Under the pieces are notes generated by a model. That model saw only the letters and a list, made by a program, of their open reading frames with translations, was not told where the DNA came from and searched no databases. A DNA stretch of 64,000 nt from Neorhizobium vignae. GTDB taxonomy: Bacteria; Pseudomonadota; Alphaproteobacteria; Rhizobiales; Rhizobiaceae. The stretch lies in the NCBI RefSeq assembly GCF_000732195.1, contig NZ_JNNU01000010.1:62001-126000 (forward strand). The letters are read 5' to 3'. The translations under genes and the position numbers were made by a program. Shown here piece after piece: positions 1 through 64,000 of the stretch (its first letter is position 1; each line of letters starts with the position of its first letter).

Positions 1-2
1 GG

Positions 3-953
3 TCATGCCTCCGTTGAGCGGAATGGCAAGCCCGCCGATTGTTGGTGGTGAATGAGTGCCTGCTCAAGATGCCGGGTCGCTGGCTTGGCCATGCGCATGT
101 CGAGATTGCGCAGCAGGCCGGGCCTTGGTTCCGCGTCGGAATAGGCAATAAGGGCGGTCAGTCCCTTGCTCCCGGCCTTGATATGGGTGTGCGAAGCGTC
201 GGCAAACAACGCATCTCCGATACCGGCATGAGCCTTCCCGGCGTCTATCTCACCCGCGATGACCAGTATCCAGGTTTCGCATTCCGCGTTCAACTCCCAG
301 TTCGAATCTGCCGGAAGGTTGACCCGTTCGAGGACAAAGAAAGGACAGGAGACCAGTTGTGTCCTGACCTCTGTGAGGTCCACCGGAATTGCCTGGGCCT
401 TCGCCGGCTCCAGATCCGCCGCCGCGACGGCCTGATCCACATGCAGTTCGCGCTTGCGGCCATAGTCGAACAGACGAAATGTCGTATCGCTTCTCTGCTG
501 AATCTCCGCGACAACAAGTCCGGCGCCAATGGCGTGAATGGTCCCGGCCGGGACGAAAATGACGTCGCCCGCCCTGGCATCCCGCCAATCCACGATATCG
601 GCTATGGAGCCATCAAGGATCGCATGGCGCAGTTCCGGCTGCGTCAGGCTCCTCGTCAACCCGACGGCAACCTGAGCGCCCGGTTCCGCTGACAGAATAT
701 ACCATGCTTCGGTCTTTCCGTTTTCCATGCCGAGCGATTGCGCAAGGCCGTCGTCGGGATGGACCTGGATAGACAGGGGCTCTTTTGTGAAGAGCAGCTT
801 GAGAAGCAGAGCAGAATCGGGCGACTGCACGTCGGCGCGCTCGAACCAAATTTCGCCGATCGCGTCGTTGTGGCGTGTCTTCGTCCAGGGCTGGAGATCG
901 TGGCTGCCCCAGGGTTTGCGCGCAATCCGCGCGCCGGCCTGTTCGATTACCAT
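3..953 (-). CDS. manA: Class I mannose-6-phosphate isomerase
   Basis: This 316-residue cytosolic protein matches type I phosphomannose isomerase, which interconverts mannose-6-phosphate and fructose-6-phosphate for mannose use and GDP-mannose/polysaccharide supply. The N-terminal KPWGS motif, the QVHPDD and KTEAWY metal-site segments and the PAGTIHAIGAG cupin motif are all visible. The length fits the short bacterial form. The start is supported by GGAG seven bases upstream of ATG at 953, and the stop is intact at 3-5. It has no same-strand partner inside the window; any operon partners would lie to the left of the edge. Confidence 0.9.
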   Translation of the reverse strand: MVIEQAGARIARKPWGSHDLQPWTKTRHNDAIGEIWFERADVQSPDSALLLKLLFTKEPLSIQVHPDDGLAQSLGMENGKTEAWYILSAEPGAQVAVGLTRSLTQPELRHAILDGSIADIVDWRDARAGDVIFVPAGTIHAIGAGLVVAEIQQRSDTTFRLFDYGRKRELHVDQAVAAADLEPAKAQAIPVDLTEVRTQLVSCPFFVLERVNLPADSNWELNAECETWILVIAGEIDAGKAHAGIGDALFADASHTHIKAGSKGLTALIAYSDAEPRPGLLRNLDMRMAKPATRHLEQALIHHQQSAGLPFRSTEA

Positions 954-1612
954 TATGGAACTCCTTCATCGTACCGCTAAGACCGGGTCGATCTGAGGTC
1001 GGAGTATCCTGCTGGGGTGGCGGACAGTCCGTGAGGACTGATCAGAATCCGGCCAAAACGAGTGCGGTCAGCCTGCGGCTGCTCAGATCGGAACGATTTC
1101 AAGAAGAAGAAAAATAAATAAACTCGAAATCTAACTCAATATTTTTCGATCCAAATTTGTATATAATCCCAGATCTCAAAAATGCAATGGCATGAAATCT
1201 TCCATAAAATCAGAAATTTTCGGTCAATATTTTGATATGGTTAGTAAATCTTGCGAATGATAATCGTAAAATTCAGGATGTATTATTGCTTTCCAAGAAT
1301 TACGGCGCTTCAGAAAGGTCGCCTGCTGGCCGGAAGAGATCTCCACCTTGTGGCCGGCTTCATTGCCCGGCCTCCTTGGCACGGTAGCGCGCCAGGTCTG
1401 GATGGGAACCGGACATCGCCCTTCGACTGCAGACACGGCATGATTTGGAAAGCTACACTCTTTCCTGCCGGCATTTTGGAACAAACTACGTCGGCCCACA
1501 AGGTTGAAGCGTCTATACCCTTCTTGTGATGACACGGATCCGGAGCTTTCAATGGTCGATCCTCGCTTTTGGCCACCGTGGGCAGCAGGCCGATGGAAGA
1601 GTAGGCGGGTAT
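954..1612. other. Intergenic stretch with AT-rich block, no supported gene
   Basis: About 660 bases separate manA from the peroxiredoxin promoter. Roughly 1100-1290 is markedly richer in A/T than the surroundings. A short hairpin (CAGTCC, GTGA loop, GGACTG) sits near 1030. The only long open frame here, on the minus strand at 1224-1646, has no recognisable domain or ribosome site, and I do not call it. Confidence 0.5.
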
Positions 1613-1637
1613 CTACGAAATACTCTATAATTCGTAG
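1613..1637 (+). promoter_or_regulatory. Dyad overlapping a -10-like element upstream of peroxiredoxin
   Basis: Perfect 7-bp arms CTACGAA (1613-1619) and TTCGTAG (1631-1637) flank a TATAAT at 1626-1631, about 80 bp before the peroxiredoxin start. The arrangement suits an operator overlapping a promoter, such as a redox-responsive repressor site. No clear -35 element was seen, so promoter function is inference. Confidence 0.4.
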
Positions 1638-1716
1638 GCGCCCCAAGCGGCCGGGCGATCGGGCCGGCTTCGAAGCCCCGATCGCGACAGAGACAACAAT
1701 TCAAGGGAGCTGAGAC

Positions 1717-2376
1717 ATGAGCCTTCGTATCAATGACATAGCACCGGATTTCACCGCCGAGACCACCCAGGGCACGATCCATTTCCACGACTGGATCGGC
1801 AGTGGCTGGGCCGTGCTGTTTTCCCATCCGAAGAACTTCACGCCGGTCTGCACGACCGAGCTCGGCGCCATGGCAGGGCTCGAGGGTGAATTCAAAAAGC
1901 GCGGCGTCAAGATCATCGGCATCTCTGTCGATCCGGTCGAAAGCCACGGCAAGTGGAAGGACGACATCAAGACGGCGACCGGTTTCGAGGTGGAATATCC
2001 GCTGATCGGCGACCGCGACCTCAAGGTCGCCAAACTCTACGACATGCTGCCGGCCGCAGCCGGCGAAAGTTCGGAAGGCCGCACGCCCGCCGACAATGCG
2101 ACGGTGCGCTCGGTCTATGTGATCGGCCCGGACAAGAAGATCAAGCTGATCCTCACCTACCCGATGACCACCGGCCGCAACTTCAACGAAATCCTGCGGG
2201 CGATCGACTCGATCCAGCTCACCGCCAAGCACCAGGTGGCGACGCCGGCCAACTGGAAGCAGGGTGAGGATGTGATCATCACCGCAGCCGTTTCCAACGA
2301 GGATGCGATCACCCGCTTCGGTTCGTTCGATACCGTGCTTCCCTATCTGCGCAAGACCAAGCAGCCCACGGCCTGA
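1717..2376 (+). CDS. 1-Cys peroxiredoxin (Prx6 type)
   Basis: A 219-residue AhpC/TSA-fold thiol peroxidase that reduces hydrogen peroxide and organic hydroperoxides in the cytosol. The peroxidatic cysteine is C45 in the motif TPVCTTE. The length and the C-terminal arm (VATPANWKQGEDVII region) are typical of the Prx6/1-Cys class rather than 2-Cys AhpC. AGGGAGCTGAGAC precedes the ATG and gives a good ribosome site. The gene appears monocistronic, with a dyad over a -10-like box upstream and a strong terminator directly downstream. Confidence 0.93.
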   Translation: MSLRINDIAPDFTAETTQGTIHFHDWIGSGWAVLFSHPKNFTPVCTTELGAMAGLEGEFKKRGVKIIGISVDPVESHGKWKDDIKTATGFEVEYPLIGDRDLKVAKLYDMLPAAAGESSEGRTPADNATVRSVYVIGPDKKIKLILTYPMTTGRNFNEILRAIDSIQLTAKHQVATPANWKQGEDVIITAAVSNEDAITRFGSFDTVLPYLRKTKQPTA

Positions 2377-2397
2377 TATCGGCTCGTCTATGTGAAC

Positions 2398-2436
2398 ATA
2401 AAGGCCGGCGGAGCGGATCGCTTCGCCGGCCTTTAT
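2398..2436 (+). terminator. Rho-independent terminator after peroxiredoxin
   Basis: A perfect 13-bp stem ATAAAGGCCGGCG / CGCCGGCCTTTAT with a 13-base loop starts 21 bases after the peroxiredoxin stop. The A- and T-rich stem ends make it usable in both directions. Confidence 0.8.
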
Positions 2437-2475
2437 GCGTGTTCCGGATACGGCCCCCGTGTCGGAAGGCCGATC

Positions 2476-2658
2476 TCAATAGACTGGATACATGCCCCAG
2501 AAGAAGCTTTCCGAATGTTCGCGATCGGGATCGCGAAGTTCCTCACGATCCTTTTCGAACGTCTTGCGTTCAGTGCTGTCCGCGCCCGCCTTGCCGGGCG
2601 CGCGCCGGGCCAGTCCGAACAGATCAAATCCAAACAGGGATAAGCCACAAGTGATCAT
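2476..2658 (-). CDS. Small hypothetical protein (60 aa)
   Basis: I do not recognise this protein. The case for a gene is a perfect GGAGG (2665-2669 on the complement) six bases before ATG, and a composition unlike a random frame: a hydrophobic first third (MITCGLSLFGFDLFGL) followed by a charged tail rich in Glu, Asp and Arg, ending in an aromatic patch (FFWGMYPVY). The N-terminal segment is too short for a confident membrane anchor. It stands alone between the peroxiredoxin terminator and the monooxygenase gene, both of which run towards it or away on other transcripts. Confidence 0.5.
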   Translation of the reverse strand: MITCGLSLFGFDLFGLARRAPGKAGADSTERKTFEKDREELRDPDREHSESFFWGMYPVY

Positions 2659-2833
2659 CGTCAGCCTCCAGTTGGTTGCGCGTCATACCGCTCCACTTTC
2701 AGGCCAAACTCCGTTCCGGTCAATGTAGTCCATCAAAACACTATACTAATTCGTTGACACATTTGAAATTGTTATGTCCAAAATGTGGCAGCCGGCGAAA
2801 TAGCGATCCCTGCCCGCTTCCAGTAACATGCCC

Positions 2834-4153
2834 TCACGAAAAAAAGCGGTTGGCGGGGCGCGGCAGGCCGAGATGCTCGCGAAGCGTCTCTCCTTCATAA
2901 TCGTGGCGGAAGATGCCGCGCCGCTGCAATTCCGGAATGACCCTTTGCGTCACGTCGTCCAGGCCTTGCGGCAGGTAGGGGAAGACGACGGTAAAGCCGT
3001 CGCTTGCCTCTTCCGAAAGCCAGGTCTGCATCTCGTCGGCTATGGTTTGCGGCGTGCCGACGAAGGCAAGGCCCGAATAGCCGCCGTAACGCTGGGCGAG
3101 CTGGCGTACCGTCAGTTTTTCCTGCTCGGCGAGTCTGAGGACCTGGGCGCGGCCGGACTTGCTGGCGTTGGTTTCCGGGGTGTCCGGCAACGGACCGTCC
3201 GGATCGAAACCCGACGCATCGTGACCGAGGGCTATCGACAGCGAGGCGATGGCGCTGTCGTAATGCACCAGGCTGTCGAGGGTCGCCCGCTTCGCCTTCG
3301 CCTCTTCCACCGTATCGCCGACGACGATGAAGGCGGCCGGCAGGATCTTCAGGTGGTCGGGATTGCGCCCGGCGACGGCCATGCGACCCTTGATATCCGC
3401 GTAAAGCGCCTTGGAGGCCGCCAGATCGCGCGGCGAACAAAAGACCAGTTCGGCGGTCTCGGCCGCAAGCTGACGTCCCGGCTCCGACTGCCCCGCCTGC
3501 ACGATCACCGGCCAGCCCTGTACCGGGCGGGCAATGTTGAGCGGCCCCCGTACGCTGAGTTCGTCGCCCTTATGGTCGAGCACGTGCATCTTTTCAGGAT
3601 CGAAGAAGATGCCGCTCTGCTGGTCACGGATAAAGGCATCGTCTGCGAAACTGTCCCACAGCCCGGTGACGACGTCGTAGAACTCGCGCGCCCGCTTGTA
3701 GCGCTCGCCGTGCTCGACATGTTCGTCGAGGCCGAAATTACGGGCGGAATCCGGGTTGGACGTGGTGACGATATTCCAGGCGGCGCGGCCGTTGCTGATA
3801 TGGTCGAGCGAGGCGAACCGGCGGGCCACATGATAGGGTTCGTCGAAAGTCGTTGAGGCGGTCGCCGCAAGGCCGATCTTCTCGGTGACGGCTGCCAGCG
3901 CAGAGAGCAGCGTGAACGGCTCGAACGACGTTACGGTATGGCTGCGCTTCAGCGCTTCGACGGGCATGTTCAGCACCGCCAGATGATCGGCCATGAAGAA
4001 CGCATCGAACTTCGCCGCCTCCAGCTTCTGTATGAAGGACTTGATATGCCCGAAATTGAAATTGGCGTCCGCATAGGCGCCGGGATAACGCCAGGCGCCG
4101 GTATGCAGGCTGACGGGACGCATGAAGGCTGTAAGGTGCAGGGATCTTGCCAT
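2834..4153 (-). CDS. LLM-class FMN-dependent monooxygenase (NtaA/SnaA/DmoA type)
   Basis: This 439-residue protein is a luciferase-like (beta/alpha)8 flavin monooxygenase that would use reduced FMN and O2. Family members oxidise nitrilotriacetate, dimethylsulfide or dibenzothiophene sulfone. The opening HTGAWRYPGAYADANFNF, the FDAFFMADHLA segment and the RAAWNIVTTSNPDSARNFG segment are typical of the NtaA/SnaA/SoxA subgroup. It diverges from the sfnB-like gene with a 269-bp shared upstream region, which suggests joint control and a role in cleaving organosulfur compounds under sulfur limitation. The substrate cannot be read from sequence. The flavin reductase partner is not adjacent. Confidence 0.85.
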   Translation of the reverse strand: MARSLHLTAFMRPVSLHTGAWRYPGAYADANFNFGHIKSFIQKLEAAKFDAFFMADHLAVLNMPVEALKRSHTVTSFEPFTLLSALAAVTEKIGLAATASTTFDEPYHVARRFASLDHISNGRAAWNIVTTSNPDSARNFGLDEHVEHGERYKRAREFYDVVTGLWDSFADDAFIRDQQSGIFFDPEKMHVLDHKGDELSVRGPLNIARPVQGWPVIVQAGQSEPGRQLAAETAELVFCSPRDLAASKALYADIKGRMAVAGRNPDHLKILPAAFIVVGDTVEEAKAKRATLDSLVHYDSAIASLSIALGHDASGFDPDGPLPDTPETNASKSGRAQVLRLAEQEKLTVRQLAQRYGGYSGLAFVGTPQTIADEMQTWLSEEASDGFTVVFPYLPQGLDDVTQRVIPELQRRGIFRHDYEGETLREHLGLPRPANRFFS

Positions 4154-4222
4154 GGGACGACGCTCTTGTGGGATGAGAGAAGGCTGATCGGCTTAAACTA
4201 GGCATTCCAATTTCAGATGCTA

Positions 4223-4266
4223 AGCAACGTTGTTGCGCCGATTGCATCGTCCCGGAGAAATTCTCC
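4223..4266. promoter_or_regulatory. Two short dyads in the divergent monooxygenase/sfnB promoter region
   Basis: GCAAC-GTT-GTTGC (4223-4235) and GGAGAA-A-TTCTCC (4254-4266) lie in the 269-bp gap between the divergent monooxygenase and sfnB-like genes. They are candidate operators for the nearby Rrf2 regulator or for a sulfur regulator. Both are short, so the call is tentative. Confidence 0.3.
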
Positions 4267-4422
4267 CTCCGTCTGGTCAACTTGGCGTGACAATCCCCAG
4301 AACTCTCTCTTCGGCCACCAAAAGAGAAAATTCACTTCGTTCAAAGCGTGCAATTGAAGCTTTATTCCTTCTCCCGGTCTTCGTGGCGTGGCTCAATGAC
4401 AGACTTGATCCGGGAGGCGCGT

Positions 4423-5640
4423 ATGAGCAAGGTTTTCCATTTGGCAGGAAAGATCAGAGCAGTGGCTCCTTACCTCGCGACAGAGGACCAGGCGATCGAC
4501 GTCGCCAGGGGGCTTTCGGCGCGGATCGCCGAAGGATCGAGCCACCGCGACCGGGAGCGGCTGCTTCCTCATGACGAGATGGAGCTGGTCGCCCAGTCAG
4601 GCCTGCTGGGGATAACCGTGCCCGCCGAATATGGCGGAGCCGACATTTCCAACGCCTTCCTGGCGGAGGTGATCGCCATTCTGTCGGAGGCTGATGCATC
4701 TGTCGGGCAGATCCCGCAGAACCATTTTTCCATCCTCGAAGCCTTGCGCCTTTCCGGCAGCGAGGAGCAGAAGAAATATTTCTTCGCGCGGGCGCTTTCT
4801 GGTGAACATTTCGGCAATGCCCTTGCCGAGTCCGGAACGAAGGCTGCGGGCGATATCGAGACCCGGCTCGTGCCGGAAGGCATTGGCTATCGTGTCACTG
4901 GCCGCAAATATTATTCGACCGGCGCGCTGTTTGCCGATTGGGTGGCCATCTTTGGTCTCGATCCCGAAGGAAGAGCAGTCATGGCGATTGTGCCGCGCGA
5001 TGCTGAAGGACTGACGATCGTCGACGATTGGGACGGGTTCGGCCAGCGCACCACGGCCAGCGGCACCGTGCTGATCGACAACGTTTACGTTTCGCCGGAT
5101 TCGGTCATCAGCTACTACCGGAGTTTCGAGCGGCATGCGCCACTGGGCTCGCTTGGCCAGCTCTTGCATGCCGCCGTCGACCTGGGGATCGCGCGCGCCG
5201 CCTTTGCCGACATGGTCGGCTTCGTTCGCAACAAATCCCGCGGGATCCGCAATGTCGGCATAGAGACGGCAAGTGCCGATCCGCTGACCATCGCGCGGAC
5301 CGGCTCGATCGCCGTGAAGCTGGAGGCGGCAAGTGCGGTTCTCGAGCGAGCCGGTCGCAAGGTCGATGTCGCCCAGGTCAATCCATCCTCGGAGACTGCG
5401 ATCGAGGCCTCGCTTTCCGTCGCTGCGGCAAAGATCCTGACCACGGAAGCAGCACTTGACGCAACCAACGGCCTGTTCGAACTCGCCGGGACGTCTGCGA
5501 CCAAGGAGGACCTGAACCTCGACCGCCATTGGCGCAACGCCCGCACCCATACGGTTCACGATCCGGTACGCTGGAAACATCACGCGATCGGCGACTTTCA
5601 CCTCAACGGCAATGTCCCGCGGCCGAACGGACAGTTCTAG
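4423..5640 (+). CDS. sfnB: SfnB-like acyl-CoA dehydrogenase-family sulfur acquisition oxidoreductase
   Basis: A 405-residue flavoprotein of the acyl-CoA dehydrogenase fold, matching the SfnB family linked to growth on dimethyl sulfone/methanesulfonate-type sulfur sources. Visible segments include the ITVPAEYGGADIS start of the N-terminal domain, the NALAESGTKA flavin region and the C-terminal DRHWRNARTHTVHDPVRWKH, where classical acyl-CoA dehydrogenases carry other residues. I chose ATG 4423 because GGGAGG lies five bases upstream; the in-frame ATG at 4348 has no ribosome site. It is divergent from the LLM monooxygenase and converges on the Rrf2 gene 43 bases downstream. Confidence 0.85.
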   Translation: MSKVFHLAGKIRAVAPYLATEDQAIDVARGLSARIAEGSSHRDRERLLPHDEMELVAQSGLLGITVPAEYGGADISNAFLAEVIAILSEADASVGQIPQNHFSILEALRLSGSEEQKKYFFARALSGEHFGNALAESGTKAAGDIETRLVPEGIGYRVTGRKYYSTGALFADWVAIFGLDPEGRAVMAIVPRDAEGLTIVDDWDGFGQRTTASGTVLIDNVYVSPDSVISYYRSFERHAPLGSLGQLLHAAVDLGIARAAFADMVGFVRNKSRGIRNVGIETASADPLTIARTGSIAVKLEAASAVLERAGRKVDVAQVNPSSETAIEASLSVAAAKILTTEAALDATNGLFELAGTSATKEDLNLDRHWRNARTHTVHDPVRWKHHAIGDFHLNGNVPRPNGQF

Positions 5641-5683
5641 ACCCTCTCGCCGAGTGTGCAGCGGCCTGCGCCCGCGGCGTAAT

Positions 5684-6139
5684 CTATTTGCTGCTTGTCT
5701 GGGCGTCGTCGAGAAGGCCGCTCGAGCGCTTGGCGACCATCTGTTCCAGCGTCATGTTGTCGAGTACCGAGGCGATCGCGTCGCGCACTTCCGTCATCGA
5801 ATGGCGGATCTGACAGTCTTCCGGATGGTCGCAATCGTCGCAGGCCTCGAATGCCGTCTTGCTGGCGCAACGGATCGGCGCCAGCGGACCGTCGAGAATG
5901 CGGACCGCTTGGCCGACATAGATCTGCGAAGCGGGCTTGGACAGCGCATAACCGCCGCCCGGCCCTTTTTTCGAGCGCAGCATGCCGCCCTTGCGCAGCT
6001 CCAGCAGGATCGCGTCGAGGAATTTCTTGGAAATGTTGTTCTGTTGGGCGATGTCGCTGACGAAAGCGGTCTTGCCGGGTTCGAGCTGTGCCAGGTGGAC
6101 AAGCGCCTTAAGCCCGTATTTTCCCTTTTTCGTAAGCAT
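5684..6139 (-). CDS. Rrf2-family transcriptional regulator
   Basis: A 151-residue DNA-binding protein with the Rrf2 winged helix at its start (MLTKKGKYGLKALVHLA, then SDIAQQNNISKKFLDAILLEL as recognition region, and a GPGGGYAL wing). Four cysteines (in RCASKT, EACDDC and EDC) lie where Rrf2 proteins such as IscR/NsrR bind an Fe-S cluster. Spacing differs from textbook IscR, so cluster binding is a possibility only. I start at 6139, since the upstream 27 codons are not family-like. Its position beside two sulfur-scavenging oxidoreductases suggests a CymR-like sulfur/cysteine regulator, but this is inference from context. Confidence 0.85.
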   Translation of the reverse strand: MLTKKGKYGLKALVHLAQLEPGKTAFVSDIAQQNNISKKFLDAILLELRKGGMLRSKKGPGGGYALSKPASQIYVGQAVRILDGPLAPIRCASKTAFEACDDCDHPEDCQIRHSMTEVRDAIASVLDNMTLEQMVAKRSSGLLDDAQTSSK

Positions 6140-6248
6140 CGAGGATCGAAATTCCGCCTGACTGGTGTCCTTCCCGGCGAAATCGCCGAGGGTGTGACAC
6201 CGATACAGGAGCGGTGACAAAGGTTCAATGTCGGTTTGCTCGTCTGCC

Positions 6249-7481
6249 CTATTCTGCCGAAAGATCGCGCAATGTCCGCGGCAACGTATTCATGCATTCG
6301 GCCCCCGTTTCGGTGATCAGGAACTGATCCTCGATCATCAGCGCGCCGACGCCCTGCCCGTAGAACGGAACCTCCAGTGCCACCACCATGTTCGGCTGAA
6401 TGATCTCCGGATTTCCGACGGAGAAGAACGGCCATTCCTCGATACCGACGCTGCCACCGACCGAATGGCCGAAATGGCCGCGATCATATTCTGCAAAGCC
6501 GTCCTCACGCATCGAGGCGAGCATGGCCGCATGCACCGCGCCGAACGTGTTACCCGGACGAAGTTTATCGAGCCCGGCTGCGAAAGCGTTTTCCAGCGCC
6601 TGGAAGATTTCGCGCGACAGTGGCGATGCACGGCCATGGGTGAAGGTCCGGGCGCCGTCCGAGGAGTAACCCTCGACCAGCGTTCCGACATCGGCCTTGA
6701 TCGGTGCGCCCGGCGTCACGACCGCCGACATGTCCGAAAGATCTGCGCCGACCGAGATGAAGTCCCAGTGGCCGCTCAGATCGAAGCCTCCTTCTGCCGC
6801 GGCTGCCTCGGCGCCCGCCTTCCAGGCACAGGAGAGTTCGGTGAGCCGCGCGCCGGGTTTCACCGCCGCTGCCATGCGGACGAGTCCCGCTTCCGCAGCC
6901 TTGGCGGCACGACGCAACCGCTCGATCTCGCGCGGCGTCTTGACGGCCCGCAGGCGGCGTAGCACGTCCGAGCCATCGGTCCAGGTTACCGTCGGCAAAG
7001 CCAGTTTCAGGGCCTCGAAATCGGCGGCCGGCATGAATTCGAGGTCGGCGCCGATCCGAGCGCGATCAAGGCCACGCTCGTTCAAGAGATCGCTGAGCAG
7101 GCCGAAACAGGCGGACCGATCGAACGTTTCCGGTCGGGGTCCGAGAGAACCGAGCCGGCGATAGGCCTCATTGATCTGCGCGATGCTCGTGGCTCCCGTC
7201 AGATCGAGCATGTCGATCCAGATCCGATGGGTGCGCAGGTCCGCGGCTGCCGCAGCCTTGCGGATCGATCCGCCGGCATGGTCGCTGGCGATTGCGGCCA
7301 GATCGGTCGAGGCATCGGCCGGCACAAGCGCGATTGCCGCACCCGCTCTGCCCCACATGGTCGCGACACCGGCCGGTGCGCCCACCGCATACCGAAAGGC
7401 TTCGGGCTGGAAAATTACCAGGGCGTCGAGGCCCGCGTGCGCCATCAGGCGCTCTGCATGGCGGCGGTCGATATCACTCAT
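6249..7481 (-). CDS. M24 family metallopeptidase (Xaa-Pro peptidase-like)
   Basis: A 410-residue two-domain protein: a creatinase-type N-terminal domain (to about residue 165) and a pita-bread catalytic domain. The M24 metal ligands look canonical: Asp in KADVG, Asp in SSDGARTF, His in RGHFGHSVGG, Glu in VALEVPF and Glu in LMIEDQF. It would therefore be a metal-dependent aminopeptidase P/prolidase-like hydrolase, unlike the two M24 proteins near 60 kb. GGAG precedes ATG 7481 by seven bases, so I prefer it to the TTG four codons upstream. It follows the Rrf2 gene region on the same strand after a 109-bp gap. Confidence 0.85.
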   Translation of the reverse strand: MSDIDRRHAERLMAHAGLDALVIFQPEAFRYAVGAPAGVATMWGRAGAAIALVPADASTDLAAIASDHAGGSIRKAAAAADLRTHRIWIDMLDLTGATSIAQINEAYRRLGSLGPRPETFDRSACFGLLSDLLNERGLDRARIGADLEFMPAADFEALKLALPTVTWTDGSDVLRRLRAVKTPREIERLRRAAKAAEAGLVRMAAAVKPGARLTELSCAWKAGAEAAAAEGGFDLSGHWDFISVGADLSDMSAVVTPGAPIKADVGTLVEGYSSDGARTFTHGRASPLSREIFQALENAFAAGLDKLRPGNTFGAVHAAMLASMREDGFAEYDRGHFGHSVGGSVGIEEWPFFSVGNPEIIQPNMVVALEVPFYGQGVGALMIEDQFLITETGAECMNTLPRTLRDLSAE

Positions 7482-7700
7482 CGCATACTCCAAAACCGTC
7501 TTTTCTCAAGGCCTTAGCCGGCCTCCGGCCAAATCGCCAGCAGTTGGAACAAAAATTCCTGAATGCCGCCATGGCGGCGAAGAGCATTTCTCGTCCATAT
7601 GCAAAATCGCCCTCCGTTATCCTTCCGGCTGAAAGGGACTGAGATATTCTTCGCCAGTATACAATGGCTGAAAAAGGTCAGCATGATCAGGGGGTTTAAC

Positions 7701-7930
7701 ATGGCCGGCTTGACGATCCGCGTCGTCGAACTGCTCAGGCAACTGTCGAAGACCGTGAACTGATGCTCGTTTCCCAGGTTATCGGCCTCGTCGCCTCGCT
7801 CTGGGAGGAAACCATCATCCTCGAACGTGGCAGGATCAACGAAAGCGGCGGGAACAGAGATATCCTCGCCACCCCTCGTCATGTCCACGCGCAAAAACTC
7901 TTGTCCAGCATTCCCAGCATGCGGGCCTGA
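7701..7930 (+). pseudogene. Remnant of a dipeptide/oligopeptide ABC transporter ATPase (C-terminal part)
   Basis: Two adjoining frames reproduce the C-terminal end of a DppD/OppD-type ATPase. The first, from 7701, reads LTIRVVELLRQLSK, which corresponds to the D-loop stretch after 'SALDVTIRVQ'. The second, from 7763 in another frame, reads ASLWEETIILERGRINESG and then ILATPRHVHAQKLLSSIP, matching the H-loop-to-end segment seen intact in the 41.1-42.9 kb ATPase. It stops at 7928-7930. Everything upstream (Walker A, signature, Walker B) is absent. It ends 30 bases before an NfsA-like nitroreductase, the same neighbour the intact ATPase has. Confidence 0.75.
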
Positions 7931-7960
7931 TCCCTCTCTCATATTCAAAGGAGTTCTTCG

Positions 7961-8815
7961 ATGTCCGTTTCCCGCTTCGCCTCCGCGCCTGAAACTTCCC
8001 CGACCCCGGCCGATCTGGTGCGCCAGCGCTATGGATCGGCCCAGCCGGCCGCGACTTCCGAGTGGAACGCCGCGCTCGACGCGATCCTCTCGCACCGTTC
8101 CGTCCGCTCCTACCTGCCCAAAGCAGTGCCGGAAAGCGTGCTGCAGCTGACCGTCGCGGCCGCCCAATCGGCGCCGACCTCTTCCAGCCTGCAGGCCTGG
8201 AGTGTCGTGGCGGTCGAGGATCCCGAGCGGCGGGCTAAGCTCGCCGAACTCGCCTCCCCCAATCCGCAGATCATCTCCGCGCCGCTCTTCCTGGTCTGGA
8301 TCGCCGATCTTTCGCGGTTGAGAAAAATCACCACCAAGAACGGCAAGACCGGCGAAGGTCTCGATTATCTGGAAAGTTTCCTGCTGGCGGCGATCGACGC
8401 GTCGCTGGCCGCCCAGAATGCGCTGGTCGCGCTGGAATCGCTCGGCCTCGGCACCTGCTATATCGGCGGCATCCGCAACCATCCGGCTGAAGTGGGTGAA
8501 ATCCTCGGCCTGCCGCCGGAAGCATTTGCGGTCTTTGGCATGACCGTGGGGTATCCCGATCCGGCCGTCGAGACGGATGTGAAGCCGCGCCTGCCGCAAT
8601 CGCTCGTGTTGCACCGCGAGCAATATCAGACAGCCCAACCCAAGGCGGATTTCGCTACGTATGACGACACGATGCGGTCGTTCCAGACCGACCAGGGAAT
8701 GGCTGTCCGCGGCTGGACGGGCGTTGTCGCCAGCCGCATCGCCGATGCACCGGCCCTCAAAGGCCGGCACGTGCTGCTCGATGTCGTGCGCCGCATGGGC
8801 TTCAAGGTAAAATAG
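7961..8815 (+). CDS. NfsA-like NAD(P)H-dependent FMN nitroreductase
   Basis: A 284-residue nitroreductase-fold flavoprotein. The HRSVRSYLPK motif (phosphate binding of FMN), AAAQSAPTSSSLQAWSV and the GLGTCYIGGIRNH segment identify the NfsA/FRP group. Members reduce nitroaromatics, quinones or flavins with NADPH. AAGGAG lies eight bases before the ATG. A paralogue lies at 40212-41057. Both sit next to a Dpp-type ATPase (here a dead one), so the enzyme may act on an imported substrate or supply reduced flavin to the LLM monooxygenase. Both ideas are inference. Confidence 0.87.
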   Translation: MSVSRFASAPETSPTPADLVRQRYGSAQPAATSEWNAALDAILSHRSVRSYLPKAVPESVLQLTVAAAQSAPTSSSLQAWSVVAVEDPERRAKLAELASPNPQIISAPLFLVWIADLSRLRKITTKNGKTGEGLDYLESFLLAAIDASLAAQNALVALESLGLGTCYIGGIRNHPAEVGEILGLPPEAFAVFGMTVGYPDPAVETDVKPRLPQSLVLHREQYQTAQPKADFATYDDTMRSFQTDQGMAVRGWTGVVASRIADAPALKGRHVLLDVVRRMGFKVK

Positions 8816-8831
8816 CGGACTGAGGCAGGCC

Positions 8832-9902
<1,071 letters not shown>

Positions 9903-11651
9903 TTAGCTTCTCCTCAACATGAAGTCGCGTCCGAGATAGCGCATCCCGATGGCGACGACAGCGACAATGATGATCAACAACAGAGAGCCCAGCGAAGCGA
10001 GCTTTTCGAGCTCGCCTTCCTCGCTGAGATCGAGCAGTACGACGGAAACGACGCGCGTGGTGGGACCGACCAGGAAGATGGCGGTCGAGAGTTCCTGTGC
10101 CGCCGGCACGAAGATCAGCAGCCAGCCGCCGGCCAGCGTCCTTTTCAGGAGCGGCCCGACCACATGCCGGAGTGCCGCCACCCGTCCGCCGCCGAGGATG
10201 CGCACCGCCTCCTCCATTTCCGGATGGATGCTGCGCACGCCGGCCGAACTGGTGGTAAAGGCGATCGGCAGGAATCGGGTGATGAAGGCGAGCGCCATGA
10301 TCGTATAGGTGCCGTAGAGCGCGATCGGCGGCAGCGCATAGGCGGCATAAAAGCCGATCGCGAGCACGATGCCCGGCACGACATAGGGCGAGACCGCCAG
10401 GAAGGCGAGCAGGCCCGAAAAGGGGATCAGCTTGCGCTGGACGATATAAGCGATGAACAGCGCCAGCGTGATCGCCACCGTCGCCGCCACGATGCCGAGA
10501 CCGATACTGCCGACCAGCGCCTTTTGCGAGCTCGAATGTTCGAACAGCACGTAATAGAAGTTCCCGAGCGTCAGGTTGCTGAACGAGAAGCCCGTGGTCC
10601 ATGAGTCGGAAAAGGCGGCAAGAAGCAGGACGAACAGCGGCATCAGCACCGAAAGGGCAACGACGCAAAAGCAATAGGCAAACAGCACCCAGCGCCACCT
10701 GCCGAGTTTGACGATACGCCGCTCGCCGCCCTTGCCGCTGACCGAGACATAACCCTTGCGGCGCAGGATCAGTTTCTGCAGCCCGAGCATCGTGGCGGTG
10801 ATCAGCAGCAGCGGGATCGAATAGGCGGCCGCCACCTGGATCCGCAGCGGGAAAGAAAAGAATTCCGTGAGCTGGATCACCACGACCGGATAACGCGCCG
10901 GGATCGAGATCAAAGCCGGCACCCCGTAGAGCGCGATCGCGCCCAGGAAGGACAGAAGGGCTGCGCCGATGATCGCCGGCATGACGAGAGGGAATGTCAC
11001 CTTCATCGCCGTCTTGAACGGCCCGGCGCCGAGAATGTTGGCGGCATCCTCCATCTCGGAATTGATCATCTCGAAGGCCGAGCTCACCAGCACGAAGACG
11101 AGGAAGAAACCGCCGATCGCGGTAACCAAAACCAGGCCTCCAAAGGAGAAGATGTTGACCAGCGGCTCGGTCGACCCGGAAAGGCTGTGCCAGACCCGGT
11201 TGATCCAGCCGGTATTGGGGCCGGCGAGCAGGATCCAGCCGACGCCGGCGAGATAGGGCGGCATGATGAAGGCGCCGAACACGCTGTAGCGCACGAAATT
11301 GCGGCCCGGCATGTCGGTGCGGGTGCAGGCCCAGGCGAGCGGCACGCCGAAGGCCAGTTTCAGCACCACGACCACGGCACCCATCTTCAGCGTATTGGTG
11401 AGCGCCGTGATGTGCCGTTCCTTGCCATAGGCCTCGACATAGTTGTTCAGGGTCCAGCCACCGGTCTTGGCGTCGGTGAAGCTGGAGACGACGAGCGTCC
11501 ACATCGGCGCCACGATCAGCACGACGAGAATGCCGGCCAGGAAAAGCCAGAGCACATTGGCCGGCTGCAGCCGCTGGCGCCAGGGCACACGCACCTTCAC
11601 CGGCTGGTCTTCCGACCAGGTGGAGGCCGCGGGATGGGAAACACTCGTCAT
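9903..11651 (-). CDS. ABC transporter permease, FbpB-type double permease
   Basis: A 582-residue integral membrane protein in which two binding-protein-dependent permease domains are fused, as in FbpB/AfuB. About twelve hydrophobic segments are visible in two halves, separated near residue 320. The helix-loop segments that contact the ATPase occur once per half (region after MEDAANILGAGPFKTAMKV and region after MEEAVRILGGGRVAALRHV). I use ATG 11651; a GTG at 11672 is also possible and neither has a strong ribosome site. It lies between the binding protein and the ATPase. Confidence 0.9.
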   Translation of the reverse strand: MTSVSHPAASTWSEDQPVKVRVPWRQRLQPANVLWLFLAGILVVLIVAPMWTLVVSSFTDAKTGGWTLNNYVEAYGKERHITALTNTLKMGAVVVVLKLAFGVPLAWACTRTDMPGRNFVRYSVFGAFIMPPYLAGVGWILLAGPNTGWINRVWHSLSGSTEPLVNIFSFGGLVLVTAIGGFFLVFVLVSSAFEMINSEMEDAANILGAGPFKTAMKVTFPLVMPAIIGAALLSFLGAIALYGVPALISIPARYPVVVIQLTEFFSFPLRIQVAAAYSIPLLLITATMLGLQKLILRRKGYVSVSGKGGERRIVKLGRWRWVLFAYCFCVVALSVLMPLFVLLLAAFSDSWTTGFSFSNLTLGNFYYVLFEHSSSQKALVGSIGLGIVAATVAITLALFIAYIVQRKLIPFSGLLAFLAVSPYVVPGIVLAIGFYAAYALPPIALYGTYTIMALAFITRFLPIAFTTSSAGVRSIHPEMEEAVRILGGGRVAALRHVVGPLLKRTLAGGWLLIFVPAAQELSTAIFLVGPTTRVVSVVLLDLSEEGELEKLASLGSLLLIIIVAVVAIGMRYLGRDFMLRRS

Positions 11652-11715
11652 GATCGGCGCTCGCTTTGTCACTGGAGGCGTCGGAAACAGGTCACGCCAC
11701 CGGGCGTGGTGAGCA

Positions 11716-11737
11716 GAGGCCGGCAGATCCCGGCCTC
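11716..11737 (-). terminator. Intercistronic hairpin between binding protein and permease
   Basis: Perfect arms GAGGCCGG and CCGGCCTC with a six-base loop lie 11 bases after the binding-protein stop, and a second small stem (CACGCC/GGCGTG) follows. There is no T-run, so a 3' mRNA-stabilising or partly terminating hairpin is more likely than a full terminator. Confidence 0.45.
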
Positions 11738-11748
11738 CCGGTTACGGC

Positions 11749-12798
11749 TCAGATACCGAACGTGTCGCGGAACTTTTCCTGGACTTCGGGCAGTTTCTTG
11801 ATGCCGTCGGTCGTCGCGATCGACTTCGTCTTGTAGCTGTTGAGCGGACGCATGCCCTCTGCCAGCGGCACGCCGGCCCGAAGCGGGTAACGGTAATCCT
11901 TGGCGAAGTACTCCGCGATCTCCGGCCCGAGCAGGAAGTTCTCGAACAGTCTCGCGGCGTTGGGATGCGGTGCGTCCTTCAAGATGGCGGTTGCCGAAGG
12001 CGGCAGCAGCGCGCCGTCGGTCGGATAGACGACACCGATCGGTACCTTTTTGAGGATCGAGTCCGACAGGATCAGCGGCAGCGGCGCCAGCGCCACCTTG
12101 CGTTCGCCCGAGGCGACAAGGTTATGTCCATCGGCAACGGAGCGTCCGATCTGGGGCTTGTTTTTCTCGATATTCTTGAAGAAGTCCCAGCCGTAGAGAT
12201 CGTTCATCAGCACCGTCCATAACCCGACGCTGCCGGAGAAGCTCGGATGGCCGATGGCAACCTGGCCCTTCCACTTCGGATCGGCAAGATCGGTCCAGTT
12301 CTTCGGCGCTTCCGCCTCGGTCACCAGCCTGGTGTTGTAGGCGATGACGAGAGGCGAGACGCCCGACGTGATCCAGTAGTTGTCCTTGTCGGCGAGCGCC
12401 CGAAGTTCCGGTACCATGTCCTTGAGGTTTTCCGGTGCGAACTGGGCAAGCGCGCCCTGTTCTTTGAGCTGCAGCATCTGGCCGTCGTCATTGGTCGACA
12501 TCAGGTCGCCCTGAACGGCCTTGGCCTGAAGTTCCTGCACGAGGCGCTGGAAGATGACCTGGCCGGAGGCGCGCACGACGTTGCACTCGACGCCGGCATA
12601 TTTCTTCTTGAACAGGCCGCACATGCCGTCGGCGAACTCGGTGGTCGTCTGCGAGACGTACCAGGTGACCGAACCTTCCTTCTTGGCGGCATCGTAGAGC
12701 TGCTTTTCGCCGGCCGTCATTTCAACCGCGCCGGCAAGACCGGCCGCCAGCAAGAATGCCGGAACCAGGCCGGCCACATAGGTAATGGCATGCTTCAT
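11749..12798 (-). CDS. Periplasmic solute-binding protein, Fe(III)-transporter (AfuA/FbpA) family
   Basis: A 349-residue secreted protein with signal peptide MKHAITYVAGLVPAFLLAAG and likely cleavage after GLAGA. The body (LYDAAKKEGSVTWYVSQTT, then ISPLVIAYNT-like strand segments) is the family 1/type 2 binding-protein fold. I do not see the adjacent Tyr-Tyr pair that binds Fe(III) in FbpA, so another ligand (organic acid, phosphonate or chelate) is equally possible. GGAGGAGA precedes ATG 12798. It is the first gene of the transporter block and lies 111 bases after the GntR gene. The gene context of malonyl-CoA enzymes and a UGSC protein hints at an organic ligand. Confidence 0.88.
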   Translation of the reverse strand: MKHAITYVAGLVPAFLLAAGLAGAVEMTAGEKQLYDAAKKEGSVTWYVSQTTTEFADGMCGLFKKKYAGVECNVVRASGQVIFQRLVQELQAKAVQGDLMSTNDDGQMLQLKEQGALAQFAPENLKDMVPELRALADKDNYWITSGVSPLVIAYNTRLVTEAEAPKNWTDLADPKWKGQVAIGHPSFSGSVGLWTVLMNDLYGWDFFKNIEKNKPQIGRSVADGHNLVASGERKVALAPLPLILSDSILKKVPIGVVYPTDGALLPPSATAILKDAPHPNAARLFENFLLGPEIAEYFAKDYRYPLRAGVPLAEGMRPLNSYKTKSIATTDGIKKLPEVQEKFRDTFGI

Positions 12799-12909
12799 GA
12801 TCTCTCCTCCTTTTGATCCGGCCCATGCCGGACATAAGCTCGACCCTCCCGAGCTCAAAAATTCATGCGTTCGTTCCGCTCCACGCCATCCCGGTGGCGA
12901 TGTTCCTCA

Positions 12910-13599
12910 TCATTCGCCGGGGATCAGCTGGCGCTCCACCGGGCGCATCAGCGCCAGGAAATCGCTGAAATATTCGCCCTGGATGACCACGTGGTTGCGC
13001 ATTGCATCGCGGGCGCGGGCGTCGTCTCGGTCCCGGATCGCTGCAAGCACCTCCTCGTGCTCGGACAGCGAACTGTTGACGCGCCCGGGCACCCGCAGCT
13101 GCAGGCGCCGATAAGGCTTCAGCCGCCGTTGCAGCGCATGCGCATTTTCCGCCAGAAAGCCGTTGCCGCTCGCCTCGTAGATCAACCGGTGGAATTCCGC
13201 GTTGGCGTAATAATAATCGTCCGAATTGCCGGCCTGCTGGGCCGTAGCGCAGGCGGCTTGCGCTCCTTCAAGCAGTTTCAGCTGTTCCGGGCGGATGCGG
13301 CGGGCGGCAAGCCGGGCGCACATGGCCTCGAGCTCGCCCATCACCTCGAACATTTCGACAAGTTCGGTGATCGATAGCTGGGTGACGAAGGCGCCGCGAT
13401 TGGGCACGATCTTCACGAGGCCCATGGTGCTGAGCTGGATCAGCGCCTCGCGCACCGGCGTGCGCGACACCTGATGGCGGGCCGCAAGCCCTGCCTCGTC
13501 GAGCCGGTCGCCGGGCGAATAGAAACCGGTGACGATATCCTGCTCGATCGCATCGCGAACGCTCGGTTTGCCCTGCTTGCCTTTGAGCTGCACGTTCAT
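12910..13599 (-). CDS. GntR-family regulator with FCD domain
   Basis: A 229-residue repressor-type protein. The N-terminal winged helix (ARHQVSRTPVREALIQLSTMGLV) is followed by an all-helical FCD ligand domain, in which Asp/His metal ligands are likely (NAEFHRLIYEASGN and SEHEEVLAAIRDRD). FCD regulators usually sense carboxylic acids, often through a bound metal. ATG 13599 lies five bases after the flavoprotein stop, so it is in the same transcript. The paired GTATRCAA-type boxes upstream of matA and of the UGSC gene are its probable targets. Confidence 0.9.
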   Translation of the reverse strand: MNVQLKGKQGKPSVRDAIEQDIVTGFYSPGDRLDEAGLAARHQVSRTPVREALIQLSTMGLVKIVPNRGAFVTQLSITELVEMFEVMGELEAMCARLAARRIRPEQLKLLEGAQAACATAQQAGNSDDYYYANAEFHRLIYEASGNGFLAENAHALQRRLKPYRRLQLRVPGRVNSSLSEHEEVLAAIRDRDDARARDAMRNHVVIQGEYFSDFLALMRPVERQLIPGE

Positions 13600-13603
13600 G
13601 AGC

Positions 13604-14581
13604 CTATCCTGCCGATGCGGCCGCGGCAAAACGCGGCTCCGCCTGGTGGGTATTGCCGTCCTGTTCCGCGAGATAACGCACGGCGGAAATCGCGGCCGTC
13701 ACGCCGTCGCCGGCGGAGGCTGCCAGATGCGCGACTGAGCGAGCGCGAATGTCGCCGGCTGCAAAAATACCCGGCACAGATGTCTGCATGTCGAGATCGA
13801 CAACGATCCGGCCATCGGCCGCAAGCGTCACGGTATCGCCGAGGAAAGACGTATTGGGTTCGAGCCCGACATACACGAAGACGCCGTGGCAGGGGATTTC
13901 GCTCTCCGCGCCGATCGACAGATCGCGGACGGTTATGGCGCTGACGCCGCCTTCGCCGCTGATGGCGATGGCGATTGTATTCAGCTTGATTTCGATGTTG
14001 GAGGCTTCCCGCGCTTTCGTCTGCAGCGCGGCGGAAGCGGTGAGATGGAAACCGCGATGAATAACGGTGATGCGGGCGGCATGGGGAACGAGCGCCAAGG
14101 CCTCATCCAGTGCCGAGTCCCCGCCGCCGATGATGCACACGTCTTTGCCGCGCATCAGCGGGCCGTCGCAGGAGGCGCAGTGGGAAACGCCGCGGCCTTC
14201 GAATTCCGCTTCGCCCGGAATGCCGAGCATGCGCCTGGCGGAGCCGGCGGCGATGATCACCGCGCCCGCCGTCAGATCGAGATCGGCGCCGGCAACGCGG
14301 AAGCCGCTATCCGTCTTCGAAATGGTCTCGATCGTGTCGAGCGCGAATTCGACGCCTGCCTCGTCCGCCTGCATCTGCAGCATCGGGCCGAGTTCGAAAC
14401 CGGACATGCCCTCGGCCGGCCCCGGAAAATTGTCAATGCGATCGACATTGATCACCTGGCCGCCGGCGCCGAGCATGTCGACGATCATCGTGCGTGCGCC
14501 GTGGCGTGCGGCGGCGATGGCGGCGTTGAGCCCCGCAACGCCTGCGCCGATCACCACGATGTCGCAATCGTTCGGGCTCAT
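13604..14581 (-). CDS. Thioredoxin-reductase-like FAD/NAD(P) oxidoreductase
   Basis: A 325-residue pyridine nucleotide-disulfide oxidoreductase of the low-molecular-weight TrxB type. It has the FAD motif VIGAGVAGLNAA near the N-terminus, the redox pair C135-A-S-C138, the NAD(P) motif CIIGGGDSALDEA and the second FAD motif GIFAAGDIR. The CxxC is CASC rather than the usual CATC, which is a tolerated variation. ATG 14581 is two bases after the UGSC-protein stop, so translation is coupled. The natural reading is that it passes NAD(P)H electrons to the UGSC protein's own CSTC dithiol, which is an inference from order and chemistry. Confidence 0.88.
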   Translation of the reverse strand: MSPNDCDIVVIGAGVAGLNAAIAAARHGARTMIVDMLGAGGQVINVDRIDNFPGPAEGMSGFELGPMLQMQADEAGVEFALDTIETISKTDSGFRVAGADLDLTAGAVIIAAGSARRMLGIPGEAEFEGRGVSHCASCDGPLMRGKDVCIIGGGDSALDEALALVPHAARITVIHRGFHLTASAALQTKAREASNIEIKLNTIAIAISGEGGVSAITVRDLSIGAESEIPCHGVFVYVGLEPNTSFLGDTVTLAADGRIVVDLDMQTSVPGIFAAGDIRARSVAHLAASAGDGVTAAISAVRYLAEQDGNTHQAEPRFAAAASAG

Positions 14582-14583
14582 CG

Positions 14584-16251
14584 TCAGCGCCAATCGTCGA
14601 CGGAAACGGTCGTGCGATAATGCGCGCCGTAGATCTGCCAGTAGCCGTTGGACTCGCCGCCGACGACCACGACATTGATGTCCTGCGGGCGGAAGATGTG
14701 GACAAGTTCGTCCCTGCCCGGCTTCAGCTTGCCGGCCATCGGCTCCTCGCCGAACGTGGCGCGGGGATAGATGTAGTTCTGAACGAGCTGCAGGTCCCAG
14801 TAACGGCCGGCCGGCATCTGTGCCGTCTCATAGATGAAGTCGAGCAGGTCCTGCTTGTTCACGAAGCCGCCGCGATCGATGAACTGCCTGGCGCAGATCG
14901 GGTCGAGCACCAGGGTCGGCGCGGTGATCGCATCGGTGCCGAGCAGCATGTCGCGCACATGCTCGCGCCAGTATTCCTTGCGCAGACCGAGGCTGAAGGT
15001 CGTGGAACGGCAGCCGTGGAAGATGCTGACCGTGCTCGTCCTGGCGTCGAAACCCTTCTGCACATGCAGCGGCTCCCACGGACTGCGCTCCTCGTTTTCC
15101 GCGAAGGTGAGGTTGTTGTAGGTGTAGTTGTTGCCGAGCGACCCCATGAAGGTCTCACCCACAACAGAGCCGCCCTGCAGGTTCTGCGACAGCAGGCCGA
15201 ATGCGCGGCCGATCGTGGCATTGGCATGGCTGTAGGGGCCGAGCGCGCCGACGCCGCAGTTCATGCCGATCTCGTTGCGAACGGGTCCGTTGACGACGGC
15301 CATCGCCGCTGCCGAAGAGGAGGTCGATCCGCGGGCGGAGACCTGTGCCGCCGCCAGCGCCAGGATGACCGGGAAATATTCGGGCGACGCGCCGGCCATG
15401 ACGGCGTTCACGGCGACCTTCTCGACCGTGTATTCCCACAGGCCGCGATTGGTGGTCGGCTGCATATGGCCGACGACCTCGTCCGGCTTTCGACTTGTCC
15501 CGGCCAGCATGTCGGCGACGCGGGCATCGGTCGGCAGGATGATCGGCAGCTTGTCGGTCCAGCTGTTGCGCAGGAAAGCTGCGTGGAGATTGTCCTCCGT
15601 GTCCGGCTCGATCAGGCGCGGCGTGCTGCGCTCGAATTGTGTATCCTCGGCACCTGCCGAGAGGCCGACGGTCAGGGCCTCGATGATCTCCTTCATCACC
15701 GGCTTGCCGCTGATCGGATCGATGCCTTCCACATAGGCGCGCAGCTCTTCCGGCGTCTTGCCCATCACCGGCTGTGGCACGAAGACCAGCGGTTGCTGCG
15801 AGAGACCGCCCATCTTGGCGACGGAGCGGACTACTTTATCGAACTTTTCGGTATGGATCGCCGCGGTCGGCACCCCGTATTTGGTTTCGAGCGTGATCGC
15901 ATGGGTGGTGACGGCTGGTGCGCAGGTGCTGCAATGGCCGACGCCGATAATCGCGGCATGGCCGTTCGTCTTGATCTCTTCCCAGAGCTGCGGATCATCC
16001 TTGGAATACGTGTTCGCCATCTGGCGGATCCGTACATCGACGGAGGGCATGTTGCGTGCAAACCAGGCCTCGACCTCCTTCAGGAGCTCGACGGAATCGT
16101 CAAAGCGGCTGTCGACGAGATAGACGACCTTGCCGTCGAGGCTGGCGGGCCGGTCGGCCGGCTGCTTGCGGCTCACCTTCGGCGGATAACCCATCGGGTT
16201 GTGGACGGTGACGAGCGGCTGAACGCTCTGCGGCTTTCCCTGTTGCAACAT
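14584..16251 (-). CDS. UGSC-family protein (Cys form of a selenoprotein family), two-domain
   Basis: A 555-residue protein. The N-terminal part (residues about 38-210) matches the UGSC-type domain, named for a Sec-Gly-Ser-Cys motif. Here the equivalent is C107-S-T-C110 in GVGHCSTCAP, so Sec is replaced by Cys. The remaining 340 residues form a second domain I cannot name, rich in Gly/Asn/Ser (GMNCGVGALGPYSHANATIG) and with FHGCRST. There is no signal peptide, so it is cytosolic. GGAGG seven bases before ATG 16251 fixes the start. It precedes the TrxB-like flavoprotein in a tight pair. The substrate is unknown; a reductive step on an imported compound is plausible. Confidence 0.75.
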   Translation of the reverse strand: MLQQGKPQSVQPLVTVHNPMGYPPKVSRKQPADRPASLDGKVVYLVDSRFDDSVELLKEVEAWFARNMPSVDVRIRQMANTYSKDDPQLWEEIKTNGHAAIIGVGHCSTCAPAVTTHAITLETKYGVPTAAIHTEKFDKVVRSVAKMGGLSQQPLVFVPQPVMGKTPEELRAYVEGIDPISGKPVMKEIIEALTVGLSAGAEDTQFERSTPRLIEPDTEDNLHAAFLRNSWTDKLPIILPTDARVADMLAGTSRKPDEVVGHMQPTTNRGLWEYTVEKVAVNAVMAGASPEYFPVILALAAAQVSARGSTSSSAAAMAVVNGPVRNEIGMNCGVGALGPYSHANATIGRAFGLLSQNLQGGSVVGETFMGSLGNNYTYNNLTFAENEERSPWEPLHVQKGFDARTSTVSIFHGCRSTTFSLGLRKEYWREHVRDMLLGTDAITAPTLVLDPICARQFIDRGGFVNKQDLLDFIYETAQMPAGRYWDLQLVQNYIYPRATFGEEPMAGKLKPGRDELVHIFRPQDINVVVVGGESNGYWQIYGAHYRTTVSVDDWR

Positions 16252-16280
16252 CCCATTTCCTCCCGAAATGATCCGTGCTC

Positions 16281-16310
16281 GTATGCAATTCATAGTCCAC
16301 GCGTATACAT
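16281..16310 (-). promoter_or_regulatory. Pair of GntR-like boxes upstream of the UGSC gene
   Basis: GTATGCAA (16281-16288) and GTATACAT (16303-16310) lie 22 bp apart, centre to centre, in the 88-bp gap between matB and the UGSC gene. The same box type, with similar spacing, occurs upstream of matA. This favours a common regulator, probably the FCD-type GntR protein encoded downstream, and a second promoter for the UGSC segment. Confidence 0.5.
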
Positions 16311-16339
16311 CAGCCGTCAAGTCCTAAAATCACTGTCGC

Positions 16340-17869
16340 CTATTTTGCAGCCACTGCAGGCTCGAATGCTCCGGCAAACCGATCTCGGAGTATATTCTTC
16401 TGGACCTTGCCCATGGTGTTTCGCGGCAGTTCCGCCATGAACGCCACTTTTTTCGGGCGTTTATAGCTGGCCAGACGGCCGTCGAGCGCTTTGATGACCT
16501 CCTGCTCGGACAATTGGGCACCTGATTTCAGCACGACCGCGGCTATGATGCCCTCGCCGAAATCCGGATGGCTGACACCGAAGACGGCACTTTCGGCGAC
16601 GCCCGGCATGGCGTCGATCTCCATCTCCACCTCTTTCGGGTATACATTGTAGCCGCCGGTGATGATGAGGTCCTTGCCGCGGCCGACGATATGCAGATAA
16701 CCGTCGGTATCCACCTTGCCGAGATCGCCGGTGATGAAGAAGCCGTCCTTGCGGAATTCCGCCGCGGTCTTTTCCGGCATGCGCCAATAGCCCGAAAACA
16801 CGTTCGGGCCGCGCACCTCGATCATGCCGATCTCTTCCCTGCCAAGGGAGGCGCCTGTTTCCGGGTCGGTGATCCGCACCTCGACGCCCGGCAACGGGAA
16901 ACCGACCGTGCCGGCGACGCGCAGACCGTCATAGGGGTTCGAGGTGTTCATGTTGGTCTCGGTCATGCCGTAGCGCTCGAGAATGGCGTGACCGGTGCGC
17001 GCCTGCCATTCCGCGTGGGTCTCGGCCAGAAGCGGCGCCGAGCCGGAGACGAAGAGGCGCATATGCGCGGTGCTCTCCTTGTTCAGTACGGGATGCTGTA
17101 GCAGGCGTGTGTAGAAGGTCGGCACGCCCATCAGCACCGTCGCCTTCGGCATCGCCTCCATGATCTTGTTCGGGTCGAATTTCGGCTGGAAAATCATCGA
17201 GGCGCGCGCGGCGAGCACGACATTGGTGGCGACAAAAAGCCCGTGCGTGTGGAAGATTGGCAGCGCGTGGATCAGCACGTCCTTGTCCGTGAACCGCCAG
17301 CTGTCCACCAGCGACGTCGCGTTCGACAGGAGATTGTCGTGGCTGAGCATGGCCCCCTTGGAGCGCCCCGTCGTGCCGGACGTGTAGAGGATCGCGGCAA
17401 TATCCGCGCCTCCCCGCGCCGAGGTTTCGGCAATCGGCTTGGCAATGCCGGCCGCGTCCGTCAAAGTTCCCTTCCCCGCGGGATCGAGGGTCAGGATCTT
17501 TGCACCGGCCGCCTTGGCGATCGGCTGCAGAGCCTCGAGCTTTAAAGGATCGCACACAAAGATCGCGGGCTCGGCGTCGGTCAGGAAATATTCGATTTCC
17601 GCCGGTGTATAGGCGATGTTGAGCGGCAGGTAGATGCCGCCTGCCCTGACCGTCGCCAGGTACAGCGCCAGTGCCGCCACCGACTTTTCGGCCTGCACCG
17701 CAACCCGGTCGCCAGGCTGCAGGCCGGCCTCGAGAAGCGCTCCGGCCAGCCGCGCGCATTGGTCCGTGAAGGCGCGGTAGCTCATCGCGCCGGCCGTTTC
17801 GTCCGTCAGGAGCAGCCGATCCTCCCGGTCCAACCCGCCGAGCAGCGCCTCATAGAGATTACCAGCCAT
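16340..17869 (-). CDS. matB: Malonyl-CoA synthetase (MatB-type AMP-forming ligase)
   Basis: A 509-residue acyl-adenylate-forming ligase. The ATP motif YTSGTTGRSKG, ERYGMTETNMN, GFFITGDLGK and the C-terminal Lys motif (LPRNTMGKVQK) are present, so the enzyme looks active. Family resemblance and coupling to malonyl-CoA decarboxylase indicate malonate + CoA + ATP to malonyl-CoA. The ATG at 17869 overlaps the matA stop by one base, so the two are translated together. In rhizobia matAB normally accompany a malonate carrier (matC); none is next to them here, and the UGSC gene takes that place. Confidence 0.9.
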   Translation of the reverse strand: MAGNLYEALLGGLDREDRLLLTDETAGAMSYRAFTDQCARLAGALLEAGLQPGDRVAVQAEKSVAALALYLATVRAGGIYLPLNIAYTPAEIEYFLTDAEPAIFVCDPLKLEALQPIAKAAGAKILTLDPAGKGTLTDAAGIAKPIAETSARGGADIAAILYTSGTTGRSKGAMLSHDNLLSNATSLVDSWRFTDKDVLIHALPIFHTHGLFVATNVVLAARASMIFQPKFDPNKIMEAMPKATVLMGVPTFYTRLLQHPVLNKESTAHMRLFVSGSAPLLAETHAEWQARTGHAILERYGMTETNMNTSNPYDGLRVAGTVGFPLPGVEVRITDPETGASLGREEIGMIEVRGPNVFSGYWRMPEKTAAEFRKDGFFITGDLGKVDTDGYLHIVGRGKDLIITGGYNVYPKEVEMEIDAMPGVAESAVFGVSHPDFGEGIIAAVVLKSGAQLSEQEVIKALDGRLASYKRPKKVAFMAELPRNTMGKVQKNILRDRFAGAFEPAVAAK

Positions 17870-19242
17870 CAAAACACCTCCTGGGAAACCGGTTGGGCCA
17901 GCTTGCGCAGCGCCGGCATGGCTGCGATATGGCCGTTCTCGGCGTAAGCCTCGTGATTTTTCTCGATTTCGCCGAGCCGGTAGCGATAGTTGACCATCAG
18001 GCCGTAGGACTGGCGCATCCCCTTCGGCGATCGGTCGCCGAGAAAATTGAGCCGCTCGGCCTGCGCGCCGTTGCCGAGATGGAACCGCGCCACCGGGTCC
18101 ACCGGCCGGCCATTGCCGCGCCGGACGTTCAACAGGTAATGCGCGCCGAGCGGCAGCATGGCGCGCTGGATCTGGTCGAGTTCGTGTTCGCCGGCAGAGG
18201 CCCAATCACCTTCAAGCCTGGCGATAAGCCGCTGCTTTTCCTGGCTGATTTCCTCGCTGTCGGTCACGCGGCTTTCGCCGCGTAACCAGGCACCAAAGCC
18301 CGGGATGGGGGATAAAGTCACGAAATTTTCGAGCCGCGGAAGGTCGCGCTTCAGATCGTTCACCACCTGTTTGATGAGGAAGTTGCCGAGCGAAATGCCG
18401 GCAAGGCCGCGCTGGCAGTTGGAAATCGAATAGAAGACGGCCGTCGTCGCCTGTTGCACGTCCAGCGGCTGGCGATCGCGGGCGAGAAGCGCATCGACCG
18501 AGGCCGGCAGATGGTCGGTCAGCGCCACCTCGACGAAGATCAGCGGCTCGTCTTCAAGCTGGGGATGGAAGAAGCCGAAGCAACGGCGGTCGGCCGGCGC
18601 CAATCGCCGGCGCAGGTCATCCCAGCCGTCGATATCGTGCACGGCTTCATAGCGGATCAGCGCCTCCAGAATATTGGCGGGCGTGGTCCAGTCGATCGAT
18701 CGCAACATCAGGAAGCCCCGGTTGAACCATGAGGAGAAGAGATGGCAGAAGTCGAGGTCGACCGGCTGCAGCGCCGGTTCCTTGGACAGCATGTCCATCA
18801 GGTGTTCGCGCATCTCGACCAGCGTCGCCGTGCCGCGCTTGGCGAAATTGATGCGGCGGAAAAGCTCCTGCCGGCGCGGCTCGGCCGCCTCGTGCAGCCT
18901 GGCAATGTTCTCCGCACTGGGGTCGCCACGATAGGCTTCGGCCGCCGCATCCAGGGCCTTGCGGTCGGGGCCGAACCGATCCAGCAGCGCGCGCATGAAG
19001 ATGTCGCGGTCCGGGACGCGTGCCTGGCGATAGGCTTCAAGGAAGGCTTCGGCGAGAATGGCGCCGGAGACTTCGCCGCGGCGTGACAGGATCATCTCGG
19101 CAAGACCGGTGAGATCGCGGTTCTGCACGGGCGGCGATGACAGGCCGAACAAGGCCCGGCCGCGGCCCGACAAGGACTGGATCAGTTCGCCGATAAACGG
19201 TGGAGCGTCCCACCAGCCAAAAACTGGATCCCTGCTGCTCAT
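17869..19242 (-). CDS. matA: Malonyl-CoA decarboxylase
   Basis: A 457-residue cytosolic enzyme converting malonyl-CoA to acetyl-CoA and CO2. The helical N-terminal domain and the GNAT-like C-terminal domain (from about residue 190, with SISNCQRGLAGISLGNFLIKQVV and FVTLSPIPGF) match the MCD family over full length. AGGAGA lies six bases before ATG 19242. Together with matB it forms a malonate to acetyl-CoA route, which may detoxify malonate (a succinate dehydrogenase inhibitor) or use it as carbon. Upstream there is a pair of GntR-like boxes. Confidence 0.93.
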   Translation of the reverse strand: MSSRDPVFGWWDAPPFIGELIQSLSGRGRALFGLSSPPVQNRDLTGLAEMILSRRGEVSGAILAEAFLEAYRQARVPDRDIFMRALLDRFGPDRKALDAAAEAYRGDPSAENIARLHEAAEPRRQELFRRINFAKRGTATLVEMREHLMDMLSKEPALQPVDLDFCHLFSSWFNRGFLMLRSIDWTTPANILEALIRYEAVHDIDGWDDLRRRLAPADRRCFGFFHPQLEDEPLIFVEVALTDHLPASVDALLARDRQPLDVQQATTAVFYSISNCQRGLAGISLGNFLIKQVVNDLKRDLPRLENFVTLSPIPGFGAWLRGESRVTDSEEISQEKQRLIARLEGDWASAGEHELDQIQRAMLPLGAHYLLNVRRGNGRPVDPVARFHLGNGAQAERLNFLGDRSPKGMRQSYGLMVNYRYRLGEIEKNHEAYAENGHIAAMPALRKLAQPVSQEVF

Positions 19243-19263
19243 CTCTTTTCTCCTGCCCGTTCA

Positions 19264-19294
19264 TTGCATACAGCAGATAGAGGATCGTATGCAA
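19264..19294 (-). promoter_or_regulatory. Pair of GntR-like boxes upstream of matA
   Basis: TTGCATAC (19264-19271) and its exact inverse GTATGCAA (19287-19294) lie 23 bp apart, centre to centre, just upstream of the matA ribosome site. Perfect 8-bp inversion and the match to the pair in front of the UGSC gene support an operator for a GntR-family repressor. Confidence 0.6.
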
Positions 19295-19324
19295 GTCAAG
19301 GTATGAGACTTGGCGCCCTTGACC

Positions 19325-20539
19325 TCATTCCATGGCAAGGATCAGATTGCGCACAACGGGATAGATTTCCTTCTCCCACCGGCGCCCACTGAAGACACCA
19401 TAGTGCCCGACATTGGCCTGCAGATGGTGGCGGCGCAGATGCGGCCGCAGCGAGTGACAGAGGTCATGCGCGGCCGAAGTCTGACCGAGCCCGCAGATAT
19501 CGTCGCGTCCGCCCTCGACGGTCAAAAGCGCCGTGGCGTGGATATGGTTCGGATCCACCTTGCGGCCATGATGAGTGTAGGTGCCGCTTGCCAGCTCCGC
19601 CCTCTGGAACACCCGGTCGATGGTCTCGATGTAGAATTCCTCGGTCATGTCGAGCACAGCGAAATATTCGTCGTAAAAATGCTTGATCTTGTTCGCGTCA
19701 GCCGTCTCGCCCTTGGCGAGATGGCCGTAGAGCTTGCGATGCGCCTCGACATGCCGCTCCATGTTCATGCTCATGAAGGCGACGAGCTGCAGGAAGCCCG
19801 GATAGACGCGCCGGCCGCTGCCGGGAAAACCCATCGGAACGCCGGTGATCAACTCACTCTTGAACCAGGACAGCGGCTTTGACACGGCCAGTTCGTTGAC
19901 CTTGGTCGGGCTCTCCCGCGTATCGACCGGCCCGGCCATCAGCGTCATGGTGCGCGGGGTCGCCGGGTTCTTCGCCTCCGACATGACGGCGACCGCAACG
20001 AGCGCCTGGACGCAGGGCTGGCAAACGGCGAGGATATGCCCGCGCGGGCCGATCTCCTCCAGGAAGCGGATAATATAATCGACGTAATCGTCCATGCCGA
20101 AACGGCCGGCGGACGTGGAGACGTCCCGCGCATTGGCCCAGTCGGTGACATAGACGTCGTGGTCCTTCAGCAGCGTCTGGACCGTGCCGCGCAGCAGCGT
20201 CGCGAAATGGCCCGACAACGGCGCCACGACGAGCACCCGTGGGCGAGGCATATCGACGTCGGCGACAAAATGCAGGAGCCGGCCGAAGGGCAGGTCGAGC
20301 GCCGTTTCGACTGATATCGGCACGTCGCGATTGCCGATCGTGACCGAGTTGATCTCGAATTCCGGCCTCTCGTGGGTGATCTTGAAACGCGACATCAGCT
20401 CGAGCGCCGCGGCCGCATGCCGGCCCATTTCGGTGCCGGCGCCGAAGAACAGCGTCGAGGACAACAGCTGCAGGCGTCGGGCCATATCCCGCATCGGTGC
20501 GAGCAGGTCGTCCTGGAATTGATAGGCCTGATAGAGCAT
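19325..20539 (-). CDS. phaZ: Intracellular polyhydroxybutyrate depolymerase
   Basis: A 404-residue alpha/beta-hydrolase that mobilises intracellular PHB granules to 3-hydroxybutyrate. Typical features are the start MLYQAYQFQDDLL, the strand-loop RVLVVAPLSGHFATLLRGTV, and the nucleophile Cys173 in AVCQPCVQAL, where this family uses Cys instead of the Ser lipase box. I use ATG 20539; another Met two codons upstream is possible. It is divergent from the glutathione transferase gene. Its product feeds the acetyl-CoA pool, which also receives the matAB product, but there is no sign of a shared transcript. Confidence 0.9.
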   Translation of the reverse strand: MLYQAYQFQDDLLAPMRDMARRLQLLSSTLFFGAGTEMGRHAAAALELMSRFKITHERPEFEINSVTIGNRDVPISVETALDLPFGRLLHFVADVDMPRPRVLVVAPLSGHFATLLRGTVQTLLKDHDVYVTDWANARDVSTSAGRFGMDDYVDYIIRFLEEIGPRGHILAVCQPCVQALVAVAVMSEAKNPATPRTMTLMAGPVDTRESPTKVNELAVSKPLSWFKSELITGVPMGFPGSGRRVYPGFLQLVAFMSMNMERHVEAHRKLYGHLAKGETADANKIKHFYDEYFAVLDMTEEFYIETIDRVFQRAELASGTYTHHGRKVDPNHIHATALLTVEGGRDDICGLGQTSAAHDLCHSLRPHLRRHHLQANVGHYGVFSGRRWEKEIYPVVRNLILAME

Positions 20540-20657
20540 GAACATGACCCCGCGCGCCGCTAAAATGCGGCAGTGCAAAAATGCTAGTGCAATATGTCTC
20601 GCGATGCGAGAAGATTGTAAGTGAAAAACAGGATTGTCCGGCAAGGGTTGGAAACTG

Positions 20658-21311
20658 ATGACGCAGGCGGCACTGACGATTTCGTCGAAAAACTACTCCT
20701 CATGGTCGCTTCGCGGATGGCTCCTCTGCCGCATGGCGGGGCTGGATTTCGAGGAAGTGCTGGTCGAGATGAATGACGACGCGCGCCAGGAACTGTTGCT
20801 CCTGTCGCCGTCCGTGCTGGTGCCGCGGCTGACCCATAACGACGTCACCGTCTGGGATACGCTGGCGATTGCCGAATATCTGAATGAAATCACGCCGGAT
20901 GCCGGTCTCTGGCCGGCCGACATCGCCGACCGTGCCCGTTGTCGCGCCGTTTCGGGAGAGATGCATTCCGGTTTCCACAATCTTCGCTCGGCCCTGCCGA
21001 TGAACCTCAAGGCGCGGCACGAGCGCTTCAAGATCTTTTCGGGCGCCCGGCCGGATGTCGAGCGGGTGAAGACGATCTGGACCGAGTGCCTGGAGGCAAG
21101 CGGTGGCCCGTGGCTGTTTGGCGCCAATCCGACGGTCGCGGATGCGATGTATGCGCCGGTCTGCAGCCGCTTTCGCACCTATGCGGTCGAGCTTGAACCG
21201 AAGCTCGCGGCGTATGCGGAGATGGTTTTGGCCTGGCCGCTGATGCTGGAATGGACCGAAGGCGCACTTGCGGAACCGGACGAAATCGTCGAGTTGGAAG
21301 TGGAATTCTGA
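20658..21311 (+). CDS. Glutathione S-transferase family protein
   Basis: A 217-residue protein with the N-terminal thioredoxin-like domain (SSKNYSSWSLRGWLL, probably supplying the glutathione-contacting Ser/Tyr; VPRLTHNDVTVWDTLAIAEYL, with the cis-Pro and glutathione-binding Asp-Thr equivalents of Ser-Ile) and an all-helical C-terminal domain. I start at ATG 20658 rather than the TTG at 20634. It lies 24 bases before tryptophan 2,3-dioxygenase on the same strand, so the two may be co-transcribed. The substrate is unknown. Confidence 0.88.
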   Translation: MTQAALTISSKNYSSWSLRGWLLCRMAGLDFEEVLVEMNDDARQELLLLSPSVLVPRLTHNDVTVWDTLAIAEYLNEITPDAGLWPADIADRARCRAVSGEMHSGFHNLRSALPMNLKARHERFKIFSGARPDVERVKTIWTECLEASGGPWLFGANPTVADAMYAPVCSRFRTYAVELEPKLAAYAEMVLAWPLMLEWTEGALAEPDEIVELEVEF

Positions 21312-21335
21312 CCGGCGAAAGACATATCGGACATC

Positions 21336-22175
21336 ATGAGCGCAAAACCCTACGATCCCAGCGAAGACGGCGCGGAAATGTCTTTCCGCGAAAAGATGTC
21401 CTATTCCGACTACCTGCATCTCGAAAAGGTGCTCGACGCGCAGGCGCCGATTTCGGCAGCTCATGACGAACTGCTGTTCATCATCCAGCACCAGACGTCC
21501 GAACTGTGGATGAAGCTTGCGATTCACGAGATCAGCTCGGCGATCTCGGCGATCCGTAACGACGATCCGCAGCCGGCCTTCAAGATGCTCACCCGCGTCG
21601 CCCGCATTTTCGAACAGCTCAACAATGCCTGGGACGTGCTGCGCACCATGACGCCCAGCGAATATACAGAATTCCGCGCCTCGCTCGGCCAGTCATCCGG
21701 CTTCCAGTCCTATCAATACCGGGCGATCGAGTTCCTTGCCGGCAACCGCAACGTCGCGATGCTCGGACCGCATGCCCATCGACCCGATATTACCAAGATG
21801 CTGGAAGGCATCCTTGCCCGCCCGAGCCTCTACGACGAGGCGCTGATGCTGCTTTCCCGGCGCGGATTCGATATCGGCGAGGACGCCGCAAGAACCGCCT
21901 GGCGCACAAAACGCACCGAGAACGCGCAGGTGCTGGAGGCCTGGAAACAGGTCTATAGCGCACCCGGCACCTATTGGGAGCTTTACGAACTCGCGGAAAA
22001 GCTGGTCGACTTCGAGGACTATTTCCGCCGCTGGCGTTTCAACCATGTCACCACGGTGGAACGGGTGATCGGCTTCAAGCGCGGCACCGGCGGCACGTCG
22101 GGAACGTCCTATCTCAAGAAGATGCTGGAGGTCGAACTGTTTCCCGAACTCTGGCGGGTGCGCACCGTCCTGTAA
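21336..22175 (+). CDS. kynA: Tryptophan 2,3-dioxygenase
   Basis: A 279-residue haem dioxygenase that opens the indole ring of L-tryptophan to N-formylkynurenine, the first step of the kynurenine pathway. The family hallmark [14 protein letters not shown] and the SFQSYQYR-like substrate segment ([17 protein letters not shown]) are present, as is the [13 protein letters not shown] loop that closes over substrate. Length is normal. Kynureninase and formamidase are not adjacent, so downstream steps must be encoded elsewhere. Confidence 0.95.
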
Positions 22176-22249
22176 ATCGCGCGAGGCTGGAAGCTGCCGG
22201 TTGGTGATCTTCCTGAGCCGAGTTATGTTGGCTCAAACGCGGGGAGCCG

Positions 22250-23086
22250 ATGCGGGCGAAGGGACAAAACGGGTTTCGGATGTTTCGATGCGGCATGGCC
22301 GGCGTACAGGCGGTCGTGGCCCGCTCCGACCACCGTTTCGCCCGTCACACCCATGACCAGTACGGCATCGGCGTGATCGAGAGCGGCGCCCAGAAGTCCG
22401 CAAGCGGACGCGGTCCGGTGGAAGCCGGACCGGGCGACGTCATCACCGTCAATCCCGGCGAGGTGCATGACGGTGCGCCGATCGGCGACGATGGCCGTTT
22501 CTGGCGGATGCTCTATTTCGATCCGGATGTGATAACCGGCGCGGTGGCCGATATCCGCCAGGGCAGGCCCGGCGATTTCGAATTTGCCGATCCGGTGCTG
22601 CGGCACCCCCCGCATGCCACGACAATGCGGCAGCTGTTTACCGCAATGACCGCCGAGCGAGCCGGCACCGAGCTCCGCCGCCAGGAATTGCTGCTGACGC
22701 TGCTGGCCGAGGTTTTGCGGGAGACGCCGGAGCCGAAACCGGTGCCGCGAGCTATCCGGGCAGCGCGGGAGCGTATTGATGACGATCCGGCCAAAGCGGT
22801 CAGCCTTGCCGATCTGGCGGAACCGGCCGGCATCAGCCAATTCCAGCTGCTGCGCGCTTTCGACAAGGCGACCGGGCTCACTCCGCATGCCTATCTGATC
22901 CAGCGGCGTGTCCAGTTGGCGCGAAAACTGATCGTTGGCGGAGCGGGACTTGCTGAGGCGGCGCTGGCCAGCGGCTTTTCCGATCAGAGCCACATGACCC
23001 GCATCTTCACCCGCAGTTTCGGGCTTTCCCCGCACCTTTATGCGGTTTCTGCGCGGCCGCCGCAAGCATCCGGCGGGCCTTGCTGA
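22250..23086 (+). CDS. AraC-family transcriptional regulator with cupin sensor
   Basis: A 278-residue regulator. Residues about 20-100 form a cupin ligand domain (FARHTHDQYGIGVIESG and GDVITVNPGEVHDG). The C-terminal 100 residues carry the two helix-turn-helix motifs of AraC/XylS proteins (LADLAEPAGISQFQLLRAF and LAEAALASGFSDQSHMTRIF). The product is cytosolic. It follows kynA by 74 bases on the same strand and precedes the VOC gene; its target is not evident. Confidence 0.9.
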   Translation: MRAKGQNGFRMFRCGMAGVQAVVARSDHRFARHTHDQYGIGVIESGAQKSASGRGPVEAGPGDVITVNPGEVHDGAPIGDDGRFWRMLYFDPDVITGAVADIRQGRPGDFEFADPVLRHPPHATTMRQLFTAMTAERAGTELRRQELLLTLLAEVLRETPEPKPVPRAIRAARERIDDDPAKAVSLADLAEPAGISQFQLLRAFDKATGLTPHAYLIQRRVQLARKLIVGGAGLAEAALASGFSDQSHMTRIFTRSFGLSPHLYAVSARPPQASGGPC

Positions 23087-23169
23087 GGACGGCGGGACGC
23101 TTGCCCTTTGTTGTGGGAGTATTAGGCTCCGTGTTTCGGATATCCACCTGACGCAGGAGGGCGCGGACC

Positions 23170-23592
23170 ATGTCTGCATGCTTCAGATATATCGTCAACG
23201 ATGTAAAGGCAGCGATCGATTTCTACACCGCACATCTCGGCTTCAAGCTCGAGATGAACCCTGCCCCGCCCTTCGCGGAAATTTCGCGCGGCGACATGCA
23301 TCTCTATCTGTCCCAGCCGAACCCGCGGGGTGGCGGCGGTGCACCGATGCCGTCCGGAGAGCAGCAGGCTCCCGGCGGCTGGAACCGCATTCATCTGACC
23401 GTCGACGACCTGGATGGCATGGTCGAACGCCTGAAACTGGCCGGCTGCCACTTCCGCAACGAAATCATCCAGGGGACAGGCGGCAAGCAGATCTTGTTGG
23501 AGGATCCGTCCGGAAACCTGATCGAACTGTTCGAGCCGAACACGCCCGCTTATCGCGCGCCCGGCTCAGGCACCAGGACCGCTGGCGGTTGA
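23170..23592 (+). CDS. VOC-superfamily protein (glyoxalase/bleomycin-resistance type)
   Basis: A 140-residue protein built of two beta-alpha-beta-beta-beta modules: YIVNDVKAAIDFYTAHLGF at the start and IHLTVDDLDGMVERLKLAG in the second module, ending in LLEDPSGNLIELFEP. Members bind a divalent metal and act as lyases, dioxygenases or drug-binding proteins. The specific reaction cannot be deduced. CAGGAGGG lies upstream of the ATG. It follows the AraC gene by 83 bases. Confidence 0.85.
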   Translation: MSACFRYIVNDVKAAIDFYTAHLGFKLEMNPAPPFAEISRGDMHLYLSQPNPRGGGGAPMPSGEQQAPGGWNRIHLTVDDLDGMVERLKLAGCHFRNEIIQGTGGKQILLEDPSGNLIELFEPNTPAYRAPGSGTRTAGG

Positions 23593-23610
23593 CCGGCGAC
23601 CCGGGAGATC

Positions 23611-23934
23611 TCAGCTCAGCGCCAGATCGAAGACGTGGTGATGGATGTGACCGTCGAACATGGTGAGCAGGCCCTTGGTCATGTCCCGGCTCTCGTAACG
23701 CACCGGCGATTCCAGGGCCGCCGCCAGCGCCTCGCGGCTTTCGTACATGGTCGACAGCACCATCGGGTAGGACGGTGCGCCCTCGTCCCGCTCGATATTG
23801 TAGAGCACGCGGACTTCCTTGATGCCCGGAAAGGCGAGCCACATGGGCATCAGCTTCTCGGCCACATAGGCCTTGAACGCCTCTTCCCGGCCGGCATGGA
23901 TCGCGCCTTCGAAAAAGGCCTGACGGATGATCAT
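23611..23934 (-). CDS. Small dimeric alpha/beta-barrel (EthD/ABM-like) protein
   Basis: A 107-residue protein whose pattern (AGREEAFKAYVAEKLMPMWLAFPGIKEVRVLYN, then SYPMVLSTMYESREALAAAL) suggests the ferredoxin-like dimeric barrel fold seen in EthD/ABM proteins. These are often accessory to catabolic enzymes. It is the last gene of the LacI-controlled minus-strand operon, 15 bases after the dehydrogenase. Its role there is unknown. Confidence 0.6.
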   Translation of the reverse strand: MIIRQAFFEGAIHAGREEAFKAYVAEKLMPMWLAFPGIKEVRVLYNIERDEGAPSYPMVLSTMYESREALAAALESPVRYESRDMTKGLLTMFDGHIHHHVFDLALS

Positions 23935-23949
23935 GGGTATTTTCTCTGT

Positions 23950-24885
23950 TCAGTTGACGGTGGTCGGCGGCTTTTCGCCAGCGAAATGGGCGGCGATATT
24001 GGCAAGCACCAGCTCACCCATGGCGACGCGGGTCTCGACCGTGGCGCTGCCTTGGTGTGGCATCAGCACCGTGTTTGGCGCGGTGAAAAAATCTTCGCGG
24101 ATACGCGGTTCGTCGAGATAGACGTCGAGGCCGGCTGCGCCGATCGTGCCGTCGTTCAGGGCAGCGAGCAGCGCGTTCTCGTCGACGACACTGCCACGAG
24201 CAATATTGATCAGGATACCTTTAGGTCCCAGCGCCTTCAGAACCTCGCCATTGACGATATCTTTCGTCTCGGCATTCGCCGCGACGATGACGCACAGCAC
24301 ATCGCTGTCTTCCGCCAGTGCCACCGGCGAGGCGCAGGACTTCCAGGTCGTGTCCGTGACCGGCGAGCGGTTCCAGAAGCGGATGTCCATGCCGAAGGCT
24401 TCGGCGCGGCGGCCAAAGGCCTTGCCGATCTGGCCGAGGCCGAGAATGCCGAGGCGCTTGCCCTTCGGGCTGTTGCCGAGCGGAAAGCCTTCCTTGCCCC
24501 ACTTGCCGGCGCGCACGAAGGCGTCGCCCTTGGCGATATGGCGCAGCACAGCGAGCATCAGCGCGATGCCCATGTCGGCGACGTCATCGGTCAACACGCC
24601 CGGCGTGGTGGTGACGTCGATATTGCGGCTGCGGGTGAATTTGAGATCGACCTTGTCGGTGCCGACGCCATTGATGGCGATGACGCCGAGCGCCGGCAGC
24701 CTCTCGATCCACTCGTTGGAGAGGCCGGAGCCGCCGCCTGTCGCAACGGCGCGGATGTTCGGCAAGGCCGCTTCCAGCGTTTCCTTCTGTGCCGGATCGT
24801 ACAGCCGATGCACGGTATAGATGGCATCGAGCTGATCCTCGATGAACTGCATCAGTGGTTCCACAAGCAGGATATCTGGTTTCAT
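23950..24885 (-). CDS. D-isomer-specific 2-hydroxyacid dehydrogenase
   Basis: A 311-residue NAD(P)H-dependent enzyme reducing a 2-oxoacid (glyoxylate or hydroxypyruvate type) or oxidising the matching D-hydroxyacid. The nucleotide motif GLGQIG is at 149-154. The catalytic triad is complete: R230 in NIARGS, E259 in LDEPR and H277 in MPHQGS. Placement after a polar amino-acid ABC transporter suggests the imported compound is a hydroxyacid or is deaminated to an oxoacid. CAAGGAGTTCCGGAC precedes the ATG. Confidence 0.9.
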   Translation of the reverse strand: MKPDILLVEPLMQFIEDQLDAIYTVHRLYDPAQKETLEAALPNIRAVATGGGSGLSNEWIERLPALGVIAINGVGTDKVDLKFTRSRNIDVTTTPGVLTDDVADMGIALMLAVLRHIAKGDAFVRAGKWGKEGFPLGNSPKGKRLGILGLGQIGKAFGRRAEAFGMDIRFWNRSPVTDTTWKSCASPVALAEDSDVLCVIVAANAETKDIVNGEVLKALGPKGILINIARGSVVDENALLAALNDGTIGAAGLDVYLDEPRIREDFFTAPNTVLMPHQGSATVETRVAMGELVLANIAAHFAGEKPPTTVN

Positions 24886-24923
24886 GTCCGGAACTCCTTG
24901 ATTTCAATGAGTGGCAGCAGCGT

Positions 24924-25703
24924 TCAAGAGATCTGTCCGAGGAAGATCTTCAGGCGCTCGTTCTTGGGATTGCCGAAGAATTCTTCCGGCGCGGCGGTTT
25001 CGAGAATCTCGCCGCGGTCCATGAAGATCACCCGGTCGGCGACCTGCCGGGCAAAACCCATTTCATGGGTGACGCAGAGCATGGTCATACCCTCCTTGGC
25101 GAGGTCGATCATGGTGTCGAGCACTTCCTTGACCATTTCCGGATCAAGCGCCGAGGTCGGCTCGTCGAACAGCATGATCTTCGGGTTCATGCAGAGCGCC
25201 CGGGCGATCGCCACGCGCTGCTGCTGGCCGCCGGAAAGCTGGGCGGGATATTTTTCGGCCTGTTCGGGAATGCGCACCCGCTCCAGGTATTTGCGGGCGG
25301 TCTTTTCCGCCTCGACCTTGGAAACGCCGCGCACCTTCATCGGCGCCAGCGTGCAGTTCTCCAGAACCGTCATATGCGGGAAGAGGTTGAACTGCTGGAA
25401 GACCATGCCGGTCTCCTGGCGGACGATATCGACATTCTTGCCGCCGGCGGTCAGCTCATGGCCGTCGACGACTATCCTGCCCTTCTGGATCGTCTCCAGC
25501 TGATTGATGCAGCGGATCAGCGTCGACTTACCGGAGCCGGACGGGCCGCAGATGACGATCCGCTCTCCCCGGTTGACCGACAATTCGACGTCCTTCAGCG
25601 CGTGAAAGCCGCCATACCACTTGTTGACGCCTTCCATCCTGACGGCGAGTTCGGAAGTTCCTCGCGTGGCCGCTGCCGATGCGTTTGCGTTCACCTCAGT
25701 CAT
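24924..25703 (-). CDS. Polar amino-acid ABC transporter ATPase (GlnQ/AapP type)
   Basis: A 259-residue ATPase with Walker [14 protein letters not shown]-loop [12 protein letters not shown], signature [15 protein letters not shown], Walker [15 protein letters not shown] and H-loop [10 protein letters not shown]. The [10 protein letters not shown] start at 25703 follows the binding-protein stop by 34 bases. There is no C-terminal regulatory domain, as usual for the PAAT family. It works with the two permeases and binding protein upstream. Confidence 0.93.
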
Positions 25704-25737
25704 TGCGAGGAACTCCCTTCGATAGTCGGTTCTGGTC

Positions 25738-26538
25738 TTACTTGGCGTTGGCGACGAAGTCCGGCAGCGGAGCGCCGAGCCACTTTTCATGGATCTTGCC
25801 GAGTTCGCCATTGGCCTTGACCTTGGCGATGAAGGCGTTGACAGCCGTCAAAAGCTCGGTCGAGCCTTTGCGGACAGCGATGCCCTGAACCTGCTGGCTG
25901 AGCTGCAGTTTCTGGGTAAAGCGGCCGGGAGCGGCCTTTTCGATCTGGGCGGCGACGACGTTGGAGACGCCGATCAGCTGGACCTGGCCGGACAGCAGGG
26001 CCTGGACGGCGCTGGCATCGTCGTCGAAACGCTGGATCTTGGCGTCGGCCGGAGCGATCTTGGTCACGCCGGTATCCTGGGTCGAGGCACGGGCGACGCC
26101 GATCGTCTTGCCCGAGAGATCTTCCGGCTTGGAGATTGCAGTCGCCTTTGCGCCGAACACGCCGATCGAAATGCCGGCATAGGGCTGGGAGAAATCGACG
26201 CTCTTGGCGCGCTCTTCGGTGATGCCGAGCGAGGCGACGAGCAGATCGACCTGGTTGCTCTGGAGGTAGGGGATGCGGTTCGGGCCGGTGACCGGAACGA
26301 TCTGCACCTTCACGCCGAATTCCTTGGCAAGCAGCTTTGCCACGTCGGCGTCATAACCGTCCGGCTCATTCGACGTGTTCATGATGCCGAATGGCGGAAA
26401 GTCGACCAGCATGCCGATCTTGACGGTGCCTGCGGACTTGATGCTTTCGACGGTCTGGGCCGATACGGTGGAGGCGCCTGCGCCCATCATCAGGCCTGCG
26501 CCGATGACGGCCATAACCATGCGTCTAGAAATATTCAT
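25738..26538 (-). CDS. Polar amino-acid ABC transporter substrate-binding protein
   Basis: A 266-residue secreted family 3 binding protein. The signal peptide [20 protein letters not shown] ends near STVSA-QT. The mature part shows [35 protein letters not shown] and the ligand loop [18 protein letters not shown], all typical of GlnH/FliY-like proteins. It lies between the permease pair and the ATPase. The ligand is probably a polar amino acid or a related acid; the dehydrogenase in the same operon makes a hydroxy/oxo acid possible. Confidence 0.92.
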
Positions 26539-26590
26539 TTTCCTACCCTTTTCTGTTGCGCCGGTTTTCCTCCCTCCGGCTCGGGTCCCG

Positions 26591-27253
26591 TCAACGTGCC
26601 GTTGCGCGGGAAAATCTGAGTTCCATGCGTCTTGCAAGTACCGAAAGCGGCCAGCAGAGGACGAAATAGACCGCCGCCACCGTGCCGAACACCATGAACG
26701 GGCTGAACGTTGCATTGTTGATGATCTGGCCCTGGCGGGTGAGCTCGGTAAAACCGATGATCGCCGCAAGCGAAGTGCCCTTGATCAGCTGCACCAGAAA
26801 GCCGACCGTCGGCGCCACTGCGATCTTCGAGGCCTGTGGCAGGACGATGTAGCGCATCCGATTGAAGTAGCGCAGGCCGAGCGCGGTCGCGGCTTCCCGC
26901 TGGCCCGGCGGCACGGCTTCGATGCAGCCGCGCCAGATTTCGCCGAGGAAGGCGCTGGCATGCAGGGTGAGCGCGACGGTTGCGGCAAGCCAGGGATTGA
27001 TGGCAAACCCGAGGATGTTCATGCCGAAGAACACCAGGAAGAGCTGCATGAGCAGTGGGGTTCCCTGGAAGATGCGGATGAAGCCGGTGGCGATCAGCCG
27101 CGGCCATTTTGCATCAGAGACGCGTAGCAGCGCGATCAGCAGGCCGCCGATGCCGCCGCCTGCAAAGGCGATCGCCGAGAGCGCGATGGTCCACTGCGCC
27201 GCAAGCACGATGATCCAGAATTCGTTGATGCCGAAAGGTCTGATCAATGGCAT
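26591..27253 (-). CDS. Polar amino-acid ABC transporter permease (GlnP/HisM type)
   Basis: A 220-residue inner-membrane protein with about five hydrophobic helices. It contains the family loop FIRIFQGTPLLMQLFLVFFG and the ATPase-contact segment REAATALGLRYFNRMRYIVL. It follows the sister permease by nine bases and probably pairs with it as a heterodimer. Confidence 0.92.
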   Translation of the reverse strand: MPLIRPFGINEFWIIVLAAQWTIALSAIAFAGGGIGGLLIALLRVSDAKWPRLIATGFIRIFQGTPLLMQLFLVFFGMNILGFAINPWLAATVALTLHASAFLGEIWRGCIEAVPPGQREAATALGLRYFNRMRYIVLPQASKIAVAPTVGFLVQLIKGTSLAAIIGFTELTRQGQIINNATFSPFMVFGTVAAVYFVLCWPLSVLARRMELRFSRATAR

Positions 27254-27262
27254 GTCAGGCTC

Positions 27263-27967
27263 CTACCGGCTCAGCGGATATTTGAAGGCGGCCTTCTCGA
27301 TTATCGAGAAGATCGTCGAGAAACCGACCGACATGACGAGATACATCACCGTTATGACGATATAGACCTCGAAGCTCGCGAAGGTCTGCGACTGCAGATT
27401 GTTGCCGGCGGCGGCAAGGTCGTCGGCGGAGATCGCCGAGACGACGCTCGAGGTCAGCATCAGGTAGATGAACTGGCTGGTCAGCGACGGATAGACGGTG
27501 CGCAGCGCCGGCTTCATGATGATATAGCGGAAGATCTGCAGCTTCGAGAGGCCGAGCGCGGTGCCGGCCTCGATCTGCCCCTTCTGGATCGACTCGATAC
27601 CGGCGCGGATGATTTCCGTGCCGTAGGCGCCGAAATTGACGACCAGCGCCACGAGCGCCGCACTGTTCGGGGTCAGGAAAATCCCGAGCGACGGCAGGCC
27701 GAAGAAGATGAAGAAGATCTGCACCAGGAACGGCGTGTTGCGAATGATTTCGATATAGGCGTCGATAACCCAGCGCAGCGGCGCTATACCGGACGTCTTG
27801 CCAGCGGCGCAGGCGATCGAGACGATCAGGCCGATGATCATCGCCGCCACCGAAAGCTGGATCGTCAGCCAGGCGCCGAGCAGAAGCTGGTCGAAACCCG
27901 CAAACACGGGCTCGAAATTGAAATTGTACAACTTGGGACCTCCCCAATGATGTTGAAAGAGCGTCAC
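27263..27967 (-). CDS. Polar amino-acid ABC transporter permease
   Basis: A 234-residue inner-membrane protein of the HisQ/GlnP family, with IEIIRNTPFLVQIFFIFFG and the contact loop IEAGTALGLSKLQIFRYIIM. It is the first gene of the operon and starts 21 bases from a perfect 16-bp palindrome, just downstream of the lacI-type regulator gene. Confidence 0.92.
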   Translation of the reverse strand: MTLFQHHWGGPKLYNFNFEPVFAGFDQLLLGAWLTIQLSVAAMIIGLIVSIACAAGKTSGIAPLRWVIDAYIEIIRNTPFLVQIFFIFFGLPSLGIFLTPNSAALVALVVNFGAYGTEIIRAGIESIQKGQIEAGTALGLSKLQIFRYIIMKPALRTVYPSLTSQFIYLMLTSSVVSAISADDLAAAGNNLQSQTFASFEVYIVITVMYLVMSVGFSTIFSIIEKAAFKYPLSR

Positions 27968-27988
27968 TCCTCTGCGGCGACCTTTCCA

Positions 27989-28004
27989 TTTAGATCGATC
28001 TAAA
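27989..28004 (-). promoter_or_regulatory. LacI-type operator before the amino-acid ABC operon
   Basis: TTTAGATCGATCTAAA is a perfect 16-bp palindrome with the central CpG usual for LacI/GalR-family operators. It lies between the lacI-type gene stop (28041) and the first permease start (27967), where a repressor would control the whole transporter operon. Confidence 0.7.
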
Positions 28005-28040
28005 AGCTTTTCGCCCGGGCGTCAACCGGGAATTAACGGA

Positions 28041-29078
28041 TCAATATCGAGCCGGACCGGCGATCGGCCCGCAGGACTGGCGAATATGCAGCCGCGTCTC
28101 CTTCACAACCCTGCGAGGCGGAAGCAGCGGATCGCTCAAGCGGTCGAGCAGCAGGCGGGCGGCATTCTCGCCGATCGTCACCGGCGCGGTGGAGACAGAG
28201 GTGAGCCGCGGGCGGATGATGTCGGCTTCCGTCACGTCGTCGAAGCCGATCAGCGAAAAATTCTCACCGACCTTCAGCCCGAGATCGTGAAGACCGGCTG
28301 AAAGGCCAAGCGCGATCACGTCGTTGAAGCAGACAACTGCGGTCGGCTTTTCCCGGTTCTCGAACAGCAGATGTGCCGAACCCGGGATCTGCGCCGTCTG
28401 GTCGGGGACACGGATGATCAGGTCCGGATCAAAGCCGCGGGAGAACATTGCGTCGCGAAAACCTTCGATCCGTTCCAGATAGGCGGAATGAACAGGCCCG
28501 TGTACCGCGAAGGCAATCCGGCGATGGCCGAGCGAGGCGAGATGGCCGACCGCTTCGCGCATGCCGGCGGCATAATCGACGCCGGCATAATCGATATCGT
28601 CGGAAATATGCCGCAGCGCCTGAACCAGCGGCAGGCCCCATTCCGCCATCCGGTCGAGGAATTCCGGTTCGGTGGCGGCCGCCGGGCAGATGATGACGCC
28701 GTCGACGCCGTGCTCGCGCATGCGCTGCATGACCATGTCCTGCCGCTCGGCAAGATCGCCGCTATTGGCGAGGATCACCACCATGCCGGCTGCATCGATC
28801 ACTGATTCGATGCCGGAGAGAAGCTCCGCGAAGAAGGGATTGGTGAGATTGGGCACCACGACGCCGACCGTATGGCTGCGTTCAGCCCTGAGCCGGGCGG
28901 CACCCATATTGTAGACGTAACCGAGTTCGCGCATCGCCTCCTCGACCCGAGCCCGCGTCTCGGTGCCGACCAGCGGGCTCTTGCGGATGACGAGCGAAGC
29001 GGTCGCGCGGGACACATTGGCGCGCGCCGCCACGTCGAGAAGCGTTACACGGTTTTTCTTTTTGTCTTCGAATGGCAT
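28041..29078 (-). CDS. LacI-family transcriptional regulator
   Basis: A 345-residue regulator. The N-terminal helix-turn-helix and hinge (VTLLDVAARANVSRATASLV, then AMRELGYVYNMGAARLR) are followed by a periplasmic-binding-protein-like sensor domain ending in HIRQSCG. I prefer ATG 29078 (MPFEDKKK) to the one three codons upstream. It lies directly upstream of, and in line with, the ABC operon; the 16-bp palindrome in between is its likely site. Confidence 0.93.
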   Translation of the reverse strand: MPFEDKKKNRVTLLDVAARANVSRATASLVIRKSPLVGTETRARVEEAMRELGYVYNMGAARLRAERSHTVGVVVPNLTNPFFAELLSGIESVIDAAGMVVILANSGDLAERQDMVMQRMREHGVDGVIICPAAATEPEFLDRMAEWGLPLVQALRHISDDIDYAGVDYAAGMREAVGHLASLGHRRIAFAVHGPVHSAYLERIEGFRDAMFSRGFDPDLIIRVPDQTAQIPGSAHLLFENREKPTAVVCFNDVIALGLSAGLHDLGLKVGENFSLIGFDDVTEADIIRPRLTSVSTAPVTIGENAARLLLDRLSDPLLPPRRVVKETRLHIRQSCGPIAGPARY

Positions 29079-29129
29079 CAAAATCACTTAGCAGAAGTGT
29101 CGGGAACCCGAACGGATTCCTCCCTATAC

Positions 29130-29156
29130 ATTGACCTCGGCATGTGCCGGGTCAAT
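29130..29156. promoter_or_regulatory. 27-bp dyad upstream of the lacI-type gene
   Basis: Outer arms ATTGACC (29130-29136) and GGTCAAT (29150-29156) enclose inner arms CGGCA and TGCCG. The element lies in the 98-bp gap between the inositol-phosphatase stop and the lacI start. It has no T-run, so it is more likely an operator than a terminator. Confidence 0.45.
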
Positions 29157-29176
29157 CCGTCTGCTATCTGACCGCA

Positions 29177-30001
29177 TTACTCCGCGTCTGCAAGCAGGCC
29201 TTCCATTTCCATCAGGAAGGCGAACTCGCCGGCAAGCCCCGGTGAACAGGCAACCACCGGCCCGCCGCGGGAAAGCAGTTCGTCGAGCGGCGGCACTGCG
29301 ATCGTCGCGCCGGCCTCCGAGGCGATCAGCACGCCGGCAAGCATGTCCCAGGAGGACAGGTGCCGTTCGTAATAGAGATCGGACACGCCCTCGGCGACGC
29401 GGATGAGGCCGATCGCGGCGGCCCCCATGCGGCGGTAGTCGATGCCGCGCTCGTAAAGCTTGCGTGAGACGTTGATGTAGTCCTCGAAATCGGTGCGGCG
29501 GGAATGGCCGAGAATGGCAATCGCGTGATTGGGATCGCTGGTCTTTGCCGCTGCGATCGGCTTGCCTTCCTTGAAGGCCCCCTCACCCCGGATCGCGTGG
29601 AAAACCCGGTCCTGGGCGGCATCGTATATCACGCCCACCAGAATCTTGCCGCCGGCAACGAAAGCGATCGAGACTCCCCAGTGGCGAAAGCCGCGGATGA
29701 AATTGGTGGTGCCGTCGATCGGATCGACCACCCAGGTGCCCCGCTCTCCGGAATGCCCCCCACCCTCCTCGCCCATGAAGGAATCGTCGGGGAATTCGCC
29801 GAGCAGCGCTGCACGGATCGCTTCTTCGGCCCGCTTGTCGGCGACGGTGACGAAGTCCTGCAGGCCCTTGTTCTCGACACCGAGCGTTTCGGGAAGCGCC
29901 TCGGCGCGGAAGGCGGCAGCCTGCATGCCGACCCGGCGGGCGAGCTCGATTGCGGTTCTTTCGCGAGACTGTAGTGAAGAGAGATCGAATGCAGATGCCA
30001 T
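29177..30001 (-). CDS. Inositol monophosphatase-family phosphatase
   Basis: A 274-residue Mg-dependent phosphatase. The metal site is complete: E78/E79 in FMGEEGG, D93 and D96 in DPIDGTTNF, and the WDMLAG motif with its Asp. Members dephosphorylate inositol-1-phosphate, sugar phosphates or PAP. Its ATG directly follows the TAA of the GDPD-LacI gene. Behind a transporter and a phosphodiesterase, it would remove phosphate from the phosphomonoester the phosphodiesterase releases, like the phosphatase in the agrocinopine pathway. The true substrate is not known. Confidence 0.88.
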   Translation of the reverse strand: MASAFDLSSLQSRERTAIELARRVGMQAAAFRAEALPETLGVENKGLQDFVTVADKRAEEAIRAALLGEFPDDSFMGEEGGGHSGERGTWVVDPIDGTTNFIRGFRHWGVSIAFVAGGKILVGVIYDAAQDRVFHAIRGEGAFKEGKPIAAAKTSDPNHAIAILGHSRRTDFEDYINVSRKLYERGIDYRRMGAAAIGLIRVAEGVSDLYYERHLSSWDMLAGVLIASEAGATIAVPPLDELLSRGGPVVACSPGLAGEFAFLMEMEGLLADAE

Positions 30002-31741
30002 TTATGCACTTCTTCTTTTGATCAGCGTCACCGGCGTGAATTCCACCCTTGCGACGGCGTCCGGTTCCGACATCCGGCTGGTCAGGAGATCGATCACCTG
30101 CTCCGCCTGTACGTCGCAGGGCTGTACGAATGTGGTGAGGTCATAGGCCGACCAGCTTGCCTGAGGGATGTCGTCATGACCGATGACCTTGACCGAGCCG
30201 TAGCTCCGGCCTGCCCTGGCGAGCCCGTCGAGCACGCCGCAGGCCATATAGTCGTTGACCGAAAACACCCCGTCTATGCCCAGGTCGATCAGCGCCTGCG
30301 CAGCCTCGTGGCCATGGGCGTAGTCGTTGATGGCGACCGGAATCAGAGGTGCGTCGAGCCCGAGCATCTGGCAGCGGCTCTGAAAAGCCTCGGCGCGGCG
30401 GCGCGAGGAATAGGAGACGGCCGTACCGGCGATGACGGCGAGCTTCTTGGCACCCGCCTCGACGAGATGGTCAACGGCGGTGTAACCCGACATCCGGTCA
30501 TCGGAAACGACCCGATCGACAAAGGGAAAATCCTCGCCCTTGTTGACCAGCACGATCGGCACGCCCTCGACCGCGCATTCCTCGAAGATATGCGAGGGCG
30601 GCGCATCCGAGGTGACGATGACCCCGGAGACCGCGTAATGCAGCAGCTGGCCGATGACGGTGGCGCTGTCCGCCTCCTTGGAAGTCGGCAGCAGGATCGG
30701 CCGGTAGTTGCGGGCAATCAGCGCGCGGGCCAGATTTTCGAGCTGCTGGGTGCGGAACGGGTTGTCGAGGCCGGCGGCCACCAGGCCGACGAAATCGGAC
30801 CGCTTGTTGGTGAGGCTGCGGGCGAGATAGTTGACCCGGTAACCGAGTTCCTTGGCCGCCTGGTAGACCTTCTGGCGGGTTTTTTCCGAAACGCTCGCAT
30901 CCGGGGTGAAGGCGCGCGACACGGCGGCGCGGGAGACACCGGCCGCACGGGCGACATCGAAGGAGGTGACGCGCCGCTGCTCGCGGGACATGCCGCTTAT
31001 TTCCCTCGGCCGCATCAGCTCCGGCAGGTCGGTGCAGATTCCAAGCACCGGCAGGACCATGATATCCTTCAGTACGTCCGGCCGTTCCTCGTGCCAGAGG
31101 ACGATCTCCTTGCCCTCGGCAAAAGCCCTGTCGATCAGTTCCTCGGTGACGAATTCCTGCGGCGTGTCGCTCGCCTTTTCCCAGCAGAGATGCAGGATGT
31201 CGGCGCCGGCCGCCTCGCCTGCCGCATGCGGATCGTGGCCGACGCGGATGAGCACCGAGAGCGGATAGTCGCAGCCCATCTCGCGCAGTTCGCGCACCTG
31301 GGCGGTATCGAAGGAACCGAGGCAGGCGAAGCGCTGGTCCATGTCCTTCAGGTGTCGCCAGCAGAGCGCGCCAGTGCCCGGCCGCTTCAGCTCAACGTAA
31401 AGGCCGCAGCCAGTCTCGCGGCCGAGGGCCGCGACTTCCGCAAAGCTCGGCACATCCGGCACCGCCGCGCGCAGCTCCGCAAACGTCATCTGCGAAATGT
31501 GCAGGTCCTTCTGGAAGACCCGTTGCAGATGGTCGTCATGGGAGACAACGACCACGCCGTCCGAGGTCATCTGGGTGTCGAGTTCCCACATTTCGGCGCC
31601 GAGTTCGGCAGCGCGGCGGAAGGCCGTCAGCGTGTTTTCCCGTTCATGGCCGCTTGCGCCGCGGTGGCCGATGCAAAAGGGCAGCCGGCCCTTCCCTTCC
31701 GGCCAGCCGAATTTGCCGAAAAAGGCGGAAAAGTCGTGCAT
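30002..31741 (-). CDS. Glycerophosphodiester phosphodiesterase fused to a LacI-family regulator
   Basis: One uninterrupted 579-codon frame. Residues 1-250 are a cytosolic GDPD-family phosphodiesterase with H26-R-G, E35-N-T, E53/D55, H68 in VVSHDD and E117/K119 in YVELKR, so the active site is complete. Residues 251-579 are a complete LacI regulator: helix-turn-helix VTSFDVARAAGVSRAAVSRAF, hinge KELGYRVNYLARSL, then a sugar-binding sensor domain. A Met at residue 251 (ATG 30991) has GAGGG 11 bases upstream, so a separate regulator may also be made from the same message. The gene lies 11 bases after the ATPase and abuts the phosphatase. The fusion is unusual and could be a lost stop codon. Confidence 0.85.
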   Translation of the reverse strand: MHDFSAFFGKFGWPEGKGRLPFCIGHRGASGHERENTLTAFRRAAELGAEMWELDTQMTSDGVVVVSHDDHLQRVFQKDLHISQMTFAELRAAVPDVPSFAEVAALGRETGCGLYVELKRPGTGALCWRHLKDMDQRFACLGSFDTAQVRELREMGCDYPLSVLIRVGHDPHAAGEAAGADILHLCWEKASDTPQEFVTEELIDRAFAEGKEIVLWHEERPDVLKDIMVLPVLGICTDLPELMRPREISGMSREQRRVTSFDVARAAGVSRAAVSRAFTPDASVSEKTRQKVYQAAKELGYRVNYLARSLTNKRSDFVGLVAAGLDNPFRTQQLENLARALIARNYRPILLPTSKEADSATVIGQLLHYAVSGVIVTSDAPPSHIFEECAVEGVPIVLVNKGEDFPFVDRVVSDDRMSGYTAVDHLVEAGAKKLAVIAGTAVSYSSRRRAEAFQSRCQMLGLDAPLIPVAINDYAHGHEAAQALIDLGIDGVFSVNDYMACGVLDGLARAGRSYGSVKVIGHDDIPQASWSAYDLTTFVQPCDVQAEQVIDLLTSRMSEPDAVARVEFTPVTLIKRRSA

Positions 31742-31752
31742 CGAGGCCTCCG

Positions 31753-32808
31753 TCACAATCTCTGTCCGTCTGCGGCAAATACGAAGGTCGAGGCACTGTC
31801 GAGGTTCCAGCGCACGCTGTCGCCCGGCTTCACGTCGTCGCGCACCGGCTGGATCGAGCGCAGCACGGAACCGTCCGGCAACACGACGTCGTAGAGGTTT
31901 TCGCGCCCTTGCGTTTCCGCAAACACCACCCGTCCCTCGACGGGCACACCGCCCGCAGTTCCGAAATGTTCGGGACGGACGCCGAGGCTGAGCGCGGTTC
32001 CGTCCGCAATGCCCGACAGCGCCGCAAGCGGCAGGCGCAAGCCGTTTTCGCCAAGCACGAAGGCGCCCTGCTGCGCCCGGCCCTTGAGGAAGGAGATTGG
32101 CGGATTGCCGAGGAAACTGGCGACGAAGGATGTCCGAGGATCCTTGTACATATCCGACGGAGTGGCAATCTGGACGATCTCGCCCGATTTCATGATGGCA
32201 ATGCGGTCGCACATCGACATTGCTTCCACCTGGTCATGGGTGACGAGGATGGCGGTGATGCCCGTCTCCTTCTGCAGCCGGCGGATTTCCGAGCGCATGT
32301 CGAGGCGGAGTTTTGCGTCCAGATTGGCGAGCGGCTCGTCGAGGAGAAGCACGTCCGGGCGGCGGATCAGGGCACGGGCGAGCGCCACGCGCTGCTGCTG
32401 GCCGCCGGAAAGCTGCGCCGGCCGGCGACCCAGGAGATCGCCGATATGGACGAGTGCCGCGATATCCGCGACCTGCTTCTTGATATCGGCGGCGGCGACC
32501 CGCTTCACCATCAGCGGAAAGCCGATATTCTCCTCCACCGTCATATGCGGATAAAGCGCATAGGACTGGAAGACGACACCGACATTGCGTTCCTGGCTCG
32601 GCAGATGGGTGACGTCCCGGTCGCCGAACAGGATGCGGCCCGAGGTCGGTCGGTGGATGCCGCAGACGGCAAACAGCGTGGTCGACTTGCCGCAGCCGGA
32701 AGGCCCGAGCAGTGCCAGCATTTCGCCGGAACCCACTTCGAGATCCATGTCTTCGATAATTCTGGTGGAGCCGAAACTCTTGGAAAACTTGTCGAGCAGT
32801 ATACGCAT
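31753..32808 (-). CDS. Carbohydrate ABC transporter ATPase (UgpC/MalK type)
   Basis: A 351-residue ATPase with Walker A GPSGCGKSTT, Q-loop FQSYALYPHMTV, signature [15 protein letters not shown], Walker B LLLDEPLANLD and H-loop LVTHDQVEAM. The C-terminal OB/TOBE domain includes GVRPEHF. ATG 32808 overlaps the upstream permease stop by one base. UgpC itself imports glycerol-3-phosphate and its diesters, which agrees with the GDPD gene next to it, but the sequence alone does not separate UgpC from other MalK-like ATPases. Confidence 0.92.
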   Translation of the reverse strand: MRILLDKFSKSFGSTRIIEDMDLEVGSGEMLALLGPSGCGKSTTLFAVCGIHRPTSGRILFGDRDVTHLPSQERNVGVVFQSYALYPHMTVEENIGFPLMVKRVAAADIKKQVADIAALVHIGDLLGRRPAQLSGGQQQRVALARALIRRPDVLLLDEPLANLDAKLRLDMRSEIRRLQKETGITAILVTHDQVEAMSMCDRIAIMKSGEIVQIATPSDMYKDPRTSFVASFLGNPPISFLKGRAQQGAFVLGENGLRLPLAALSGIADGTALSLGVRPEHFGTAGGVPVEGRVVFAETQGRENLYDVVLPDGSVLRSIQPVRDDVKPGDSVRWNLDSASTFVFAADGQRL

Positions 32809-33665
32809 CAGCCCTTGGTGCCTCCGCCATAGATGTTCATGAGATGCTTCTGGAAGAAGACGTAGAGGATCAGCACCGGCACGACGTAGAAGACGCCCAC
32901 GGCCTTGAAGGTGCCGAAATCGAAATTGTTGTCGTCGATGATCAGGCTCGCCAGATAGACCGATAGCACCTGCACCTTCGCGCCTGGCGCCAGCACCTGC
33001 GGCATGATGAACTCGCTCCAGCCGGTGAGGAAGGAAAACAGGCCAAGTGCCATCACCGCCGGCTTGATCTGCGGCAGCACCAGCCGGCGCCAGACCGTGA
33101 AGCGCGACGCGCCGTCGACCGTCCCGGCCATCTCGATCTCCCAGGGCACGGTGTCGTAGAACCCCTTCATCAGCCAGATGCCGAGCGGAAGTTCGACCGC
33201 AGCCTTTACCAGGATCACCCCGATCAGCGAATTGTAGAGGCCGATCCACTGCAGCACGATGAAGATGGCGATGATCAGCGTCACCGACGGGAAGGCGTGC
33301 AGCACCATGACACCGGCAAGGAAAAAGCCGCGTGCCGGCACGTTGAGGCGCGACAGAACATAACCCGCCATCGACGAGACCGTAAGGATGACGCCGGTGA
33401 TGCAGCTTGCGAAAATGAAGGTGTTGAGCGTGACGAGCCAGATATTCGGCTTGCCGGTCTTGGTCTCCCAGAGGAAACTCCAGTGGCGCAGCGTGAACTC
33501 GTTGGGGATCAGCGAGCCGACTTCCGTGTCGCTGATCGTGTCGACGAAGAGATAGGCATACATCACCAGCAGCGGCAGGCTGAAAAGGCCCAGCAGCAGG
33601 ATCACCGGGAGGCTCGAGAAATTCGCCGAGGTCGTGTTTGACGAGATTTGCGGTTTTTCGGCCAT
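32808..33665 (-). CDS. Carbohydrate ABC transporter permease (MalG/UgpE type)
   Basis: A 285-residue inner-membrane protein with six predicted helices and the CUT1 contact loop (PWEIEMAGTVDGASRFTVWR). It starts three bases after the upstream permease and ends overlapping the ATPase start. It forms the channel with the MalF-like partner. Confidence 0.92.
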   Translation of the reverse strand: MAEKPQISSNTTSANFSSLPVILLLGLFSLPLLVMYAYLFVDTISDTEVGSLIPNEFTLRHWSFLWETKTGKPNIWLVTLNTFIFASCITGVILTVSSMAGYVLSRLNVPARGFFLAGVMVLHAFPSVTLIIAIFIVLQWIGLYNSLIGVILVKAAVELPLGIWLMKGFYDTVPWEIEMAGTVDGASRFTVWRRLVLPQIKPAVMALGLFSFLTGWSEFIMPQVLAPGAKVQVLSVYLASLIIDDNNFDFGTFKAVGVFYVVPVLILYVFFQKHLMNIYGGGTKG

Positions 33666-33667
33666 GC

Positions 33668-34969
33668 TCAATCCTCGATCAGCGGCTTGGAGATCAGCGT
33701 GTCGTAACGGAAGATGCGCAGGTAGATGAGCGACAGCACGATGCCGACAACCACCAGCACCAGCGCCATGGCCGCGCCCAGCCCGTATTCCAGATTGCCG
33801 GTGTAGTTGTTGAGCGCGGTGTGGTAGGCGGCGAGCGACCATACTTCGGTCGCCCGCCCCGGCCCGCCGCGGGTCGAGAGGAGGATTTCGTTAAAGGAGG
33901 CGAGCAGCGACAGGGTCTGGTAGCAGGTGACGAACAGGATCGGCCAGCGAAGCTGCGGCAGGATGACGTGGCGGACCTGCTGCCAACGGCTGGCGCCATC
34001 GACCTCGCTTGCATGGAACTGCGTCTGCGGGATCGCCTTGATGGCGGAAGAGAAGACCAGCATGCCCATCGAAGCGCCGATGAAGCCGTTGATCAGGATC
34101 ACGAAGAACCAGGCGTTATAGGCACTGTCGAGCAGGTAGTTTTTTACCGGATAACCGAACTGGCCCATGAACATCGAGATGAAGCCGCTATCCCAGGTCA
34201 GCCATTTCCACATCAGCACGTAGATGACCACCGGCGTGATGCGCGGCAGCAGCCAGATGGCGCGGAAGATGGATGCGGTCGAAGCCGGCATGTAGTGGGT
34301 CGTGATGGCGAGGAAGAGCGCGTAGCTGACGTTGAAGAGGAGCAGCGTCACCGAGACGTAGAAGGCGGTGTTGAGGAAGATCTGCGCCATGTCCGGCGAG
34401 TTGCCGATGATTTTGAAATTCTCCGTCGTCCATACCCAGCCGGTATAGGTGGCCGCGGCGACAGTCTCCTGTTCGGCCGGGGTCAGCGTAAAGCCGAGCT
34501 TGTTCAGGCTTGCCATCAGTCCGTCGCGGTTCTCGAACCGGGTATTCAGAACCGAGCGGTTGAAGAGGTCGGAAATCTGCTTGACCTCGCGGGTCGAGGG
34601 CCGGTCCTTCAGCGCCTTGATCATGCGTTCGGCCTCTCGACGCGAGGGAAAGACCTCCCCCATGTGGCTGGTACGCAGTTCGATGCTGAAACCTGCCTTG
34701 ATCTTCAGGGCTTCAAGGGCTGCAAGTCCCTCCTCGTCGATGACGAAACGCGGCTCGGCAATGCCGCCCGCAAGGTCCGGCATGTCTGCCTTCAGGCGAT
34801 TGATGGCGCCTTGCGTGACCTGCCAGGCGCCGCCGGAAATGCCCGTTGCGGTGCTCATATTGGTCATGGCGAAGATGGCGGTCAGGACGACCGGCATCAG
34901 GAAGAACAGGAAGATCATGATCGCCGCGGGTGCGATCATCACCAGTCCGAGCGTTCGTGACGTTCGCAT
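33668..34969 (-). CDS. Carbohydrate ABC transporter permease (MalF type, large periplasmic insert)
   Basis: A 433-residue membrane protein. The first helix (residues about 8-35) is followed by a soluble stretch of about 150 residues before the second helix. This insert resembles the MalF periplasmic domain and is larger than in UgpA-type permeases. The contact loop FHASEVDGASRWQQVRHVIL is present near the C-terminus. The first gene after the binding protein, it is separated from it by a strong hairpin. Confidence 0.9.
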   Translation of the reverse strand: MRTSRTLGLVMIAPAAIMIFLFFLMPVVLTAIFAMTNMSTATGISGGAWQVTQGAINRLKADMPDLAGGIAEPRFVIDEEGLAALEALKIKAGFSIELRTSHMGEVFPSRREAERMIKALKDRPSTREVKQISDLFNRSVLNTRFENRDGLMASLNKLGFTLTPAEQETVAAATYTGWVWTTENFKIIGNSPDMAQIFLNTAFYVSVTLLLFNVSYALFLAITTHYMPASTASIFRAIWLLPRITPVVIYVLMWKWLTWDSGFISMFMGQFGYPVKNYLLDSAYNAWFFVILINGFIGASMGMLVFSSAIKAIPQTQFHASEVDGASRWQQVRHVILPQLRWPILFVTCYQTLSLLASFNEILLSTRGGPGRATEVWSLAAYHTALNNYTGNLEYGLGAAMALVLVVVGIVLSLIYLRIFRYDTLISKPLIED

Positions 34970-34999
34970 GGGTGAAGCCTTGGGATACGCGGATGGGAT

Positions 35000-35026
35000 G
35001 CGGGCGGCGGAGCGAGCGCCGCCCGC
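35000..35026 (-). terminator. Intercistronic hairpin after the sugar-binding protein gene
   Basis: Perfect 10-bp arms GCGGGCGGCG and CGCCGCCCGC with a 7-base loop lie between the binding-protein stop and the first permease. A second stem (GGGCGA/TCGCCC) lies closer to the stop. Without a T-run, this suits an mRNA-stabilising or attenuating element that keeps binding-protein levels above permease levels. Confidence 0.5.
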
Positions 35027-35102
35027 AGTTCGGGGCGAGACGTTTCGCCCGGAAGGCGAACGACCTATCCCGCCCTGAATGAGCGAGATAAGTCGCCTTG
35101 CA

Positions 35103-36449
35103 TCAGCGGATGATGATCGCTGCGCCGAGCGTCGACTTCAGCTCGGTTTCGGCATCGTTGACCGCGGCATCGACCGTCTTGGCACCCGTCCAGGATGCTT
35201 CGAGGTTCTTCCACATGATCGTCCAGTATTTGCCGAAATCGGCATTGTTCGGCATGGCGTTGGCATGCGGCAGCAGGCGCTCGGTGGCCTCGGAAGCCCA
35301 GCGGTCGGCGGAGTAGAGATCGACCTTGGTTTCCGACGGCGAGATGCCGAGATGGGCCGACTTGATCGCATGCAGCGCGTTGATGCGCGGCTCGGAAGCG
35401 ATCTTGATCAGGTCGGCAGCGATCCGGGTCGCTTCGTCGGTATGGCCGGCCATCAGCAGGTAAGCGAGCGGATGGGTCAGCGTGTTGGACTTGCCGCCTT
35501 CGCCGGCCGGGATCAGCGTGAACTGAACATTGTTGAAGAAGTCCTTCAGGCCTTCCTGGTTGACCAGGCGCGCATAGTGCCAGGTGCCGCCGTGCCAGAT
35601 GCCCGCCTTGCCGGTGGCAACTTCTTTCCACCACTGGTCGCCCGGCATGCCGATGTGGTTTTTCTTGGTGACGCCGGCCTTCACGAGATCGGCGAAATAC
35701 TGGTAGGTGCGCTTCATCGCAGCCTTGTCGAAAACGAGCTTGCCTTCCTCTTCCATCACGCCGCCGAAGGACGTGTAGAACTGCCAGTAGTCCGGGCCGT
35801 TGCTGTTGCGGGGATAAAAGCCGTAGCCCGCCTGGACGAGGCCCTTGTCCTGCATCTTCTTGGCGTCTTCGAGGACGTTCTTCAGCGTATATTCGCCCTT
35901 TTCGACCTTGGCCGGCAGAGCCTCGATATCGGCATCCGAATAGCCGATTTCCTTCATGTAGGGCTTCCAGAAGAAGAAGGGGCGGGATTCGGCGTCCTGC
36001 GGGATGCCGTAGACGGCGCCGTTGAAGGAGGTGATCTCCATCAGGTTCGGATAGATGTCGCTGATCGGCCACGAGTCGAGGTCGATGAACTTCTCGACCG
36101 GAACGATGAGGCCGGCCTGCGCCCAGGGGCCGATGTCTTCATGGCCGGTGGCGACGATGTTCGGAGCCTTCTTGGCTTCGGCGGCCAGCGTCAGCGCCTG
36201 CTTGAAATCTTCCCAGCCGGAATAGGGCGTCTTCTGGACGATGATGTTGAGCTGTTCGCCGCGGATGGCGGCTTCGCGCTCGAGAATATCGGCAGCGATG
36301 TCGAACGCATCGGTGCGATAGTTGTCGTTCGGCCCGGAACCGCCGGACCAGACGGAGATGGTGACATCCTTGGCCGACGCGAAGACGGCGGTGGAGGCGA
36401 AGAGAATGGCCGCAAGCGTGGCGGATTTGAGTATCGGAAGAACAGTCAT
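35103..36449 (-). CDS. Extracellular carbohydrate-type solute-binding protein (family 1)
   Basis: A 448-residue secreted protein. The signal peptide MTVLPILKSATLAAILFAST ends near VFASA-KD. The mature part (VTISVWSGGSGPND, then DAESRPFFFWKPYMKEIGYS and MPGDQWWKEVATGKAGIWHG) matches MalE/UgpB-like receptors. GGGGAG six bases before ATG fixes the start. It is the first gene of the transporter-GDPD-phosphatase operon; with those enzymes, the ligand may be a sugar or polyol phosphodiester. Confidence 0.9.
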   Translation of the reverse strand: MTVLPILKSATLAAILFASTAVFASAKDVTISVWSGGSGPNDNYRTDAFDIAADILEREAAIRGEQLNIIVQKTPYSGWEDFKQALTLAAEAKKAPNIVATGHEDIGPWAQAGLIVPVEKFIDLDSWPISDIYPNLMEITSFNGAVYGIPQDAESRPFFFWKPYMKEIGYSDADIEALPAKVEKGEYTLKNVLEDAKKMQDKGLVQAGYGFYPRNSNGPDYWQFYTSFGGVMEEEGKLVFDKAAMKRTYQYFADLVKAGVTKKNHIGMPGDQWWKEVATGKAGIWHGGTWHYARLVNQEGLKDFFNNVQFTLIPAGEGGKSNTLTHPLAYLLMAGHTDEATRIAADLIKIASEPRINALHAIKSAHLGISPSETKVDLYSADRWASEATERLLPHANAMPNNADFGKYWTIMWKNLEASWTGAKTVDAAVNDAETELKSTLGAAIIIR

Positions 36450-36581
36450 GGTTTACTCCCCGAAGAGCGAAATGGCTTCTTCCGAACCCTGAGAGACCCT
36501 ATCGGCCCAAGGCTCCGGAAGCGCTGAAGATCATCAACAGGAAGCGGTCTAGAGGCGCTCCATAACACCCAGATGACAAAA

Positions 36582-36595
36582 TGTACGCGTGTGCA
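36582..36595 (-). promoter_or_regulatory. Candidate LacI-type operator upstream of the carbohydrate ABC operon
   Basis: The imperfect palindrome TGTACGCGTGTGCA (10 of 14 positions symmetric, central CpG) is flanked by AAAA and AAATTT. It lies 133 bases upstream of the binding-protein start. It is a plausible site for the LacI moiety of the fusion protein encoded in the same operon. Confidence 0.35.
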
Positions 36596-36706
36596 AAATT
36601 TATTCAGGGGCTAATTTGCAAGGCCGGCCCTCACACGAGCCGGAGCCCCGCAAGACGAACAGGCCAACGAACGGGCCGCTCGACGACCCTCGGAATTCGG
36701 GTTCGA

Positions 36707-36757
36707 TTATATTCCCGCAGCCTTCCGCAGATCGTCGTTCATGCGGGACTGCCTCAT
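36707..36757 (-). pseudogene. Truncated antitoxin-position reading frame after the BrnT remnant
   Basis: A 16-codon frame starting with ATG overlaps the stop of the BrnT remnant (ATGA overlap), just where BrnA antitoxin genes start. It ends after MRQSRMNDDLRKAAGI. It is too short to be a functional antitoxin and is not clearly BrnA. Confidence 0.3.
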
Positions 36758-36923
36758 GGGAGCTTCCTTTCCTTGCGGCTTGCCAGGCGCATGGAAATCA
36801 CCGACAGCGCTTGCGAACCGGGCGGTCGAAAGACGACCGCAATGATGATCCGGCCGTTTAGTTCTCCGATCACTTTGAAGCGGCCTTGTTCTGGCGTTTG
36901 GAATCGTCCCAGGTGATCTTCAT
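36754..36923 (-). pseudogene. Internally deleted BrnT-type toxin remnant
   Basis: The start MKITWDDSKRQNKA is the usual opening of BrnT ribonuclease toxins. After residue 15 the frame breaks. A second frame at once gives RFKVIGELNGRIIIAVVF and ALSVISMRLASRKER, the usual C-terminal half of BrnT. About 40-45 central residues are missing, so it cannot be an active toxin. It lies between the carbohydrate ABC operon and modC. Confidence 0.65.
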
Positions 36924-36967
36924 TAAATGTATGTACGATAATGCGGACGACTTTGAAAAGAGCGAGT

Positions 36968-38029
36968 TTACCGCTCCAGCGCGACAGTCTTGATCACCGC
37001 AAATACCGGTTTTTCGAGCTTGAGGTCCAGGCGCTCGACGGAAAGCGCGGTGATGCGGGAGAGCAGGATGTCCTCGCCGCAGCGGATGCGGATGCGAACC
37101 ATGCCGTCGCCATCCGGTTCGATCGCGGCGATCGTGCCGGCAAGGATATTAAGGGCGCTCAGGCCCTCCGGCCGCCGGGTGGCGATCATTACGTCCCGTT
37201 CCGGGATATGCACGCGGACGCTCAAGCCCTCTTGGGCATGCGCATTCGGCACGACGATCTGCGCCTGCGACAGCCGGATCGTCGCCAGCCGGTGCGGGAT
37301 ATCGATAACCTCAACCACGCCGGTCAGCACCGCGCCGGCATCGCGGCGATCCGCCGACGGCAGAGATAGGACTTCGGAGGGCGTACCGACGGCCTCGACC
37401 CGGCCGGCCTTCATTGTCACCACCTTGTCGGCAAGCCGCGCCACTTCCGAGACCGAATGGCTGACATAGACGATCGGCGTCGAGGTTTCGTCGCGCAGGC
37501 GCTCGAGATAGGGCAGGATTTCGGCCTTGCGCTGGTCGTCGAGCGCGGCGAGCGGCTCATCCATCAGAAGGAGACGCGGAGCGGAAAGCAATGCCCGACC
37601 GATCGCGACGCGCTGTTTTTCGCCACCTGAAAGCTTCCCCGGCCGTCGGTCGAGCAGCATGCCAATGCCAAGCAATCCGACAATCCGATCGAAATTTTCC
37701 GGCCGCGCTGTCCTGGGTGCGAACCAGCGGCCATAAGCGAGGTTCTGACGCACAGAGAGGTGCGGGAAAAGCCGGCTCTCCTGGAAGACGTAGCCGAAAC
37801 GTCGTTTGTGCTTTGGCACGAAAATACGGCTTTCGGTGTCGAGCAGCGTTTCGCCATCGACCACCAACCGCCCGTGATCCGGCTTCGACAGTCCTGCAAT
37901 CACCCGCACCAGCGACGTCTTGCCGGAGCCCGAAGGCCCGAACAGCGCAGTCACGCCGCCATCCGACGTGAAGCCCGCGTCGAGAACAAACTCTCCCAGC
38001 GCCTGCCATGCGTTAACGACGAGGGTCAT
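36968..38029 (-). CDS. modC: Molybdate ABC transporter ATPase ModC
   Basis: A 353-residue ATPase with Walker [14 protein letters not shown]-loop [13 protein letters not shown] (the VFQE variant is typical of ModC), signature [15 protein letters not shown] and Walker [15 protein letters not shown]-terminal Mop/TOBE molybdate-binding domain ([19 protein letters not shown]) follows. The start overlaps the modB stop by four bases. With ModB and the distant ModA it imports molybdate for molybdoenzymes. Confidence 0.94.
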
Positions 38030-38727
38030 TCGATATTGACCCTCCTGCCGACGAGATAAGCCAGGAACTCCGAGGCGAGCAGCGCTGCAAACGAGATGGC
38101 GATCGCGACCAGCGTCAGCCGCATCGCCCCGGCATCACCGCCCGGCACCTGCGTGAATGTGTAGATCGCTGCCGAAAGGGTCTGGGTTTCACCGGGAATA
38201 TTGGAGACAAAGGTGATCGTCGCGCCGAACTCGCCCATTGCCTTGGCGAAGGCAAGGATCATGCCGGCGATCACGCCCGGCAGGATAAGCGGCAGCGTCA
38301 CGGTGATGAAAACCCACGCGGGTCCCGCGCCGAGCGTACCGGCCGCCTCCTCCAGCTTGCGGTCGACGGCCTCGATCGACAACCGGATGGAGCGCACCAT
38401 CAGCGGAAAGCCCATGACGCCGCAGGCAAGCGCCGCGCCCGTCCACCGGAAGGAGAGAACGATGCCGAGATATTCGTTGAGAAAGGCGCCAACGACGCCG
38501 CGTCGCCCGAACAGTATCAGCAGCAGAAAACCGGTGACGACCGGCGGCAGGATGAGCGGCAGGTGGACGATGCCGTTCAGGATCGACCTGCCCCAGAATT
38601 TTCCGCGGGCGAGCAGGTATGCGACGAGAAGGCCGAACGGCAGGCTGACGATCATCGCGACGGCGGAAACCTTCAGGCTGAGCCTGATCGCGGTCCATTC
38701 CTCGTCGCTCAATACCAGCCAGTCCAA
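38026..38727 (-). CDS. modB: Molybdate ABC transporter permease ModB
   Basis: A 233-residue inner-membrane permease starting with TTG at 38727 ([20 protein letters not shown]). A TTG further upstream at 38757 would overlap the operator. It has five hydrophobic helices and the ATPase loop ([20 protein letters not shown]). It is coupled to modC. Normally modA lies just upstream; here it is about 15.8 kb away on the same strand, and modBC carry their own operator. Confidence 0.92.
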
Positions 38728-38756
38728 ACGCCGACCCCATCCGTAGCCGCTATGCA

Positions 38757-38778
38757 ATATATCGCATTGGATATATCG
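38757..38778 (-). promoter_or_regulatory. Mo-box-like operator before modB
   Basis: Within this 22-bp element ATATATCG occurs twice, separated by CATTGG. It matches 18 of 22 positions of the element before modA (55326-55347) and contains the TATAT pattern of ModE-type sites. It suggests molybdate repression of modBC, though no modE gene is in the window. Confidence 0.6.
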
Positions 38779-38907
38779 AGAAGGCTCTGATGGCTAGGTC
38801 CTGGCGGAAAAGTTGTAGGATTCGATGCAAATTGTCACAGCGTCAAAACTAACCACAAGTTTGCAAAAGGATTATTTTCCTATAAAATGTCACGACCTGG
38901 ATCATGA

Positions 38908-39371
38908 GAAGCATGTGATAAGGTCGTGTTCTCGGCCGCCGGAAACGACTGCGACAGAGGGCAAAGGCCAATCTCCGCAAAGTACGCTAGCCCCTTCAAC
39001 TGGGCAGCTCTCGAGGCACGCAAGAGAGGTGTCGAGAATGGCGTGATCGTCGCCGCGCACGACAGCAGGGGAAAGAGGGCCTATTTCTCGAACTCCGGTG
39101 GCGACATCTGCTGCCCCGGCGTCGACATCATGAGCGCCCTAGCGTTCGACGGCGACTCGAAGGTCTCGACGTCCTCGTACGGTCGAATGAGCGGGACCTC
39201 CATGCTTTTCCATACTGTGCCGCCACCCACGCGCTGCTTAGGCTCGTCAGACCGGGATACAGGGGCGTGGAACTCGTCAAGTGCATGTCGGCGGCGGGAT
39301 TGGCGGGAGATCTTGGCGTCCCGATGCTGAAGCTGTGTCGGTCTCTCAACGCTTGCCACTTACGCTCGTGA
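38908..39371 (+). pseudogene. Truncated, frameshifted subtilisin-like serine protease (S8)
   Basis: The frame from 38908 begins in mid-protein with KVVFSAAGND, then NGVIVAAHDS, KRAYFSNSGGDI, PGVDIMSALAFDGDSKVSTS and the catalytic-Ser motif SGTSM. These are the second half of an S8 peptidase in order. Just after SGTSM (about 39215) the frame shifts and continues as AATHALLRLVRPGYRGVELV to a stop at 39371. The first half (Asp and His active sites) is missing. The break lies about 130 bp from the modB operator, so it probably marks the edge of a rearrangement. Confidence 0.7.
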
Positions 39372-39384
39372 CGAGGAAGGTGCC

Positions 39385-40165
39385 ATGATCACCAGACGCC
39401 TTGTCTGCTGGGGAGTGATCGCGCTCACCTTCGCGTCGCCATCTCTTGCCGCGTTCGTCGGAGAACTGAAGCTCGTTCCTGTCGGGTGTGAGGCGGAAGG
39501 ATTTTGCACTGTCGAGAAAGAGTTCGGCTATGTCGACCTGTGGGGATTGGGCTGGATGGCGAGAGCCGGACTGCTGACGGACGGCGCATCCATTCCGCCC
39601 TGGGACAGACCATTTGTAGGCCAGCCATTCGAGGCCGCTTTCATCAAGGCGGCGATCATCCACGACCACTACTGCGACCGCCACGTCCACCCTTGGCGGC
39701 AGACGCATCGCGTCTTCTTCGACGCATTGCTGGAAAGCGGGGTTCGCGAGGCAAAGCAGGCGTCATGTACTTTGCGATACTCGTCGGCGGGCCAAAATGG
39801 GTGAAACTGGTTAAGGCAAGCCCTGCCCCATCGGGTCGTCTTGCATCAACAACGTGCAGATCGGGACCTCGCTCCCCAGCGCCGGCGTCTCGCTTGGGGA
39901 GGAAAGCGAGGTGTTTGACCCGCCCGGCGGGCTTCGCCGCTACGAGGTCTGCCAACCTGATGGCTCAGAAGGCGAACAACAAGCGGAAGCGCTGGATGCA
40001 GCCGAAGTCGAAATAGAAGCGTCGAAAGCGATGGCGGGCGACATCTTCTTCGTCAACGGCGACGAGGTCGGCGGTGACCTCGGTATGTGGAGGTTGCCAA
40101 TCCGATCCATCCGGCGCGGGAGTGCACAGCCCTCTCCGCGCGTTGTCAATGGAGTGTGGCGTTAG
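39385..40165 (+). pseudogene. DUF1353-family secreted protein gene with frameshifts
   Basis: ATG 39385 has GAGGAAGG just upstream. The first 125 residues are a signal peptide (MITRRLVCWGVIALTFASP) and a DUF1353 domain with LLTDGASIPPWD, AFIKAAIIHDHYC and THRVFFDALLESGVREAK. Near 39760 the frame changes; the expected continuation GVMYFAILVGGPKWVKLV appears in another frame. Near 39815 it changes again, to PCPIGSSCINNVQIGTSLP, which runs to a stop at 40163-40165. Two frameshifts make it very likely dead. It started 13 bases after the subtilase, so the two were probably one operon. DUF1353 function is unknown. Confidence 0.65.
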
Positions 40166-40211
40166 GGGCACCACTCAAACCTACTTACGCCTTCCCGGTT
40201 TGCCCATCCCG

Positions 40212-41057
40212 TCACAGGCTTCCCGCGTTGACGGACCGCAAGTACTCCATGTAACGATCCCGACCGTGCAGAGAGCTCTTCCCGCTCAGGCGGACGGCAA
40301 CCTTGTTCGACCAGTCGACCGGAGACAGGCGCTGCTTTTCCTGGAACTCGTTCATGACCCGGTTGTAGGCCCTGATCTCGTCGAAGTCCGCTGTCCTGTA
40401 AGTCTCGTCGTGGACGACCACTTCCTGGCGCAGTCTTGGCTTTATGTCGGTGTCGTGGCTCGGGTCGGGCCTGCCGACGACTAGACCCGTGACGGGGAAG
40501 CAGCGATCCGGAAGATTGAGAAGCGTTGCCAGCTTCGCAGCGTTGTTTCTGACGGCCCCGATGTAGCACGTACCGTAGCCAAGCGCCTCGAACGCGAGAG
40601 CCGCGTTCTGCGCCGCTATGCAGGAGTCCACTATCCCGAGGAGGCTGGCCTCGAAATATTCGAACCCTTCGCGGGGGACCGCCTCTTCTCCGCCGATCGC
40701 GTGGTTGCGGCTCTGATCGGAAAGCCACACGAGCATAAGGGGCGCGGCTTCGATCTGGCCCTGGTTTCCGCAAAGCGCGTTCACTTCGCGCTTGTGCGCC
40801 GGATCCGAGATTTTCACGACGCTCCAGCTCTGGAGATGCGACGACGTCGCGGCGGACTGCGCCGCGGCGATCGCCGTCCGCACGTCATCTTCGGCCACGG
40901 GATCAGACGTGAACCTGCGTATCGTCCTGTGCATCAGCATGTGGTCGATGACGGGGTTTTCGGGCGTCGAGATGCCATGTCCCTCGCCGTATCGGTCGGA
41001 AACGGCATCTTCGACAGGTCGGCAATATTCCACGGCATATGCATTGATCGTGTCCAC
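40212..41057 (-). CDS. NfsA-like FMN nitroreductase, paralogue of 7961-8815
   Basis: A 281-residue nitroreductase with MHRTIRRFTSD, AAAQSAATSSHLQSWSVV and ALGYGTCYIGAVRNN, collinear with the protein at 7961-8815. I start at GTG 41057 because AGAGGAA lies upstream at good spacing; an ATG 15 codons earlier overlaps the ATPase end. It is the last gene of the dipeptide-type ABC/aldehyde dehydrogenase operon and probably transforms the imported compound or supplies reduced flavin. The substrate is unknown. Confidence 0.85.
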   Translation of the reverse strand: MDTINAYAVEYCRPVEDAVSDRYGEGHGISTPENPVIDHMLMHRTIRRFTSDPVAEDDVRTAIAAAQSAATSSHLQSWSVVKISDPAHKREVNALCGNQGQIEAAPLMLVWLSDQSRNHAIGGEEAVPREGFEYFEASLLGIVDSCIAAQNAALAFEALGYGTCYIGAVRNNAAKLATLLNLPDRCFPVTGLVVGRPDPSHDTDIKPRLRQEVVVHDETYRTADFDEIRAYNRVMNEFQEKQRLSPVDWSNKVAVRLSGKSSLHGRDRYMEYLRSVNAGSL

Positions 41058-41098
41058 GGCAGTTCCTCTTCTTCTATTCGATGGCGGAGATCCGCACG

Positions 41099-42907
41099 TC
41101 ATGATTCAGCCATGACGTAGTGGGTGTCGCTCACCTGCTGGTATTCTCTTGGGGGCGAGACATAATCGACGTCCCGGATCGGGTTCTTGATTTCGTGAAA
41201 CCCGCCGGCCGCTCGCTGGCCGCGGCGAGACGGGTCGGCGATCGGAACCGCGCTCAAGAGGCGGCGGGTATACGGGTGGCGCGGATTGCCCAGAACCTCC
41301 GCGCGGGGCCCGATCTCGACGATCTCGCCGAGATACATGACGGCTACCCTGTGGCTTACCCGCTCGACCACCGTCATATCGTGGGAGATGAACAGGTACG
41401 ACAGGCCGAGCCTTTGCTGGAGATCCAGGAGAAGGTTCACGATCTGCGCCTTGACGGACACGTCCAGCGCGGAGACGGCTTCGTCGGCGACGATGACCTT
41501 CGGCGACACGGACAGCGCCCTCGCGATGCATATCCGCTGCCTCTGGCCTCCCGAAAACTCGTGGGGATACCTGTTGGCCATTTCGGGGTTCAGGCCGACG
41601 AGGGTCAGGAGCTCGGGCACCTTGGAAAGCGCTGTCACCGTATCGACGCCAGCGCAGCGCATGGGCTCCACCAAGGCATCTTCGATAGTGAAGCGGGGGT
41701 TCAGGCTGGCGAACGGATCCTGGAAGACCATCTGCAGGGACTGGCGCTCAGCTCTCAAGTCCGCCCCGCTGAGGTTGCTGAGATCGCGCCCGAACAGCCG
41801 GATAGTGCCCGAGACGGGCTTGACGAGCTGCAAGATGGATCGGCCTGTCGTTGACTTCCCGCACCCGGATTCGCCGACCAGGGACAGAGTCTCCCCCGGC
41901 TGGATGGAGAAGGTCACGTTCTCGACCGCGTGGACCTTGCCAACAGCTCGCTTGAAGAGCTTGTCGCGGATCACGAAGCGCGTCGTGAGGTTCTCGACCG
42001 ACAGCGCCGGTGTTGAGGTTCCATCTACCGTGTCTGCTTGTTCCTCCTCCAGCCTGGAGATGCTTCCATCGGACCCGTACTCGGCATAACGCACCGGACG
42101 GTTTTTGAACCGCGAGGCGTCGAGCGGCGCGACGGCAGCGAGAAGCCTCTTGGTGTAGGGTTCTTCCGATTGGAAGAATATCCGGGACGTCTCGCCCCGC
42201 TCGACCACCCGGCCGTTATACATGACGACAGTCCGGTCGGCGGTTTCGGCGACCACTCCCATGTCGTGCGTGATGAACATCACCGCCATCTTCTCTTCCT
42301 CCTGCAGTTCCTTGATGAGCTGGAGGATCTGGTTCTGGATCGTGACGTCGAGGGCGGTCGTCGGTTCGTCGGCGATGAGAAGCTTCGGTTTGCAGGCGAG
42401 CGCCATCGCGATCATCACGCGCTGCCTCATCCCGCCGGAGAAGTTATGGGGATACTCGTCAATCCGGCGTTCCGCTGCGGGGATTTTCACTCGCGCCAGA
42501 AGTTCGAGCACGTCTTTGCGCGCTCTGGCGCGGGAGAGGCCCCGATGGCGGACCAGCACCTCGCCGATCTGGTCTCCGATCGACATAGTCGGGTTGAGGC
42601 TCGTCATGGGCTCCTGGAAAATCATCCCGATTTCGTTGCCGCGGACGTCTCTCATCTGGGCGCTCGAGTATGCCGTCAGGTCGCGGCCGTCGAACTCCAC
42701 GCGTCCCGAGATGCGTGTCGTCCGCTCCGGCAACAGGCGCATGATCGACAAGGCGGTCACGCTCTTGCCGGAGCCTGATTCACCGACAATGGCGACCGTT
42801 TCGCCGTGGCCGATGTCGAAGCTGACATCGCTGGTGACGGGCTTCCACTTCTGGCCGCTGCCGAAAGAGACGCTAACGTCGACCACTGAGAGGAGTTTGT
42901 TTGTCAT
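41099..42907 (-). CDS. Dipeptide-type ABC transporter ATPase, fused DppD-DppF
   Basis: A 602-residue protein with two complete nucleotide-binding halves. The first has GESGSGKSVTALSIM, FQEPMTSLNP, FSGGMRQRVMIAMAL and LLIADEPTTALD. The second has GESGCGKSTTGRSIL, FQDPFASLNPR, FSGGQRQRICIARAL and VIVADEAVSALD (Ala replaces the usual Pro/Thr after Glu). The C-terminal oligopeptide-type extension (NPRHPYTRRLLSAVP) is present. A GTG at 42913 is an alternative start. It energises the DppBC permeases just upstream. Confidence 0.92.
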   Translation of the reverse strand: MTNKLLSVVDVSVSFGSGQKWKPVTSDVSFDIGHGETVAIVGESGSGKSVTALSIMRLLPERTTRISGRVEFDGRDLTAYSSAQMRDVRGNEIGMIFQEPMTSLNPTMSIGDQIGEVLVRHRGLSRARARKDVLELLARVKIPAAERRIDEYPHNFSGGMRQRVMIAMALACKPKLLIADEPTTALDVTIQNQILQLIKELQEEEKMAVMFITHDMGVVAETADRTVVMYNGRVVERGETSRIFFQSEEPYTKRLLAAVAPLDASRFKNRPVRYAEYGSDGSISRLEEEQADTVDGTSTPALSVENLTTRFVIRDKLFKRAVGKVHAVENVTFSIQPGETLSLVGESGCGKSTTGRSILQLVKPVSGTIRLFGRDLSNLSGADLRAERQSLQMVFQDPFASLNPRFTIEDALVEPMRCAGVDTVTALSKVPELLTLVGLNPEMANRYPHEFSGGQRQRICIARALSVSPKVIVADEAVSALDVSVKAQIVNLLLDLQQRLGLSYLFISHDMTVVERVSHRVAVMYLGEIVEIGPRAEVLGNPRHPYTRRLLSAVPIADPSRRGQRAAGGFHEIKNPIRDVDYVSPPREYQQVSDTHYVMAES

Positions 42908-42962
42908 AAGCACGTACCACCTTGAGAGGCCTGTTCATTTTCCGGAATTCTGGCGCGCTGTT

Positions 42963-43814
42963 CTACCGGGCCCTGGACGCGTTCTTAGGGTCGAGCTTGT
43001 CGCGCAAGCCGTCTCCGATAACGTTGACGCTAAGGACCGTGAGAGAGAGGAAGGCCGCGGGTATCCAGATGTTATGGGGGTGGATCTGGAACAGGGTGCG
43101 CCCTTCCGCGATCGTGTTGCCCCAAGTCGGTACGTCCTGCGGCATGCCCAGACCGAGGAAGGACAGGGTGGCCTCCAGAAGGATGGCGGCGCTCAGTATG
43201 AACGTTGCCAGGACCGTAAGAGGACCGACGGCGTTGGGAAGGATGTGGCGGGCGAGCAGACGGCCCGTCGGGACTCCCAGCGATACCGCCGCCTCGATGT
43301 ATGGTTCCTGCCTCACGGAAAGGACCACCGACCGCACGAGGCGAACTACCCTCGGCACCTCGACCACCGTGATAGCCAGGATCACCGTCCACACGCCGCT
43401 CCCGATTGCAGTCATGAACGCGATGGCGAGGAGGATGGCGGGAATTGCCATGAGGCCGTCCATCACGCGCATGATCACGCCGTCGGCGCTCCTGAACGAG
43501 CCGCAGATCAGCCCGATGAGGGTGCCCAGCAGAACCGCGACGACCGTGACCGAGCATCCGATCAGGATCGACGTGCGCGCCCCGTAGACCATTCTGCTGA
43601 GGATATCTCGTCCAAGCCCGTCCGTTCCGAATACGGCTAGCCGAGCGGACTTGTCTTCGAGGAAAGCCGTGTTGACCGACGCGAGCGGAGCTAGGTTGCG
43701 GTTGAACGGATCGACGAAATTCGGATCCGCGGACGCGATCAGGGGCGAGAGAATTGCCATCAGCAGGATGACAGCCACTATGGCGTACGATAGCGAAAGG
43801 ACTGGTTTCTTCAT
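42963..43814 (-). CDS. Dipeptide-type ABC transporter permease (DppC)
   Basis: A 283-residue inner-membrane protein with an N-terminal helix, the FGTDGLGRDILSRMVYGAR segment typical of DppC/OppC, and the C-terminal helices with LEATLSFLGLGMPQDVPTWG. ATG 43814 has AGGAAA directly upstream. It follows dppB by 23 bases. Confidence 0.92.
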   Translation of the reverse strand: MKKPVLSLSYAIVAVILLMAILSPLIASADPNFVDPFNRNLAPLASVNTAFLEDKSARLAVFGTDGLGRDILSRMVYGARTSILIGCSVTVVAVLLGTLIGLICGSFRSADGVIMRVMDGLMAIPAILLAIAFMTAIGSGVWTVILAITVVEVPRVVRLVRSVVLSVRQEPYIEAAVSLGVPTGRLLARHILPNAVGPLTVLATFILSAAILLEATLSFLGLGMPQDVPTWGNTIAEGRTLFQIHPHNIWIPAAFLSLTVLSVNVIGDGLRDKLDPKNASRAR

Positions 43815-43837
43815 TTTCCTATCCAACGATGCGGGTG

Positions 43838-44779
43838 TCAGCTGGCGACGCGCGGGTCCAAGATCCCGTACGAGATGTCCGCGAGAAGATTGATCAAGAC
43901 GTAGAAGACCGTGAAAATCAGGATGATCGCCTGCACGGACGGGTAGTCGCGCGCCAGCACCGCATCGACCATCAGCCTCCCGAGACCGGGAATATTGAAG
44001 ACGCTTTCGGTGACCACGACGCCGCTGATGAGGCTTGCGAAACCCATCGCGACCACCGTGACGATAGGGGCTGCCGCGTTGCGCAGAACGTGCTTTATGG
44101 TGATCGGAAGCGGCATGAGGCCTTTCGCCTTCGCCGTCCGGACGTAGTCGGCATTGAGGACTTCCAGCACGCTTGCCCTGGTTATGCGCGTGAGAAGGCC
44201 GATGTAGACAGTGGCGAGCGCCAGCGACGGCAGGATGGTGCTGGCAAGCGTGGCCAGCGCGCCGTCGGACAGTCGGTGGTACCCCTGGACCGGAGTGAGG
44301 CCGAGCTTGATCGAGAAGAGTCCGATGAGCGCGTAGCCGACCACGAACACGGGAACAGAAAAGCCGACTACGGCCACTGCCGTCGAGAGGCTGTCCGCGA
44401 TCGAGCCGGCTCTAAGCGCCGCCGCCGTACCGAGCGGGATCGCGATCAGGATTGATACTGCAAGCGTCAGGACCGCGAGGACCATCGTCGGTTCGACGCG
44501 TGACAGGATGAGCTGCGTGACTGGCATCTTGTAGTAGTAAGACACCCCGAAGTCGCCGCGTAAAGCGTGAGAGAGCCAGAGCAGGTATTGCTTCCAGACA
44601 GGCTCTCCGAGGCCCAGCTGCTGTCTGATAGCTTCGATCTGCTCTGTCGTGACCGCGTCTCCGCCGAGAATGGCGGCAGGGTCTCCGGACGACACCCGGA
44701 GCGTCAGGAAGACCAGAACGGAGATCCCGAGCAAGACAGGTATCGTCGTTATAAAACGCCGCATCGCATAACTGAACAT
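43838..44779 (-). CDS. Dipeptide-type ABC transporter permease (DppB)
   Basis: A 313-residue membrane protein with the typical start MRRFITTIPVLLGISVLVF, periplasmic SSGDPAAILGGDAVT, and the contact segment DYVRTAKAKGLMPLPITIKH. GGAG lies eight bases before ATG 44779; a TTG four codons upstream is less likely. It follows the binding-protein gene and an intercistronic hairpin. Confidence 0.92.
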   Translation of the reverse strand: MFSYAMRRFITTIPVLLGISVLVFLTLRVSSGDPAAILGGDAVTTEQIEAIRQQLGLGEPVWKQYLLWLSHALRGDFGVSYYYKMPVTQLILSRVEPTMVLAVLTLAVSILIAIPLGTAAALRAGSIADSLSTAVAVVGFSVPVFVVGYALIGLFSIKLGLTPVQGYHRLSDGALATLASTILPSLALATVYIGLLTRITRASVLEVLNADYVRTAKAKGLMPLPITIKHVLRNAAAPIVTVVAMGFASLISGVVVTESVFNIPGLGRLMVDAVLARDYPSVQAIILIFTVFYVLINLLADISYGILDPRVAS

Positions 44780-44814
44780 CGATCGCTCCAACTACAAAAG
44801 GACGTTGTCGTCGT

Positions 44815-44837
44815 CCCCGGCCTTGTCGCGGCCGGGG
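44815..44837 (-). terminator. Intercistronic hairpin between dipeptide-type binding protein and DppB
   Basis: Arms CCCCGGCC and GGCCGGGG with a seven-base loop lie 12 bases after the binding-protein stop. There is no T-run, so partial termination or mRNA protection is likelier than a full stop. Confidence 0.45.
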
Positions 44838-44849
44838 GCTCCCGGTACT

Positions 44850-46415
44850 TCACTGGCTTTTCTTGATGTTCCAGAAGATGGCGGCAGGTGCTTTGAGCCA
44901 ACCGGACACCCTGTCGTTCCGGTAGGCACCGAATACATTGTAGATGCCCATCGGCACGAAGTGAGCCTGATCGACGATCCGCTTGGAAATCTGGTCGGCG
45001 ATCCGCTTTGCCTGTTCGGGAGATCCCGCGACCTCGTAGGCCCGTCGCATCGTTTCAAGCTCTGGATCGCACATCCAGCCGACGAATGCTTTCTCGCAGG
45101 ATGCGTCGGTGAAGATGTTGTACATCGGGTTGGGGACGTTCGACATGAGGCTGACGGTGAAGAAGATGTTCCAGCCGCCGTTGCCAGCAGGCCCGCGGTT
45201 GTTTCTCCGGACGAAGTAGGTTTGGGAATCCATCGACTGCACGTCGATCTTGAACCCGACATTGGTGAGCACGTTGCTCAAGACCGGGGCCATCTTGTTC
45301 GATGAGATCAGATCCGTCTGGTGAAGGACGGCGACCGGAGCGCCGTTGTACCCCGACTGTTTCAGGAGCGCTTTCGCTTTGGGCAGGTCAGGCTTTAGCA
45401 GGAGGTCACCGTAGGGCCCTTTCTCTCCCACCTCGCACCCGAGGGGATCGTTACAGGGGCGGAAAAAGCGGGGATCGCCGTGCTGGGCTGTCATGAACAT
45501 GTCCTGCTGGATCGCGCTCATCACCGCGCGACGCGCTTCGACGTTGTTGAACGGCGGCTGCAGGTGGTTGAACCGCAGCACGCTCTGAAGTCCAGCCTCG
45601 TTCCACTGGAAGAGCTTGATGTCCTTCTTGGATTCGACGACCGGGAAGAGATCCGGCTGAAGCGCCTCGATGATGTCGACTTCGCCGGCGACGAGAGCGT
45701 TCACCGCAGTGAACTGGTCTGGCATCGTGACCCATTCCACCCGGTCGACGTAAGCCACCTTCCCGCCGGAGAATGCTGACGGCGGCTCGCTGCGGGGTTT
45801 GTAGTCTTCGTTCTTGAGGTAGACGATCCGCTCCCCGGGCTTCCACTCGCCGAGTGCGAGCTTGAACGGGCCCGAGCCGATGTACTCCTTGATCTGCTCC
45901 GTGGCCGGAGTGGCTGCAACGCGCGCGGGCATGATGAACGGCACGTTCGCGTCGCCCTTCCCCAGCACTTCGATGACATGGCCGAACGGAGCGTTGAGGA
46001 CGATCTGGAACGTCTTCTCGTCGACGACCTTGATGTCCTTCATGAAAGCCGCGAGGGCGCGGCCGGCTCTGTCGACAGAAGCCCACCGCTTGATGGACGG
46101 GACCACGTCAGCGGTCGTGACCGCAGCGCCGTCGTGCCACTTGAGACCGTCCCTCAACGTGATCGTGTAGGTAAGGCGATCGTCGCTGAGCGTGTAGCCC
46201 TCCGCCATCTGCGGACGGACTACTCCCTTCTCGTCTTCAGCGAAAAGCGTGTCATAGATCATGTAGCCGTGGTTTCGGCTGATGTAGTTGGTGGACCAAG
46301 TCGGGTCGAGGATCTTGGGGTCTGCGTGTGCCACGACTTTGAGCGTGGCGGCAGCCGCGGAGCCAATCGAGACCGCAGAGAAAACCGCGGCCGAAAGAAG
46401 AAGTCTTCTCAGCAT
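44850..46415 (-). CDS. Dipeptide-type ABC transporter substrate-binding protein (family 5)
   Basis: A 521-residue secreted receptor. The signal peptide MLRRLLLSAAVFSAVSIGSA ends at AAA-TLK. KILDPTWSTNYISRNHGYMI, LRDGLKWHDGAAVTTADVVP and the long C-terminal lobe match the DppA/OppA class. GAGGG nine bases upstream supports ATG 46415. The ligand is unknown. With aldehyde dehydrogenase, a SnoaL-like protein and a nitroreductase in the same operon, a small organic compound is more likely than a nutrient peptide. Confidence 0.92.
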   Translation of the reverse strand: MLRRLLLSAAVFSAVSIGSAAAATLKVVAHADPKILDPTWSTNYISRNHGYMIYDTLFAEDEKGVVRPQMAEGYTLSDDRLTYTITLRDGLKWHDGAAVTTADVVPSIKRWASVDRAGRALAAFMKDIKVVDEKTFQIVLNAPFGHVIEVLGKGDANVPFIMPARVAATPATEQIKEYIGSGPFKLALGEWKPGERIVYLKNEDYKPRSEPPSAFSGGKVAYVDRVEWVTMPDQFTAVNALVAGEVDIIEALQPDLFPVVESKKDIKLFQWNEAGLQSVLRFNHLQPPFNNVEARRAVMSAIQQDMFMTAQHGDPRFFRPCNDPLGCEVGEKGPYGDLLLKPDLPKAKALLKQSGYNGAPVAVLHQTDLISSNKMAPVLSNVLTNVGFKIDVQSMDSQTYFVRRNNRGPAGNGGWNIFFTVSLMSNVPNPMYNIFTDASCEKAFVGWMCDPELETMRRAYEVAGSPEQAKRIADQISKRIVDQAHFVPMGIYNVFGAYRNDRVSGWLKAPAAIFWNIKKSQ

Positions 46416-46473
46416 ATCATTGCCCTCTGGATTGTTATCGAGGGATGCGTGAGGCCACACATCCCTCGCGCTG

Positions 46474-46875
46474 TTATTTTACGTCTTTGATAAAGGTGTC
46501 CTTGCAGAGCACTTCGGTGCCGCGGAACGTGTAGATGTCGAGCCCGAGCCAGTCGAGCTTTTCGCCCGACTTCGTCGTGGCGGTCCGCCGCCACTGAGCG
46601 ACGATCTTGTTACCCGAGAAGATCGGCTCCGCCGATTCAGTCCAAGCGACGTCCGGAGTGTCGGCGAAGAGCTTCGCGAAGTAGCCGGCGATCGCCTCGT
46701 GGCCTTGGTAGACGTCGCCCATGGGCACCTGCCCGCGGCCGTTGATAAACGAGCCGTCCGCGCAGAAACGGGCTGCGATCTTATGCGGGTCGCGCGTGGC
46801 AAACGCCTCTTTCATTAGCAGCCGACCTTCCTTGGCCGCGGCTTCAGCATCCTTGAGTTCCATTTCAGTCGCCAT
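46474..46875 (-). CDS. NTF2/SnoaL-like small protein
   Basis: A 133-residue cone-shaped alpha+beta-barrel protein (EAFATRDPHKIAARFCADGSF, MGDVYQGHEAIAGYFAKLF). This fold includes isomerases, dehydratases and non-catalytic binding proteins, so the sequence gives no reaction. It lies between the aldehyde dehydrogenase and the binding protein, suggesting a step on the imported compound before or beside aldehyde oxidation. Confidence 0.75.
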   Translation of the reverse strand: MATEMELKDAEAAAKEGRLLMKEAFATRDPHKIAARFCADGSFINGRGQVPMGDVYQGHEAIAGYFAKLFADTPDVAWTESAEPIFSGNKIVAQWRRTATTKSGEKLDWLGLDIYTFRGTEVLCKDTFIKDVK

Positions 46876-46920
46876 TTCGATTCCTTTCTTCGGATGGCAG
46901 TTGCTCGTTGACGCGAAGCT

Positions 46921-48363
46921 CTAGGCAAAGGCTTCGCTGGTATACTTGTTCACCATGTAGCCCTGGAGCCCTTCGATCCCGCCTTCGGAACCGAACCCGC
47001 TTTCCTTGATCCCTCCGAAGGGGGTTTCGGCAACGGTGATGGAGTATTGGTTGACCCCGAACATCGCGACTTCGACGTTCGAAGCAACCTCGTGAGCCGT
47101 CTTGTGAGATCGGGTGAAGGCATAGGCCGCCAAACCGTAAGGCAGCCGGTTTGCCTCGACCACCGCATCTTCGACGGACTTGAACGGAGCCATCAGCGCG
47201 ATGGGGGAGAACGGCTCCTCGTTCATCAACCTGGCATCTGCGGGCAGATCGGAGATGACGGTGGGGTTCCAAAAATAGCCGGAGTTACGCTCCGACGGAC
47301 CGCCGGCGCGAACGCGCGCGCCCTTTTTCACAGCGTCGTCGACCAGCTCGGCGGTTGCGGACAGACGCCGCTTGTTCGCCATCGGCCCCACCTCCGTCTG
47401 GCCATCGAGACCGTTGCCGACGTTCAGCGCCTTGGTGCGTTCGACGAACCCGTCGACGAACCGGTCGTAGACGCCTTCCTGAACCAGGAACCGTGTCGGC
47501 GCGAGGCAGACCTGCCCGGCGTTGCGGTACTTCGCCTTAACGGACAGGTCGATGATGCCGTCAACATCGGCGTCGTCGAATATCATCACGGGCGCGTGTC
47601 CTCCGAGTTCCAGCGTAATCGGCTTGATCTGGTCGGCAGCCAGGCGGCCTAACAAGCGGCCCACCGGGAGAGAGCCCGTGAACGAAATCTTCCTGATATG
47701 CGGGGAAGCGATCAGGCGCTCCGATATCTCCGGAGGATTTCCGAACAGGACGTTCACGACTCCCTTTGGAAGCCCTGCGTCGTGGAGCGCCCTAACGATG
47801 GCCAGGGCCGTCGACGGGCACTCTTCGGCAGGCTTGATGATGCAGACGCATCCTGCCGCCAGCGATGCGGCGATCTTCCGCGTCGGGGTGATCGCCGGGA
47901 AGTTCCAGGGCGCAAAGGCCGCGACAGGTCCGATCGGCTCACGGTAGACAGTCTGGCGAGCGCCAGCGCTTCGCGCCGGAATGGTGCGGCCATAGGCGCG
48001 CTTTCCCTCTTCCGCGAACCATTCGAAGTAGTCGGCCGCCGTGTAGACCTCGTAGTGGGACTCGTGAAGGGGCTTGCCTTCCTCGAGCGTCAGCTGACGC
48101 TTGATGTGCTCCCCGCGTTCGCGGATTAGATCTGCAGCTCTCTTGAGTACGGCCGCGCGCGCCAAAGGCGTCATCTTGCTCCACACGCGGTAGCCGCTGG
48201 AGGCGCTTTCGATAGCCATCTCGATCTGCTCGCTTGACGCGAGAGGCACCTCTCCAAGCAGCTCGAAGGTCGCGGGGTTGAAGACGGGCGACGAACCGCC
48301 GCCGCCGGAAAGCCACTCCCCGTGGATGTAGAGCTTCAGTTCGTCATAGCCATCAGCAGTCAT
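46921..48363 (-). CDS. NAD(P)-dependent aldehyde dehydrogenase (succinate-semialdehyde type)
   Basis: A 480-residue cytosolic enzyme of the GabD-like class. The key residues are present: N154 in PWNFP, E252 in LELGG and nucleophile C286 in GQVCLAP. It would oxidise a semialdehyde to its acid. It is the first gene of the minus-strand operon and diverges from the IclR gene, so its expression is probably controlled by that regulator. Confidence 0.92.
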   Translation of the reverse strand: MTADGYDELKLYIHGEWLSGGGGSSPVFNPATFELLGEVPLASSEQIEMAIESASSGYRVWSKMTPLARAAVLKRAADLIRERGEHIKRQLTLEEGKPLHESHYEVYTAADYFEWFAEEGKRAYGRTIPARSAGARQTVYREPIGPVAAFAPWNFPAITPTRKIAASLAAGCVCIIKPAEECPSTALAIVRALHDAGLPKGVVNVLFGNPPEISERLIASPHIRKISFTGSLPVGRLLGRLAADQIKPITLELGGHAPVMIFDDADVDGIIDLSVKAKYRNAGQVCLAPTRFLVQEGVYDRFVDGFVERTKALNVGNGLDGQTEVGPMANKRRLSATAELVDDAVKKGARVRAGGPSERNSGYFWNPTVISDLPADARLMNEEPFSPIALMAPFKSVEDAVVEANRLPYGLAAYAFTRSHKTAHEVASNVEVAMFGVNQYSITVAETPFGGIKESGFGSEGGIEGLQGYMVNKYTSEAFA

Positions 48364-48743
48364 GTCTAAAATCCGCCTATCTTGGTCTCGTATTTAATCG
48401 TTGGTGCCAAATATCGCACAAGGCAGCTATATGACGCACACATCGTGCGTTTATTGTCTTCATATTGTCAATAGGGGAAAAAGCTGTTAAGAATTTTTAA
48501 TGCTGAACTGCAGTCGCTCCCCCATTGAAGGTGCGCTCGCGTGCCAGCGAAGCCCTGCGTCCTCATGAACCGGCGGCGGCGTAGCCGGGACAAGAGCGAC
48601 GCGTGGCTCGCGTATTCAAGGAGATTAGGCCCTGAGGCCCGATGAATGCGATTAGCCTGCGATGGTCACGAACGATCGGCGAGCCGATCTTCGTGACGTC
48701 GCGACAAAAGTGATTTTACCCGAAGGCAAAACAGGATTAACCG
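48364..48743. promoter_or_regulatory. Divergent control region between aldehyde dehydrogenase operon and iclR
   Basis: This 380-bp region is AT-rich near 48380-48500. It carries a dyad ACGCAC-acatc-GTGCGT (48434-48450), placed to control the aldehyde dehydrogenase operon. A larger dyad at 48666-48696 has arms TCACGAA..GATCGGC and GCCGATC..TTCGTGA around GA, with one unpaired C, and lies 47 bases before the iclR start. No gene was seen in it. Confidence 0.45.
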
Positions 48744-49529
48744 GTGGAAAAAGCTGACACTGACCAACAGAAACCCGGATACAACTACGTTCAGTCGCTC
48801 GCCAGGGGCCTGAACATAATCAAGTCCTTTAACTTCGCCAGGAAAGAGCAGAGCCTGTCGGACATCGCGGAGTACACGAAGCTCGACCGGGCCGTCGTGC
48901 GCCGCAACCTCCTGACCTTGATCAACCTTGGCTACATAGTCGGCAAAGGCGGCAAATACGCTCTCACTCCGAGAGTGCTTGATCTCGGCTTCGCCTACAT
49001 AAACTCGTCGTCGATCTTCAATCTGTCACAAGGCGTCATCGACCGGCTCGTCAGCCAGTCCAGTCACTCCTGCTCCATCGCGATCCTCGACGACTGCGAC
49101 GTCCTGCATCTGAAGACGTCATCGGTTCACCACACTTCTTTCGCGAGCGCGCGAGCGGGCATCCGGGTTCCCGCATACTGCACGTCGATGGGGAGAGTTC
49201 TTTTCTCCCAGTTCGACGACGAGAAGGTGCGCCAGCTATTGCTGCGGTCGGACATCAAGAAGCTCACCAGCAAAACGCTTACGGACATTCCTGCCATCGA
49301 GGATGAAGTGCGGCGGGCCAGGGATAAGGGCTGGAGTTTCGTATTCGGAGAGATGGAGCATGACCTGCTGGCGCTTTCGGTACCGATCACCAATGCCGAC
49401 GGCATGATGTCAGCCGTGCTCAACATGAGCGCCTACGGCGAGAAGATCGATCATCAGGCTTTCATCGACGACAACCTCGAAAGCATGCGTCGAGCCGCGC
49501 GAGAAATCGGGATACTCATCAACGCCTAG
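48744..49529 (+). CDS. IclR-family transcriptional regulator
   Basis: A 261-residue regulator starting with GTG. The N-terminal winged helix (SLARGLNIIKSFNFARKEQS, then SDIAEYTKLDRAVVRRNLLT) is followed by the IclR effector domain (RVPAYCTSMGRVLFSQF and the C-terminal VPITNADGMMSAVLNMSAYG). It resembles the PcaR/PobR group, which often activate aromatic or carboxylate catabolism. It is divergent from the aldehyde dehydrogenase/ABC operon, its likely target. Confidence 0.9.
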   Translation: MEKADTDQQKPGYNYVQSLARGLNIIKSFNFARKEQSLSDIAEYTKLDRAVVRRNLLTLINLGYIVGKGGKYALTPRVLDLGFAYINSSSIFNLSQGVIDRLVSQSSHSCSIAILDDCDVLHLKTSSVHHTSFASARAGIRVPAYCTSMGRVLFSQFDDEKVRQLLLRSDIKKLTSKTLTDIPAIEDEVRRARDKGWSFVFGEMEHDLLALSVPITNADGMMSAVLNMSAYGEKIDHQAFIDDNLESMRRAAREIGILINA

Positions 49530-49597
49530 AGCATCGCGAAGGACGCGGCGCTTTCGCTTCCGGTGGATCCAAAGCGCCGATTCACTCCGCCATTTCC

Positions 49598-50845
49598 TCA
49601 CCTGCGCCGGCCGTCCTGCGCCGGTCCCGAGAAAGCGAGAACCAGACCGATAGCGATCGCCGACGTCGTCACTATCGTCGTGATGATCAGCGAAAGCATC
49701 GTGGCGACCAGCGCTGGTGACGCTTCGGCTCCTTGAGCCATGATCTGCAGGCCGGCAATGCCGGCTCTGAAGCCGTAGGAGCCGGGGATCAGCGCCACGA
49801 CGCCCGGGAACGCGAAAGCGACCGCCGGCACGTCATGGATCTGCGCTCCGAGCCGGGCGATGAGCCCGGCGGACAACGCCCCCAGAAGTGAGCTGATAGG
49901 CAGCGCGAGGCCGGCATGTTCGAACAGCGTGCGCAGGCCGTGGCTGGTCATGCCCGCAATCACGCAGAAACAGATGGCCTTCGGCGGCACGTTGAATAGG
50001 AGGGCGAAACCCACTGCGGCGAGGCCCGCGAAAAGCAGATCCTCCGGGACCTGCAGACTTCCGGGAGCGGCGTTGACAGGTAGAACTGCGCCCGTGACGA
50101 AGCTGACCGTAAAGAGCGCGAACCCTATCGCGAGGACGGTGGCGATGCCCGTCGTCAGTCGAGCAACGCCGTTCCCGGCATACCCCGATGTGACCTCGCG
50201 CACTCCGTTTATGAGCGGAACCCCCGGCACGAGGATCATGCCTGCGGCAGTCAACGCGAGAACTGGTGACTCATCCGGATAGAACCGCAAGACGATTACG
50301 GCTGTCAATCCGCTGAGGATGGCAACGACGAAGGCGTCGCCGAACTGGTTTGACCATACCGACGGCATCCACCTGCGAAGCAGCGCGCTGACCAGGCCGG
50401 AAACCAGCGACGCGGCGACAACCGCCCACGTCGCGCCGAACAGCTTGGTCAGAGCAGCGGTCGTGACCGTCACTCCAAGAACGACGAGGCCCACCGGGTA
50501 ACGGCCCCGCGAAGCCTCGATATCGTCAAGTCGACCTTCGATCGCATCCGCGTCAAGCTCGCCGAGCTTTACCTCCTCGAGGAGCTCGTTCACCGCAGTC
50601 AGCCTGCCCATGTTGACCGAAGGCGACGAGAACGCTTGTCCGACCTTGGTGCAGAACTGCTCATTAGTGCCGACGGTGACGAGGACGGCCTCGGAAGTGA
50701 CCAGCACATGAGCGGCATGACCCATGTCTCCCGCGACGCCGGCCACCGCGCGCGAGACATGCTGGCTGTCCGCGCCGTTGACGAAGAGAACGCGGCCGAT
50801 GCGAGCCGCCAGATGAGCCGCTCTCGAAGGTTCTAGGAGCGCCAT
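49598..50845 (-). CDS. ThrE-type threonine/serine exporter family protein
   Basis: A 415-residue protein. The soluble N-terminal part (residues 1-115: IGRVLFVNGADSQHVSRAV, LLEEVKLGELDADAIEGRLD) is followed by about ten hydrophobic helices in two bundles, the layout of ThrE (fused DUF1212 and DUF3815). GMILVPGVPLINGVREV and AFAFPGVVALIPGSYGFR are family motifs. I start at ATG 50845, which has GAGG upstream; an ATG at 50875 is possible. It probably exports small amino acids; it stands alone in the accessory region. Confidence 0.88.
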   Translation of the reverse strand: MALLEPSRAAHLAARIGRVLFVNGADSQHVSRAVAGVAGDMGHAAHVLVTSEAVLVTVGTNEQFCTKVGQAFSSPSVNMGRLTAVNELLEEVKLGELDADAIEGRLDDIEASRGRYPVGLVVLGVTVTTAALTKLFGATWAVVAASLVSGLVSALLRRWMPSVWSNQFGDAFVVAILSGLTAVIVLRFYPDESPVLALTAAGMILVPGVPLINGVREVTSGYAGNGVARLTTGIATVLAIGFALFTVSFVTGAVLPVNAAPGSLQVPEDLLFAGLAAVGFALLFNVPPKAICFCVIAGMTSHGLRTLFEHAGLALPISSLLGALSAGLIARLGAQIHDVPAVAFAFPGVVALIPGSYGFRAGIAGLQIMAQGAEASPALVATMLSLIITTIVTTSAIAIGLVLAFSGPAQDGRRR

Positions 50846-51203
50846 TCCGTTGTGGTCCTCTGTTATTTTTTTCATAGCGGGTCGCTGACTGTGGGTTCGG
50901 TCGGCGCGCGGGCGAGACAATCGCGGCTAGCCGAGGTTCTTCTCGGATTTCAGCGGACCCATTGGGGCCCCGACCTAACGGTGGCTTAGCGGCGCGAGCC
51001 TCAACGTTCCGGAGGATGTCCAGGCACGGCGGGATCCGGCCCCCTTCGCGGAGAACGGAAGACGTGAGGGATAGGGGATCGCTGCCGGGAAAGCTCTCTT
51101 CAAGAGCTTCGTCGAACGCGTTCTCGCCATCAGGCGCAGACGGCTGCCCAGCGCGCGGTGAGCCCAGGTGCCGGGTTTGCCCGTCGTCGTCTAGCCCGTG
51201 CAT
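50664..51203 (-). CDS. Small hypothetical protein with FDEALEESFPGSDP motif, overlong frame
   Basis: GGAGA lies six bases before ATG 51203. The motif NAFDEALEESFPGSDPLSL resembles a motif common in very small rhizobial proteins of unknown function, which are typically about 60-70 residues. Here the frame stays open for 179 codons and overlaps the start of the ThrE gene in another frame; the distal part is Arg/Gly-rich and looks like a shadow. Only the first 60-70 residues are likely meaningful, and a lost stop or frameshift is suspected. Confidence 0.4.
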   Translation of the reverse strand: MHGLDDDGQTRHLGSPRAGQPSAPDGENAFDEALEESFPGSDPLSLTSSVLREGGRIPPCLDILRNVEARAAKPPLGRGPNGSAEIREEPRLAAIVSPARRPNPQSATRYEKNNRGPQRNGAPRTFESGSSGGSHRPRSLRQRRGQPACLARGGRRRGRHGSCRSCAGHFRGRPRHRRH

Positions 51204-51506
51204 GTTGTCTCCTTTCGGCCTTCAGTCGTCGGTCTTCGCCTCGGTTATGCGGCTTATGCGGCTTTCGCCCAGGCCCGTATTGTAGATTTCGCGGGTAGCG
51301 TTGGCCGCCCCGACCCGCATGGCAGTTCGTGGAGTTCTTCAGGCTCCTGGCTACCTCTGGATTGTGAACGTCCTGACATCGACATGCGATGCCGCGCGCT
51401 GCCGTTGGAGCGCTGCGCGTTCGGCCGGACGGCAATCGATTGTGATTTGATCTGAAAGCAATCTCGGGTTGTATGTGACATGTGCTTGGGATTGGGGGAT
51501 TTCAAA
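51204..51506. other. Intergenic stretch with no supported gene
   Basis: About 300 bases between the small hypothetical gene and the lipoprotein start. Open frames on both strands lack a ribosome site or recognisable motif. GGGGGA at about 51493-51498 serves the lipoprotein start. Confidence 0.4.
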
Positions 51507-51710
51507 ATGTACAAGAATGCTGCCTTCGTCGGCGTCGGCTTGCTTGTCATCTGCGCCGGGTGCAGCACCTTGCCCAAGGCGAACAAGGTCGAGGCTTTCG
51601 GCGCTGCGGTCAGCCGGGGCGGGACGATCTTCGAGGCGACCGTCGAAACCAACCGCACATACGCTTTGGCGATCGGCAAACGAACAGCAAGCGGAAAGCT
51701 ATTTGCGGAA
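51507..51710 (+). pseudogene. Lipoprotein N-terminus joined to unrelated sequence
   Basis: ATG 51507 has GGGGGA eight bases upstream. The protein starts MYKNAAFVGVGLLVICAGCS, a signal peptide with a lipobox-like CAGC (Cys at -3 is unusual), then about 45 residues of unrecognised mature protein (KVEAFGAAVSRGGTIFEATV). After about residue 65 the frame runs into TniQ-like sequence. This looks like a chimera formed by a rearrangement, so the lipoprotein has lost its own 3' end. Confidence 0.5.
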
Positions 51711-53110
51711 CGGAAACTTCCAGGTGTCCGAGGTTCCGAGGTTCCGTGCTGCCTCGCCGACGACGACAAGGACGTCGCGCGGATGCCTGGCACCCGCAGG
51801 TATCTCAGGTCGATCTGGCTGGTGACTTCAGTCGTCTCCTGCAGTCGTCACGAACGGCGTCTGCAGCAGCCACAGGTTCATGGGTCCAACTTGAACTGCC
51901 CGGACATCGCCGCAGTGCTTGGCGCGGTCGATCTGCGTGGTGCCGAGGACGCCGTGGCCGGATCGCCGCCTTTCCGTTCGGACTTCGACGAATTCGTCGC
52001 GGAACGGATTTCCGGACAGCGGTCGCACGGAGACGTCCTGGACAGGGTATCGCTCTCGACGGCGATCGACCTGTGCCAGCTTTTCGGGATGGCCAGTCGC
52101 ATCGGACAGCGCTTCCGCGGGGTCGCGCCGCACGAGCTGAGCCTCGCCTCCAACGCGGGCTATCTCGCCCTCAGGCGGGGCGAAGCGGGCGTCGGCGAGG
52201 TCCTGCGGCAGCTGGCAGCGCAGCATCCGCCGAGGTCGCGCTGCGGCGCCCACGGCCTTTACGGCAAGCTTTACGCCTATCTCCACGTTTCGGGATCGCG
52301 GCGCGGAGTATGACGCCATCAGGACGCCGTCCGCGAGCGGACCGTCAAGGCGGTGCCGCTGTCCGGAAAGGGCGCGTCTTCGGGCCGACCGAGGACATGG
52401 GATGGATGACTTTCAAAACTGTCGCTTCCGAGACCGGGCCGAGGGAACCGTCCGCAAGTTCCTCGAGCGCAAGGGAATTCTCGAGGCCTGAAAGAAACCC
52501 GGCCTCATCGATTCCGCCAGGGCGCTGGCCGCCGTCGAGCCGCTGGCCGGGACTGTCGAGCTCCCGCAGGCTGCCAGTATCCTCGGCTGGACGCGGGACG
52601 AATGCCTGCGGCTCGCGCGGGAAGGAATTCTGTTTCCGGAGGTCGAGAGGACGAAACTCAAGCGGGGCTTGCGCCAGCGGTATTCGCTGTCGTCGATCCG
52701 GGAACAGAAGTCGAGCCGCTGCCTGTAGCCGTTGCGCACTGCCCTGTTCGCCTTTCTGGGCACCACCGAGAGGTATTGAAGGCTGTCTTCTCCGGCAAGC
52801 TTCGCCGCATCGCTTATGCCGAAACCGGGTCGCTTCTGGACGGTCTTCTCGTGGATCAGGGCGAATTCAGGGAAGCGCTGTTCGGGAGAAACTGGAACGC
52901 GGCTTCGGCGTGCGCGAGGTTCAATATTCGCCGCGATACCCTGTCCTGGCTCGTGAAGCAAGGTACTCCGCAGCGTGAGAGAGAACAGCTTCCTGTTCTC
53001 CAGCGGGACGCTTGAGTATTTCGAAGAGCGCTACATGGCCGCGGGCAGTTCGGCAGGAAGCATGGCCTGCATCATAAGTCAGTGGACGCACTTGCCCGCC
53101 AATACGGCGG
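51711..53110 (+). pseudogene. Decayed TniQ-family transposition protein
   Basis: Across several frames, pieces in the right order recall TniQ. The zinc-finger-like part reads CCLADDDKDVARMPGTRRYL and SVVSCSRHERRL. A helical region (SLSTAIDLCQLFGMASRIGQ, LRRGEAGVGEVLRQLAAQ, YGKLYAYLH) follows. After a frame change near 52310, MGWMTFKTVASE, TVRKFLERKGIL, ELPQAASILGWTRDECLRLA and LRRIAYAETGSLLDGLLVDQ resemble the C-terminal part. At least one in-frame stop and several frame changes make it nonfunctional. No TniA/TniB or terminal repeats were found nearby. Confidence 0.55.
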
Positions 53111-53550
53111 AACCCCCGCGTCCCCCCACTCGGAGATCGGTTGCCTGATCGTCCACCGATCGGACGCGGAACGCATGGTCCCGAAGCCTACCTAGCAAGC
53201 TCGAGACCGTGCCAATCCGGCCAGCTTCGACGCTCGCAGATTAACCGCCTTCTCCGAGAATTCCAAAATGAACCCGATGGTGACTTGGTGAGAGGTCTAC
53301 AGTGGAAGCGCCACCGAACGGGTTGCCGTCGTCCAGCAAGGTGCCTTCATTAGTTTAACCCTCGCCCCTGCGGGACTGTCAGCATCTGAATCCACAAGGG
53401 AATATTAAACGATATCAGCGGCTTACTGCCTGAGACATCTTTCACTGAACTTTAGTCTTCAGCGGAAGATTTCCTATCCGTAAGCCATTGATTTCATTCG
53501 ATCCGGAATGTCATCTCGCTTGACTTCCTACAAAAGTTACTGTTTTTTCT
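53111..53550. other. Intergenic stretch with no supported gene
   Basis: About 440 bases between the TniQ remnant and the terminator of the small secreted protein genes. Short open frames occur on both strands without motif or ribosome-site support. It may contain the right-hand edge of the rearranged accessory region. Confidence 0.4.
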
Positions 53551-53593
53551 CAAAAACGCGGTGGGAGAGCGCCGGTTCTACCGCTGCTCTCCC
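53551..53593 (-). terminator. Rho-independent terminator after the small secreted protein genes
   Basis: On the minus strand, arms GGGAGAGC and GCTCTCCC (with further pairing inside) are followed after six bases by TTTTT. It lies about 70 bases after the stop of the 53665 gene. Confidence 0.65.
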
Positions 53594-53664
53594 TTCACCA
53601 TCGCATTCACAAGGTGGTTTGCTGAACGAAGGCCCCTGAAGCCTCGGTTTTCATGCGCGACGGA

Positions 53665-53892
53665 TTAGCGGTTGTCGCGGGTCGTGTTGCCGAAGATCGA
53701 CTGGCTTTCCTGGCGATCGTTGTCGCGGATCTGGATGCTGCCGGTGCGGACACCGTCTACATTGCCGCCGTCGACCCGAGCGGAAGCGTGCGTCTTGGAG
53801 GTACCTTCATAATAGTCGCCCTCGGCGAGAGCCGAGCCTGCGAAGGAAGCTGCGGCAATCATGGCGGCGATAGCGGAGATGGAAGTCTTCAT
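53665..53892 (-). CDS. Small secreted protein, tandem copy 2
   Basis: A 75-residue protein with a clear signal peptide (MKTSISAIAAMIAAASFAGS, cleavage after ALA) and a mature part of about 51 polar residues. It aligns along its length with its neighbour at 53977: EGDYYEG, DGVRTGSIQ, SIFGN and the terminal RDNR are shared. AGGAAT lies before the ATG. I do not know its function; the high Asp/Asn/Arg content and lack of Cys suggest a disordered periplasmic protein. Confidence 0.75.
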   Translation of the reverse strand: MKTSISAIAAMIAAASFAGSALAEGDYYEGTSKTHASARVDGGNVDGVRTGSIQIRDNDRQESQSIFGNTTRDNR

Positions 53893-53976
53893 TGTCCTAT
53901 TCCTTTCAGAGTTCGTCCGGGGCTCAAGTTTGCGACCTGCCTGCCGGACGATTTCGGTATCTTGAATGAGCTGCCG

Positions 53977-54207
53977 TTAGCGATTGTCGCGGCTTTCATG
54001 CTTGAAGATCGGCTGGCCGCCGCGGTTGTCGTCGGCGCGAACCTGATCGATGCTGCCGGTCCGGACATTGTCGATCTTGTCGTTGGTCTGTATCGCGGCC
54101 TGTCCCTTGGTCGCACCCTGATAATAATCGCCTTCCGCAAGGGCGACGCCGGCGAAGGAAGCCGAAGCGATCATGGCGGCGGCAAAAGTGGAGAGAATGG
54201 TTTTCAT
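53977..54207 (-). CDS. Small secreted protein, tandem copy 1
   Basis: A 76-residue paralogue of the next gene. The signal peptide MKTILSTFAAAMIASASFAG ends after ALA, and the mature part shows EGDYYQG, DNVRTGSID, PIFKH and RDNR. It lies 84 bases upstream of copy 2 on the same strand, with AAGGAAT before its ATG; a shared terminator follows copy 2. Unknown function. Confidence 0.75.
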   Translation of the reverse strand: MKTILSTFAAAMIASASFAGVALAEGDYYQGATKGQAAIQTNDKIDNVRTGSIDQVRADDNRGGQPIFKHESRDNR

Positions 54208-54454
54208 TGTCGTATTCCTTAGTTTGCTAAACGGGGCCGTTTGGGAGCCGGCGCCCGCTCGGTGATATTGCGGAAGCGCGTTGTCTGCTTCCGGTCATGG
54301 AGATGGGTAAGCCCGATCGAGGTCGCTAGGGCACGATTTCCAAACGGAATGTTCGGGATTCGAGAACAAACGATCGCGTGAGACCGGTTGAAATCGAGAA
54401 TCGGACCGGGGTGGGCGGATAGGCTCGCCTTTGAGAACGGCCCGACCGGAAACG
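54208..54454. other. Promoter-side gap before the small secreted protein pair, no gene seen
   Basis: About 250 bases between the modA terminator and the first small secreted protein gene. It must hold the promoter of the small gene pair. No convincing -35/-10 pair or gene was identified. Confidence 0.4.
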
Positions 54455-54479
54455 AAAAACAGCCCGGAAGGGGCCGTTT
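54455..54479 (-). terminator. Rho-independent terminator after modA
   Basis: On the minus strand a 9-bp stem (AAACGGCCC / GGGCTGTTT, one G-U pair in RNA) with loop CTTCC runs into TTTTT, about 28 bases after the modA stop. It implies that modA is transcribed alone. Confidence 0.65.
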
Positions 54480-54506
54480 CGATGCGCGTTGCCGGAGTGC
54501 TTGTGG

Positions 54507-55301
54507 CTACTCCAGAACCGTAAAACCTTCCTTTTCGAAGAACGGCGCTGCCTTGGCGGATTTCAGATAGTCGAGATAGGCGGGCGCATCCTTGGACTTC
54601 GATTCCGACAGGATGGCGATCGGATAGATGATCGACGGGTGGGTGTCGGCCGGGAACGTACCGACGATGGCGACACCCGGATCGGCCGCCGCGTCCGTCT
54701 GGTAGACGATGCCGTAAGGCGCTTCGCCGCGCGAGACGAAAGCGAGTGCTGCGCGGACGCTTTCGGCACTTGCCACGCTCTTTTCCACCGACGACCAGAG
54801 CCCAAGTTTTTCGAGCGAGGCCCTGCCGTATTTGCCGGCCGGAACCGCGTTCGGCTCACCCATGGCGAGCCTGCCGCCCTTGAGCAGGCCTGCGAGATCG
54901 AGGCCCGGCCTGATATCGACCGGCTTGGCGGCGTCCTTGGCGGCGACCAGCACGATGCGGTTGCCGAGCCAGTTGAACCTGGTCTCTTGCCTCACGAGCT
55001 TCTTGTCGGAGAGATATTTCATCCAGTCGAGGTCGGCCGAAATGAAGATGTCGGCCGGCGCGCCGTTTTCGATCTGCCTGGCGAGCGCGGAACTTGCGGC
55101 ATAGGAAACGGTGACCTGCCCCCCACCCTGGGTCGCCCATGCCTTGTTGGCGTTGTCGAGCGCGTTCTTCATGCTGGCTGCTGCAAAGACGGTGACTTTT
55201 TCCTGCGCCGCGGCAGGAGCAGCCAACGCGGCGAGCGATACGAAGGCGGCTGCCACCGACGTTGCTGCGTAGCTGATCCAGGAATGACGATCAATGTTCA
55301 T
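54507..55301 (-). CDS. modA: Molybdate-binding periplasmic protein ModA
   Basis: A 264-residue secreted receptor. After a signal peptide (hydrophobic core ATSVAAAFVSLAALAAPAAA) comes VTVFAAASMKNALDNANKAW and SYAASSALARQIENGAPADIF, the oxyanion-binding segments of ModA. FISADLDWMKYLSDKKLV and the Tyr-containing VYQTDAAADPGV segment are also family-typical. It delivers molybdate to ModBC. It has its own operator and terminator, and modBC are about 15.8 kb downstream on the same strand. Confidence 0.93.
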   Translation of the reverse strand: MNIDRHSWISYAATSVAAAFVSLAALAAPAAAQEKVTVFAAASMKNALDNANKAWATQGGGQVTVSYAASSALARQIENGAPADIFISADLDWMKYLSDKKLVRQETRFNWLGNRIVLVAAKDAAKPVDIRPGLDLAGLLKGGRLAMGEPNAVPAGKYGRASLEKLGLWSSVEKSVASAESVRAALAFVSRGEAPYGIVYQTDAAADPGVAIVGTFPADTHPSIIYPIAILSESKSKDAPAYLDYLKSAKAAPFFEKEGFTVLE

Positions 55302-55321
55302 GACTTCCTCTCCAATCCTTG

Positions 55322-55349
55322 AGCGAGATATCCCTTTGGATATCTCGCT
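55322..55349 (-). promoter_or_regulatory. Mo-box-like palindrome before modA
   Basis: Perfect 12-bp arms AGCGAGATATCC and GGATATCTCGCT flank CTTT, 21 bases from the modA start. The core (55326-55347) matches 18 of 22 positions of the element before modB. Position and symmetry suit a ModE-type repressor site; the hairpin could also act in the mRNA leader. Confidence 0.65.
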
Positions 55350-55639
55350 TGCGAGGTTTTTGCCAGCGTGGATATCCTGATCGGTTGGTGGGCAGGCTCA
55401 TCGTGGGTGAAGACTTCCCGCGAGCAGGTGATCATATCCGAAGGTGGCGATACCCGTGTCCCGATCCCGGCTGATATCTTCCAGCGATTGAGCAAGGGGC
55501 GTGGTGCCGGGTGCCGATCTTCGCGTGAGCCTGACGAGCGTGCACGCAAGACGCACCGCGTCGAGCACAAACGATAGACATGCCAAGTTGACGACACGGA
55601 AATAGCTGGCAACTTCGCCCTTGTTGAACCTATCAGCGG
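55350..55639. other. Gap between modA operator and aldo/keto reductase, no supported gene
   Basis: About 290 bases. Frames on both strands (up to about 70-100 codons) lack recognisable motifs and good ribosome sites. In related genomes a regulator gene might be expected here, but none is visible. Confidence 0.4.
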
Positions 55640-56614
55640 CTAGACGTGGCCGGCAATCGGCTTCGGCAGATAGTCACGCTCGAGGTCAGCGACATCCTCG
55701 GGGGAGAGGCTGATCTCCAACGCCTTCACGGCATCCTCGAACTGCGCCGGCTTCGAGATGCCGACGATCGGTGCAGTCACCGCCGTGCGGCTCGCGACCC
55801 AGGCATAGGCGACCTGCGCCATCGGTCTGTCATGGCGCTTCGCCACCGCCTTGAGGGCGGTGATCACCGCATCGTCGGCAGCCTGCGTCTGGTCGTAAAG
55901 GGCTCGCGCCGTCCCGTCGGTCTGGCCGCGCGTGGTTTCACCCGCAGCCCGTCCGGCCAGCCGGCCACGGGCAAGCGGACTCCAGGGCACGACGCCCACA
56001 CCTTCGCTGAGGCATAGAGGCAGCATTTCACGCTCTTCTTCACGATAGATGAGATTGTAGTGCGGCTGCATCGAGACGAATTGCGCCCAGCCATTCTGCC
56101 GCTGCAGCCCGATCGCCTTCATGAACTGCCAGGCATGCATGGAGGACGCGCCGAGGTAACGGACCTTGCCAGCCCGCACGACGTCGTTCAGAGCCTCCAG
56201 CGTCTCTTCGAGAGGCGTACCGTAGTCGAACCGGTGCAACTGGTAGAGGTCGATATGATCGGTGCCGAGGCGCTTGAGGCTGCCGTCGACCGCGTCGAGG
56301 ATATGCTTGCGTGACAGGCCGCGGTCGTTGATATCGCTGCTCATCGGATGGAAAAGCTTCGTCGCGATCACAAGCTTGTGGCGGGGAACGAGGTCCAGCA
56401 ACACCCTGCCGGTGATCTCCTCGCTCTTGCCGAGAGAATACATGTCCGCCGTGTCGAAGAAGTTGATGCCGAGATCGACCGCCTGGCGGAGGATCTTGGC
56501 ACTGTCTTCGAAACCCAGCACCCAAGGCGCCCATTCGCTCGATCCGAAGGTCATGCAGCCGAGCGCAAGGCGCGAGACCTTCAGGCCAGACCGACCAAGA
56601 TTGACATAATCCAT
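55640..56614 (-). CDS. Aldo/keto reductase
   Basis: A 324-residue NADPH-dependent (beta/alpha)8 oxidoreductase. The catalytic tetrad is complete: D54 and Y59 in FDTADMYS, K86 in VIATKLF and H127 in LYQLHRFD. The C-terminal cofactor region (IVGISKPAQFEDAVKALE) is also present. It reduces aldehydes or ketones of unknown identity. An exact half-copy (TGATACAC) of the operator of the divergent GntR gene sits next to its start codon, so it may belong to that regulon. Confidence 0.92.
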   Translation of the reverse strand: MDYVNLGRSGLKVSRLALGCMTFGSSEWAPWVLGFEDSAKILRQAVDLGINFFDTADMYSLGKSEEITGRVLLDLVPRHKLVIATKLFHPMSSDINDRGLSRKHILDAVDGSLKRLGTDHIDLYQLHRFDYGTPLEETLEALNDVVRAGKVRYLGASSMHAWQFMKAIGLQRQNGWAQFVSMQPHYNLIYREEEREMLPLCLSEGVGVVPWSPLARGRLAGRAAGETTRGQTDGTARALYDQTQAADDAVITALKAVAKRHDRPMAQVAYAWVASRTAVTAPIVGISKPAQFEDAVKALEISLSPEDVADLERDYLPKPIAGHV

Positions 56615-56622
56615 TGATACAC
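56615..56622 (-). promoter_or_regulatory. Half-operator next to the aldo/keto reductase start
   Basis: TGATACAC, identical to one arm of the dyad at 56772-56793, directly precedes the aldo/keto reductase ATG. The opposite arm is not recognisable, so binding is uncertain. Confidence 0.3.
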
Positions 56623-56771
56623 CTCACCCTTCAAGAAGGACCGCCGGCAGAGCGGTCCCCTTAGGGAAAGCTATATAACTGAAGCCTTTCGAGGCATTCA
56701 ATTGCTCTGCCGCGAAAATATGCAAATTTTTGTCGAAGGGATTGCCATTGGCGTATCCCATGTTACGGTGG

Positions 56772-56793
56772 GTGTATCAAACGAGTGATACAC
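56772..56793 (+). promoter_or_regulatory. Perfect dyad at the GntR gene start (autoregulatory operator)
   Basis: GTGTATCA (56772-56779) and TGATACAC (56786-56793) form a perfect 8-bp inverted repeat with six bases between, ending two bases before ATG 56796. Placement over the ribosome site and the GTGTATCA-type arms suit a GntR operator acting on its own gene. Confidence 0.65.
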
Positions 56794-56795
56794 AG

Positions 56796-57833
56796 ATGTT
56801 CACCATCGATGCCTCCAGCATCGACCGGTCCCTCCCGGTTCCGGTCGGCAAGCAGCTCTACGGACTGCTGGCCTACATGCTGTCCTTTGGCGACATGCCG
56901 AAGGGCGTGAAACTGCAGTCGGTGCGTCAGCTGGCCGCCGAACTGGACATCGCGCCGATGACGGTGGCCGAAGTCTACAAACAGCTCCGGGCCGAGGGGC
57001 TGGTGGAGATCCGGGCTGGTCTCGGGGCTTTTACCGTCTATGAGCCGAACCGGCAGATCGGTCGCGGGGCGCCGGCGAACGTGCTGAGCGCGGATATCGA
57101 CAGTCTGCTCGAAAAGGCTGAACGGCTGGGGATTTCGCCGGTCACGCTCGCCTCCATGGTCCAGGCCCAGGCGCGGCTGAGGAAACCGCGGGTTCATCTG
57201 AACATCGTCTTCGTCGGCATCTTCGAGGCGCCGGCGCGCGACTATGTCGAGCAGATCCGCCCGACGCTTGCGGCAAACGACGTCATCAGCCTGGTCACCG
57301 CCGATCAGGTGCGCGACAGCGCCGAAGTCCGCGAGCAGTGCCGCAATGCCGACCTCGTGCTGACCTTCGTCCATCGCGAGGTGGAGATCCGCGGTTTTGT
57401 GCCGGAAGCCAATATCCTGGCGATCCGCTTCATCCCGTCGGAGCGGACACGGCAGTCGCTTGCACTTCTCGATCCGCGCACCCGGGTTGCCGCTGTCACG
57501 CAGCTGAAGGACTACATCGCCATCATGCGTCCGAGTGTGCGCGAGTTCGCGCCGCATATTTCAGACATTACTGTCGCATGGTCCTATGCCGACGATCTCG
57601 CCGACATCATCGCCCGCTGTGATGTCGTCATCTACGCCTCCGGCGCCGATCACGTCGCCGATCTCGCCGGGCCGAACAAACGCTGTTTCGAATACCGCCA
57701 TTCGCCCGATCCCGGTGTGCTTGAGAACCTTCTTGCGCCGGCACTTGCCGAACTGCGCCACAACAAGATCAAGGACGGCGAGGCGCCGGCCAGGGTTTCC
57801 GAACTCGCATCTCGGAGGACCAAGACCCGCTGA
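56796..57833 (+). CDS. GntR-family regulator with unusual C-terminal domain
   Basis: A 345-residue protein. The N-terminal winged helix (MPKGVKLQSVRQLAAELDIA, then EVYKQLRAEGLVEIRAGLGA) is clearly GntR. The C-terminal 220 residues (VHLNIVFVGIFEAPARDYVE, DLVLTFVHREVEIRGFVPEA, CDVVIYASGADHVADLAGPN) look like two alternating alpha/beta lobes and do not resemble UTRA, FCD or aminotransferase domains. I start at ATG 56796; the in-frame extension to 56730 runs through the operator. It heads the peptide-type ABC gene cluster and probably regulates it. Confidence 0.82.
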   Translation: MFTIDASSIDRSLPVPVGKQLYGLLAYMLSFGDMPKGVKLQSVRQLAAELDIAPMTVAEVYKQLRAEGLVEIRAGLGAFTVYEPNRQIGRGAPANVLSADIDSLLEKAERLGISPVTLASMVQAQARLRKPRVHLNIVFVGIFEAPARDYVEQIRPTLAANDVISLVTADQVRDSAEVREQCRNADLVLTFVHREVEIRGFVPEANILAIRFIPSERTRQSLALLDPRTRVAAVTQLKDYIAIMRPSVREFAPHISDITVAWSYADDLADIIARCDVVIYASGADHVADLAGPNKRCFEYRHSPDPGVLENLLAPALAELRHNKIKDGEAPARVSELASRRTKTR

Positions 57834-57879
57834 TACGAGCAACGCTTTGAATGAACCAAAACCAATAAGGGGAACAGAC

Positions 57880-59415
57880 ATGAGCAAAGCACTATCGATC
57901 ACAGCCACGTTCCTGCTTGCAGGACTTTCCTTCGCCGCCCTTTCGTCCGCGCATGCCGCGACCGTCACCATCGGGACAGACGTCGATGCCGGCACGCTGG
58001 ACCCGCGCCTTGCCCGCGACACGACCGCCTACCGCGTCATCGATCTCATCTATTCCGGTCTGATCCATACGACACCGAGCCTGGAAGCGAAGCCGGATCT
58101 CGCCGAAAGCTGGGAAACCCCCAACCCGACGACCTGGATCTTCAAGCTCCGCCCGAACTTGAAATTCTCGGACGGCAGCCCGCTGACGGCCGCTGACGTC
58201 GTCTTCACCTTCAGCTCGATCCTGAACAAGGATTTCAACGCGCCGATGCGGGCGCTCTATACGCCGATTTCGGCCGTGGAAGCGGTCGATCCTCAGACGG
58301 TGAAATTCACGCTTTCGGCACCCTATGCACCGCTGCTCAGCTATCTCGACATCGGCATCGTTTCAAAGGCGCTGGTCGAAGGCGGCACGGACATTGCACT
58401 GAAACCGGTCGGCGCAGGCCCGATGAAATTCGCCTCCTGGACGCGCGGCAGCGCCATCCAGCTCGAGCCCAATCCAAATTATTGGGGCGAGAAGCCGAAG
58501 GCCGACAAGGTCAACATCAAGATCATCGGCGACGGCTCGGCCCGCGCCCAGGCCTTCGAAGCCGGCGACCTCGACATTATCCAGTCGCCGCTGGCACCGC
58601 AGGACATCAAGCGGCTGCAGGCGGACAAGCGTTTCGGCGCCGTCGTTCAGCCGGGCCTCGGCGTGACTTACATCAACTTCAACACCAAGGATCCGTTGCT
58701 TTCCAGCCCGAAGATGCGGCAGGCCTTCTCGATGCTGATCGACCAGAAAACGATCGTCAACGACATCTACCAGGGTGTCGACGCAGTGGCTTCCTCGATA
58801 GTCCTTCCCTCGTCCTGGGCCTATTCGAAGGACATCAAGCAGCCGGGCTTCGACGTCGAGGGTGCCAAGAAGCTCTTCAAGGAAGAAGGCTGGGCGGACA
58901 CCAATGGCGACGGCATCCTCGACAAGGGCGGCAAGCCGCTGAGCATCGTTCTGTCCACCCATAGCGAAGACAGCAACCGCGTCCAGACGGTCGAATTCAT
59001 GCAGGCGAATTTCCAGGCCGCGGGCGTCGATGCCAAGACGCAGGTCAGCGACTGGCCGTCCTTCTCCACCAATTACGTGCAGAAGAGCCAGCACCAGATC
59101 GCGCTGCTCGGCTGGCTGAACATCGTCGATCCGGACCGTCTCCTGTTCGCCCAGCTGACCACCGGCGGCTCGACCAACTGGGGCGGATATTCCAATCCGG
59201 CAGTCGATGATCTCCTGAAGCAGGGCCGTTCGGCAACCACCCAGGCGGATCGCACCGCAGCCTACCAGAAGGCCGCAACGCTGCTGGCGAGCGACCTGCC
59301 CTATTACATCGTCTCCTACCAGGGCTATCAGCTCTTCTACTCGAAGAAACTGCCCTTCGAGGTGCAGGCGACCTCGCGCGGCAACATGCGCGGCATGATC
59401 GGCCTCAAGGACTGA
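57880..59415 (+). CDS. Peptide-type ABC transporter substrate-binding protein (family 5)
   Basis: A 511-residue secreted receptor with signal peptide MSKALSITATFLLAGLSFAA (cleavage near HAA-TVT). AGTLDPRLARDTTAYRVIDL, LRPNLKFSDGSPLTAADVVF and the C-terminal lobe (LLGWLNIVDPDRLLFAQL) match DppA/OppA proteins. AAGGGG before ATG 57880 is a good ribosome site. It is the first structural gene of the operon, 46 bases after the GntR gene, and is followed by a large hairpin. Confidence 0.93.
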   Translation: MSKALSITATFLLAGLSFAALSSAHAATVTIGTDVDAGTLDPRLARDTTAYRVIDLIYSGLIHTTPSLEAKPDLAESWETPNPTTWIFKLRPNLKFSDGSPLTAADVVFTFSSILNKDFNAPMRALYTPISAVEAVDPQTVKFTLSAPYAPLLSYLDIGIVSKALVEGGTDIALKPVGAGPMKFASWTRGSAIQLEPNPNYWGEKPKADKVNIKIIGDGSARAQAFEAGDLDIIQSPLAPQDIKRLQADKRFGAVVQPGLGVTYINFNTKDPLLSSPKMRQAFSMLIDQKTIVNDIYQGVDAVASSIVLPSSWAYSKDIKQPGFDVEGAKKLFKEEGWADTNGDGILDKGGKPLSIVLSTHSEDSNRVQTVEFMQANFQAAGVDAKTQVSDWPSFSTNYVQKSQHQIALLGWLNIVDPDRLLFAQLTTGGSTNWGGYSNPAVDDLLKQGRSATTQADRTAAYQKAATLLASDLPYYIVSYQGYQLFYSKKLPFEVQATSRGNMRGMIGLKD

Positions 59416-59425
59416 TGCTCAGACT

Positions 59426-59462
59426 GCGGGCCGGCCAATCTGGGTATCGGAGGCCGGCCCGC
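59426..59462 (+). terminator. Intercistronic hairpin after the peptide-type binding protein gene
   Basis: Perfect 11-bp arms GCGGGCCGGCC and GGCCGGCCCGC with a 15-base loop start 11 bases after the binding-protein stop. There is no T-run. Position and form suggest mRNA stabilisation or partial termination between binding protein and the rest of the operon. Confidence 0.5.
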
Positions 59463-59508
59463 GTCATGCCGAAATTGCAGTTCCCTTAGCGTGTTCCAGG
59501 GTGACCCG

Positions 59509-60684
59509 ATGGCTTTCTCACAGCGTCTCGGCGCGGACTTCTACGCGAAAATTCAGGCCGAGATCCGCAAGCGGATGGACGCGGCCGGCATCGATCTTCT
59601 GCTTCTCGATTCCAACGACGACGTCATCTACACGACCGGATTTTCGCATTACACGACAGAGCGGCCGGTGGTCGTGGCGATCACGGCGACGGATGCTTTC
59701 CTGCTGCTTCCCGAACTGGAGCGTACCCATGCTGCACACCAGCATGTAGCCGCAGAGGCGATCGTCTATTTCGAGTTTCCCGGCATAGACCCGTGGCACG
59801 CGGTGCTCGGCCGCAAGTTTGCCGGGTTCGGAGGAACGGTCGCCTATGGCCACGCGATCTCGCTTGCCCGGGTAGAGCCGATCGAGGGCGCCTTCCCGAA
59901 TGCGGAACGGGTGATCCCGAGCAATATCGTCCAGCAGATGCGGCTCCGGAAACATCCGGAAGAAATCGCCCTGCACCGCGAAGCCGCGCGCCTGTCCGAC
60001 CGGATGGTCGAGGTCGGCGTCGAGATGATCCGCGAGGCGATGCGAAAGGGCTGCCCGTTGCCAAGCGAGGTCGAGATCGAATCCTACGTTTCGCGCCACG
60101 CCATGCGCACCATGCACGAGGAGCATGAGGACATCATGCTGGTGCAGGGACTGGCGAGCGGGCTCGTCTATTCCGGCGCCCGCTCCGCCTTTCCCCACGG
60201 CATGCCGACCGGCAATCCGGTGAAGATCGGCGAAAGTATCATCCTGTCGCTCGGCTGTCGGGTTGGCGCTCGCGCTTCGGAAAGCGAACGCACCTTCTTC
60301 ATCGGCGAACCGTCGAAACTGCAAAGGGAGCATTATGCCGTCGCCTGCGAGGCCCAGCGCATGGCGACTGCGGCGCTGATTGCCGGCCACACCTGCGCTT
60401 CCGTCGACAACCTGGCGCTCGCCTATATTCGCGACAGCGGCATGAGCGAATACCTGCTTCATCGCGTCGGCCATGGCATGGGCATCATGTTCCACGAGGC
60501 ACCCTGGGTGGAAGGGGGCGACCAGACGATCCTGGAACCCGGCATGATCACCTCCAGCGAGCCGGCGATCTTCGTGCCGGGCTTCGCCGGCTACCGCATC
60601 GCCGATACCGTGCTGATTGCGGCCGAGGGGCCGGACAGCATGACGCTCTATCCCCGCAAGCTTGAAGACGTGATCATCGCCTGA
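59509..60684 (+). CDS. Creatinase-like M24 family hydrolase, copy 1
   Basis: A 391-residue two-domain M24 protein. The usual metal ligands are altered: the first Asp is replaced in IILSLGCRVG, and the second in ASESERTF, as in creatinase and ectoine hydrolase, which work without the dinuclear metal centre. The catalytic His remains in HRVGHGMGI. It is therefore likelier a C-N hydrolase of an amidine, lactam or amide than a metallopeptidase. AGGGTGA precedes ATG 59509. It follows the binding protein and is duplicated by the next gene. Confidence 0.85.
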   Translation: MAFSQRLGADFYAKIQAEIRKRMDAAGIDLLLLDSNDDVIYTTGFSHYTTERPVVVAITATDAFLLLPELERTHAAHQHVAAEAIVYFEFPGIDPWHAVLGRKFAGFGGTVAYGHAISLARVEPIEGAFPNAERVIPSNIVQQMRLRKHPEEIALHREAARLSDRMVEVGVEMIREAMRKGCPLPSEVEIESYVSRHAMRTMHEEHEDIMLVQGLASGLVYSGARSAFPHGMPTGNPVKIGESIILSLGCRVGARASESERTFFIGEPSKLQREHYAVACEAQRMATAALIAGHTCASVDNLALAYIRDSGMSEYLLHRVGHGMGIMFHEAPWVEGGDQTILEPGMITSSEPAIFVPGFAGYRIADTVLIAAEGPDSMTLYPRKLEDVIIA

Positions 60685-60694
60685 GGTTCGCAAA

Positions 60695-61866
60695 ATGGGT
60701 TTCAGCCAGCGCCTAGCACCGGAATTCTATCAGCGGCTCCATCGCGACATCCGGGCCCGCATGGAGGAGAAGGGCGTGGGCCTCCTGATCCTCGATGCTG
60801 CCGACGACGTGCTCTACACGACGGGTTTTTCATTCCGACCGAACGAACGGCCGGTGGTGCTGGCTTTGACCGCAACGGATGCGATCCTGCTGATCCCCGA
60901 ACTGGAGCGCGAACACGCCGACCGTCAGGACCTAGCGGCCGAAACTCTCGTCTATTTCGAGTTTCCGGGCATAGATCGGGCCTTTTCGCTGCTCGCGCGT
61001 TCGATCGGCGAAATCGGAGGCGATATCGCCCATTCCTACGGGCTTTCGGTGGGACGGGCGGCGGAGCTTGCCGGACTCTTCCCGAACAACCGCGTTATGC
61101 CGACGGATATCGTCGCCAGGATGCGGCAGGTGAAATATCCCGAGGAGCTGCGGCTGCATCGCGAGGCGGCACGCATATCCGACGCGATGGTCCAGGCGGG
61201 CGTCGATCTCGTCACCGAAGCCTTCCGGGCCTGCAGGCCGCTGCCGAGCGAGATCGCACTGGAGGGGCATGTGGTGCGTCATGCGCTCGACATCATGGAA
61301 AACGAGCACGAGGACATCATGAATGTCCCGACGCTGGCGGGTGGGTTGGTTTACGGCGGAGCGAACTCGGCCTATCCGCACGGCATCATTTCCCACCGCC
61401 GCATCCAGCCGGGCGAGAGCTTCATTTTGTCGTTGGGTTGCCGGGTCGGCGGCCGCGCGGCGGAAAGCGAGCGCACGTTCGTGCTTGGCGAACCCGGCAA
61501 GGATCACGAGAAATATTATGCCATCGCCCAGGAAGCGCAGCGGCTGGCACGGCAGGTCTCGTCGCCGGCCGCACCTGCGCCTCTGCCGATATCACCGCGC
61601 TTGCCTATATCCGCGAACAGGGCATGGGCCCTTATCTCAAGCACCGCGTCGGCCACGGCATGGGCGTTGCCTTCCACGAACCGCCCTGGGTCGAGGCCGG
61701 CGACCAGACCATTCTCCGGGACGGGATGATCTGTTCGAGCGAGCCTGCGCTCTACGTGCCGGAGGTCGGGGGTTTTCGCCTCGCCGACACGGTTCTCGTC
61801 ACCGGGCAAGGTCCCGATTCACTCACGAAATTCCCGCGCCGCTTCGAGGAGATCGTCCTGTCATGA
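60695..61866 (+). pseudogene. Creatinase-like M24 family hydrolase, copy 2, frameshifted
   Basis: This paralogue of the upstream gene starts 10 bases after it. It carries the same features (ILSLGCRVGGRAAESERTF). The first frame is family-like to about 61549 (EAQRLAR), after which it reads unrelated residues to 61729. A frame one base different resumes the homology exactly (AGLVAGRTCASADITALAYI, HRVGHGMGVAFHEPPW) and ends normally at 61866. Loss of one G near 61549-61553 explains it. It is otherwise intact, so a recent mutation or a sequence error is possible. Confidence 0.8.
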
Positions 61867-61900
61867 CCGTCGCTCCGGCACAGCCAAGCGGAACCGCCCG

Positions 61901-62881
61901 ATGCTAGCCTATATCGTCCGCCGTCTGCTGCTGCTGATCCCGATGGCGGCCGGCATGGTCGTCGTCACCTTCGGCCTGTTGCTGCTGATCCCCGGCGATC
62001 CGGCTTCCGTCCTGCTTGGCCAGGAGGCTTCGACCGAAGCGATCAACAACCTGCGCAACGCGCTCGGCCTCAACGATCCCTGGTATATCCGTCTCGGCTC
62101 CTATTTCGGCCGGCTGCTGCAGGGCGACATGGGCCGCTCGATCTTTCAGAATCAGGCAGTGTCGGAAATCGTCGCCGGCCGGCTGGGCGCGACCATCGAG
62201 CTTGCGGTTGTCGCACTGATCCTTGCCTGTCTCGTCGGCATCTCACTCGGGGTTCTGGCTGCCACGCGACAGGGTTCGATCGTCGATACCGTATCGATGA
62301 TCTTCGCCCAGCTTGGCGTTTCGATGCCGGTCTACTGGCTCGGCCTGCTGCTGATGCTGCTCTTTGCCGTGACGCTCGGCTGGCTTCCGGCAATCGGCCG
62401 CGGCGCGCCCTTTCCCGAAGCGCTCTGGGCCGCTCTTACCGGCCGGCCGCAGGTCCTCATCGACAGTTTCGCGCATATCCTTTTGCCGGCAGTCGCACTT
62501 GCCGCCAACTCCGCTGCGATCATCTCACGGCTCGTGCGCACGGCGATGCTCGAAGTGCTGCGTGAGGACTTCGTGCGCACCGCCTATGCCAAGGGCCTGC
62601 GCCGCCAGCGCGTCATCCTTCGCCATGCGTTCCGCAACGCGCTCCTCCCGGTGCTGAGCGTCGTCGGCCTGCGCTTCGGTGCCCTGCTCGGGGGCGCGGT
62701 GCTGACCGAAACCATCTTTGCCTGGCCGGGCCTCGGCCAACTGACCATCACGGCGATCTCGCAGCGCGACCTGCCGCTCATTCAGGGCATCGTGCTCACG
62801 TTCGCGATCATCTTCGCGCTGGTGAACCTCGTCGTCGATCTTCTCTATGCGGTCGTCGATCCGCGCATCCGTTTGGGTTGA
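61901..62881 (+). CDS. Peptide-type ABC transporter permease (DppB)
   Basis: A 326-residue membrane protein with the typical start MLAYIVRRLLLLIPMAAGMV, LLLIPGDPASVLLGQEAS and the contact segment DFVRTAYAKGLRRQRVILRH. It follows the second M24 gene by 34 bases and is coupled to the DppC gene, with stop and start six bases apart. Confidence 0.93.
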   Translation: MLAYIVRRLLLLIPMAAGMVVVTFGLLLLIPGDPASVLLGQEASTEAINNLRNALGLNDPWYIRLGSYFGRLLQGDMGRSIFQNQAVSEIVAGRLGATIELAVVALILACLVGISLGVLAATRQGSIVDTVSMIFAQLGVSMPVYWLGLLLMLLFAVTLGWLPAIGRGAPFPEALWAALTGRPQVLIDSFAHILLPAVALAANSAAIISRLVRTAMLEVLREDFVRTAYAKGLRRQRVILRHAFRNALLPVLSVVGLRFGALLGGAVLTETIFAWPGLGQLTITAISQRDLPLIQGIVLTFAIIFALVNLVVDLLYAVVDPRIRLG

Positions 62882-62886
62882 GGCTC

Positions 62887-63732
62887 ATGAGATTGTCCAG
62901 GCGTTTCCGCAATATCTCCCTGATCCTCGGCATGTCGATCGTGCTGGCGATCGTCATCTGCGCCGTCTTTGCGCCCTATCTGTCGGCGCATGGCATCGAG
63001 CAGATGGACATGCGCAACCGCTTCTCCGGCCCGACGCTCACCCACTGGCTCGGCACCGACAATTTCGGGCGAGACCTCTGGGCGAGGCTGATCTACGGCG
63101 CGCGCGTCTCGCTGACCATCGCCTGCATCTCGGTCACCGCATCGGCTCTCATCGGCACGACGGTCGGGCTGACCGCGGGCTATTTCGGCGGATGGACGGA
63201 CCTGATCCTGATGCGGATCACCGACATCTTCCTGGGCTTTCCGGCGATCGTGCTCGCACTCGCCATCGTCGCGGTGCTCGGCCCCGGCACGATCAACGTG
63301 GCGATTGCCATCATCGTGGTCGCATGGACGGAATATGCACGCGTGGTTCGCGCGACGACGCTGGTCCTGCGCGAGCAGAACTATGTGCAGGCCGCAAGGG
63401 CGCTCGGCGCCCATCCGGTCCGCATCCTCGTCAAGGAAATCCTGCCCAATGCGATAGGGCCGATCATCGTGCTCGCCTCGCTCGGCTTCGGCACCGCGAT
63501 CATCTCGGAATCGGCGCTCAGCTTCCTCGGTTTCGGCCTGCCGCCGCCGGCGCCGACCTGGGGCTGGACGCTCGCCTACGGAACACGCTTCATGCGCGAC
63601 GAGCCGTGGCTGGCAATCATAGCAGGCGCCACGATCATGGTGACGGTGCTCGGCTTCAACCTGCTCGGCGACGGCCTGCGCGATGTGCTCGACCCGCGGC
63701 ATCTCTCGCGCTCTGCAGGCAAGAAGAAATAG
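62887..63732 (+). CDS. Peptide-type ABC transporter permease (DppC)
   Basis: A 281-residue membrane protein with LGTDNFGRDLWARLIYGARV, the helix cluster and the C-terminal SALSFLGFGLPPPAPTWGW typical of DppC/OppC. I use ATG 62887; the frame also opens with TTG at 62878, overlapping dppB. The ATPases needed by this transporter are not in the window and are probably encoded to the right. Confidence 0.93.
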   Translation: MRLSRRFRNISLILGMSIVLAIVICAVFAPYLSAHGIEQMDMRNRFSGPTLTHWLGTDNFGRDLWARLIYGARVSLTIACISVTASALIGTTVGLTAGYFGGWTDLILMRITDIFLGFPAIVLALAIVAVLGPGTINVAIAIIVVAWTEYARVVRATTLVLREQNYVQAARALGAHPVRILVKEILPNAIGPIIVLASLGFGTAIISESALSFLGFGLPPPAPTWGWTLAYGTRFMRDEPWLAIIAGATIMVTVLGFNLLGDGLRDVLDPRHLSRSAGKKK

Positions 63733-63779
63733 CCAACCCCTCAGGATCCAGACGACAACGACAGTGAAAGGAAACATCC

Positions 63780-64000
63780 ATGGTCAAGTCGATCAACAAG
63801 CTTCGTCCCAAATTCACGACCCATGCGGACGGCAGCGATGCCGTGCTCTTCATGCACGAACTTGTGGGCGAGACGGACGGTCCGACCATCGGGATCTCCG
63901 GCTCAATCCACGGCAACGAGAATGCCGGCTCGCAGGCGATCGTCGACCTCTTCCGCATCCTCAAGGACCTGCCGCTCAAGGGCCGCATTGTGCTTCTGCC
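63780..64000 (+). CDS. Succinylglutamate desuccinylase/aspartoacylase-family protein, partial (cut by window edge)
   Basis: The first 73 residues are visible. GISGSIHGNENAGSQAIVDL contains the HGNE zinc-binding motif of the AstE/AspA (M14-like) family. AAAGGAAA lies before ATG 63780. Members remove acyl groups from N-acyl amino acids. After a creatinase-like hydrolase this recalls ectoine degradation, where an M24 hydrolase is followed by an AstE/AspA-type deacetylase, but the HGNE variant and the Dpp-type transporter differ. The C-terminal half is outside the window. Confidence 0.8.
   Translation, partial: MVKSINKLRPKFTTHADGSDAVLFMHELVGETDGPTIGISGSIHGNENAGSQAIVDLFRILKDLPLKGRIVLL

Follow-up and report, generated by a model that had tools for sequence, protein, structure and literature searches.

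A GDPD phosphodiesterase and a LacI-type repressor joined in one conserved reading frame in Neorhizobium

In a 64,000-nucleotide stretch of the Neorhizobium vignae genome (the window), a single open frame on the minus strand joined a glycerophosphodiester-type phosphodiesterase (GDPD) to a complete LacI-family repressor. This fusion is real, conserved and of single origin, and is not the accident of one genome. Taking the gene together with its surroundings, we propose, with a probability of about 0.6, that one bifunctional protein controls its own phosphodiester-scavenging Pho-regulon operon and that the product of its enzyme half serves as inducer.

The fused gene and its domains

The gene occupied positions 30002–31741, running from an ATG at 31741 to a stop codon at 30002–30004, and encoded 579 residues. 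A preliminary description of this DNA had placed GDPD and LacI in one frame at these coordinates, which proved correct, without giving the strand. Its further statement that the frame continues from GDPD into a complete LacI protein without a stop was borne out by the open copies throughout the genus described below and by Pfam, which recognized GDPD (PF03009; 92 bits against a cut-off of 23.6) at residues 26–241 (31019–31666, minus), the LacI helix-turn-helix (PF00356; 50.7 bits against 27) at residues 262–304 (30830–30958, minus), and Peripla_BP_3 (PF13377; 83.5 bits against 26.5) at residues 423–578. Pfam and a fold search together delimited a LacI effector-binding domain at about residues 317–578 (30008–30793, minus). 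The C-terminal half of the fusion thus contained both the helix-turn-helix and the periplasmic-binding-like domain that define the LacI family.

The GDPD active site, described earlier as complete, was indeed so: HRG, ENT, E53, D55, H68, E117 and K119 were invariant in 15/15 aligned fused proteins, and the motif HRG..ENT..E.D..HD..ELK was present in 27/27 fused copies (26 distinct ones, L057 being identical to L030). The pattern requiring ELK matched 11 of 30 unfused GDPDs, and the four misses inspected carried EIK. Both halves were under purifying selection, with NG86 dN/dS values of 0.07–0.16 for GDPD and 0.02–0.12 for LacI in nine pairs, while the linker between them (residues 245–258; 30968–31009, minus) was relaxed in most pairs compared. 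Mean identity in this variable linker was 0.55 versus 0.83 and 0.85 for the two domain halves. Its length took five values (25, 26, 28, 30 and 31 aa) among the 27 fused copies, all of which had been collected as one-frame genes, so that these in-frame lengths were partly given by construction. No break was found within the linker in any fused-type copy examined, including two copies frameshifted elsewhere.

An AlphaFold model built from 33 sequences reached a mean pLDDT of 87 and superseded an earlier model from a shallow alignment (mean pLDDT 66.8). Confidence fell below 50 over at least three residues at two places only, residues 247–256 between the domains and residues 305–314, the place of the LacI hinge, a segment that becomes ordered on DNA. 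In the fold search, residues 257–579 matched the complete repressor RbsR (9ny7_B; Z 31.6, rmsd 7.4, 312 residues aligned), and RbsR was also the best solved match for the LacI effector pocket. LacI-type chains alone appeared among the matches listed; because the LacI domain filled this list, the GDPD fold was assigned from sequence matches.

Distribution and origin of the fusion

Within the genus, 25 of 57 genomes contained the gene at E ≤ 1e-100, in all 25 at full length, in one frame and with no stop; the other 32 gave no match at this threshold. The open frame in every genus copy ruled out a reading error or a pseudogene. It also disposed of the possibility, raised in the preliminary description, that close relatives all carry a stop between the domains and this sequence alone lacks it. 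Among 33 loci taken from genome contigs, 24 were fused (577–589 aa counted from the matched point), eight were split, GDPD and LacI being separate neighbouring genes that did not share a frame, and one (L055) was a LacI paralogue without GDPD. The Ensifer loci L031 and L032 were likewise fused. At the family level, 15 of 394 genomes matched at E ≤ 1e-80, five with a fusion, nine with the two parts in different frames and one (G088) with the locus cut by contig ends; at the order level, 19 of 397 matched at E ≤ 1e-75, and the fusion occurred in three genus members only. Plasmid records gave 129 matches, 123 of them at 60–80% identity; among the 24 matches listed in this identity range, 23 were annotated as two genes and one was unannotated.

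Independent fusions elsewhere were not seen among the 2/385 class and 24/398 phylum genomes with a match, searched mostly through the three best candidates per genome and inspected where a match was listed with a GDPD part. As the query was the GDPD–LacI fusion family, fusions of other GDPD or LacI subfamilies would escape this search. One candidate for a second fusion, in genome G840, was rejected on account of an in-frame TAA between a double-GDPD ORF and LacI; this locus (L131 6048–7535 and 5004–6035, minus) carried two GDPD domains in one ORF, the second assigned by eye, followed by the TAA and LacI, a different kind of joining within a similar type of operon.

Of six Neorhizobium plasmid records, H4 and H5 were frameshifted in the LacI half, where their length differed by single bases within or close to short runs, reflecting either sequencing error or real variation; records H1–H3 were assessed from a one-piece match alone. 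The plasmid copies frameshifted within the LacI half lay at L112 3001–4742 and L113 3001–4742. In N. petrolearium OS53 (L114 8001–9740), the sole intact and annotated fused record examined, the fused frame was intact, and the gene table, which omits pseudogenes, gave LacI starting from the ATG of a PDLM motif and no GDPD CDS.

A tree was built from 47 rows of concatenated GDPD and LacI sequences, L057 being excluded as identical to L030. In it, the 26 fused rows formed one clade with support of 100/100, and the fused or split trait required one change. The split relatives closest to this clade included Rhizobium types, in which GDPD and LacI share ~17 nt. In Chelativorans, Devosia and Martelella the GDPD stop is overlapped or directly adjoined by the ATG of LacI, and in relatives farther away LacI is mostly preceded by two GDPD genes. 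The single fused clade, together with split genes that lie close or overlap, suggests that GDPD and LacI, as closely spaced genes, were probably fused in a single event. The earlier idea that the GDPD stop had been lost was therefore essentially right in that separate genes became joined, but incomplete, since the split genes sit in different frames and a frame change was required as well.

The genes around the fusion had a partly different history. In seven fused loci (Pseudorhizobium and R. wenxiniae groups), the binding protein and permeases grouped with those of Devosia and Martelella (100 SH-aLRT), whereas in the remaining 18 fused loci they grouped with the Rhizobium type (96), and the ATPase tree agreed with this division (96). 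In the tree of the inositol-monophosphatase-family phosphatase (IMPase), the same seven loci fell with the other fused and the Rhizobium-type loci, apart from Devosia and Martelella (100), although the fused loci formed one clade with support of just 72. These discordant placements point to an exchange of the transporter beside the fused gene in the seven loci, probably with a breakpoint after the ATPase gene and ahead of the fusion. A Devosia/Martelella-type transporter was found next to the fused gene in L033, L035–L038, L044 and L046, upstream of position 6001.

The operon, its predicted operator and PHO box

The fusion was the fifth of six genes on the minus strand of the window. The first encoded a periplasmic solute-binding protein (35103–36449), followed by a MalF-type permease (33668–34969) identified by profile match, a MalG-type permease (32808–33668, start approximate) and, again by profile match, a UgpC/MalK-type ABC ATPase (31753–32808); the IMPase gene (29177–30001) began with its ATG immediately after the stop of the fusion. 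This order, with GDPD and LacI either fused or split, was found in 32/32 loci. Identification of the operon as the Ugp glycerol-3-phosphate system was rejected, as its ATPase and permeases all scored under the Ugp model cut-offs (UgpC 351.9 versus 432, UgpA 44.2 versus 335, UgpE 46.8 versus 297). Solved relatives of the binding protein were distant and mostly of the sugar-binding type (best E 2.8e-10). Downstream of the operon, at 28041–29087 and 26591–27967, the window also contained a second LacI gene and ABC permease genes; within the 6 kb examined, 12 of 32 related loci had that LacI on the same strand. Another paralogous LacI of the same genome lay near HAD-like, PhoD-like and sugar-type ABC genes, named by eye (L109; G000:C18:18000–34000), possibly making up another phosphate-ester cluster.

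Upstream of the first gene we found a predicted LacI-type operator, TTGCACACGCGTACAT (36581–36596, minus), centred 139 nt before that gene, and 1 nt after it a predicted PHO box, TTGTCATCTGGGTGTTAT (36562–36579, minus), with 3/14 mismatches to the consensus CTGTCAT-N4-CTGTCAT (taken from passages of PMC3131613 and PMC4415409). Judged from sequence only, a TTGYACRCGYGTRCAW-like palindrome with central CG preceded the first gene in 33/33 loci (the window and L023–L054; L055 was excluded as a paralogue), differing from the perfect form at 1–4 of 16 positions, a level equalled in 41 of 3300 shuffles. The best PHO box began 0–2 nt behind an operator copy in all 33 loci, with at most 4/14 mismatches, compared with 62 of 660 shuffles reaching this level. 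The same arrangement of operator and PHO box was present in L114 and L115. As the counts were made in the very loci that had supplied the motifs, the shuffles gauge motif strength and are not an independent prediction. The stronger argument is the presence of the predicted operator and PHO box in the split loci of Chelativorans, Devosia and Martelella, whose upstream regions by eye otherwise have little in common.

The exact operator pattern occurred once in the window's genome, and a copy with one mismatch lay between a paralogous LacI gene and a gene for an AfuA-like binding protein; at up to two mismatches, genome-wide matches equalled those of a control pattern (14+12 versus 14+12). At L110 4688–6909 (G000:C3), the paralogous LacI gene was divergent from the AfuA-like gene, which we take to be of the hexose-phosphate type, with two operator-like palindromes between them. 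The PHO pattern had four matches genome-wide versus none for its control; one adjoined a DUF47-like gene, a type associated with phosphate transport, and two had no obvious phosphate gene adjacent, as judged by eye.

Proposed mechanism, alternatives and known systems

In the mechanism that we propose, a LacI-family repressor would carry, at its N-terminus and on a flexible linker, a cytoplasmic glycerophosphodiester-type phosphodiesterase. The binding protein and ABC transporter would import a phosphodiester as a phosphate source, and the GDPD half would split off an alcohol and leave a phosphomonoester, from which the IMPase-like enzyme would release phosphate, thereby ending the signal. The LacI half would bind the predicted palindrome beside the predicted PHO box and repress its own operon; with operator and PHO box abutting, transcription would require both phosphate starvation, through PhoB, and relief from the repressor. 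Induction of LacI repressors by uncleaved substrate is also possible; here the most likely inducer is the phosphomonoester released by the GDPD half, by analogy with the acc operon of the Agrobacterium Ti plasmid, where the product of the phosphodiesterase AccF binds the repressor AccR. In passages of PMC4526662, AccR binds L-arabinose-2-phosphate, the product of AccF, with no affinity for agrocinopine A detected, and an accF mutant is unresponsive to agrocinopine A. As a consequence of the fusion, each repressor would carry the enzyme making its inducer, basal expression included.

The preliminary description had seen in this architecture a direct link between sensor and enzyme. Of that proposal, the conserved architecture itself stood, in the form of one clade, purifying selection on both halves and a conserved predicted operator. 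Only tentatively do we go further and suggest that GDPD, held at or near the operator, makes the ligand by which its own molecule is freed from DNA; derepression, gated by PhoB, would then be set by the turnover of the enzyme and not by uptake of the ligand. A single protein in which fusion was a neutral accident of overlapping genes, leaving enzyme and repressor uncoupled, is a possibility to be taken seriously, if short of even odds: in several lineages the unfused genes overlap or abut one another, so that little change was needed to join them, and a variable linker fits such an origin. One frame has nevertheless been kept in 25/25 genus copies and in the two Ensifer loci, and fusion and IMPase remained together beside two transporter types, which speaks against an accident and is no proof of coupling. 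That the GDPD half is a mere ligand-sensing extension, as its position adjoining the DNA-binding domain might suggest, we regard as very improbable, given the invariance of all named catalytic residues and the low dN/dS; the phosphatase gene that comes after the fusion also argues against an inactive GDPD half.

Production of a separate repressor has to be weighed as well, and these readings are compatible with one another and with parts of the mechanism above. The ATG at 30991 (residue 251; 30989–30991, minus), earlier suggested as the start of such a repressor, was present with GAGGG upstream, and its predicted anti-SD pairing was −7.0 kcal/mol in the window, −5.0 in L042 and −3.6 in L024. 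These three were the only fused copies of 27 to have this ATG, also found in the frameshifted plasmid copy L112, so that a separate LacI, which may arise from it in the window strain, would be no conserved product; L045 had a different internal ATG with predicted pairing of −5.3 kcal/mol. An ATG in a PELM/PDLM motif (residue 243; 31013–31015, minus) occurred in 27/27 fused copies, and it is there that the public annotation of the fused relative begins LacI. Its mean pairing was at background level (−2.6 versus −3.3 kcal/mol), and the motif was shared with Rhizobium-type split GDPD genes, in which LacI lies in another frame, suggesting that it was probably retained for the enzyme. We therefore consider it unlikely that, within the continuous frame, initiation at 30991 or 31015 yields a separate LacI and leaves the long product mainly as an enzyme.

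If the bifunctional reading is true, inducer synthesis and sensing would occur in the same molecule, as a natural case, within a route, apparently not yet characterised, by which plant-associated bacteria scavenge phosphodiesters. The unfused relatives still found in related rhizobia kept as laboratory strains would allow direct comparison of what joining enzyme and repressor does to induction. Among the open-access papers listed in searches for the fusion, its operon or enzyme–regulators, we saw no description of it, and a word search of the main text of PMC11406972 found neither pRL90 genes nor a phosphodiesterase. Closest in gene order, with orthologous halves, is the pair RL_RS27160/RL_RS27155 on pRL9 of R. 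johnstonii 3841, which differs in that the two genes are separate, overlapping by 17 nt in different frames. R. ruizarguesonis NZLR24 (L115), also of the Rhizobium type, has the predicted operator and PHO box found in fused loci. The acc operon (AccF, AccG, AccR) similarly combines transporter, phosphodiesterase, phosphatase and repressor, a likeness of logic alone. AccR belongs to a different repressor family from LacI, the acc transporter is of another type, and enzyme and repressor are separate proteins. To our knowledge, ugpBAECQ of E. coli has no dedicated LacI repressor. In passages of PMC4415409, that operon resembles the present one in its glycerophosphodiester importer, its GDPD (UgpQ) and its PHO boxes. 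It differs in the transporter, the window's ATPase and permeases scoring under the Ugp cut-offs. Enzyme and DNA-binding regulator also share a single polypeptide in PutA, BirA and NadR, whose enzyme and DNA-binding families differ from those of GDPD–LacI; in comparison with these proteins, GDPD–LacI retains the whole of a LacI repressor, effector domain included.
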